DNA of 33,076 bases from Lachnospiraceae bacterium (GTDB lineage Bacteria; Bacillota; Clostridia; Lachnospirales; Lachnospiraceae), in NCBI GenBank assembly GCA_024684215.1, contig JAIKXH010000112.1, positions 1-33,076 on the forward strand, written 5' to 3'. Position 1 is the stretch's first letter. Each line of letters begins with the position of its first letter. Made by a program: the position numbers and the translations under genes. Below the pieces are notes generated by a model. It was not told the DNA's origin and made no database searches. It worked only from the letters and a program-made list of their open reading frames with translations. This document shows positions 1 to 33,076 of the stretch, piece after piece.

Positions 1-174
1 CAACGTCAACCACCTCCGGGGTACCTTAAGGGGTACCTTAAAAATTCTCTATAAATATTCACTCATTAATCTTCTCTTTTTCGGATATTAGCTGTGTCCT
101 GAACAGCTTGTGGAAGCCACTTTTCATTAACATAATCAAATGGTATAACCAACTCTTGAATCGTCGTATGACAT

Positions 175-477
175 TTATATCTCCCTTCGAGCAACTACAA
201 CTGTGTAATATTCATCGCGCAGAGCTGAAAGATGCTGAACAATCTCCGGATTCCAAGATATTATTTGCGGAAGCTTTTCACATGGAAACTCACTGCACAA
301 ACCACAGAAACGGGCATTATGATCTTTACAACATGCGTGTATCTTACACATTCCGGATCCAGCCCATTCCGGAACACATCCATCCGCTTCTATACAGCCC
401 GGGCAAGAACCCTCAATCTTTTTTGAACAGCCCACACAACATTCACCGCAGGCTGTAATAGTAGTAAAATCTGTCAC
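175..477 (-). CDS. Small cysteine-rich DUF3795-type protein
   Basis: A 100-residue protein. It starts at a GTG at 477, preceded by a clear GGAGGAG ribosome-binding site; an upstream ATG at 498 would place that site inside the coding region, so I prefer the GTG. It contains about ten cysteines in short CxxC-like groups (ACGECCVGC, CPGC, CxxHxCC, CGLC, then a lone Cys in EFPC), which is the layout of the DUF3795 family of small putative metal or zinc-binding proteins of unknown role. No signal peptide or membrane segment is visible. It lies 22 bp downstream of the ORF6N gene on the same strand and is probably co-transcribed with it. The family match is from memory of the cysteine pattern and the EFPC motif; the biochemical function is unknown. 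Confidence 0.75.
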   Translation of the reverse strand: MTDFTTITACGECCVGCSKKIEGSCPGCIEADGCVPEWAGSGMCKIHACCKDHNARFCGLCSEFPCEKLPQIISWNPEIVQHLSALRDEYYTVVVARREI

Positions 478-499
478 TGTTAATCTCCTCCACCACACA

Positions 500-1414
500 C
501 TAAACTGTTTTCAGTCGATTCAGCAAATCTGCCACAACTCCCGAATCATCAATCAGCGAAATACCAAAACATTTCTTTCCGGCATCCTTTATTGAAGCTC
601 CTATATGATAAGCAGTCTTTCCATCCAAAATAATGAATCTATCGTGAAATACTTGAGCCTTTTTTACTGTCAAGGTCGGGTATTGTGCATTAAAGTTCGC
701 TATATCCTTATTTGTGATCGGCGCACTAGCAAATGTATACGCTTTAACATTTACGCCGGTATTTTTCTTAGCCAGAATGTTTAAGGTATCTACATCCACA
801 TATCCATCTATCAGAATGATTTCTTTCTGAGCTTTCTTCATGATGGAAGTAATCAAACTAAAAGCATCATAAATCTGTCCATCAAAGAATATTTTCTGCT
901 CAGATTCCGCATGATCCTCTATGTATTGGAATACCTTATCAAACCTTTCATCCGTGGATTTTTGATATTCCAGTTGCTTCAATTCTATGTTGCTAACCTT
1001 TTCAAACAGCAATGCGTTATTAGCAACAAAATGTCGCATTTCTCTAAAAGCACGCATTATAAAAATGCTCTGATTTTCAGCAACCTCACCTTTTAATACT
1101 GTCGCTAGCATATAAATGCCTTGCTCAGTAAAAGCATATGGCAAATATTTTCTGTGCCTTCCTCTTTTATTCTCGCTATCGTTTAAGGTCACAAATTGTG
1201 ACCTTAAAGAATCCGGTACCTCATTTTCATCAAGCCTAAACATAAAATCATCTGGAAAACGTCGAATATTCCTTTTAACCTGCTGATTAAAAGCTTTGAT
1301 CTCGTACCCGTATAACCTTGCCAAGTCACTATCGATCATGACTTGTTTGCCTCTAATCATGTGAATTAAACTACGAATATCTTCAGTCTCAGGATTAATT
1401 GTAATAATGTCCAT
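500..1414 (-). CDS. ORF6N-domain protein with C-terminal PLD-like domain
   Basis: 304 residues. Residues about 12-100 match the ORF6N domain (VMIDSDLARLYG, NIRRFPDDFMFRL, YAFTEQGIYMLA), a DNA-binding module of phage antirepressor-like and mobile-element proteins. A coiled linker (about 130-175) leads to a C-terminal domain (about 177-304). That domain has one half-site of the phospholipase-D type, His257-x-Arg259-x4-Asp264, followed by HIGASIKDAGKK; this PLD-like tail is common in chromosomal ORF6N proteins. One such half-site would need dimerisation for catalysis, so nuclease activity is possible but unproven. The gene sits in an accessory patch near a tRNA and an integrase remnant. An apparent LexA-regulated promoter lies directly upstream, so it is probably DNA-damage inducible. 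Confidence 0.85.
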   Translation of the reverse strand: MDIITINPETEDIRSLIHMIRGKQVMIDSDLARLYGYEIKAFNQQVKRNIRRFPDDFMFRLDENEVPDSLRSQFVTLNDSENKRGRHRKYLPYAFTEQGIYMLATVLKGEVAENQSIFIMRAFREMRHFVANNALLFEKVSNIELKQLEYQKSTDERFDKVFQYIEDHAESEQKIFFDGQIYDAFSLITSIMKKAQKEIILIDGYVDVDTLNILAKKNTGVNVKAYTFASAPITNKDIANFNAQYPTLTVKKAQVFHDRFIILDGKTAYHIGASIKDAGKKCFGISLIDDSGVVADLLNRLKTV

Positions 1415-1450
1415 ATATGTCTTCCCCCAACTTGCTTCTATCTTCTATTT

Positions 1451-1473
1451 TGAGATGCCAAATTTGAATCTCA
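1451..1473. promoter_or_regulatory. Inverted repeat in the ORF6N leader
   Basis: TGAGAT and ATCTCA flank an 11-base AT-rich centre, between the LexA box and the ribosome-binding site of the ORF6N gene. It could be an operator for another regulator or a small RNA hairpin in the leader. Only the symmetry is seen. Confidence 0.35.
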
Positions 1474-1485
1474 AAAAAATATATC

Positions 1486-1532
1486 GAACATCTGTTCTTA
1501 TTTATAATACCATATCCTATCTATTTAGACAA
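1486..1532 (-). promoter_or_regulatory. Promoter with LexA (SOS) box for the ORF6N gene
   Basis: On the minus strand, a -35 TTGTCT (1527-1532) and a -10 TATTAT (1504-1509) are separated by exactly 17 bp. Six bases after the -10 lies GAACAGATGTTC (1486-1497), a perfect GAAC-N4-GTTC palindrome matching the Gram-positive LexA box. Its position over the start point would block RNA polymerase. The gene start is 72 bp downstream. No LexA gene is in the window, so SOS control is inferred. Confidence 0.65.
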
Positions 1533-1655
1533 ACCATTTCCGCATATTTTTTCAGAGCGTTTACGGATTAGTGCACATTGTGTCCCACATAGTTATTGAG
1601 CAGATAAGAAAATCATTTTTCTTGTTTGCTCGGGAGCAGGTAAGCCATCGGCGAG

Positions 1656-1843
1656 GTTGCGGTCGTCCAGTGGACGACCCTGCGAAGCAGGAGCAACGAC
1701 CGAGTCGACAGACGAGACCGAGCCCTAATGAGATGCCCGTCACGGCGAGTGACTGCCCTCCGCACAGGAGTCCCTCGGAAGAGCGCCGGGCTTTTGATAC
1801 GAAGTGTCAAAAGTCATAAGGCGTTACTTTCGGAGAAAGTAAC
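1656..1843. repeat. GC-rich cluster of short perfect hairpins
   Basis: This AT-rich genome holds here a GC-rich stretch built of hairpins with 3-base loops: GGTCGTCC-AGT-GGACGACC (1661-1679), CTGC-GAA-GCAG (1680-1690), GTCAC-GGCGA-GTGAC (1739-1753), CTTTTGATAC-GAA-GTGTCAAAAG (1791-1813, one wobble) and GTTACTTTC-GGA-GAAAGTAAC (1823-1843). The first two hairpins are enclosed by GTTGC (1656-1660) and GCAAC (1693-1697), giving a three-way junction. No convincing protein is encoded. The style matches the repeat units at 2285-2610, and the integrase remnant begins about 100 bp downstream. It may be a mobile structured element that disrupted the integrase gene. Confidence 0.6.
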
Positions 1844-1913
1844 AAAGCGCAGGTGGTTTGCGTGCAGTAAAGGAGCTAATTCATCTCTTCGTGTGAAACG
1901 ACAATCAAATCAT

Positions 1914-2273
1914 TTGAAAATAGATGAAATCCTAATAGTTATTGCAGAGGAAAAGAAGCTCGGGCTTATGCTCAGCAACAACCACGCATTCAGAATGGCA
2001 CTGAATTCTTATGTATATGTGCCAATGGGACTGCCGGTCACTGAGAGAGCAAAGCTTTTAGGACACTCCGTAGAGACAAATCTCAAGTGTTACACCTTCG
2101 CACGGACTGAAGATTATATCGATGAACTGTGCGAGAAAATGAACGCTTATAACGGCGAAATGAACGATTTTACGCCATTTGGCGGGAGGGGTACCTGGGG
2201 GTACCCGAAAATTTTCGACTTTAACGCAAAAAAAGAAAGCCTAGAATCCGCTAAAATTCAGGCTTTCTCTTAA
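1914..2273 (+). pseudogene. Tyrosine recombinase (phage-type integrase) remnant, 3' end only
   Basis: The reading frame from about 1938 to the stop at 2273 encodes only the C-terminal part of a tyrosine recombinase. It shows a box-II-like HAFR, then LGHS, then VETNLKCYTFAR with the presumed catalytic tyrosine; the spacing fits the H-x-x-R / H / Y catalytic half. The N-terminal and core-binding domains and the first catalytic arginine are absent. Upstream in the same frame the sequence changes to the GC-rich hairpin cluster with no integrase similarity. The gene is therefore truncated and presumably inactive. It points at the 3' end of the tRNA-Leu gene, a typical integration target. Family assignment is from motifs; the breakpoint is approximate. 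Confidence 0.75.
2228..2268 (-). terminator. Rho-independent terminator (minus strand)
   Basis: AGAAAGCCT (2234-2242) pairs perfectly with AGGCTTTCT (2260-2268). On the minus strand the stem is followed by seven T (A run 2228-2234). It overlaps the last codons of the integrase remnant and would stop transcription leaving the tRNA/repeat region. Confidence 0.65.
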
Positions 2274-2284
2274 AAAATCATTTA

Positions 2285-2388
2285 TGCGGAAGAAGGGCGC
2301 ACGACGTCCGAGGGACGTCGGTATTGCGCGGACCGAAGCGAAGCGTAGACCTTGAACGATGCGAAGCATCGTTTAAGGTCTTTCCGCA
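2285..2388. repeat. 104-bp tRNA-Leu-like hairpin unit, copy 1
   Basis: The unit opens with TGCGGAAGAAGGG, identical to the last 13 bases of the nearby tRNA-Leu read on the opposite strand, and closes with TTCCGCA, so its two ends pair like the tRNA acceptor stem. Inside are a hairpin CGACGTCC-GAG-GGACGTCG and a 15-bp hairpin GACCTTGAACGATGC-GAA-GCATCGTTTAAGGTC (one G-T pair). It also shares CGGTATTGC with the variable arm of the tRNA. Copy 3 at 2507-2610 differs at one base only, in a hairpin loop. Confidence 0.85.
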
Positions 2389-2390
2389 TA

Positions 2391-2506
2391 TGCGGAAGAA
2401 GGGTGAGGCGGAAACAGAAAAAGGTCCGGTGGACCTTTTTCCCGCCGAACCGACCGACGAAGCGATTTATCGCGAGGAGACCTTGAACCCTAATGTTTGA
2501 TTTTCC
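2391..2506. repeat. Divergent hairpin unit, copy 2
   Basis: It starts with the same 13-base tRNA 3'-end copy (2391-2403) but has a different interior. A hairpin AAAAAGGTCC-GGT-GGACCTTTTT is followed by GCGA/TCGC motifs and by CTTGAACCCT, a 10-base match to the T arm of the tRNA-Leu. The closing TTCCGCA stem is missing. It resembles a diverged or rearranged relative of copies 1 and 3. Confidence 0.65.
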
Positions 2507-2610
2507 TGCGGAAGAAGGGCGCACGACGTCCGGGGGACGTCGGTATTGCGCGGACCGAAGCGAAGCGTAGACCTTGAACGATGCGAAGCATCGTTTAAGG
2601 TCTTTCCGCA
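2507..2610. repeat. 104-bp tRNA-Leu-like hairpin unit, copy 3
   Basis: 103 of 104 bases are identical to copy 1; the single change (A to G) lies in the loop of the first hairpin, so the fold is preserved. The ends TGCGGAA and TTCCGCA pair as an acceptor-like stem. It is followed at once by the tRNA-Leu terminator and then by the tRNA itself in the matching orientation. Confidence 0.85.
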
Positions 2611-2611
2611 T

Positions 2612-2643
2612 AAAAAAAGTAGGATGGCTTCTGCCATCCTACT
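2612..2643 (-). terminator. Terminator of the tRNA-Leu gene
   Basis: An 11-bp perfect stem, AGTAGGATGGC with GCCATCCTACT, has a four-base loop and is followed on the minus strand by a run of T (A run 2612-2617). It starts 8 bp after the tRNA 3' end. It separates the tRNA from the repeat units, so these would be transcribed only by read-through. Confidence 0.9.
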
Positions 2644-2650
2644 CTTTTTA

Positions 2651-2734
2651 TGCGGAAGAAGGGACTTGAACCCTCACGGTATTGCTACCACAAGATCCTT
2701 AGTCTTGCTCGTCTACCAGTTCCGACACTTCCGC
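2651..2734 (-). tRNA. tRNA-Leu (anticodon AAG)
   Basis: 84 nt with a full class II cloverleaf: acceptor GCGGAAG/CTTCCGC with discriminator A, a short D stem TCG/CGA, anticodon stem CAAGA/TCTTG with loop CTAAGGA (anticodon AAG, Leu), variable arm GGTA-GCAA-TACC and T arm GAGGG-TTCAAGT-CCCTT. The CCA end is not encoded. An A at the wobble position is uncommon for bacterial leucine tRNAs. Upstream is a good promoter, downstream a strong terminator. Its 3' end is copied three times in the adjacent repeat units. Confidence 0.95.
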
Positions 2735-2745
2735 GCAACATTGGT

Positions 2746-2774
2746 ATACTATCATCGAAGCGCCTAAAAGTCAA
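2746..2774 (-). promoter_or_regulatory. Promoter of tRNA-Leu
   Basis: On the minus strand, -35 TTGACT (2769-2774) and -10 TAGTAT (2746-2751) are 17 bp apart, ending 11 bp before the mature tRNA 5' end. Confidence 0.65.
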
Positions 2775-2861
2775 TATCTTTTCTAAAGATTTTTCCGCAA
2801 ATATAAATTTATTTCAATATGCTTTTATTAAGTATTATAATCAGTGATTGGCTCCGACCCA

Positions 2862-2901
2862 ACTGTAGTATTTCATCATATACTGTAATATTTCATCATA
2901 A
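2862..2901. repeat. 20-bp tandem duplication across the recJ stop codon
   Basis: Two adjacent 20-base copies (ACTGTAGTATTTCATCATAT and ACTGTAATATTTCATCATAA) differ at two positions. The second copy encodes the last residues of RecJ (the KYYS end); the first, beyond the stop, would encode the same residues again. This looks like a small slippage duplication with no effect on the protein. Confidence 0.8.
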
Positions 2902-4645
2902 ACTGCAGGCTCTCATTTCCCCTGAATCTGTTTATGCTAAGCTCATATACCACGCTTAACTTAAATGATGCATTGCCGCCCGCAAATGCATCAGCACTTC
3001 CTGCTCCGTACTTCTCGTCAAGGAATGCCAAAAAATCGTCAGGGTTTGAAAACGAAGTAAGCTCAGCCATCTTGCCTGCGGGAGTCACAATGGAATACCT
3101 TGCATACTTTCCCTCACTTCCGAATCTTTTCATCGACTTAAACTCTACATCCTTCATAGCAAATAAAGGATGGGGATTACCATTGCCGAAAGGCTCTAAT
3201 TTCTCAAGCTCTCCGGCAAGTTTCATGCTTGCATAATCGACAGGCATAGGTACATCTATCATTACCTTTGCAACAAAATCTTCCGATGAAAGCTCTGCCT
3301 TATTGTTTAAAAACTCATCTAGTTTTTCTATATTCTCTTCCTTTAAGGATAGGCCGGCTGCCATGGCGTGTCCGCCGAATTTGTCCAAAAGCTCGGATGC
3401 CGAGGTAAGTGCCTCCTGCATATGATAGCCTTCTATTGACCTTCCGGAGCCCTTAATGCCCTCCTCACCTTTGGTTAATATAAATACAGGATGATTGTAT
3501 CTTTCGCGAACCTTTCCGGCTATGATTCCTGCGATTGATTCATGTACATCGGGCAGATAAATCACCCATACTTTCTTGTCCAAAAGTCTATGATTCTCAA
3601 CATACTCAAGAGCCTCGTCAACGCCCTTTGATGTCATGGTCTTTCTGCTGTCGTTAAGCGATTTAAGCTCAGTCGCAATTCTGAGTGCCTCCGCCTTATC
3701 CGTAGCATTTAAAAGTTCAAAAGCTCTGAGCGCAGTATCTAATCTTCCGCTCGCATTGATGCATGGTCCTATCACAAATCCCATGTGATAAGCACTCAGC
3801 TTACCCGTATCTATTGCATTTACTTCCAACAGAGCCTGCAATCCGATATTAGAGGATTTTGCCATGAGTCTAAGCCCTTCTTTTACAGCAATCCTGTTCT
3901 CGTCCTTAAGCTCCATAATATCGCATACGGTGCCAAGAGCAGCAAACTCCAAAAGCTCACTCATTATATTCTCAAGACGTGACTCTTTTGTTTTCCTTAG
4001 GATGGCCAGCATAAGCTTGTACGCCACCATCGCACCGCATATTCCCTTAAAGGGATATTCGCAGTCATAGCGCTTTGGATTAACCACGGCAAGTGCCGGT
4101 GGCAATATCATTTTCTTATTGCCGTTTTCATCCTCCTCAAAAGGGACCTCATGGTGATCGGTAACAACGACATCGATTCCAAGGTTTGCTGCAAGGATGA
4201 CTTGTGATGCCGCAGCTATTCCGTTGTCGCATGTGACAATGAGTGACACCCCGTCTTTTGCGGCATCTTCTACGAGGGAATCATTCAGTCCATATCCATC
4301 CTTAACCCTGTGGGGGATTGCGGTAGATACATTTCCGCCGAGAGCCTTAAATCCTTTAGTCAGGATATACGCACTGGTAACTCCGTCGACATCATAGTCA
4401 CCTATGACACGTATACTCTTTCCTTCGCGCACCGCTCCTATAACGATATCCACAGCTTTATCCATATCTTTTAAAAGATACGGATCATGCATATCATTAA
4501 CAGAACCGCCAAGGAAACACTTTGCTTCCTCGGCGGTCATAATATCCCTGTTGCGAAGAACGCGGGCTGTGACTACGTCAATCCCGAGTTCCCTGCTCCA
4601 GAGTTCAAAATCTGCTTTTTTAGTCTGTACAAACCATTTTTCCAT
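2876..4645 (-). CDS. recJ: Single-stranded-DNA-specific exonuclease RecJ
   Basis: 589 residues, close to the usual RecJ length. RecJ is a 5'-3' single-strand DNA exonuclease of recombination and mismatch or base-excision repair. The DHH phosphoesterase motifs are visible: IGDYDVDGVTSA (about 81-92), TCDNG (138-142) and VTDHHEVP (161-168). The DHHA1-type region carries the CINASGRLD and GSGRS-GYHM motifs with GGHAMAAGLS further on, followed by an OB-like C-terminal domain. It starts 9 bp after the secDF stop and is probably translated from the same transcript. The secDF-recJ order is common in Clostridia (from memory). Confidence 0.95.
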   Translation of the reverse strand: MEKWFVQTKKADFELWSRELGIDVVTARVLRNRDIMTAEEAKCFLGGSVNDMHDPYLLKDMDKAVDIVIGAVREGKSIRVIGDYDVDGVTSAYILTKGFKALGGNVSTAIPHRVKDGYGLNDSLVEDAAKDGVSLIVTCDNGIAAASQVILAANLGIDVVVTDHHEVPFEEDENGNKKMILPPALAVVNPKRYDCEYPFKGICGAMVAYKLMLAILRKTKESRLENIMSELLEFAALGTVCDIMELKDENRIAVKEGLRLMAKSSNIGLQALLEVNAIDTGKLSAYHMGFVIGPCINASGRLDTALRAFELLNATDKAEALRIATELKSLNDSRKTMTSKGVDEALEYVENHRLLDKKVWVIYLPDVHESIAGIIAGKVRERYNHPVFILTKGEEGIKGSGRSIEGYHMQEALTSASELLDKFGGHAMAAGLSLKEENIEKLDEFLNNKAELSSEDFVAKVMIDVPMPVDYASMKLAGELEKLEPFGNGNPHPLFAMKDVEFKSMKRFGSEGKYARYSIVTPAGKMAELTSFSNPDDFLAFLDEKYGAGSADAFAGGNASFKLSVVYELSINRFRGNESLQFMMKYYSI

Positions 4646-4654
4646 AAAACAGCT

Positions 4655-6889
4655 TTAGGCTTTCTTCTTTCCTGCAAACTTTGTCTTGAAGGTATACCAA
4701 AGTGCGCCTGCAAGGCAAACTGATGAATAACATCCACATGCGATACCAACCATAAGAGGAAGGGCGAAGTCACGAATACTTGATACGCCGAATCCGAATA
4801 AGAAGGCAACCATGATAAATGTAGTAAGTGAAGTAAAGATACTTCTTGAAAGTGTCTGTGTAACACTCTTATTAACGATTTCCTTGAGATCCTCTTTAAC
4901 CATGATACCGGTATTCTCACGGATACGGTCAAAGATAACGATGGTAGCGTTAATTGAATAACCTACTATTGTAAGCAGGCAGGCAACAAAGGTATTGCCG
5001 ACAGATACTCTTGCAAATGCATAGAATGCGATAACTACAAGTACGTCATGAGCAAGGGCAATAATCGAGCTGATACCGAATCTCATATCCTTAAATCTGA
5101 TACGGATATAGATGAGCATAAGCACGATAGCTACAACTACCGCAATGATAGTATCTCTCTTCATCTCGCTGCTGATGGTTGAACTGATGGTCTCGGTAGT
5201 GATTTTTGAAGCGGGAACAGCGAACTTCTCGGTGAACATATTCTCAAGATTCTCTCTGGTCTCTACTGAAAGCGAATTGGTCTTAAATATAACTTCGTTG
5301 GTACCGGAGATGGTCTGGATCTGTACATTGCTTCCGGTGACATCTTCGATTTCGGGAGCAACCTGAGCGGTAAGCTCATCAAGTGACCATGCCTTATCAA
5401 AGTCAACGGTAGTTGCGGTACCACCCTTAAACTCAAGTGAGTAATTGAGTTCGTCGCGGTTAAGCGCAAATTTGTTAACTCCCATATAGCAAACTCCGGC
5501 AATGATTACAACTGCTGAAATTACGAAAAATACAACTCTCTTTGAAAGGAAGTTTACGGACTTTCTGTCCTTTGCTCTGCCGTAGAACTTTGCATCCTTC
5601 ATTCCGAGCGCGTAGCAAGCCATGATAAGAAGTCTTGTTACAACAAGTGCGGTAAACATGGAAAGAACGATACCAAGTACAAGTGTCTGAGCAAATCCCT
5701 TAACAGAACCGGGACCTAAGATCCAAAGTACGATTGCTGCGATAAGGGTAGTGATATTTCCGTCTAAAATAGCTGAAAGAGCTTTGTTAAATCCGGTCTT
5801 GATAGCGCTCTCAACTGAAAATCCTGCTGCAATTTCCTCACGGATACGAGCAAAAATAACAACGTTGGCATCAACGGCCATTCCGACTGAAAGGATGATA
5901 CCTGCAATACCCGCAAGTGTAAGAGTCATATCAAATCCGTTAAGTAAAAGCACGATAAGTGCTACATATGCAATAAGAGCAAGTACTGCGCAGAAGCCGG
6001 GCATAAAGTAAACAGCAATCATAAAGATTGCAACTGCGATAAATCCGAAAAGACCTGCCTTTAATGATGTTGAAATAGCATCCTGGCCAAGCTGAGCTCC
6101 TACAACCTTCGAGTGTAACTCTTCGAGTTCAAGTGAAAGTCCACCGATACGAATGGTTGATGCAAGCTTTTCAGCCTCTTCGAATGTAAAGGTTCCGGTA
6201 ATCTGAGCTTCACCGGTGGTGAGCGCTCCGCTTACGGTAGGAACGCTTACAAATGCTCCGTCGTAGTAAATGGCAAGAGTTTCATTATTCTTATAAGCAC
6301 GAGAGGTTGCGTCAGCAAACTTCTGCTTACCCTCATCGGTCATGGTAAGAGCTACCGCATAAGTGGTATTTTTGAGGTTATCCTGTGTAGATACCGCTCT
6401 TGCATCTGCTACATCGGTACCCTGAAGTCTGATTGAACCGTCAGCTAAAAGCTCATCGATAGTCTTGTTTAAAACATATCCTTCAGCGGTGTAGCTGTAG
6501 TTAGCAGCTCCGTTATCATCAGTTTCAGATATAAAATATAACTGTCCGGGCTTACCGAGCTCCTGTAAGATGGCATTTGCATCGCTTACACCGGGAATTT
6601 CGATATTGATACGATTGGTTCCCTCCTGATAAACGATTGCCTCTGTGCTGTATCCTTCAACACGCTGCTGAAGCTTGTAAATTGTATCAGCCATATCGGT
6701 TGTATCGGGATTTTCATCTCCGACTACCTGATAGGTAATGCTGACACCACCCGCGAGATCAAGTCCCAGAGAAATGTCTTTAGCGCTTGCGGTTCCCTGT
6801 GCATCGGTACCCTTAATATCGATAAAACCAATACCTAAGGTAAGCGCAATGATAAGGACGAGCGTAATAATTGCTGTGCTCTTTTTCAT
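4655..6889 (-). CDS. secDF: Fused protein translocase subunit SecDF
   Basis: 744 residues. SecD and SecF, which use the proton motive force to help SecYEG export proteins, are joined in one chain, as in Bacillus. The SecD half runs to about residue 440, with an N-terminal membrane segment, the LGLDLAGGVSITYQV motif, a long extracytoplasmic P1 region and a block of five membrane helices containing GMAVDANVVIFARIREE. The SecF half starts near 450, has its own NYSLEFKGGTATTV motif and ends with the helices containing SINATIVIFDRIRE. The start at 6889 has AAAGGATC upstream. The gene lies downstream of the SCIFF and receiver genes on the same strand. Confidence 0.96.
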   Translation of the reverse strand: MKKSTAIITLVLIIALTLGIGFIDIKGTDAQGTASAKDISLGLDLAGGVSITYQVVGDENPDTTDMADTIYKLQQRVEGYSTEAIVYQEGTNRINIEIPGVSDANAILQELGKPGQLYFISETDDNGAANYSYTAEGYVLNKTIDELLADGSIRLQGTDVADARAVSTQDNLKNTTYAVALTMTDEGKQKFADATSRAYKNNETLAIYYDGAFVSVPTVSGALTTGEAQITGTFTFEEAEKLASTIRIGGLSLELEELHSKVVGAQLGQDAISTSLKAGLFGFIAVAIFMIAVYFMPGFCAVLALIAYVALIVLLLNGFDMTLTLAGIAGIILSVGMAVDANVVIFARIREEIAAGFSVESAIKTGFNKALSAILDGNITTLIAAIVLWILGPGSVKGFAQTLVLGIVLSMFTALVVTRLLIMACYALGMKDAKFYGRAKDRKSVNFLSKRVVFFVISAVVIIAGVCYMGVNKFALNRDELNYSLEFKGGTATTVDFDKAWSLDELTAQVAPEIEDVTGSNVQIQTISGTNEVIFKTNSLSVETRENLENMFTEKFAVPASKITTETISSTISSEMKRDTIIAVVVAIVLMLIYIRIRFKDMRFGISSIIALAHDVLVVIAFYAFARVSVGNTFVACLLTIVGYSINATIVIFDRIRENTGIMVKEDLKEIVNKSVTQTLSRSIFTSLTTFIMVAFLFGFGVSSIRDFALPLMVGIACGCYSSVCLAGALWYTFKTKFAGKKKA

Positions 6890-6911
6890 AATAAAGATCC
6901 TTTCCTTCCAA

Positions 6912-6927
6912 ATCTAAAAATTTAGAT
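6912..6927. promoter_or_regulatory. Perfect palindrome upstream of secDF
   Basis: ATCTAAA-AA-TTTAGAT lies 23 bp upstream of the secDF start, just before its ribosome-binding site. It could form a small leader hairpin or be a protein-binding site. The wider 6930-7073 gap is very AT-rich and contains ATTAATGCA twice (6957-6965 and 7010-7018); no function can be assigned. Confidence 0.35.
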
Positions 6928-7073
6928 AATAAAAAGTGTACTTTAAATCAATGCGAATTAATGCACACACTAATCTAAAATACACTTATTTCAAAAAAAA
7001 ATCAATAATATTAATGCATTTGATACCAATCTTTAAATATTTGATACAGACTTTTTATAATTGGTACCCGGTT

Positions 7074-7460
7074 TTAATTTTGTCTATCGTTATATTCCTT
7101 AATGGCGGCGGCAATTTCAGCCAGCGCTTCTTTATGCTTGAAGGGCTTGCAAATATAGTGACTGACTCCCAGTTCCTCGCAAATGTCCTTACTGGACTGG
7201 CTGTCGTCACCCGATATAACCACTACAGGGAATCTGTCGTCCCACTTTCTGTCCCTGATTTCCATCAAAAACTCATAGCCGTTCATTTCGGGCATAAGAA
7301 GATCGAGAAGCACGGCTGTAATCCCTCCCATTTGAATGGAAAGGATGTGAAGCGCTTCACGCCCGTTTCTGGCAAAAACCACCTCATACTTATCCTCAAG
7401 CAGCTCCGCCAGCAGTTCCCTACTCATTTCAGTATCGTCAACAATAAGGATTCTATCCAT
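7074..7460 (-). CDS. Stand-alone response regulator receiver protein (CheY-like)
   Basis: 128 residues from the ATG at 7460, which has GGAGGG nine bases upstream; an upstream TTG would place that site inside the gene. A single receiver domain fills the protein: the acidic pair in ILIVDD, the phospho-acceptor Asp in LLDLLMPEMNG, a conserved Ser in VVISGDD and the switch Lys in YICKPF. There is no output domain, so it must act through protein-protein contact. No histidine kinase is nearby. It sits between the SCIFF maturase gene and secDF on the same strand; any functional link is unknown. Confidence 0.9.
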   Translation of the reverse strand: MDRILIVDDTEMSRELLAELLEDKYEVVFARNGREALHILSIQMGGITAVLLDLLMPEMNGYEFLMEIRDRKWDDRFPVVVISGDDSQSSKDICEELGVSHYICKPFKHKEALAEIAAAIKEYNDRQN

Positions 7461-7556
7461 AACAAAACCCTCCAAGTCAGTGATGCCAAATTATTACTCT
7501 TCTACCTAAAATATATCATATAGAGCTAAAAATTGCGACTATTTTGCCAAAATAAA

Positions 7557-8951
7557 TTAATTATCTGAAAAATCAGCCTCAGCTGCCTTCATCATGATAG
7601 CGCACTCGATACGCTTTCTCTGAAGCTCACAACCCACTTCATACACATCGGTAATCTTGCCGTGGAAATTGTATGAATTTGCCGCACAACCTCCACTGCA
7701 ATAAAACTTAGCAAAGCACTTACGGCATTTTTCTTTTGCATATACATTGCACTGCTTAAACTCATACTGAATGTCATCACGAACAATTCCGTCATCGACA
7801 TTGCCCATAAGGAAGTCTTCATTTCCGACAAACTGATGGCAGGGATAGAAATCTCCCCAAGGAGTAACTGCAAGGTACTCGCATCCGGAGCCACAGCCTG
7901 AAAGTCTCTTGGCTACGCAAGGTCCGCCCTGAAGATCGATCATAAAGTGGAAGAAATTGAAAGGTCTGCCCTCTTTCTTTCTCTTTAACATTTCTACAGC
8001 AAGCTTGTCATACTCTTCTTTAAGAATAGGTAAGTCTTCCTCGCGAATAGCGTAATCATCGGTGGGTGCCGCTACAACGGGCTCAACCGAAATCTGCTCA
8101 AATCCAAGGTCGGCAAGATGGAGTACATCGTTTGAGAAATCAAGGTTGTAATGAGTATATGTACCGCGAACATAGTAGTTCATCTGGTTACGGCTCTCAG
8201 CAACATGCTTGAATTTGGGTATGATAAGATCATAGCTTCCCTTACCGTTGCGGAAAGGACGCATACGGTCATTTACTTCCTTACGTCCGTCGATGGAAAG
8301 AACTATATTTCCCATCTCCTTATTGGCAAACTCAAGTATCTCATCGTTCATGAGAACACCGTTTGTAGTAAGAGTAAAACGGAACTTCTTATGGTTTTTC
8401 TCTTCCAATGAACGTCCGTACTCTACAAGTTGTTTGACAACAGGCCAGTTCATCGTAGGCTCACCGCCGAAAAAGTCAACCTCAAGATTTACTCTGTTCC
8501 CTGAATTTGCAACAAGGAAATCAAGAGCTTTTTTACCAACCTCAAAGGACATAAGAGCGCGGCGTCCGTGGTACTCACCCTCCTCGGCAAAGCAGTACTG
8601 ACATGCCAGGTTACAGTCATGCGCAATGTGGAGACAAAGCGCCTTAACAACAGTCTGACGATCCTTAAAGGAATCAACATAATTCTCATAGATATCCTTT
8701 GTAAAGAGCTGATCGGCAGATGCAAGTTCAAGCACCTCAAGCACAGCCTCTTTAACCTCATCCTCGGGGTATTTAAGTCCGCCGACATGAAGTGCTGCCG
8801 CTGTAAGTGTGTCAGCGTCTCTGACTCCCTGTTCATATAAGGGTTCGATAAGCTGAATCATGTCATATACAATATCATCAACAACGTGTACGGAACCGCT
8901 GTTTACATCCAGTACAATATTATATCCGTTGTTTTTATAGCAATGTATCAT
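7557..8951 (-). CDS. scfB: SCIFF peptide maturase, radical SAM/SPASM enzyme
   Basis: 464 residues from the ATG at 8951. The open frame extends further upstream, but MIHCYKNNGYNIVLDVNSG is the usual N-terminus of this family, and a weak GA-rich ribosome-binding site precedes it. The enzyme forms thioether cross-links between Cys and Thr residues of the SCIFF precursor. Seen are an N-terminal RiPP-recognition-like region (about 1-95), the radical SAM CxxxCxxC (Cys113, 117, 120, in CNLACQYCF), FFGGEPTMNW, and a long C-terminal SPASM-type Cys region (CHQF, CNVYAKEKCRKCFAKFYCSGGC, and a final C) for two auxiliary iron-sulfur clusters. The precursor gene lies 95 bp upstream on the same strand. Confidence 0.95.
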   Translation of the reverse strand: MIHCYKNNGYNIVLDVNSGSVHVVDDIVYDMIQLIEPLYEQGVRDADTLTAAALHVGGLKYPEDEVKEAVLEVLELASADQLFTKDIYENYVDSFKDRQTVVKALCLHIAHDCNLACQYCFAEEGEYHGRRALMSFEVGKKALDFLVANSGNRVNLEVDFFGGEPTMNWPVVKQLVEYGRSLEEKNHKKFRFTLTTNGVLMNDEILEFANKEMGNIVLSIDGRKEVNDRMRPFRNGKGSYDLIIPKFKHVAESRNQMNYYVRGTYTHYNLDFSNDVLHLADLGFEQISVEPVVAAPTDDYAIREEDLPILKEEYDKLAVEMLKRKKEGRPFNFFHFMIDLQGGPCVAKRLSGCGSGCEYLAVTPWGDFYPCHQFVGNEDFLMGNVDDGIVRDDIQYEFKQCNVYAKEKCRKCFAKFYCSGGCAANSYNFHGKITDVYEVGCELQRKRIECAIMMKAAEADFSDN

Positions 8952-8982
8952 AGTTTTCTTCTTGCCTTTCTTTATGACGCAT

Positions 8983-9011
8983 AAAAAAGCAGCGACAAAA
9001 AACATCGCTGC
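8983..9011 (-). terminator. Terminator-like hairpin between scfA and scfB
   Basis: On the minus strand, GCAGCGA pairs with TCGCTGC (8989-9011) and is followed by six T (8983-8988). It sits between the peptide gene and the maturase gene and would act as a leaky terminator, giving more peptide mRNA than enzyme mRNA. Confidence 0.7.
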
Positions 9012-9046
9012 TCAAATCTTGCATCATGCATTAAACAGTTAGCGAA

Positions 9047-9190
9047 TTACTTAAGCTTCTCGCAAGTCTGGTTACCAACAGTGCAAGAGGTCTTGCAAGC
9101 AGACTGGCAGGAAGTCTGGCACTCGCCGCATCCGCCCTTCTTCATGGACTCCTTGAGATCTCTGGTAGTTAAAGTCTTAATATGCTTCAT
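9047..9190 (-). CDS. scfA: SCIFF (six cysteines in forty-five) RiPP precursor peptide
   Basis: 47 residues, with an excellent AAGGAGG ribosome-binding site before the ATG at 9190. It opens with MKHIKTLTTRDLKES, the conserved SCIFF leader, followed by a Lys/Gly hinge and a core with exactly six cysteines (positions 21, 24, 28, 32, 36 and 43) and interspersed Thr/Ser residues available for thioether bonds. SCIFF peptides are near-universal in Clostridia and are modified by the adjacent ScfB to a ranthipeptide; their role is still poorly known, with a cell-signalling function suggested in some species. The maturase follows after a terminator-like hairpin. Confidence 0.95.
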   Translation of the reverse strand: MKHIKTLTTRDLKESMKKGGCGECQTSCQSACKTSCTVGNQTCEKLK

Positions 9191-9252
9191 GGAAAAGCCT
9201 CCTTAAAAAATATACGCATTTAAAAATCTGCGGTTTTCCACAGATATAATGT

Positions 9253-9282
9253 ATTTTATCATAGTGATTCCCCATTTGGCAA
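9253..9282 (-). promoter_or_regulatory. Promoter of scfA
   Basis: On the minus strand, -35 TTGCCA (9277-9282) and -10 TAAAAT (9253-9258) are 18 bp apart, with an extended TGn before the -10. A small leader hairpin, ATCTGTGG-AAAA-CCGCAGAT (9226-9245), follows near the predicted start of the transcript. Confidence 0.55.
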
Positions 9283-9298
9283 TAGGAAATTGATTTCG

Positions 9299-10459
9299 CT
9301 ACAGCATGCTCTTTCCGGCAAGTCTCTCCGGAAGCCCTAAAAAATCAAGCGCCGTGGCCGCAATATCCGCAAAAGTATCTCTTGTGCCCATGTTTTTAGG
9401 CTCTATACCTTTTCCGTATAAAATCATGGGAGTGTACTCTCTTGTATGATCCGTTGTCTTGGTATAGGAAGGGTCGCAGCCGTGATCGGCGGTTATAAGG
9501 AGTGCATCGTCATCCCTCATTTTTTTCAATATCTCGGGAAGCTTTTCATCAAAGTAAGTAAGCGCAGCAGCATATCCGTCAATATCTCTCCTGTGGCCGT
9601 AAAGCATATCATAATCCACAAGATTTATAAAGCAAAGCCCCTCGAAATCCTTATCAAGATACTCAAGCGTTCTCTCAATTCCTTCGGCATTGCCTGAGGT
9701 GTAAACAAACTCCGTGACTCCCTTTCCGGCAAAAATATCATTGATCTTTCCCACCGCAATGACATCTTTGCCGTGAGATTTAATGACATCAAGCATGGTA
9801 TCTCCGGGAGGCAGCAATGAAAAATCATGCCTGTGGGAAGTCCTCGTATAATTTCCGCTCTCACCCACAAAAGGTCTTGCAATAACTCTTCCGACACCGT
9901 GCTTTCCGGACAATATCTTTCTTGCAATCCTGCAATATTCATATAGCTGTTCACAAGGCACCACATCCTCATGTGCCGCGATTTGGAACACGCTGTCCGC
10001 GGATGTATACACGATTAAATCTCCGGTTTTCATATGTTCGTCGCCGTAGTCATTTATAACCTTGGTTCCGGAATACGGTTTATTGCAAAGCACTCCTCTT
10101 CCGGTCTGCTTTTTAAATTCGTCAAGCACCTCATCGGGAAATCCGTCAGGATAAGTGGGAAGGGGCTTTTCCGATACAAGCCCGGCTATCTCCCAGTGTC
10201 CTATCGTGGTATCCTTTCCGGCACTTTTTTCCGTCATTCTTGCTATCAATGCAGAATGTGAAGTTCCTTTATCAACTTTTCCGGATACTTTTACTCCATC
10301 GATTTGATATAAACCCAAATCTCTCATATTCGGAGTATTTAACTTATCGCTTGTGGATACCGCACCGATAGTATTTACGTTAAAATCTCCAAACTTTTCA
10401 GCATCGGGCATCTGTCCTATTCCAAAACTGTCCAGTACAATAATGAAAAATCTCTTCAT
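9299..10459 (-). CDS. deoB: Phosphopentomutase
   Basis: 386 residues, the normal length. DeoB interconverts (deoxy)ribose-1-phosphate and (deoxy)ribose-5-phosphate in nucleoside salvage and breakdown. It is a metalloenzyme of the alkaline phosphatase superfamily: the N-terminal metal ligand is Asp10 in FIIVLDSFGIGQMPDA, the phospho-acceptor Thr is in SAGKDTTIGHWE, and the C-terminal metal site is TADHGCDPSYTKTTDHTREYTP. It starts 12 bp after the stop of the NAD(P)H-hydrate repair gene, so the two probably form an operon with the small gene upstream. Confidence 0.96.
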   Translation of the reverse strand: MKRFFIIVLDSFGIGQMPDAEKFGDFNVNTIGAVSTSDKLNTPNMRDLGLYQIDGVKVSGKVDKGTSHSALIARMTEKSAGKDTTIGHWEIAGLVSEKPLPTYPDGFPDEVLDEFKKQTGRGVLCNKPYSGTKVINDYGDEHMKTGDLIVYTSADSVFQIAAHEDVVPCEQLYEYCRIARKILSGKHGVGRVIARPFVGESGNYTRTSHRHDFSLLPPGDTMLDVIKSHGKDVIAVGKINDIFAGKGVTEFVYTSGNAEGIERTLEYLDKDFEGLCFINLVDYDMLYGHRRDIDGYAAALTYFDEKLPEILKKMRDDDALLITADHGCDPSYTKTTDHTREYTPMILYGKGIEPKNMGTRDTFADIAATALDFLGLPERLAGKSML

Positions 10460-10471
10460 GCTTTACCTCTT

Positions 10472-12040
10472 TTAAATGTTTTCCTCGAGTTCATTTTGCT
10501 CATCTCTGATATCTTTTATAACCTTTGGCAATGCCAGAAATATATCACCGGCGGTTATCGAATCGCTTGCCATATCAGACAGGCAGGCATTTCCAGCCAT
10601 TCCGTGCAGATATACCGCATTTAATACCGCTGCAAAACAGTCAGTTTTTTCAGCAGATTTATTCGCCATCATGGCGCCCATTATTCCCGAAAGCACATCT
10701 CCGCTTCCGGCCGTGGCCATTCCGTCATTCCCGGCGTCAATCAAAACGCTTTCACCATTGTAGCAAACTGTGCTCACCGCATCCTTTGCCACCAGGCATA
10801 TACCCATCTTTCCGGCATATTCTCCGGCTTTTTTAATGATATCCGCCTTTAACTCATCAACACTTATTTTCGTAAGTCTCGACAATTCGCCCATGTGCGG
10901 TGTAAATACTGTAAATCCTTCCCTGTTTTTAATTGTTTCCTGTAATCTCGCGGATCTTGAAATAGTATTCAGTCCGTCGGCATCTATTACAACAGGCTTA
11001 TTGCAGGCCGTCTCAAGCAATGAATATAAAAGCTTTTCAGAAGTATCATCCGTCCCTATACCAGGGCCTGCGACTATGACATCACACCAGGAAATATCTT
11101 CCTTTATTTTGTCTGCAGTCTCTTTATCGCTATCCGGATTTATGGTGGTTACCATAGCCTCGGGAACGGTTTTCTTTATAATATCCGCATTAGCCGGATT
11201 TGTAATTGCTTTGACCATACCTGCGCCGGACTTAAGTGCTCCTAAGCATGATAAAACGCACGCTCCGCTTATTTGCTCAGACCCCGCATATATCAAAACC
11301 TTTCCGAAAGTACCTTTATTGCCGTCTCGATTCCTTTTGGGAAGGTTTTTAATGAGATCCTCCCTTTCCATTATCTTTGCCACAGGGCTGCCTTTCAGGC
11401 ATTTAAGAGAATCCCCGGTGATGCCTATATTGGCAATCAGAAGCTTCCCCGCGTATTTTTTTCCGGGATATAATAAAAGTCCCGGCTTTGCAAAAGCAAA
11501 TGTCACGGTAAGGTCCGCTTTAAAAGCATTTCCCATAAGTGTGCCTGAATCGGCATTTATTCCGCTGGGGATATCCATGGACACTCTAAAAGCATCTTCG
11601 CAATTCAGCTTTTCAATAAAATCTGCTGTTTCTTTTGAAAGATTCCTCGACAGGCCGATTCCGAAAACAGCATCGACGATAATATCGTATTTTCCGGATA
11701 TGTCGTTTATATCCGTTTCATTAATTTCATATTTTAAAAGCGTAGAAAGCTGTCTTTTAAACAGCTCGCTTTTTTTGCCTTCCTTAAAGGGAATGCAGTA
11801 ATCACAGGCATAACCGCTCTCATATAAAATCCTGGTAAGAGCTAAGCCGTCAGCTCCGTTATTTCCGGTGCCGCACACAACTAATGTCTTGGTATCTTCA
11901 TACATTTTTCCGCAATTGCAGATAGATATAAATGTGGCAAGTGCGGCTCTTTCCATAAGTACTGCGCTGTCTATCCCGAAATAATCGGAAGTATATTCAT
12001 CACAAGCTCTCATCTGAGCGGCTTTAAGCAATTCTCTCAT
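10472..12040 (-). CDS. nnr: Bifunctional NAD(P)H-hydrate epimerase / ADP-dependent dehydratase
   Basis: 522 residues. This repair enzyme turns damaged hydrated NAD(P)H back into the cofactor. The N-terminal epimerase half (about 1-215) shows VVCGTGNNGADGLALTR and VDAVFGIGLSR and the MDIPSGINADSG loop. The C-terminal ribokinase-like dehydratase half (about 230-510) shows GTFGKVLIYAGS, VVAGPGIGTDD, DADGLNT, FTPHMGELSRL and the GNDGMATAGSGDVLSGIMGA nucleotide site. It lies 2 bp downstream of a small conserved gene and 12 bp upstream of deoB, all on the minus strand. The fused form is usual in Firmicutes and E. coli YjeF. Confidence 0.95.
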   Translation of the reverse strand: MRELLKAAQMRACDEYTSDYFGIDSAVLMERAALATFISICNCGKMYEDTKTLVVCGTGNNGADGLALTRILYESGYACDYCIPFKEGKKSELFKRQLSTLLKYEINETDINDISGKYDIIVDAVFGIGLSRNLSKETADFIEKLNCEDAFRVSMDIPSGINADSGTLMGNAFKADLTVTFAFAKPGLLLYPGKKYAGKLLIANIGITGDSLKCLKGSPVAKIMEREDLIKNLPKRNRDGNKGTFGKVLIYAGSEQISGACVLSCLGALKSGAGMVKAITNPANADIIKKTVPEAMVTTINPDSDKETADKIKEDISWCDVIVAGPGIGTDDTSEKLLYSLLETACNKPVVIDADGLNTISRSARLQETIKNREGFTVFTPHMGELSRLTKISVDELKADIIKKAGEYAGKMGICLVAKDAVSTVCYNGESVLIDAGNDGMATAGSGDVLSGIMGAMMANKSAEKTDCFAAVLNAVYLHGMAGNACLSDMASDSITAGDIFLALPKVIKDIRDEQNELEENI

Positions 12041-12042
12041 AA

Positions 12043-12315
12043 TTATACCCCCTGGTCAGAGCCCATAAAGGCTTTTAACGGAGTCACCTTACCGGCTATA
12101 GCGGTGATATTATCCCTGTCGTTTTCAACATAGTTGACCAGTCCTTTTGCTTCCTCGTCGGAAAAGCCTTTGTTCATAAGAACTTTAATATCTCTTCCGG
12201 GCTCGGGCAAAAGTATCTCCGCCTTTTTGTCACCGTCCTCAAACAGAACGTATATTGATTTTTCTCCGTCTTTACGAAAGATCGGCGAAACATTCATTGA
12301 TATCTCATCACTCAT
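12043..12315 (-). CDS. Small acidic protein of unknown function
   Basis: 90 residues, soluble, acidic, without signal peptide or cysteines. The mostly beta-looking first half (SIYVLFEDGDKKAEILLP) is followed by a possible helix (SDEEAKGLVNYVENDRDNI). The stop lies 2 bp before the start of nnr, so the two are very probably translated together. I do not recognise a family with certainty; it looks like a small conserved Lachnospiraceae protein. Its reading frame, codon use and tight spacing argue that it is real. Confidence 0.7.
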   Translation of the reverse strand: MSDEISMNVSPIFRKDGEKSIYVLFEDGDKKAEILLPEPGRDIKVLMNKGFSDEEAKGLVNYVENDRDNITAIAGKVTPLKAFMGSDQGV

Positions 12316-12364
12316 AGTTTAATCCTCATAAATGACTACATATTAATAAGTATACCACAGTGCG

Positions 12365-12393
12365 TTGAAAATCAAAAAGAAATATGATACTAT
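12365..12393 (+). promoter_or_regulatory. Promoter ahead of the cobalamin riboswitch
   Basis: -35 TTGAAA (12365-12370) and -10 TACTAT (12388-12393) are 17 bp apart. They place the transcript start near 12400, just before the first riboswitch stem. Confidence 0.55.
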
Positions 12394-12399
12394 CACTTC

Positions 12400-12750
12400 G
12401 TTGTGTACTTTCATTCGATAGCCGCAAGGCTTGGGAACACGGAATGGAGTGAAAGTCTCCGCGAGTCGGTCACTGTGAAGCGCATGTACCATGAGGTGGA
12501 TGTGGGGAAGTGACTTAAGAATAAATACGGACGCAGTTCTTTGGCATCGCCAATTATAAGAAATACGTCATCATTCGCAATTTCGCGCTTTGCGCTCATT
12601 GCTCATGAAGACGCAGTTCCGGCTTCGCCGTAACCAGTCTACCGCACAGATGCTTATCGCTGTGCAAGCACGCTCTAAGCATCCGTACGGTATCCTGTTT
12701 TCTTCTTAAGTCGTAACATTGCGATAAGTCAGATACGTGAATGGGTACAC
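12400..12750 (+). ncRNA. Cobalamin (B12) riboswitch
   Basis: The conserved core is easy to read: GGGAACACGGAATGG, then GTGAAAGTCTCCGCG, then GTCGGTCACTGTGAAG (12433-12480), matching the family pattern GGGAAnnCGGUGnAAnUCCG...CCACUGUGA. Further on are GGGGAAGTGAC and, near the 3' end, the B12-box-like AAGTCAGATACGTG. The outer stem is GTGTAC (12403-12408) with GTACAC (12745-12750). The aptamer is unusually long because of an extended arm: GACTTAAGAA pairs with TTCTTAAGTC, and TACGGA with TCCGTA, enclosing about 130 bases. It precedes the DUF4430/ECF genes and indicates repression when cobalamin is plentiful. Confidence 0.88.
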
Positions 12751-12776
12751 TTGTTTTTGCCGAAACCGAAAACAAG
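12750..12776 (+). promoter_or_regulatory. Hairpin joining riboswitch and ribosome-binding site
   Basis: CTTGTTTT (12750-12757) pairs with AAAACAAG (12769-12776), directly followed by the AAAGGA ribosome-binding site (12777-12782) of the next gene. The stem shares a base with the last aptamer stem, so the two may compete. There is no T run, which favours control of translation rather than termination; this is inference. Confidence 0.5.
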
Positions 12777-12790
12777 AAAGGAATGAAAAA

Positions 12791-13192
12791 ATGAATAATA
12801 ATTTTAAAACACTTATCCGCAGAGCAACTGCTCTTGCGGCAGTTTGCGTACTTGCATTCGGTCTTACCGCTTGCGGCGCAAAGGGACAGAAAATCACTAT
12901 CGAAGTAACCGGACCCGATGGAGCAACATCCTCATTTACCGGCAAGACCGATGCTGAATTTCTTTTCGATGCTATCGAAGATATCGACGGTGTAACCATT
13001 GACGGTTACGAGAGCGACTGGGGCTACTATGTTACTACCGTTAACGGTGTGGAAGCTAACTACGACACCGACGGAGCATACTGGTCACTCTATGTTAACG
13101 GAAATTACGGTGAGAACGGAGTTTCTACTCAGCCTATCACCGAAGGTGATGTTTACGGCTTTGTATACGAAGTTTATCAGGCTGCAGAATAA
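12791..13192 (+). CDS. DUF4430 (transcobalamin C-domain-like) lipoprotein
   Basis: 133 residues from the ATG at 12791, which has AAAGGA eight bases upstream; longer frames would start inside the riboswitch hairpin. A signal peptide ends in the lipobox LTAC (Cys28), so the protein should be a membrane-anchored surface lipoprotein. The rest is a single small beta domain: KTDAEFLFDAIEDI, then DWGYYVTTVNGVEANY, AYWSLYVNG and ITEGDVYGFVYE. This is the DUF4430 pattern, related to the C-terminal beta domain of animal intrinsic factor and transcobalamin. Directly behind a cobalamin riboswitch and ahead of an ECF transporter, it probably binds a corrinoid at the cell surface. Binding is inferred, not shown by the sequence. 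Confidence 0.88.
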   Translation: MNNNFKTLIRRATALAAVCVLAFGLTACGAKGQKITIEVTGPDGATSSFTGKTDAEFLFDAIEDIDGVTIDGYESDWGYYVTTVNGVEANYDTDGAYWSLYVNGNYGENGVSTQPITEGDVYGFVYEVYQAAE

Positions 13193-13243
13193 TTCAGTTA
13201 CCGTTAATTTATAAAATTTGCAATCCACCTGCAAACTAAAAAA

Positions 13244-15049
13244 ATGTTAAAACCGGAGATTATATTCGCAAGTTCAAGACGTAATGCACTGACTCGCATA
13301 ATTTGTGTGGGTCTGGTTTTATTATGCATTTTTGCGGGTATTTTCTCCCTTTTTAGCGTTTCTTCCATCGCCAAGTCAGGCACAGAAATCACTGACAAAA
13401 CTACAAAAGATACAGAATCCTTTTCCGGCGTTTTACCGGATAGCCACTCTTCCAAAGACACCTTTGATACAATCCTAAACATTTACAAATGGAAAATGGA
13501 ACTTGAAGGTGCAAAAAACCTTCAGGATTTAATAGACGGCGCATTTTGCGACGATCCTTTAAACGGAACCAATCAAAACTATATTCTATCGATAATTCAA
13601 AATCCCGCTATCACAGCGGATTTTTCAAAATATACAAAAGCTCTTTCAGATGCCCTGTATGACGGCATTTCCACCGAAGAAGGAATCTTTCCGACTTCAC
13701 TTCAAAAATCACTTGTAACATTGCAACTATGCCTTGACTATAATTTATATAAAAGCCTCGGCGAGGATTATGTAAACCAAAATCGTCTCGCCGTCGAAGC
13801 CGTAAATCATGAGAATCTTCTAAATTATGTAAACCAAGAAGTGACCGATACCGCCCTTTACCATACTATCGGTGAAAAAGGCATCATGTCTTATATCTAT
13901 GGACTGTACATGCTGGATAACTGCCCTCTTTCAGAGCCTTCCGTGTCGGAACCTGAGATTATTGATGCAATTCTGTCACTGCAATGTGAAGACGGTGGCT
14001 ATACTCTTTCAGGTAGCGAAGGTGATACCGATGTTACCGCCATGACGCTGCAGGCTTTAGCCCCGGCATACCTTTTGAAATACGAAAAATACATTGAACT
14101 GCCTGGCGATTTATATGAGCGCCTTCGCCAAAGCGTAGACAAGTCGCTTAACTTTTTATCATTGATTCAGGAATCTACAGGGGACTACGGAAGCTTCGGC
14201 ACCACCTGTAGTGAGAGTACGTCTCAGGTAATACTGGCGCTCTATGCACTGGATATCCCTCCTATCTCGGACGAAAGATTTATAAAAGACGAGAATAACT
14301 GTCTGGACGGGCTTTTGATTTATAAATGTAATGACAAAGGCTTTAGTCATTCAAGAGGCTCCGTATCAAACGATATGGCTTCCTCGCAAAGTCTGCAGGC
14401 ACTTACGGCGATATTAAATTCATATGAATATGAATCCTCCGAAACTATAAATGCCGAAAATATTTCAGTCTCGAAAGCGCCGGCTTTTCCTACTAAAATC
14501 GTAATTCCCTTCGGCGTTATATTAATATGCTTAACCGCCGGTTTGATACTGTTTATAAAAAAGAAAAAGATAATCCATCTTATTTCAGCCCTCGCACTCG
14601 GTGCGCTTATCATCGGCATTTTCTTTGCTCTTGATATAAAAACCAAGGAATCGTTTGAAAACGAGAAAAGCAGCATTATATTTTCCGAGAGTACAAATGA
14701 CACTATCGAAATTAACTTTTTGATAAGTGCAGATACCATTAACGCCGGAGATATCTTCCCGGCCTCAAATCTGTATGTTGCCAAAGATTCCACGGTATTT
14801 GACGTTTTGAAAGAAGTCTGCCGCATAGAAAATATACAGCTCGATTACGAAAAAAATTCTGTATACGGCCTTGCATATGTAAAAGGAATCGATTCAATAT
14901 ATGAATATGAAAACGGTGATCTGTCCGGATGGATGTACCGCGTAAACGGTGAAATGCCAAATATCGGTCTTGGATACTATACATTATCGGCGGGAGACAA
15001 GGTAGAAATCCTCTATTCCACAAATATAGGGAGGGATTTGAATGATTGA
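13244..15049 (+). CDS. Membrane-anchored toroid + DUF4430 protein, intrinsic-factor-like
   Basis: 601 residues. An N-terminal signal-anchor (about 18-42) is followed by a large helical region (about 74-395) with repeats of the terpenoid-cyclase/prenyltransferase alpha/alpha-toroid type (QCEDGGYTLS...DVTAMTLQAL, ESTGDYGSFG...STSQVILALYAL, KCNDKGFSHS...SSQSLQAL). Two membrane helices (about 417-438 and 443-463) joined by KKKK come next. The chain ends in a DUF4430 domain (about 490-597: VFDVLKEV, LSGWMYRVNGE, LSAGDKVEILYS). The topology puts both large domains outside the cell. Toroid plus beta domain is the architecture of animal intrinsic factor/transcobalamin. No strong ribosome-binding site is seen at 13244. 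The stop overlaps ecfT by 8 bp. B12 capture is inferred. Confidence 0.85.
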   Translation: MLKPEIIFASSRRNALTRIICVGLVLLCIFAGIFSLFSVSSIAKSGTEITDKTTKDTESFSGVLPDSHSSKDTFDTILNIYKWKMELEGAKNLQDLIDGAFCDDPLNGTNQNYILSIIQNPAITADFSKYTKALSDALYDGISTEEGIFPTSLQKSLVTLQLCLDYNLYKSLGEDYVNQNRLAVEAVNHENLLNYVNQEVTDTALYHTIGEKGIMSYIYGLYMLDNCPLSEPSVSEPEIIDAILSLQCEDGGYTLSGSEGDTDVTAMTLQALAPAYLLKYEKYIELPGDLYERLRQSVDKSLNFLSLIQESTGDYGSFGTTCSESTSQVILALYALDIPPISDERFIKDENNCLDGLLIYKCNDKGFSHSRGSVSNDMASSQSLQALTAILNSYEYESSETINAENISVSKAPAFPTKIVIPFGVILICLTAGLILFIKKKKIIHLISALALGALIIGIFFALDIKTKESFENEKSSIIFSESTNDTIEINFLISADTINAGDIFPASNLYVAKDSTVFDVLKEVCRIENIQLDYEKNSVYGLAYVKGIDSIYEYENGDLSGWMYRVNGEMPNIGLGYYTLSAGDKVEILYSTNIGRDLND

Positions 15050-15923
15050 CAGACTCCACCCTTTATCCATACTTATCTATTTCCTTTCGGCAAGCCTTAT
15101 CCCGGCTTTTTCAAGAAATCCTGTGCTTCATACGCTTTGTCTCATCACAGGATTTTTGATGCTGTTTACCTGGGCCGATGCCGGTAAAATCCTAAAGAGA
15201 GTGCCGGTGTTTCTGCTCTTTTTTTTAATAATATCGCTGTTTAATCCGTTTTTTTACCACAACGGAAACACGGTTCTTTTTTATGTGGCAGGCAGACGCT
15301 TTTCACTTGAAGCATTACTGTTCGGTGCCGATTCTGCCCTGATTGTCATAGGAGTATCCGTTTGGTTTATAAGCCTCTCACACTATATGACCGGCGATAA
15401 AGTACTGCTTTTGTTTGGCGTTCTTTCCACAAAGCTTGCAACTATAGTTTCACTTATCATGCGCATAATCCCTCATTATGCCTCATATATAAATGCATAC
15501 AGAAAACAGCAAAAACTGATGGGGATATATGGTGAAGGCACGTTTTTGGAGCGCTTGAGGGCCGAGGCAAAAATATTTGCGGGATTTCTAACCTGGTCTT
15601 TGGAGCACTCAATGACCACAGCGGATTCAATGACGTCAAGAGGCTACGGCGTAGCAAAAAGGAAAAGCTATAGAATATACAGGATAAGACAAATCGATAT
15701 ATTAATAATGATAACTTCTGTCATATTTATCCTGCTCCTCGGTTTATCACTAATAAGGGGAACCTTTGAAACAAACTACTATCCTGTCATAGTTATGCAA
15801 CCTCAGGGCAGAGAAGCGATATTGTCCGAATCGGTTTACATAATTTATTCGTTGTTTTTGACTGTAAAACATTTGATAAAGGTTAATTATGGATTTTTTG
15901 AAAATAAACAATCTAAAATTTAA
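15042..15923 (+). CDS. ecfT: ECF transporter transmembrane subunit (EcfT/CbiQ family)
   Basis: 293 residues with about six membrane helices. The cytoplasmic coupling region carries RIIPHYASYINAYRKQQK and ends with the family signature ADSMTSRGYG (about 194-203), which contacts the ATPases. The start overlaps the preceding gene by 8 bp and has GGAGGG upstream; the 3' end overlaps the ATPase gene by 35 bp, so the genes are translationally linked. EcfT couples ATP hydrolysis to toppling of the S-component. Its place in a cobalamin-riboswitch operon indicates a dedicated (group I) transporter for B12 or a related corrinoid. Confidence 0.93.
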   Translation: MIDRLHPLSILIYFLSASLIPAFSRNPVLHTLCLITGFLMLFTWADAGKILKRVPVFLLFFLIISLFNPFFYHNGNTVLFYVAGRRFSLEALLFGADSALIVIGVSVWFISLSHYMTGDKVLLLFGVLSTKLATIVSLIMRIIPHYASYINAYRKQQKLMGIYGEGTFLERLRAEAKIFAGFLTWSLEHSMTTADSMTSRGYGVAKRKSYRIYRIRQIDILIMITSVIFILLLGLSLIRGTFETNYYPVIVMQPQGREAILSESVYIIYSLFLTVKHLIKVNYGFFENKQSKI

Positions 15924-17304
15924 ATATGCATCTTACGATGAGAGTTATATTCCCGAAGGAAACGTCCTTGACGACGTATCTTTAAACATAAACGAAGGCG
16001 AAATAATCACTCTCTGCGGTCCTACAGGATGCGGTAAATCTACTCTTTTAAAACTTTTAAAAAAGGAGATCGCACCGCAGGGAATGCAATCGGGTGATAT
16101 CATATTTTGCGGTAAAAATCTTTCTGAATTGTCACCGTTAGAGCAGGCCAAAGATATAGCTCTTCTTTTCCAAAATCCCGAGGATCAGATAGTTACGGAT
16201 AAGGTATGGCATGAAATAGCATTCGGACTGGAAAATCTTGGTATCAAAAATGCCGAAATGGAAAACCGCATTGCCGAAATCATTGCGTTTTTCAGGCTCG
16301 AATCCATTTCAAAATCAGATACCGCCACTCTTTCGGGCGGTCAAAAGCAGCTGCTGGTTTTAGCCTCACTTTTGGCCATGAGTCCAAAGCTTCTTCTTTT
16401 GGACGAGCCTATTTCCGCGCTCGATCCGGAAAATGCAGAGAGCTTTATATCCACCCTCAAAAGGCTCCACAAGCAGCTTGGAATAACGATCATTATCGCA
16501 GAACACAAAGTATCCTACGTGGCTCCGATCTCTGATAAAATGGCAGTCATGGACAAGGGCCGTATTGTATGCTTTGATACACCAAATAACGCTATGAATG
16601 TCTACGAAAGGCTCTTACCTCCAATCGTACCGGTAGAAAGCAAGATGCCTAAACCGGCCGATTCAGAGCCTGCGGTATCAATAAAAAATGCATATTTTAG
16701 GTATTCCAAAAAAGAAAAAGACGTACTTGAAAACCTTTCCGCCGATTTTAAAAAAGGTACCTGCTACTCAATTTTCGGCTGTAATGCCGCCGGAAAAAGC
16801 ACCCTTTTAAATCTGATATCCGGACTATTAAAAGTACAGGAAGGAAAAATATCTTGGGGCGTAAAAAAGCCTAAAATCGCCTATATTCCCCAAAATGTAG
16901 AGCTTATGTTTCTCTCAGACACTGTTCGCGGGGAACTAATAAATTCCGGCTACAGTAAGGATAATATTCCCGATTATACAAAAGATCTTAACCTTTCATC
17001 CTCCCCCTTTGATTTAAGCGGAGGAGAAAAACAGCTCCTTGCCCTTGCAAAAATATCCCTTCTCACTCCGGACATACTTTTATTGGATGAACCGAGTAAA
17101 GGAATGGATACAAATTTAGAGAGAATTATGTTCAGAGAGTTAAACAGGTTTACAGAAAACGGAACTTGCACCATTATGTCAACTCACGATTTACATTTTG
17201 CAAGAACAGTTGCAGATATGTGTTCCATCATGTCAATGGGCAAACTTACGGGCTTTTTGGATACCGAAGCTTTTTTCAAAAGCAATAAATTGTATTCAAT
17301 TTAG
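15889..17304 (+). CDS. ecfA: Fused double ATPase of ECF transporter (EcfA-EcfA')
   Basis: 471 residues with two ABC domains in one chain. Domain 1: Walker A GPTGCGKS (44-51), Q loop FQNPEDQIV, signature LSGGQ (148-152), Walker B LLLLDEP (168-174) and switch AEHK. Domain 2: Walker A GCNAAGKST (297-305), signature LSGGE (376-380), Walker B ILLLDEP (396-402) and switch STHD. Both sites look intact. The second domain is slightly shorter, with Q loop IPQNVELMF. Fused EcfA pairs are known in dedicated ECF systems. The gene overlaps the end of ecfT; 154 bp separate it from the S-component, with no clear terminator between. Confidence 0.95.
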   Translation: MDFLKINNLKFKYASYDESYIPEGNVLDDVSLNINEGEIITLCGPTGCGKSTLLKLLKKEIAPQGMQSGDIIFCGKNLSELSPLEQAKDIALLFQNPEDQIVTDKVWHEIAFGLENLGIKNAEMENRIAEIIAFFRLESISKSDTATLSGGQKQLLVLASLLAMSPKLLLLDEPISALDPENAESFISTLKRLHKQLGITIIIAEHKVSYVAPISDKMAVMDKGRIVCFDTPNNAMNVYERLLPPIVPVESKMPKPADSEPAVSIKNAYFRYSKKEKDVLENLSADFKKGTCYSIFGCNAAGKSTLLNLISGLLKVQEGKISWGVKKPKIAYIPQNVELMFLSDTVRGELINSGYSKDNIPDYTKDLNLSSSPFDLSGGEKQLLALAKISLLTPDILLLDEPSKGMDTNLERIMFRELNRFTENGTCTIMSTHDLHFARTVADMCSIMSMGKLTGFLDTEAFFKSNKLYSI

Positions 17305-17458
17305 ATTATGTAAACCACTTTGCACTATATATAGTACTGGTGTTATTTAAAAATGAAAGATTTCTTTCAAATTTCTATTATTTGAATTTTACATAAAATA
17401 AGCAATGGTTATACGTCCGGCAATAGACAACGGTTATCAATGAAGGTCACTTAAAGGG

Positions 17459-18079
17459 ATGATATTCGAAAAATATTACATTTTAATATCACTTTTTTTA
17501 ATCGCAGGATCACTTGCGATCGTTTTTTCGCGCCTTGATAAACGTCATACCGGAGTCAGGCGCATTACCCTTATAGCAGTCATGACCGCTTTATCTATCG
17601 TTGGCCGTTTTATCTTTGCTTCTCTTCCCGCATTTAAGCCTGTTTCGGCTATCATTATTCTCACCGGTATATATTTAGGAAGTGAAGCCGGATTTTTGTG
17701 CGGATGCCTTTCCGCATTTTTATCAAACTTCTACTTTGGCCAGGGTCCTTGGACTCCTTTTCAGATGGTTGCCCTCGGACTAATCGGCTTATTTGCAGGT
17801 ATTATTTTTTCAAAAAGACGTTTTAAACGCAGCAGTTTTCGTATGATCGTTATATGTATTTACGGACTTATCTGCGGCATATTTTATTCGCTGTTTTTGG
17901 ACACCTGGACCATGCTCTGGACCTACGGAAGTTTTGACTTAAAAGGCTATCTGGCAGTGATAAGTGCAGCAATCCCGTACACTGTTCTTTACAGTTTATC
18001 TAACGTTTTATTCCTTATTATCTTGGACATTCCCTTCGGAAAAAGACTGGGAAGAATAATCACAAAATACAGGATTTGA
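17459..18079 (+). CDS. ECF transporter S-component, probably cobalamin/corrinoid
   Basis: 206 residues with about six membrane helices and no signal peptide. The helix 1-2 region holds LIAVMTALSIVGRF, typical of S-components, where small residues contact EcfT. The segment GQGPWTPFQM (94-103) recalls S-components predicted for B12-type substrates. It follows the EcfT and EcfA genes and the riboswitch, so cobalamin (CbrT-like) is the likely substrate; a precursor such as cobinamide or alpha-ribazole is an alternative. The start at 17459 has GAAGG 12 bases upstream; an in-frame stop lies just before that, so no earlier start is possible. Confidence 0.82.
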   Translation: MIFEKYYILISLFLIAGSLAIVFSRLDKRHTGVRRITLIAVMTALSIVGRFIFASLPAFKPVSAIIILTGIYLGSEAGFLCGCLSAFLSNFYFGQGPWTPFQMVALGLIGLFAGIIFSKRRFKRSSFRMIVICIYGLICGIFYSLFLDTWTMLWTYGSFDLKGYLAVISAAIPYTVLYSLSNVLFLIILDIPFGKRLGRIITKYRI

Positions 18080-18097
18080 ATTACATACAATCATGCT

Positions 18098-18126
18098 TTA
18101 ACATAGGCGGCAGGTTGTGGTATACT
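18098..18126 (+). promoter_or_regulatory. Promoter of trkA-trkH
   Basis: -35 TTAACA (18098-18103) and -10 TATACT (18121-18126) have a 17-bp spacer with TTGTGG before the -10. They lie 40 bp upstream of trkA, which has its own GGAG ribosome-binding site. Confidence 0.7.
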
Positions 18127-18165
18127 AACTAACGTATCGACAATTTTTCGTTACGGAGAATTTTT

Positions 18166-19521
18166 ATGAATATTATTATAGTAGGATGCGGTAAAGTAGG
18201 TCATACTCTTGTCCAGCAGCTGGGCGGAGAAAACCACGATATCGTAGTAGTGGATTTAAATCCCGACAGGGTTCACAGCATCACAGATGAGCTGGACGCG
18301 CAGGGCATTATAGGAAACGGTGTAAGCTACCAGACCCTCAAAGAGGCCGGAGTTGAAAATGCAGACCTTTTGATTGCCGTCACAGCTTCGGATGAGCAAA
18401 ACCTTCTTTGCTGCTGTATTGCAAGGCAGGCAGGACACTGCAAAACCATAGCCAGAGTCAGAAACCCCTTATATAACGAAGAGATTTCATTTTTGCGCGA
18501 TAAGCTCGGCCTCGATATGGTTATCAATCCTGAACTTCTTACAGCAAACGAAATCGCCCGTCTGTTCCAGTTCCCTTCTGCCGTAAAAATCGATACTTTC
18601 TCAAAGGGAAGAATAGAACTTATACATTTCCGCGTTACCAAGGAATGTGCTCTTTGCGGAATGGAACTCATGAATCTGAAAAATACGCTGGGCTTTAACG
18701 TTCTGATTCCTCTTGTTACAAGAGGCGAGGACGTCATAATTCCCCGTGGTAATTTTGTATTTGAAGAAAACGATGTTGCATCAGTTGTCACAACCTCCAG
18801 AACAGCATCCATGTTCTTTAGAAAAATCGGCTTCACTTCAGGCAGGACAAGAACCGCCATGTTGGTGGGCGGCGGCACTATTTCATATTATCTTGCAAAA
18901 AGGCTTCTTGCAGCAGGAATCAATACCAAAATCGTTGAAATAGACGAAAAGGTATGCACAGAGCTTTCCGAAAAGCTCCCCGGCGCTACCATCATAAAGG
19001 GCGACGGAACCGACGAAAAACTGCTTTTACAGGAAGGACTTGAAAGTGCAGACGGCTTTGTTGCCCTGACGGGGCTTGACGAAGAAAACATTCTGCTCTC
19101 ACTCCTTGCAAGGAGATTGGGCAGTCCCAAAGCAGTCAGCAAGATCAACAGGATCAATTTTAATTCACTGCTTAGCGACATTAAACTAGATACCGCTATT
19201 TTCCCGAGACTTCTTACTGCGGATGTTATTATTAAATATGCCCGTTCAATGAATGACTCTCTGGGAAGCAACGTGGAAAATCTCTACAGACTTGAGGACG
19301 GAAAGGCTGAAGCCTTGGAGTTTTATGTAAAAGAAGCTTCAGACGTTACTGATACTCCAATCGCCAAACTTAAGCTTAAAAACGATATCAACATCTGCTC
19401 AATTACAAGAGATGATAAAATAATATTCCCTACCGGTTCCGATGAAATCAAGGTCGGCGACTACGTGGTAATCGTTGTAAAGCATCAGGGAATGAACGAT
19501 ATCTCCGATATTTTACAATAA
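18166..19521 (+). CDS. trkA: Trk potassium uptake regulator TrkA
   Basis: 451 residues. TrkA is the cytoplasmic NAD(H)- or ATP-binding ring that gates the TrkH potassium channel. It has two tandem RCK modules: the first Rossmann motif is GCGKVG (7-12) with VVVDLNPDRV, the second LVGGGTISYYLA near 230 with KIVEIDEKVC and IIKGDGTDE. Each Rossmann fold is followed by a TrkA-C-type domain; the last is DTPIAKLKLKNDINICSI. The length is normal. trkH follows after 27 bp. Confidence 0.95.
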   Translation: MNIIIVGCGKVGHTLVQQLGGENHDIVVVDLNPDRVHSITDELDAQGIIGNGVSYQTLKEAGVENADLLIAVTASDEQNLLCCCIARQAGHCKTIARVRNPLYNEEISFLRDKLGLDMVINPELLTANEIARLFQFPSAVKIDTFSKGRIELIHFRVTKECALCGMELMNLKNTLGFNVLIPLVTRGEDVIIPRGNFVFEENDVASVVTTSRTASMFFRKIGFTSGRTRTAMLVGGGTISYYLAKRLLAAGINTKIVEIDEKVCTELSEKLPGATIIKGDGTDEKLLLQEGLESADGFVALTGLDEENILLSLLARRLGSPKAVSKINRINFNSLLSDIKLDTAIFPRLLTADVIIKYARSMNDSLGSNVENLYRLEDGKAEALEFYVKEASDVTDTPIAKLKLKNDINICSITRDDKIIFPTGSDEIKVGDYVVIVVKHQGMNDISDILQ

Positions 19522-19548
19522 TTCGGCTTTTTGTTCGGAGGACTTAGA

Positions 19549-20991
19549 ATGAACTTTATCATGGTCACTTATATTATCGGCTGGATTCTCCAGATAGAAT
19601 CCGCTTTCCTGCTTTTGCCTGCTATAGTAGGCTTTTTCTACGGGGAAGCCGATAAGTCTTTGGTTTACATAATTACAGCATTGGGAAGCTTTTTAGTAGG
19701 TTTTCTGATCAAACTAAAAAAACCCAAAACACACGACCTTTATACACGTGAAGGCTTTGCAACCGTTGCGATAGGCTGGATTGCAATGAGTGCCGTCGGT
19801 GCTGTTCCATTCAGAGCAACCGGCGAAATCCCTCATTATATTGATGCTCTTTTTGAGACGGTTTCCGGCTTTACCACTACCGGAGGAAGCATTTTAAACG
19901 ATGTCGAAGCACTCTCCCACGCCACCCTGTTTTGGAGAAGCTTTACCCACTGGATAGGCGGTATGGGTGTTTTTGTGTTTATCATGGCCATCTTCCCCAT
20001 CATGGGCGGATATTCCATAAACCTTATGAGAGCGGAAAGTACGGGCCCCAGTGTTGGCAAACTGGTTCCCAGAGTGCAAAACACCGCAAAAATACTCTAT
20101 GCGATTTATATGGGGCTTACCATTGTGGGCTGCATAGTATACATGATATGCGGTATGAGCTTTTTTGAAGCGATCACTACCATATTCGGAACTGTAGGCA
20201 CAGGTGGTTACGGTATATTAAACACCAGCATTACCACCTACTCTCCCGCTGTTCAATGGGCAATTACTATATTTATGATTCTATCGGGTATCAACTATTC
20301 GGTATATTTTTGTTTGCTCAGAAGGCAGTTCAAAGAGGCATTTTCCATTTCCGAGGTAAAATGGTACATAGGAATCATTTTGGTATCGACCGCCATTATC
20401 GCATTTAACATAAGAGAACTATATTCCGGCGCCGGTGAAAGCATCAGGCAGGCTGCATTCCAGGTAGGATCAATAATCACAACGACCGGATTTTCCACCA
20501 CAGATTTTGATCTGTGGCCGTCTCTATCCAAAACAATACTTGTTATACTAATGTTTTGCGGAGCATGCTCGGGTTCCACAGGCGGAGGTATGAAAATATC
20601 AAGATGGCTTATTATGGGAAAAACCATTTTTAAAGAGCTCTCAACCATCATTCATCCAAGGCAGGTCAAAAAGATCCATATGGACGGGCACGTCGTTGAG
20701 CACGAAACAGTGCGAGCAACCAATGTTTATCTCGCATCGTACTTTTTTATCATGCTGTTATCCGTGCTTCTTATATCTTTGGACAATTTTGACTTTACAA
20801 CAAATTTCACCGGTGTTGTGGCAATGATAAATAATATCGGCCCCGGAATCGGCCTTGTGGGTCCTACCGGAAACTATTCGATATTCAGCAATTTTTCAAA
20901 AATCGTTTTGATATTTGATATGCTTGCAGGCAGACTCGAGATTTTCCCTATGCTTATCATTTTGAAACCCGCCTGCTGGAAAAAATACTAA
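19549..20991 (+). CDS. trkH: Trk potassium uptake channel TrkH
   Basis: 480 residues from the ATG at 19549, which has GGAGG eight bases upstream; a TTG at 19531 precedes that site and is rejected as start. It is a membrane protein of about ten helices with four pore repeats of the M-P-M type. The selectivity-filter glycines are visible as FTTTGGS, FGTVGTGGYG, ITTTGFSTTDF and the final NNIGPGIGLVG; the ACSGSTGGGMKISR stretch is also typical. It pairs with TrkA just upstream. A strong terminator follows. Confidence 0.95.
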   Translation: MNFIMVTYIIGWILQIESAFLLLPAIVGFFYGEADKSLVYIITALGSFLVGFLIKLKKPKTHDLYTREGFATVAIGWIAMSAVGAVPFRATGEIPHYIDALFETVSGFTTTGGSILNDVEALSHATLFWRSFTHWIGGMGVFVFIMAIFPIMGGYSINLMRAESTGPSVGKLVPRVQNTAKILYAIYMGLTIVGCIVYMICGMSFFEAITTIFGTVGTGGYGILNTSITTYSPAVQWAITIFMILSGINYSVYFCLLRRQFKEAFSISEVKWYIGIILVSTAIIAFNIRELYSGAGESIRQAAFQVGSIITTTGFSTTDFDLWPSLSKTILVILMFCGACSGSTGGGMKISRWLIMGKTIFKELSTIIHPRQVKKIHMDGHVVEHETVRATNVYLASYFFIMLLSVLLISLDNFDFTTNFTGVVAMINNIGPGIGLVGPTGNYSIFSNFSKIVLIFDMLAGRLEIFPMLIILKPACWKKY

Positions 20992-20994
20992 AAC

Positions 20995-21031
20995 AAACCG
21001 GATAGTAATAAATTTACTGTCCGGTTTATTT
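20995..21031 (+). terminator. Terminator of trkA-trkH
   Basis: AAACCGGATAGTAA pairs with TTTACTGTCCGGTTT (20995-21027, one wobble) around a short AT loop, followed by ATTTAAT. It lies 3 bp after the trkH stop. Confidence 0.85.
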
Positions 21032-21043
21032 AATATATTTTAG

Positions 21044-21114
21044 TTAGTTTTATCTAATTATTGTTAGATTTTAATAGATTTTTAATTGTTTTCTAACTAT
21101 AGTTGTGATAGACT
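21044..21114 (+). promoter_or_regulatory. Promoter and candidate operators of the DtxR/MntR-family gene
   Basis: -35 TTGTTT (21086-21091) and -10 TAGACT (21109-21114) are 17 bp apart. TTAG-TTTTAT-CTAA (21044-21057) is a perfect inverted repeat, and GTTAGA (21063-21068) with TCTAAC (21092-21097) forms a second, wide one touching the -35. TTAG/CTAA half-sites resemble DtxR-family operators, so the gene may regulate itself; this is inferred from pattern only. Confidence 0.45.
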
Positions 21115-21152
21115 TAACATGTAGTTTTTAATCCATTACAAGGAGAATTGTC

Positions 21153-21527
21153 ATGCGTAATAACGAATCATCAGAAGACTATCTCGAAACTATACTTATG
21201 CTCAGTGAAGTTAAGCCCGTTGTACGTTCGGTTGATATCGCCAATGAGCTTGGCTATAAAAAATCAAGTGTCAGCGTAGCCATGAAAAACCTACGCGAGC
21301 GCAATATGATAACCGTTACAGATGAAGGATATATATATCTTACTGAAGACGGAAAAAAGATAGCCGATATGATTTATGAACGTCATAAGCTTATATCGGA
21401 ATGGCTCATTAAGCTTGGTGTGGATAAAAAAGTTGCATTGGAGGATGCCTGCAAAGTAGAGCATGACCTCAGTGAAGAAAGCTTTTCAGCCATCAAAAAG
21501 TACATTTTGGGAAAGACTAAAGCATAA
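21153..21527 (+). CDS. DtxR/MntR-family metal-dependent repressor
   Basis: 124 residues, the short form without a C-terminal SH3-like domain. The N-terminal winged helix (about 5-65: SVDIANELGYKKSSVSVAMKNLRERNMI) binds DNA. The dimerisation/metal region follows (66-118). Aligned by eye with Bacillus MntR, ligands are Asp9, Glu12, His78, Glu103 and His104, but the position of MntR Glu99 is a cysteine (Cys100), as in the iron sensor DtxR. The metal could therefore be manganese or iron. ATG at 21153, with AAGGAG upstream. No transporter for these metals is adjacent, so targets are likely elsewhere plus itself. Confidence 0.9.
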   Translation: MRNNESSEDYLETILMLSEVKPVVRSVDIANELGYKKSSVSVAMKNLRERNMITVTDEGYIYLTEDGKKIADMIYERHKLISEWLIKLGVDKKVALEDACKVEHDLSEESFSAIKKYILGKTKA

Positions 21528-21538
21528 TTAAAATCGTA

Positions 21539-23599
21539 TCACAGACTAAAGCTTATAGTGCTTGTATCAACTACCGTATCACCACTTTTTGTCTCAGTAA
21601 TATGGAATACAAGCTCTATATCCTTTATCTCGGTGATACTGCTCTTTTTTAGCGATTCACTGCTAAATACAAGCGATCCTGTAGCAGTTTTGGAAGCTGC
21701 AACCTCTATCGACAGCGTTGTATCAACGCTGTTTTTGTTTACTTTTACATCCTTGCATGAAACGGTGATATCCTTTTGAGAAGTGTTCTCCACATAAAGC
21801 ACCAGCTCAGGATTTGTCAGACTTGTATCATCTTTTAGTCCCTTGCTTACTATCTTGATTCCGTTTTCATTATAGAGAGTTTTTTCTGTAGTTTCAGTTG
21901 TTTCTGTTGTCGTTTCTTCCTTCCAGCTGACCACATTATGGTAGAGCTTATAGAATCCGCCACCCATTCTCTCAGCCTGAATCTGAATGGAAAATTTGTT
22001 CATTCCGAGGCTCTTAAGCGCCTCATCCACATATCCTGTTTTATACTCTCCCTTTCCATATGCCGATTCAATCGATTTAAACAATGAGGCCGGTATTATA
22101 ACTGAAAAATGCTGGTCACCGCTTCCCGCAGCCACAAGCTTTTTCTTACAATCGGCGTAGTACTCCTCCATGGACCATACAGCATCGGTTTCCTTGTAAC
22201 CAAGCTTTTCGAGAGCCGCGATAAGCTCTTCTTTGCTGGGTGAAGTTGTCGTTCCGTTGCTGTTATTATTTGTATTAGTATTAGTATTTGTATTATTGTT
22301 ATTGTTTGTATTATTTGGATAGAGGTCCTCATATCTAAGCGGAGTGGGATTACTGTCTCCCACAGTGGAAGGATCTCCCGCCGCAGCATCGTCTACATTT
22401 CCCTTCTCCAGGCCGCTGTATGCCGTTCCGTTACAAGGAGGGAGGTTCACAGAAAGCCCTGTTCTCGTATGCGTAGATGCAAAATCTTTGTCGGATTTAT
22501 TAAAATAATCGTATGTGGAAGGATTGGTATCGTCCCAGGTTACGTCTTCATTGTAATAACCGTCGGATAATTTTACTATATTCCAAGCATGGTCCTCTCC
22601 CGCATAACCGGTGCAGTAATAGCAAGGAATACCCAGTTGCTGAAGTATATACTGGTTTGCTCTGGCATATCCCGCGCAAACCGATATACCGTTTACCAAA
22701 GCGCTGTAAGCACTCTGGCTTAAAACCGCTCCGTCCGCGTAGGTTACATTCTGTACCAGATAATCATGAACATACTTTTCCTTTGCATAATCGGAATCCA
22801 GCTCATTTGCTCCCGCTATAACAGCCTTGGCAGCACTGCTGAAATTCGCTTTTGCGGTCTCTAAAGCATTAGCCAAGGTATAATAAGATAACTGAATCTC
22901 AACAACAGATCCGGATTTTGTGTATTTGACAGAATAACTGGTCTCAAGATAGAAAAGCTCCGGGTGATCGTTTACAACGCTCTCAAAAATATTGGAAAGC
23001 TGTGAAGTATTAATGGCTTTTATCGGTGCAAAGGATGAATTAATTGCGATGGCATTTGCATATATCTGGCGATATACCGCCTTCTCATCTTCCGTCAGCA
23101 TTCCGTAATAGGGATAAATGCTCGTATCAAAGGTAAACTTTTCACCGGTCTCTCCGGTGCTTAAGGTCTTTTTTATTGACTCAGCCACATCATCGGTAAT
23201 TTTTTCCTCCTCACCGGTTATAGGCTCGTATCCTGTCATTTTGCTTAAGTCGGCAGCGTCGTTTCTACGATTCTCTTCCGGGATTTCTATTATCACTCCG
23301 TTACCTTCAGAATCGGTACTTCCGTTGCCGGTACTTCCGTCGCCGGTACTTCCATCGCCTATAACTACGCCGTCCGGAGTATCAGTATCGTTAGCAGCGC
23401 CATCCCGGTCTAAACCATTATCAACGGCATCATCGTCTTTATTAAATATATCCATAATGCCGGTCGCATTCTCGTCTCCGTACAAAACCTTTGCAACCGA
23501 CTGTGACAAATTCGGATTTAGGGCGCACAAAAGGACGAAAGCACTAAGTGCTATCACAAGTACCGCCAATGTATAAAAAATTCCTTTGATTACTTTCAT
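21539..23599 (-). CDS. Secreted/anchored transglutaminase-like protein
   Basis: 686 residues. An N-terminal membrane anchor (about 6-27) is followed by an acidic, Gly/Ser/Thr/Asp-rich spacer with GDGST repeats (about 50-105). The transglutaminase-like core (about 160-370) has a complete triad: Cys308 in SVCAGYA, His337 in DHAWN and Asp352 in EDVTWDD. A striking Asn/Thr linker (about 429-450) leads to two C-terminal beta-like regions, the last (about 575-686) resembling extracellular Ig-like or FxLYD-type domains. It probably acts on the outside of the cell, as a protein cross-linking enzyme or a protease on wall proteins. Its gene is convergent with the metal regulator, 11 bp apart. Confidence 0.85.
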   Translation of the reverse strand: MKVIKGIFYTLAVLVIALSAFVLLCALNPNLSQSVAKVLYGDENATGIMDIFNKDDDAVDNGLDRDGAANDTDTPDGVVIGDGSTGDGSTGNGSTDSEGNGVIIEIPEENRRNDAADLSKMTGYEPITGEEEKITDDVAESIKKTLSTGETGEKFTFDTSIYPYYGMLTEDEKAVYRQIYANAIAINSSFAPIKAINTSQLSNIFESVVNDHPELFYLETSYSVKYTKSGSVVEIQLSYYTLANALETAKANFSSAAKAVIAGANELDSDYAKEKYVHDYLVQNVTYADGAVLSQSAYSALVNGISVCAGYARANQYILQQLGIPCYYCTGYAGEDHAWNIVKLSDGYYNEDVTWDDTNPSTYDYFNKSDKDFASTHTRTGLSVNLPPCNGTAYSGLEKGNVDDAAAGDPSTVGDSNPTPLRYEDLYPNNTNNNNNTNTNTNTNNNSNGTTTSPSKEELIAALEKLGYKETDAVWSMEEYYADCKKKLVAAGSGDQHFSVIIPASLFKSIESAYGKGEYKTGYVDEALKSLGMNKFSIQIQAERMGGGFYKLYHNVVSWKEETTTETTETTEKTLYNENGIKIVSKGLKDDTSLTNPELVLYVENTSQKDITVSCKDVKVNKNSVDTTLSIEVAASKTATGSLVFSSESLKKSSITEIKDIELVFHITETKSGDTVVDTSTISFSL

Positions 23600-23672
23600 A
23601 TATTATTCCTCAAAATGAAGTTTCAATATTATTTTACACTATTTTTTGTTTTTTTAATATACCTATTATATG

Positions 23673-23701
23673 TTGAAAATAAGGCCTAAAAATGATAATA
23701 T
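23673..23701 (+). promoter_or_regulatory. Promoter of the nitroreductase gene
   Basis: -35 TTGAAA (23673-23678) and -10 TAATAT (23696-23701), spacer 17 bp with TGA before the -10. It lies in the divergent gap between the transglutaminase-like gene and the nitroreductase gene. Confidence 0.5.
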
Positions 23702-23756
23702 TGCTAGTGACGGATTTTTAACAAAGCTCTATATTAGTTACAAAAAGGAGGTAATT

Positions 23757-24290
23757 ATGGACGCAATAGAATGCATTAAAGGGCGCAGAAGTATCAGAAA
23801 GTTTGAGAATAAGCCCGTCCCTCACGATATCCTCGAGAGCATCATCGAGACTGCTTCCATGGCACCGAGCTGGAAAAACACTCAGGTCACCAGATATATA
23901 GCACTTGAAGGTGATGCCAAAGCGGCGCTTTCAAAATGCACCTCCATTTGGCCCGGCAACGGGAATATTATCGACAATGCCCCTATGGCCATTGCCGTTT
24001 GTGCCGTTTCAAAAAGAAGCGGATACGAAAAAGACGGATCGTTTTCCACTTCAAAAGGTGATAAGTGGGAAATGTTTGACGTTGGAGTAGCTTGTGAGGC
24101 CTTTTGCCTTGCGGCATACGAAAAAGGACTCGGAAGCGTTATCCTTGGTCTTTATGACGACAACGCAGCCGAGGTTATCGGTGTTCCCGAGGGACAGGAG
24201 CTTATAGCAATTATCCCCGTCGGATACCCTTCAGAATCGCCTGAGGCTCCCCGCCGCAAGGCTGTTTCAGATTTATTATCATACAGGTAA
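23757..24290 (+). CDS. Nitroreductase-family flavoprotein
   Basis: 177 residues from the ATG at 23757, with a strong AAAGGAGG site; the open frame runs further upstream but has no start signal there. The FMN-binding Arg motif is at the N-terminus (GRRSIRKFENKPVP), followed by ASMAPSWKNTQ, the mid-domain DVGVACEAFCLAAYEKGLGS and IIPVGYPSE near the end. This is the fold of small NAD(P)H-dependent FMN oxidoreductases acting on nitro compounds, quinones or unknown substrates. It sits between divergent and pyr genes; no specific role can be read from context. Confidence 0.92.
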   Translation: MDAIECIKGRRSIRKFENKPVPHDILESIIETASMAPSWKNTQVTRYIALEGDAKAALSKCTSIWPGNGNIIDNAPMAIAVCAVSKRSGYEKDGSFSTSKGDKWEMFDVGVACEAFCLAAYEKGLGSVILGLYDDNAAEVIGVPEGQELIAIIPVGYPSESPEAPRRKAVSDLLSYR

Positions 24291-24296
24291 AATTTT

Positions 24297-24359
24297 CAGC
24301 CGGGAATTATTCTCGGCTGAGTTTATCTTTGTGGAAGAACACATTCCTCTGAGATAAAC
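24297..24359 (+). promoter_or_regulatory. Structured leader of pyrB with two hairpins
   Basis: Hairpin 1 is CAGCCGGGAA-TTA-TTCTCGGCTG (24297-24319), with one wobble. Hairpin 2 has an outer stem GTTTATCT (24321-24328) with AGATAAAC (24352-24359) and an inner GGAA/TTCC. Neither has a T run, though the first may still act as a weak terminator of the nitroreductase gene. They may be the pyrimidine-responsive leader of pyrB or mRNA-stabilising structures. I see no clear PyrR-binding consensus. Confidence 0.5.
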
Positions 24360-24405
24360 GCTCCGCGAGACCTGAATAATACTATATTTTAACGAGGTTA
24401 CAAAA

Positions 24406-25317
24406 ATGAGACATCTAATGAGTCCTCTGGACTTTACCCCCGAAGAACTTGAAAAGCTTTTCGATCTGGCGAACGACATCGAAAAATCACCCGAAAAATA
24501 CGCTCACAAATGCGACGGCAGAATCCTTGCCACATGCTTTTACGAGCCCAGCACCAGAACAAGACTTTCCTTTGAATCTGCTATGACGAGGCTTGGCGGC
24601 AGAGTAATAGGTTTTTCCGATGCAAACTCTTCTTCCGCAGCAAAAGGTGAAAGCGTATCCGACACAATAAGGGTAATCTCCTGCTATGCCGATATATGCG
24701 CAATGCGCCATCCCAAAGAAGGTGCTCCCATGGTAGCAGCTTCCCGCTCCCTTATACCTGTTATAAACGCAGGCGACGGCGGACACCAGCACCCTACTCA
24801 AACTCTTACCGACCTTTTGACAATCAGAAGTCTGCACGGTTCATTAAGTGGCTATACCATCGGACTTTGCGGAGATCTTAAGTTCGGTCGCACCGTTCAC
24901 TCACTTATAAATGCGCTTGTCCGTTATGAGAATATAAAGTTTGTATTCATCTCTCCCACCGAGCTCAAAGTCCCCGATTACGTGACCGATATGCTGAAAG
25001 AAAAGGGCATTGCCTACGAAGAGGTTATTAAGCTTGAAGACGTCATCGGCGATTTGGATATCCTATACATGACAAGAGTTCAGAAGGAGCGTTTCTTCAA
25101 CGAGGAAGATTATATCAGACTCAAAGATTTCTATATTCTTACCCCCGAAAAGCTCTCTTTGGCAAAAGATAATATGCTCATCCTTCACCCTCTGCCCAGG
25201 GTTAATGAAATCAGCGTAGAGCTTGACGACGATCCCCGAGCCGCTTACTTTAAGCAGGCAAGATACGGTGTGTATGTGCGTATGGCTCTTATACTCACAC
25301 TTTTAGGATTGGCATAA
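24406..25317 (+). CDS. pyrB: Aspartate carbamoyltransferase catalytic subunit
   Basis: 303 residues. It catalyses carbamoyl phosphate + aspartate to carbamoyl aspartate, the committed step of pyrimidine synthesis. Seen are the carbamoyl-phosphate loop [16 protein letters not shown], the GESVSDT loop that closes the neighbouring active site, [28 protein letters not shown], and MTRVQKERF with [10 protein letters not shown] at the end. GAGG precedes the ATG. The regulatory subunit gene follows 11 bp later, so the enzyme is the allosteric PyrBI type. Confidence 0.97.
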
Positions 25318-25328
25318 GGAGGTAAATC

Positions 25329-25757
25329 ATGTTAAACGTCGGAAAAATTGAAGAAGGCTTTGTACTTGACCACATCAAAGCCGGGAAAAGCATGGATATA
25401 TATGAGCACCTAGGGCTCGATAAGATGGATTGCACCGTTGCAATCATAAAAAATGCCCGCAGTAAGGTTATGGGTAAGAAAGACATTTTGAAGGTAGAAT
25501 GTGACATCAACACCCTCGATCTCGATGTTCTCGCATTTATAGATCACAACATCACCATCAATGTTATTAAAAACGGTGAAATCGTTGAGAAAAGAGTTCT
25601 CTCGCTTCCCAAGGAAGTCAAAAATGTTATCAGATGTCACAATCCCCGTTGCATTACTTCCATCGAACAGGGACTTCCTCATATTTTCTTCCTCGCAGAT
25701 GAAGAAAATGAAGTCTACAGATGCAAATACTGCGAAGAGAAATACACTGAGAGGTAG
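25329..25757 (+). CDS. pyrI: Aspartate carbamoyltransferase regulatory subunit
   Basis: 142 residues with AAGGAGG before the ATG. It binds nucleotides (CTP/UTP/ATP) and modulates PyrB. The N-terminal effector domain starts with VGKIEEGFVLDHIKAGKS, in which the His and Lys of the nucleotide site are visible. The C-terminal zinc domain has the four cysteines (CHNPRC and CKYC) that hold the contact with PyrB. The length is slightly below the E. coli 153 residues. The next gene starts 5 bp after the stop. Confidence 0.96.
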   Translation: MLNVGKIEEGFVLDHIKAGKSMDIYEHLGLDKMDCTVAIIKNARSKVMGKKDILKVECDINTLDLDVLAFIDHNITINVIKNGEIVEKRVLSLPKEVKNVIRCHNPRCITSIEQGLPHIFFLADEENEVYRCKYCEEKYTER

Positions 25758-25762
25758 GAAAC

Positions 25763-27568
25763 ATGCAGGCCATCATACTTGCCGCCGGAATGGGTAAGCG
25801 CCTTAAAGAGCTTACTAAGGACAACACAAAATGTATGGTAAAGGTTTTGGGCGTGACTCTCATAGAGAGACTTCTTCGCCAGCTTGAGACATATAAACTG
25901 AACAGAATTGTTATAGTAGCAGGTTATGAAGCTCAAAAGCTTACAGATTTTGTAAAAACCCTTGATATAAATACTCCGATAGAGTTTGTAATAAATAGTA
26001 TTTACGATAAAACTAACAATATATATTCTCTTTATCTCGCAAAAGAGCAGCTTACAAGCGATGATACTCTTTTATTTGAGTCCGATATTATTTTGGAAGA
26101 TTCTGTTATTGAGGCACTTATAAACGACGAGCGCGATACACTTGCGCTTGTTGATAAGTATGAAAGCTGGATGGATGGCACCTGTGCTGTTTTAAATGAC
26201 GATGATACCATTGAAAAAATCGTTCCAGGAAAGCTCTTCAATTACAACGATCGCGGAAGCTATTTCAAAACTGTAAATATCTATAAATTCAGTAAATATT
26301 TTTCGGAAAATGTATACATTCCTTTCCTGGAGGCCTATTTAAAGGCTATGGGAAACAATGAATACTATGAGCAGGTTTTGAGAGTAATAACCATGCTGGA
26401 CGTAGCAGGAATAAGAGCCAAACGTCTTTCCGGACAAAAATGGTATGAAATCGATGATATCCAGGACCTGGATATTGCCGAATCCTTATTTGCCGAAGGA
26501 AAAGACAAATTAAAAAGACTCTCTTCACGATACGGCGGATATTGGCGTTACCCCAAAATGATAGATTTTTGCTATCTTGTTAACCCGTATTTTCCTCCTC
26601 AAAAAATGGAGGATGAGATTTCCGCAAGTTTTCACACTCTGCTTACTCAGTACCCCTCCGGCATGTCGGTTAACTCACTTTTAGCCGCAAGAAATTTTGA
26701 GGTTTCCCCCGAAAACATAGTAGTGGGAAACGGCGCCGCAGAAATTATAAATCATTTAGTAAACAGTCTAGACGGAAATTTTGGTTTCATCAGACCCACT
26801 TTTGAAGAATATCCAAACAGGTCCGGAGACATTTCAAAAGACATTGTTTTTAATGCCCCCGCTCCCGATTTTACATATACAGCGGACGATGTTATAGATT
26901 ATTTTTCGAAAAACAAAGTTAAAAACCTTGTACTTATCAATCCGGACAATCCTACCGGCAATTACATTAAAACTGCCGATGTAAAAAGGATAGTAAAATG
27001 GTGCGGACAGAATAATATGCGCCTTATTTACGACGAATCATTTTCCGATTTCGCTACAGAAAAAGTGCACTCTCTCATTGACAACGGATATATAAAAGAA
27101 AATCCTCACGTATTCATTGTCAAGAGTATATCAAAAAGCTATGGTGTTCCCGGGCTGCGCCTAGGTATAATGACTTCCGGAGATACTGCTTTCATATCGG
27201 ATATTAAGAAAAAAATTTCCATCTGGAATATTAACTCTTTTGCCGAATTTTTTATGCAGATTTACGGAAAGTATCGTAAAGAATACGAATCATCCGTAAA
27301 ACTTCTTTCGGCAGAACGCGAAAGATTTAGCACAGAGCTTTCTAAAATAAAGGGAATCAGGGTTTTCCCTTCGATGGCAAACTACTTTCTTATCAAAGTT
27401 GAAAGTAAATATTCAGCAACCGAATTATGCGTGAAATTATCGGAAAAATATAATCTTATTGTCAAGGACCTCTCTGCAAAAATGATGGACGGATGCTATA
27501 TCCGCATAGCAGTAAGAAACACCGAAGACAATAATATACTAATCAATGCATTTAAGGAAATATTATGA
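25763..27568 (+). CDS. Nucleotidyltransferase / PLP aminotransferase fusion
   Basis: 601 residues. The N-terminal half (about 1-245) is a sugar/choline-phosphate nucleotidyltransferase: LAAGMGKRLKELT (6-18), Lys23, metal Asp in ESDIIL, and the LicC-type YEIDDIQDLDIA (228-239). The C-terminal half (about 255-601) is a class I/II PLP enzyme of the HisC/CobD group: INPDNPTGN (392-400), YDES with Asp424, Lys458 in SISKSYG and the phosphate-binding GLRLG. Such a fusion could make an amino-alcohol phosphate and load it on CMP, to be used by the next gene for polymer or wall decoration; this is inference from context. Substrates cannot be read from the sequence. It overlaps the next gene by 4 bp. 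Confidence 0.9.
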   Translation: MQAIILAAGMGKRLKELTKDNTKCMVKVLGVTLIERLLRQLETYKLNRIVIVAGYEAQKLTDFVKTLDINTPIEFVINSIYDKTNNIYSLYLAKEQLTSDDTLLFESDIILEDSVIEALINDERDTLALVDKYESWMDGTCAVLNDDDTIEKIVPGKLFNYNDRGSYFKTVNIYKFSKYFSENVYIPFLEAYLKAMGNNEYYEQVLRVITMLDVAGIRAKRLSGQKWYEIDDIQDLDIAESLFAEGKDKLKRLSSRYGGYWRYPKMIDFCYLVNPYFPPQKMEDEISASFHTLLTQYPSGMSVNSLLAARNFEVSPENIVVGNGAAEIINHLVNSLDGNFGFIRPTFEEYPNRSGDISKDIVFNAPAPDFTYTADDVIDYFSKNKVKNLVLINPDNPTGNYIKTADVKRIVKWCGQNNMRLIYDESFSDFATEKVHSLIDNGYIKENPHVFIVKSISKSYGVPGLRLGIMTSGDTAFISDIKKKISIWNINSFAEFFMQIYGKYRKEYESSVKLLSAERERFSTELSKIKGIRVFPSMANYFLIKVESKYSATELCVKLSEKYNLIVKDLSAKMMDGCYIRIAVRNTEDNNILINAFKEIL

Positions 27569-28788
27569 TTCTTTTATATATCGACCCCGGAACAGGAAGT
27601 ATGCTTTTTACCATACTTCTCGGTATTGTTTCGTCGCTTATTTTTGTATTTAGAAAGTTTCTCCTAAATATAAAATTTGCCTTTTCATCCGGAAAGCAAA
27701 AAGAACTTCCCGGCGCATCGCATGAATATGTTATTTTTAGCGACAGTAAACGCTATTTTAATGTTTTTAAACCTATCTGCGATGAGTTTGAAAAAAGAAA
27801 CATTCATATTGATTACCTGACCGCCTCACCTGACGATCCCGCTCTTTCCATGGGCTATAAAAACGTTCATTGTGAGTTCATAGGTGAAGGCAATCGTGCT
27901 TTTGCAAGGCTAAATACCTTAAACGCGGATATCGTTTTATCCACCACTCCCGGTCTTGATGTCTACCAGTGGAAGCGCTCAAAAACAGTTAAATACTATG
28001 TGCATATTTTCCATGCCGTCGATGAAGCATTAGGCTATCGTATGTTCGGCATGGACTATTATGATGCAATTTTACTCACAGGCGCATTTCAGGGCGATAA
28101 TATCCGAAAGCTTGAAAAGCTTCGCAATCTTCCCGAAAAAGAACTTACCGTTACAGGCTCCACCTACATGGATGCTCTTTTGGAAAAAAAGGAAACCACC
28201 CCCGAGCCGGAGCACAAAAAGACTGTTTTGCTTGCTCCTTCATGGGGTCCAAGCGCTATTTTGAACAGATTCGGTACTTCCCTTATTGAGGCTCTTCTTG
28301 GTACCGACTACTCAATAATCATAAGACCGCATCCCCAATCTTCTGTTTCGGAAAAAGAAATGCTGGATGAACTCATGAATCGCTTTCCGGATAGCAATCG
28401 GTTAAAGTGGAGCTTTGATAATAACAACTTTGATGCATTAAATACTTCCGATGTGATGATAACCGATTTTTCAGGAATAATTTTTGATTATTCATTGGTT
28501 TTCGGAAAGCCCATACTGTATGCCGATACATCATTCGACAGTGCTCCCTATGATGCCGCCTGGGTAGACGAACCGCTCTGGAGATTTGAAGTTTTACCGT
28601 CTCTTGGCAAAAAACTTGATGAAAAAGATTTCCCTCATATAGGCGATTTGTTAAACGATTTGATAGAAAACCCTGAGTTTTCCGAGGGAAGAAAAAAAGT
28701 TACCGAAACAGCTTGGCAGAAGAAAACCGAATCGGCCAGGCTCACTGTAGACTATCTCATATCAAAACATAAAGAAATTGAGGCGTAA
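27565..28788 (+). CDS. CDP-glycerol glycerophosphotransferase-family protein
   Basis: 407 residues. An N-terminal segment YIDPGTGSMLF plus one membrane helix (about 10-30) anchors it. The rest is a GT-B-like glycerophosphotransferase of the TagB/TagF type, with RPHPQS (254-259) and ITDFSGIIFDY (299-309), which bind the CDP-linked donor and its phosphates. Such enzymes move glycerol phosphate (or a similar polyol phosphate) from a CDP donor to a teichoic-acid-like chain or glycan at the inner face of the membrane. The start overlaps the previous gene by 4 bp, and the next gene begins 3 bp after its stop. The donor is presumably made by the upstream nucleotidyltransferase. Confidence 0.92.
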   Translation: MILLYIDPGTGSMLFTILLGIVSSLIFVFRKFLLNIKFAFSSGKQKELPGASHEYVIFSDSKRYFNVFKPICDEFEKRNIHIDYLTASPDDPALSMGYKNVHCEFIGEGNRAFARLNTLNADIVLSTTPGLDVYQWKRSKTVKYYVHIFHAVDEALGYRMFGMDYYDAILLTGAFQGDNIRKLEKLRNLPEKELTVTGSTYMDALLEKKETTPEPEHKKTVLLAPSWGPSAILNRFGTSLIEALLGTDYSIIIRPHPQSSVSEKEMLDELMNRFPDSNRLKWSFDNNNFDALNTSDVMITDFSGIIFDYSLVFGKPILYADTSFDSAPYDAAWVDEPLWRFEVLPSLGKKLDEKDFPHIGDLLNDLIENPEFSEGRKKVTETAWQKKTESARLTVDYLISKHKEIEA

Positions 28789-28791
28789 ATT

Positions 28792-31350
28792 ATGGGTAAT
28801 CCGTTATACAATTTATTCATACAACCGCTTGAGCTTTTGATAGAGCTTATTTTCTCTGTCATGAAGTCCGTAAGCGGAAACTACGGACTGGCCATAATAA
28901 TGGTGAGCGTAGTCGTAAATATACTGATTTTCCCCCTATACAAGCGTTCTGACGCTATGCAGGAAGCGGAACATAAAAAACAAAAAGAAATGGAGCCATG
29001 GATCAAGCATATTCGCAAGACTTTCAAGGGCGATGAGAGATTTATGATGCTCCAAACATACTACAGACAGCAAAACTATGCACCGGTCAGCGCTGTTAAG
29101 GGATCTTTCTCCCTTCTTTTACAGATACCCTTTTTCATGGCAGCCTACCACTTTCTTTCAAGCATAGATATGCAAGGTATATCTTTTTTATTTATACCTA
29201 ATTTAGGGGCGGCGGACCATCTTATAAAGATCGGACCTTTTGCAATAAATCTTTTGCCGCTTTTAATGACCGGATTTAACCTCTTATCCGCAGCAATATA
29301 TCTAAAAGGTACAAGGCTGAGAGACAAAATACAGACTGTAGTTTTGGCGCTGGTATTCCTGGTAATACTTTACAGAAGTCCTTCTGCCCTGGTTTTATAT
29401 TGGACCATGAACAACTTCTTTTCACTTTTAAAGAACGTATTCATGAAAATCCTCGGTCCTGTATTTTCAAAGCATCGTGATAAGAAGCCGGAAAACGTAA
29501 AAAAAGAAGCCTTCAAAAAGAGGAAAGCCCTGCCCTTTATACTGGCTGCATTACTCATTACCATTGTTACCGGTTTCGTTGTTCCTTCAGCGGCTGTAAC
29601 CGCTTCACCCGAGGATTTTGTGTCTATAAATCCCACTGTGAATCCGGTCATGTTAATATTTAATTCGCTGTTTATTTGTGCCGGCATATTTATGGTTTGG
29701 GGAGGCATCGTATATTTTGTAAGTAAAGAAAACCAGCGCAATAACTTAACTGCTGTTTTCTTTGCCTTAAGCATTCCTTCCGTTATAAACTACATGTTTT
29801 TCGGTCGAAATCTCGGAACGATATCTCCTTTGTTTCGATTTAATGACGGTTTAACCTATTCCAAAAATGAGCTTCTTATAAGCTCTGCCGTATTTGCGGT
29901 AACTGTGGTTTTATGTCTCATCATCTATGCTAAAAAGAAAGCACTTGTAGTCCCTGTCCTTGCGGCACTGTGTTTTTCTGCCCTTATACTTGGTTCATAT
30001 CAAACGATAAGTGCACAGAATAAGTTAAGCAGTTTAGGTATAAGATTCGAAGGCTCAACTATTGCCAATGAAGATATAGAACCTATTATTCCCCTTTCCA
30101 AAGAAGGTAAAAATGTGGTTGTAATCATGCTCGACCGTGCCATAAACGACTATTTTCCTTACATAGTAAGTGAAAAGCCCGAGCTTAAAGAAGCATTTGA
30201 CGGATTTACTTACTATCCCAACACGTTATCCCACGGTCTGTTTACCGTATACGGAACTCCTCCGCTTTTCGGTGGCTATGAATACACGCCTAAACAGATG
30301 AACGCAAGAAGTAATGAACCTCTTGTAGATAAGCATAATGAAGCATTAAAGGTTATGCCTGTTTTATTTTTAAACAATGAATACGAAGTTACGGTATGTG
30401 ATCCTCCGTATACCAACTATCAGGAGATAACAGACCTCTCTGTTTATGATGATTATCCCGAGATAAATACTTACGTAACCATGGGAAAATATGTTAATGA
30501 AAGTCAGCATTATACCAAATCCGTAAGTGATACCTCTAAGCGAAACTGCATATATTACGGAATACTCAAGGCTGTTCCTCCTGTTTTGCAGCGATTTGTT
30601 TATGATTATGGAGAATACTATCAGGTTGAGAAAAAGCATGTACAGGAACCTGAATTTATGAATTCCTATACAGTACTTGATAATTTGGATGTATTGACAG
30701 ATATCCGTGATGATGATGTAAATACATTTTTCATGATAGACAATAATACTACCCATGCTCCCTGTATTTTAAGTGTACCTGATTATACGCCAATCGATTC
30801 CTCATCGGAAAGCTCCGATATACCGGCTTACCTCGAACTTAACGGGCGCATCTGTAAGCTTGACAACTCAATACTGGTTCAGCATTATCATGTAAACATG
30901 GCCGCATATCTTAAGCTTGCCGAATGGTTTGATTTCCTGCGTGATAACGGCCTATATGATAATACACGAATCATTATAGTAGCCGACCACGGAAGAGCTT
31001 TAAATCAGTTTGACGATTTAATGCTTGATGAATTTGTTGATATTGAAGGATACCATCCTATACTTCTCTACAAAGATTTTAACAGTACAGGATTTAACAC
31101 TTCAGACGAATTTATGACAAATGCTGACGTTCCTTCGCTGGCGGTAAAGGACATAATTGAAAAACCCATAAATCCTTTTACAGGAAATGTAATAAATAAT
31201 AAAGATAAGGAAAACGGACAGTATATAACCACATCTCCGTATTTTGAGCTTAAAGATAACCCCGGAAATGTATTTAATACAGAAGATTCTTATTGGTATC
31301 TTGTTAAAGACAATATCTTTGATTTTAATAACTGGGTAAGACAGGAATAA
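28792..31350 (+). CDS. YidC-like insertase fused to LTA-synthase-like sulfatase domain
   Basis: 852 residues. Residues about 1-225 are a YidC/Oxa1-type membrane domain (NYGLAIIMVSVVVNILIFPLY, a basic loop with EMEPWIKHIRKTFKGDE, FMAAYHFLSS, LVLYWTMNNFFSLLK). A block of about five further helices (247-403) follows. The extracytoplasmic part (about 435-850) is of the sulfatase/alkaline-phosphatase superfamily: VVVIMLDRA with Asp448, a candidate nucleophile Thr485 in HGLFTVYGTPPLFGG, THAP at 654 and the metal pair ADHGR (731-735). LTA synthase and phosphoethanolamine transferases have this layout of helices plus enzyme domain. The added YidC part is odd for this enzyme class. It could be a phospho-group transferase of the surface polymer. 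Confidence 0.9.
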   Translation: MGNPLYNLFIQPLELLIELIFSVMKSVSGNYGLAIIMVSVVVNILIFPLYKRSDAMQEAEHKKQKEMEPWIKHIRKTFKGDERFMMLQTYYRQQNYAPVSAVKGSFSLLLQIPFFMAAYHFLSSIDMQGISFLFIPNLGAADHLIKIGPFAINLLPLLMTGFNLLSAAIYLKGTRLRDKIQTVVLALVFLVILYRSPSALVLYWTMNNFFSLLKNVFMKILGPVFSKHRDKKPENVKKEAFKKRKALPFILAALLITIVTGFVVPSAAVTASPEDFVSINPTVNPVMLIFNSLFICAGIFMVWGGIVYFVSKENQRNNLTAVFFALSIPSVINYMFFGRNLGTISPLFRFNDGLTYSKNELLISSAVFAVTVVLCLIIYAKKKALVVPVLAALCFSALILGSYQTISAQNKLSSLGIRFEGSTIANEDIEPIIPLSKEGKNVVVIMLDRAINDYFPYIVSEKPELKEAFDGFTYYPNTLSHGLFTVYGTPPLFGGYEYTPKQMNARSNEPLVDKHNEALKVMPVLFLNNEYEVTVCDPPYTNYQEITDLSVYDDYPEINTYVTMGKYVNESQHYTKSVSDTSKRNCIYYGILKAVPPVLQRFVYDYGEYYQVEKKHVQEPEFMNSYTVLDNLDVLTDIRDDDVNTFFMIDNNTTHAPCILSVPDYTPIDSSSESSDIPAYLELNGRICKLDNSILVQHYHVNMAAYLKLAEWFDFLRDNGLYDNTRIIIVADHGRALNQFDDLMLDEFVDIEGYHPILLYKDFNSTGFNTSDEFMTNADVPSLAVKDIIEKPINPFTGNVINNKDKENGQYITTSPYFELKDNPGNVFNTEDSYWYLVKDNIFDFNNWVRQE

Positions 31351-31412
31351 TCCTGATAACACATTATATAGATTCAAATCTCGCGGTAGCGTTCTTCCGG
31401 TGAGGCAAAAAA

Positions 31413-31463
31413 AACCTCCGAATTGCATGCATCCTTTTATCGGATTGCAACAAGTCGGAGGTT
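31413..31463. terminator. Bidirectional terminator between the polymer genes and the CobW-like gene
   Basis: AACCTCCGA (31413-31421) pairs perfectly with TCGGAGGTT (31455-31463), with partial inner pairing (GCATCC/GGATTGC). A T-rich run follows on the plus strand (GTTTTTATTTTATTT), and a run of A before the stem serves the minus strand. It ends both convergent transcripts. Confidence 0.88.
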
Positions 31464-31480
31464 GTTTTTATTTTATTTAT

Positions 31481-32419
31481 TTAAGTAAAGCTTATAACTG
31501 CGTTTTTAGGTTCTCTGCTCTTTTCAACGCTGATTGCATGAAGTACGGGGCCCTCATCCTTGTAATCCTCAAAGTACTCCTTGGTGAGTGTAGCGGTTAC
31601 TACAACCCAGTCCTTATCCTTTAAAGTATCAGCTTTGTCATACTTACAAGCATATCCTAAAAAAACCATATCATCAGCGCAGCAAGTCATCGCCATACGT
31701 CCGGGTACAAAATATCCCGCAGGGAAAGTAGGCGGCACCATTACCATTGTCTGCATTACAAGTCTCTTGCCGAAATATCTCTCGGGATGGTCCATACAGT
31801 CAAGATACCATATTCCGTATGTATTATCATCAAGAACAATCTCCTCGGCGCTAAGGTCATAAGGAAGGTCTTCTTCAAATATCTCGTCTATCTCGCCGTT
31901 TGAGTCTTCAAATACAACATCTGCCTGCTGATTAACTGCTTTGATGTTTCTCCTGAAAGTTGGAAGCTCATCTCTTACTGAATCGCACCTGTTCATAATG
32001 ATCATTTCTGATTTTCTGAGCATCTCTGCAAGCAGTGAGCGCATGTTTGTAAAGAACATCTGGAAAGTGCTGCCGTCAATTATGGTGATCTGCTGCTCTA
32101 TGCTCCAATTCCAGGGAAGTTTGCAGTTTTTATAATTCCACATACCGTTCCACTCGATAATTATTCTCTCAGGCTTAACTCTTCTCTCGATTCCCGAAAG
32201 AGTAGCAGTTGTAAAATCCTCTTCGTTTTCAATAACAACAAGCTCGGTGTTTGTCTGCTTTAAAAGCTCAGGGTCATACTCCACCTCGCCCTCTTCACAA
32301 ACAATCAAAAGGGTAGTCCCTTTTATCTTGAAATAAGGCTGAGCAATAGTAAATGTGATGAATTCAGACTTTCCTGCCTCAAGGAAGCCATTGATCATAT
32401 ATACAGACTGGTTTTTCAT
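31481..32419 (-). CDS. CobW/COG0523-like GTPase fused to a YcgQ/DUF1980-like domain
   Basis: 312 residues from the ATG at 32419, with GGAG seven bases upstream. The N-terminal half is a G3E P-loop domain: Walker A GFLEAGKS (11-18) and an NKxD-like NRCD (143-146). The CxCC metal motif normal for COG0523 proteins is absent; the segment there reads CEEGEVEYD. The C-terminal half (about 195-300) resembles the C-terminus of YcgQ/DUF1980 proteins, with GKRLVMQTMV, RMAMTCCADDMVFLG and KDKDWVVVTATL. CobW, YcgR and YcgQ genes often stand together in zinc-related operons (from memory), so the fusion may join these roles. The related upstream gene is partly in the window. Confidence 0.8.
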   Translation of the reverse strand: MKNQSVYMINGFLEAGKSEFITFTIAQPYFKIKGTTLLIVCEEGEVEYDPELLKQTNTELVVIENEEDFTTATLSGIERRVKPERIIIEWNGMWNYKNCKLPWNWSIEQQITIIDGSTFQMFFTNMRSLLAEMLRKSEMIIMNRCDSVRDELPTFRRNIKAVNQQADVVFEDSNGEIDEIFEEDLPYDLSAEEIVLDDNTYGIWYLDCMDHPERYFGKRLVMQTMVMVPPTFPAGYFVPGRMAMTCCADDMVFLGYACKYDKADTLKDKDWVVVTATLTKEYFEDYKDEGPVLHAISVEKSREPKNAVISFT

Positions 32420-32470
32420 TCTTAAATCTCCAAACATATTACGTCTAATTCAATCCTCGCGGAATGCTTG

Positions 32471-32496
32471 TCTCAGCGCGAGATCGCCCACTGAGA
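32471..32496. promoter_or_regulatory. Hairpin between the two CobW-like genes
   Basis: TCTCAG and CTGAGA enclose a nested GCGA-TC-TCGC stem in the 84-bp gap. There is no T run on the minus strand, so it is more likely an mRNA-stability or processing element than a terminator. Confidence 0.45.
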
Positions 32497-32503
32497 TAAA
32501 TAT

Positions 32504-33076
32504 TTAAGCAAATAATTCTTTAAGCTTATCTTCCTTAAGCTCTGCTCCGATTACGCAGATTTTACCGGTAACCTGTGGCTTTCCGCTTCTGACATCGCTC
32601 TCTTCAGGAACATAATCATAGTAAATCCATGTTCCGTCTTCAGCCGGTACCATTCCCTTTGCACGAAGGATCTGTCCGTACTCTCCACTGTCAAGAGCAT
32701 TAAGGATTTCCTGAATTTTTACAGGGGTATACTTCTTAGGTGACTCCATACCCCAGCTGGTAAATACCTCGTCAGCATGGTGATGATGGTGGTGATGCTC
32801 GTGCTCGTCTTCGTCGTCATCATCATGATGGTGGTGGTGACAGCAGCACTCTTCATCATCGTCATCGTCGTCGTGATGGTGGTGATGATGCTCATGCTCG
32901 TCCTCATCGTCATCATCATGATGGTGGTGGTGCTCATGCTCGTCTTCGTCATCATCATCGTCATCATGATGATGTCCGCAGCTGCATACACCGTTTTCAT
33001 CATAGTGATGATGATGGTGATGATGCTCGGGCTCTTCCTTAGCCTTCTCCATCATCTCTGCAAGAAGGTCATCGAT
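32504..33076 (-). CDS. CobW-family GTPase, C-terminal part, with His/Asp-rich linker (partial)
   Basis: Partial: the frame is open to the window edge, so the N-terminus with the GTPase domain lies outside; internal ATGs near 33055 are not the start. About 190 residues are visible. After ..DDLLAEMMEKAKEEPE comes a roughly 80-residue metal-binding-like stretch made of alternating runs of 5-7 His and 4-6 Asp/Glu, with Cys clusters (CSCGHH and ECCCHH). Then follows a CobW C-terminal domain (EVFTSWGMESPKKYTPVKIQ... to the end). His-rich linkers occur in zinc and nickel chaperones of the COG0523 family, but this one is very long. It lies upstream of a second CobW-like gene on the same strand. Confidence 0.85.
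   Translation of the reverse strand: MDDLLAEMMEKAKEEPEHHHHHHHYDENGVCSCGHHHDDDDDDEDEHEHHHHHDDDDEDEHEHHHHHHDDDDDDEECCCHHHHHDDDDEDEHEHHHHHHHADEVFTSWGMESPKKYTPVKIQEILNALDSGEYGQILRAKGMVPAEDGTWIYYDYVPEESDVRSGKPQVTGKICVIGAELKEDKLKELFA

What the first reader, a model, noticed from the sequence alone, without database searches (positions are those of the whole stretch)
12365..18079. B12-riboswitch-controlled locus with intrinsic-factor-like surface proteins and a dedicated ECF transporter
A cobalamin riboswitch precedes a DUF4430 lipoprotein, a toroid+DUF4430 membrane protein, EcfT, a fused EcfA pair and an S-component. Seen: riboswitch core motifs, overlapping genes, domains. Known: animal intrinsic factor and transcobalamin consist of an alpha/alpha toroid plus a beta domain related to DUF4430. 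Inferred: the two surface proteins catch B12 outside the cell and hand it to the ECF transporter, a Gram-positive counterpart of the Bacteroides BtuG strategy. ECF S-components usually bind their substrate alone, so added capture proteins would be a new layer.
Basis: partly seen in the sequence, partly recalled or inferred. Interest (0 to 1): 0.85.

Follow-up and report, generated by a model that had tools for sequence, protein, structure and literature searches.

The report
Bacterial intrinsic-factor-like vitamin B12 uptake locus
An uncultured gut bacterium carries, behind an RNA element that looks like a B12 sensor, a gene set that looks like a vitamin B12 importer with surface proteins built like the human B12 carriers; the general idea was already predicted in 2007 and I found no test of it.

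Summary
Window 12436-18079 holds a diverged cobalamin riboswitch, a DUF4430 lipoprotein, a toroid + membrane-hairpin + DUF4430 protein, EcfT, a double EcfA and an S-component. Rfam misses the riboswitch, which a ~216-nt insert splits; relatives show it (240/240 cells paired in 12 sequences, 7 pairs changed on both sides). The S-component's best solved relative is that of ECF-CbrT, a proven B12 transporter (profile E 4e-19). The 13 best Foldseek PDB matches of the 601-aa model are all transcobalamin, haptocorrin or intrinsic factor, although sequence profiles alone do not find these. In 119 sampled phylum genomes, 27 of 27 with the 601-aa family also have this S-component, 24 within 10 kb. B12 uptake is very likely; extracellular capture is likely but unproven. 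The idea is not new: Burroughs et al. 2007 predicted B12-scavenging transcobalamin-like surface proteins in bacterial CbiO/CbiQ operons. It is a well-supported new member of a predicted kind.

The parts
12436..12776 (+). diverged cobalamin riboswitch: P1 12438-12441/12736-12739, P5 12446-12449/12457-12460, P6 12481-12484/12720-12723, regulatory hairpin 12750-12757/12769-12776 (helix names by analogy, recalled)
   Evidence: 240/240 cells paired in 12 sequences, 7 pairs with both-side changes; R3, built without the window, hits both halves in the window, 46.9 and 53.2 bits; R1 best hit of the 601-base region 8.9 bits, E 0.0022, filters off; intact relatives have cobalamin families as best Rfam match
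12485..12719 (.). P6 loop region of the riboswitch that carries the insert (about 216 nt longer than in L033); single-copy in the own genome
   Evidence: minus-strand part 12566-12703 has a sub-threshold match to Clostridiales-1 RNA (27.2 of 48 bits)
12777..12782 (+). Shine-Dalgarno-like AAAGGA directly after the regulatory hairpin, 8 nt before the ATG; suggests translational control (inference)
   Evidence: sequence
12791..13192 (+). DUF4430 lipoprotein (transcobalamin beta-domain-like), 133 aa
13244..15049 (+). 601-aa membrane protein: N-terminal hydrophobic helix, alpha/alpha toroid (~70-395), two-helix hydrophobic hairpin (417-440, 444-460), transcobalamin-type beta domain (~485-599)
15042..15923 (+). 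EcfT (CbiQ-like transmembrane coupling protein)
15889..17304 (+). fused pair of ECF ATPases (EcfA-EcfA')
17459..18079 (+). CbrT-like S-component (substrate-binding membrane protein)

Best explanation
A cobalamin-riboswitch-controlled operon for vitamin B12 (corrinoid) import. When B12 is scarce, the riboswitch lets the operon be expressed; in the window its last hairpin abuts the ribosome-binding site, so control is probably translational (inferred). The lipoprotein and the 601-aa protein sit on the outside of the membrane. The toroid and beta domain of the 601-aa protein together hold B12 as in transcobalamin and intrinsic factor (inferred from predicted fold and architecture). They pass it to the CbrT-like S-component, which is driven by the EcfT and double EcfA module encoded in the same operon (ECF part by homology, hand-over inferred).
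For: (1) Riboswitch: covariation of the window-type element; best Rfam family of the two intact relatives tested is a cobalamin one; the core occurs in exactly the 7 of 24 same-genus genomes that have the 601-aa homologue, and 0 of those 7 but 15 of the other 17 have a standard RF00174 (Fisher p 1e-4). (2) Homologous loci: a cobalamin-type element on the toroid gene's strand and upstream of it in 54 of 80 named loci by three own models (tallied; partly in-sample, see Tried and rejected); RF00174 over Rfam's cut-off at the locus in 10 of 21 fetched loci put to Rfam, the window not counted. (3) S-component: 6fnp_A (182 aa, 'Membrane protein', of the ECF-CbrT entry) E 4.1e-19 by profile, next best 1.4e-4; E 6.9e-10 for the window protein alone, next 0.012. 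CbrT binds cobalamin at nanomolar Kd (PMC5997447, passages). (4) Fold: the 13 best PDB matches of the 601-aa model are transcobalamin/haptocorrin/intrinsic factor, E 1.4e-9 to 5.5e-7. For the lipoprotein model, 19 PDB chains reach E 1e-3: two of 3u7z and 17 of this animal family; by sequence its profile reaches haptocorrin at E 0.0077. (5) Co-occurrence: 27 of 27 genomes with the 601-aa family among 119 have the S-component, against 11 of 92 without it (p 3e-18). (6) Own genome: a MetH-type protein with pterin, cap and B12-binding domains and no CbiD.
Against: No binding or transport data. The published ECF-CbrT of L. delbrueckii was characterised as S-component plus ECF module; that paper's main text has no occurrence of 'lipoprotein', and 11 of 38 S-component genomes here lack the 601-aa family, so capture is not required by every such transporter. 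By sequence alone the 601-aa family profile finds terpene cyclases and alpha-2-macroglobulin, not transcobalamin, and the isolated beta domain finds nothing below E 1.2. Identity to animal B12 carriers is about 11-12% and the whole-chain superposition is loose (rmsd 9-17 A), so ligand residues were not verified. The window's own riboswitch scores below every Rfam cut-off and carries a large insert, so it may be impaired; with default filters R1 lists L033 (14.1 bits, E 0.2) but not the window, L030, L031, L032 or L034, and R3 finds only 4 of 30 RF00174 loci at E <= 1, best 22.9 bits, E 5e-4. L038 and L039 have beta-domain/toroid + ECF genes but no element by any model; their genomes keep RF00174 at another toroid locus (L037, L040). 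The genome is 92% complete, so the missing CbiD is suggestive only.
Confidence: 0.82

Rival explanations
1. The operon imports mainly a corrinoid other than B12 itself (cobinamide, another cobamide, or a precursor), with the surface proteins tuned to that ligand. (This overlaps with the best explanation, which covers corrinoids in general.)
For: ECF-CbrT also carries cobinamide (PMC5997447, passages). A hairpin of the transcobalamin beta domain contacts the base of cobalamin (PMC1796856, passages). Riboswitch and S-component homology do not separate B12 from its relatives.
Against: Nothing here favours it over cobalamin. None of the seven proteins scanned is a corrinoid-processing enzyme, and the ligand range of this S-component is unknown.
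Confidence: 0.3
2. The ECF part imports B12, but the DUF4430/toroid proteins do not catch B12; they anchor the complex to the wall, sense it, or bind a cell-surface polymer.
For: 11 of 38 S-component genomes lack the 601-aa family. Toroid folds also match carbohydrate-acting proteins, and sequence profiles do not reach transcobalamin through the toroid. The related domain superfamily also includes polysaccharide-export and DNA-uptake proteins (PMC1796856).
Against: The two-domain order and fold match the B12 carriers before any single toroid. The lipoprotein's significant fold neighbours are only 3u7z and this family. A double-DUF4430 protein gene and a CbrT-matching gene follow a standard RF00174 in L091; in L095 a single-DUF4430 gene and an S-like gene (not compared with CbrT) follow a sub-cut-off RF00174 match, 28.8 of 31.5 bits.
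Confidence: 0.15
3. A cobalt or nickel ECF transporter (CbiMNQO type), as the CbiQ-like EcfT and cobalt-named ATPase matches would suggest.
For: CbiQ is the only Pfam match of the EcfT and cbiO is among the best ATPase matches.
Against: None of the seven proteins scanned matched CbiM or CbiN in the rows shown; the S-component is CbrT-like; no CbiD was found in the own genome, so cobalt for B12 synthesis is not obviously needed; EcfT/EcfA names do not define the substrate (general knowledge).
Confidence: 0.03

Closest known systems
Bacterial transcobalamin-like SLBB surface proteins in CbiO/CbiQ operons (Burroughs, Balaji, Iyer, Aravind 2007, PMC1796856)
   Same: Toroid fused to a transcobalamin-type beta domain, second paralogous surface protein, CbiO/CbiQ genes, hosts usually lacking B12 synthesis, predicted B12 scavenging
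   Different: Its main text holds none of the terms riboswitch, B12 element, S component or EcfT; the membrane hairpin between the halves is not mentioned in what I read (abstract, passages, sections 7 part 1, 8, 11)
ECF-CbrT / CbrTUV cobalamin transporter (PMC5997447; CbrUVT in PMC6593275; passages)
   Same: CbrT-type S-component, EcfT and two EcfA domains
   Different: L. delbrueckii CbrT is predicted to share its ECF module with other S-components; no capture lipoprotein appears in that paper's main text; its cluster names a cbrS gene that is mentioned once and not described there
Animal transcobalamin, haptocorrin, intrinsic factor
   Same: Alpha/alpha toroid followed by beta domain; best fold matches in the PDB
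   Different: Animal proteins are secreted and soluble (general knowledge); here both halves are predicted to be membrane-anchored with a hydrophobic hairpin between them; about 11-12% identity
Bacteroides BtuG/BtuH surface B12 binders (search listing with abstract starts only)
   Same: Surface proteins that catch B12 next to a dedicated importer
   Different: Different folds (recalled, not tested) and an outer-membrane partner; analogy only
3u7z, RUMGNA_00854 of Ruminococcus gnavus ('putative metal binding protein')
   Same: Closest fold of the lipoprotein (TMt 0.91; sequence E 8.3e-9); that it is a DUF4430 protein is my inference from these matches
   Different: Titled as metal binding; no corrinoid in its title

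Membership tests
Cobalamin riboswitch (Rfam clan CL00101) | Score above the curated cut-off | tested here: not met
   for the window and genome; 20.3 of 31.5 bits (RF00174, L107) and 20.9 of 50 bits (RF01482, L033) for intact relatives
Cobalamin riboswitch (Rfam clan CL00101) | Core order GGAA - P5 - CACTG - P6 - AGTCAGATAC - closing helix, with covariation | tested here: met
   a relative is aligned to RF00174 along its length
Cobalamin riboswitch (Rfam clan CL00101) | Corrinoid-dependent structural change or gene control | not testable with these tools
   needs in-line probing or reporter
ECF transporter for cobalamin (CbrT type) | EcfT, two EcfA domains, S-component in one operon | tested here: met
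ECF transporter for cobalamin (CbrT type) | S-component closest to CbrT among solved chains | tested here: met
ECF transporter for cobalamin (CbrT type) | ATP-driven B12 uptake | not testable with these tools
   needs transport assay
Transcobalamin / intrinsic factor-like proteins | N-terminal alpha/alpha toroid plus C-terminal beta domain, same order and fold | tested here: met
   (predicted structure)
Transcobalamin / intrinsic factor-like proteins | Detectable by sequence profile | tested here: inconclusive
   601-aa family profile: not found; beta domain alone: not found; lipoprotein profile: haptocorrin E 0.0077; Pfam DUF4430 found in both proteins
Transcobalamin / intrinsic factor-like proteins | Conserved cobalamin-contact residues | not tested
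   no residue-level superposition was available (pdb_via library absent)
Transcobalamin / intrinsic factor-like proteins | High-affinity cobalamin binding | not testable with these tools
   needs binding assay
Bacterial transcobalamin-like SLBB operons of Burroughs et al. 2007 | SLBB/toroid surface proteins with CbiO and CbiQ genes in a host lacking B12 synthesis | tested here: met
   (host: CbiD not detected in a 92% complete genome; no other synthesis gene was searched)

The most novel reading that the evidence does not exclude
The 601-aa protein is a membrane-embedded transcobalamin: its two B12-binding halves are joined by a conserved transmembrane hairpin (two hydrophobic segments in 43 of 43 aligned fused homologues), so it closes like a clam over the mouth of the S-component and loads it directly, which would make it a substrate-delivery subunit of an ECF transporter. 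It and its lipoprotein partner may be the living bacterial counterpart of the ancestor of animal B12 carriers.
Probability: 0.35. Interest if true: 0.72.

Novelty: new member of a known kind. Interest (0 to 1): 0.48.

Why it matters
[quoted passage not shown] The 601-aa family occurs in 27 of 119 sampled genomes of the phylum and gives a concrete, testable candidate. If right, Gram-positive gut bacteria compete for B12 with the same kind of protein that animals use to absorb it. It would also turn a 2007 in-silico prediction, including the proposal that animals got their B12 carriers from such bacteria, into something that can be assayed with two small soluble domains.

Tried and rejected
Rfam alone would have dismissed the riboswitch; comparative evidence reversed that. 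My own first reading of the 3' part (GTGACTT and GGACGCAG near 12511-12540) was rejected: these lie in the variable insert, and the conserved 3' part AGTCAGATACGTG is at 12727-12739. I considered the insert as a mobile repeat; it is single-copy in the own genome. The structure counted was written by me from these same sequences, so its advantage over the slid versions is partly built in; two of its five measures (pairs with both-side changes 7 against 6.3 shuffled, pair types 11 against 12.7) do not exceed the shuffles. The RNAalifold structures of R1 and R2 are poor (12 and 17 pairs), so these models act mainly as sequence profiles; R1 rests on 27 of the 30 RF00174 loci (L067, L068, L071 dropped before alignment). 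R2 and R3 were built partly from the loci they were then run on: A5 from 14 of the 80, A6 from 5 of the 80 plus L033, L034, L043; R1 contains the RF00174 elements of L036, L037, L040 and L042. Hits there are not independent. R1 alone, built from loci outside the 80 as far as contig lengths tell, hits 34 of the 80 at E <= 0.1. The tally of 54 was entered by hand; in my crude ORF calling 14 of its 55 elements overlap an ORF of 150 aa or more by over 60 nt, and 33 of 55 lie within 400 nt of the next ORF start. Of the 26 loci without an element, several begin close to the toroid gene and lack upstream sequence (L101, L116, L149, L151, L170, L176), and L179 has an R1 match only at E 0.36. One pair among the 80 (L144/L148) looks like a duplicate and was not removed. 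In the even phylum sample, G066, G085 and G106 match the profile only in its beta-domain part and other genomes only in the toroid part. A plasmid search for the lipoprotein gave one record (not opened); the S-component search gave 45 records, of which four were opened: LPXTG protein - DUF4430 - EcfT - ATPase - S in Latilactobacillus curvatus; DUF4430 - S beside queG in Enterococcus gilvus; T - ATPase - S with no DUF4430 annotated nearby in Lentilactobacillus kefiri (the gene table is incomplete); and one without annotation. The RF00174 list of the phylum sample was cut, so co-location with RF00174 was not counted there; RF00174 itself is near-universal in that sample (110 of 119), so its mere presence in a genome says little. 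Of the six papers holding 'DUF4430' I opened two, by passages.


Full report
What is there. The lipoprotein has a lipobox (by eye) and one DUF4430 domain. The 601-aa protein has a weak toroid match and a strong C-terminal DUF4430.

The riboswitch. Rfam lists no cobalamin family in 12300-12900 even at E 10 and none in the whole own genome at E 0.001. Aligning the upstream regions of the window and five same-genus loci showed a near-invariant core at window 12438-12481 and a second block at about 12723-12776, separated by a stretch of variable length. From core to final hairpin it is 67-70 nt in eight relatives but 286 nt in the window (309, 178 and 244 in three sisters), so the window copy carries an insert in the loop of P6. 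On 12 sequences the four helices that I wrote down pair in 240 of 240 cells, and 7 of 20 pairs change on both sides. The covariation score is 0.443 against 0.148 for shuffled partners (0 of 500 shuffles reach it) and at most 0.095 for slid partners. The sequences are related, so the shuffle count is not a probability; the count of pairs with both-side changes (7 against a shuffled mean of 6.3) and the count of pair types do not exceed the shuffles. In an uninterrupted relative the best of 4227 Rfam families is RF00174 (L107, 20.3 bits, E 0.0024); in a same-genus one it is RF01482 AdoCbl (L033, 20.9 bits, E 0.083). Both are below curated cut-offs. My model of standard RF00174 elements (R1) gives its best score of the 601-base region at 12368-12531 (8.9 bits, E 0.0022); my window-type model (R3) finds 4 of 30 RF00174 loci at E <= 1, the best at 5e-4. 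I take the element as a diverged cobalamin riboswitch by descent; its ligand response is untested. Its last hairpin abuts the Shine-Dalgarno sequence in the window, whereas in L034 the same hairpin is followed by a terminator-like stem with six T, so the control mode probably differs between species (inference).

Riboswitch and locus go together. Among 24 genomes of the genus (own included), the core occurs in exactly the 7 that have the 601-aa homologue, once each. Standard RF00174 occurs in 0 of these 7 and in 15 of the other 17. In 5 of those 15 the gene after RF00174 encodes a protein with two DUF4430 domains (L087, L088, L089, L091, L092); the other ten were not classified. The S-like gene next to it in L091 has no Pfam match, but its only PDB sequence match up to E 1 is 6fnp_A, E 7.7e-5.

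Homologues elsewhere. Of these 80, 76 match my profile of the 601-aa family, 69 of them also have at least one ECF gene in the fetched stretch and 54 have EcfT, EcfA and S. Cobalamin-type elements lie upstream of the toroid match and on its strand in 54 of 80 (tallied); 34 of 80 are found by the model built from other loci alone. All 46 R1 hits in 93 sources lie on the strand of the toroid gene. Rfam itself calls RF00174 over cut-off at the locus in L036, L037 and L040 of 11 sources, L042 of 2 and 6 of 8 more. No other riboswitch family was reported beside the locus; the FMN riboswitches in L120 and L123 lie at 15-16 kb of those loci. Against the pattern, L038 and L039 have beta-domain/toroid and ECF genes but no element by any model.

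What the S-component says. A profile of 31 S-components finds 6fnp_A, of the ECF-CbrT crystal structure, at E 4.1e-19; the next best are 4hzu_S at 1.4e-4 and a riboflavin uptake protein at 0.013. The window protein alone gives 6.9e-10 and then 0.012. PMC5997447 (passages) shows that CbrT binds cobalamin with nanomolar Kd, that ECF-CbrT also carries cobinamide, and that CbrT lies in a nrdJ-cbrS-cbrT-pduO cluster.

What the folds say. AlphaFold2 gives the 601-aa protein mean pLDDT 85.7, with a helix 7-36, a toroid, helices 417-440 and 444-460, and a beta domain. In the PDB the 13 best matches are all transcobalamin, haptocorrin or intrinsic factor (E 1.4e-9 to 5.5e-7); single toroids follow at 7.7e-6. 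Identity is 11-12% and the overall rmsd is 9-17 A, as one would expect if the two halves are arranged differently. By sequence alone the family profile finds terpene cyclases and not transcobalamin, and the beta domain alone finds nothing. The lipoprotein model (pLDDT 80.8) matches 3u7z, titled 'putative metal binding protein', and then only transcobalamin-family chains down to E 2e-4; the next match is at 0.096. By sequence the lipoprotein profile reaches 3u7z (8.3e-9) and haptocorrin (0.0077). In 43 of 43 aligned fused homologues the linker between toroid and beta domain holds two hydrophobic 17-mers, and all 43 have a hydrophobic N-terminal segment. These 43 were chosen as full-length fused proteins, so this says nothing about split forms, which exist (for example L039, L160, L174).

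Independent co-occurrence test. In 119 phylum genomes, evenly drawn and at least 95% complete apart from the own one, the 601-aa family profile hits 27 and the S profile 38, and all 27 are among the 38 (Fisher p 3e-18). Reading the coordinates, the two lie within 10 kb on one contig in 24 of 27; in G063, G085 and G098 they are on different contigs. The own genome is one of the 27, and three of the 27 (G066, G085, G106) match only in the beta-domain part.

Physiology. The own genome (92% complete) has a protein with part of a homocysteine methyltransferase domain, a pterin-binding domain and two B12-binding domains, as in MetH, and no CbiD. That fits a B12 importer; no other synthesis gene was searched.

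How it most likely works. Shown: RNA structure by covariation, gene order, homologies, predicted folds, co-occurrence. Inferred: corrinoid sensing by this RNA, B12 binding by the two surface proteins, hand-over to the S-component, ATP-driven import.

What is known. Burroughs et al. 2007 (PMC1796856; abstract, passages, sections 7 part 1, 8 and 11 read) already described bacterial toroid + transcobalamin-type domains, a second surface paralogue, CbiO/CbiQ operons in bacteria usually lacking B12 synthesis, a B12-scavenging role and transfer to animals. Its main text holds none of the terms riboswitch, B12 element, S component or EcfT. I found no experimental test in searches for DUF4430, for transcobalamin with ECF terms, for lipoprotein component and cobalamin ECF transporter, for ECF-CbrT, for CbrS with CbrT, for IF/BtuG-type terms and for five rare terms; most listed papers were seen only as listings. 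The library holds only open-licence papers, so this is not proof of absence; the 2009 paper by Rodionov et al. is not held.

Verdict. The finding is real and its biological reading is probably right, but the idea has been in print since 2007. It ranks as a well-supported new member of a predicted kind, with a riboswitch variant that standard scans miss and a membrane-hairpin architecture that deserves a test.

Noticed in passing
window 12485-12719: Insert inside the P6 loop of the riboswitch, also present in sisters L030, L031 and L032 with different lengths and absent from L033, L034, L043 and L103-L107; minus-strand 12566-12703 resembles Clostridiales-1 RNA below cut-off (27.2 of 48 bits). 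Single-copy in the own genome.
   Followed up: partly
L034 9121-9287 (minus strand); L043 after 1594: In L034 the riboswitch hairpin is followed by a terminator-like stem and T run instead of abutting the Shine-Dalgarno site; the L043 sequence seen begins the same way. The expression platform seems to have switched mode within one genus.
   Followed up: partly
L087, L088, L089, L091, L092 (and L095, another family): RF00174 followed by a gene for a protein with two DUF4430 domains (one in L095, where the RF00174 match is below cut-off); in L091 and L095 a ~170-aa S-like protein without any Pfam match follows, and the L091 one matches CbrT (E 7.7e-5).
   Followed up: partly
L143 6807-7073, similar ORFs (by eye) in L109 and L123: Small HNH-repeat protein (PF18780 in L143) encoded between the cobalamin riboswitch and the toroid gene.
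   Followed up: no
L120 6824, L134 6850, L112 5739, L152 3449, L125 6647: A 233-318-aa secreted-looking protein between riboswitch and toroid gene with a shared motif (by eye) DNDGALTINDALYxAHE...LWGxxNGGSYGYY; no Pfam family over its cut-off in the three tested (L134, L125, L152). May be a further diverged surface binder.
   Followed up: partly
L041 290-6967, L145 2931-9026, L146 5481-10334: Very large (1617-2225 aa) toroid + DUF4430 proteins in the same kind of locus.
   Followed up: no
PDB 3u7z (R. gnavus RUMGNA_00854): A solved structure titled 'putative metal binding protein' is the closest fold of the lipoprotein; it could be checked for corrinoid binding.
   Followed up: no
window 25763-31350: Run of NTP-transferase/aminotransferase fusion, CDP-glycerol glycerophosphotransferase-like protein and an 852-aa protein with an N-terminal YidC-like domain (60KD_IMP at residues 31-219); the long rest of the last one was not studied.
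   Followed up: no
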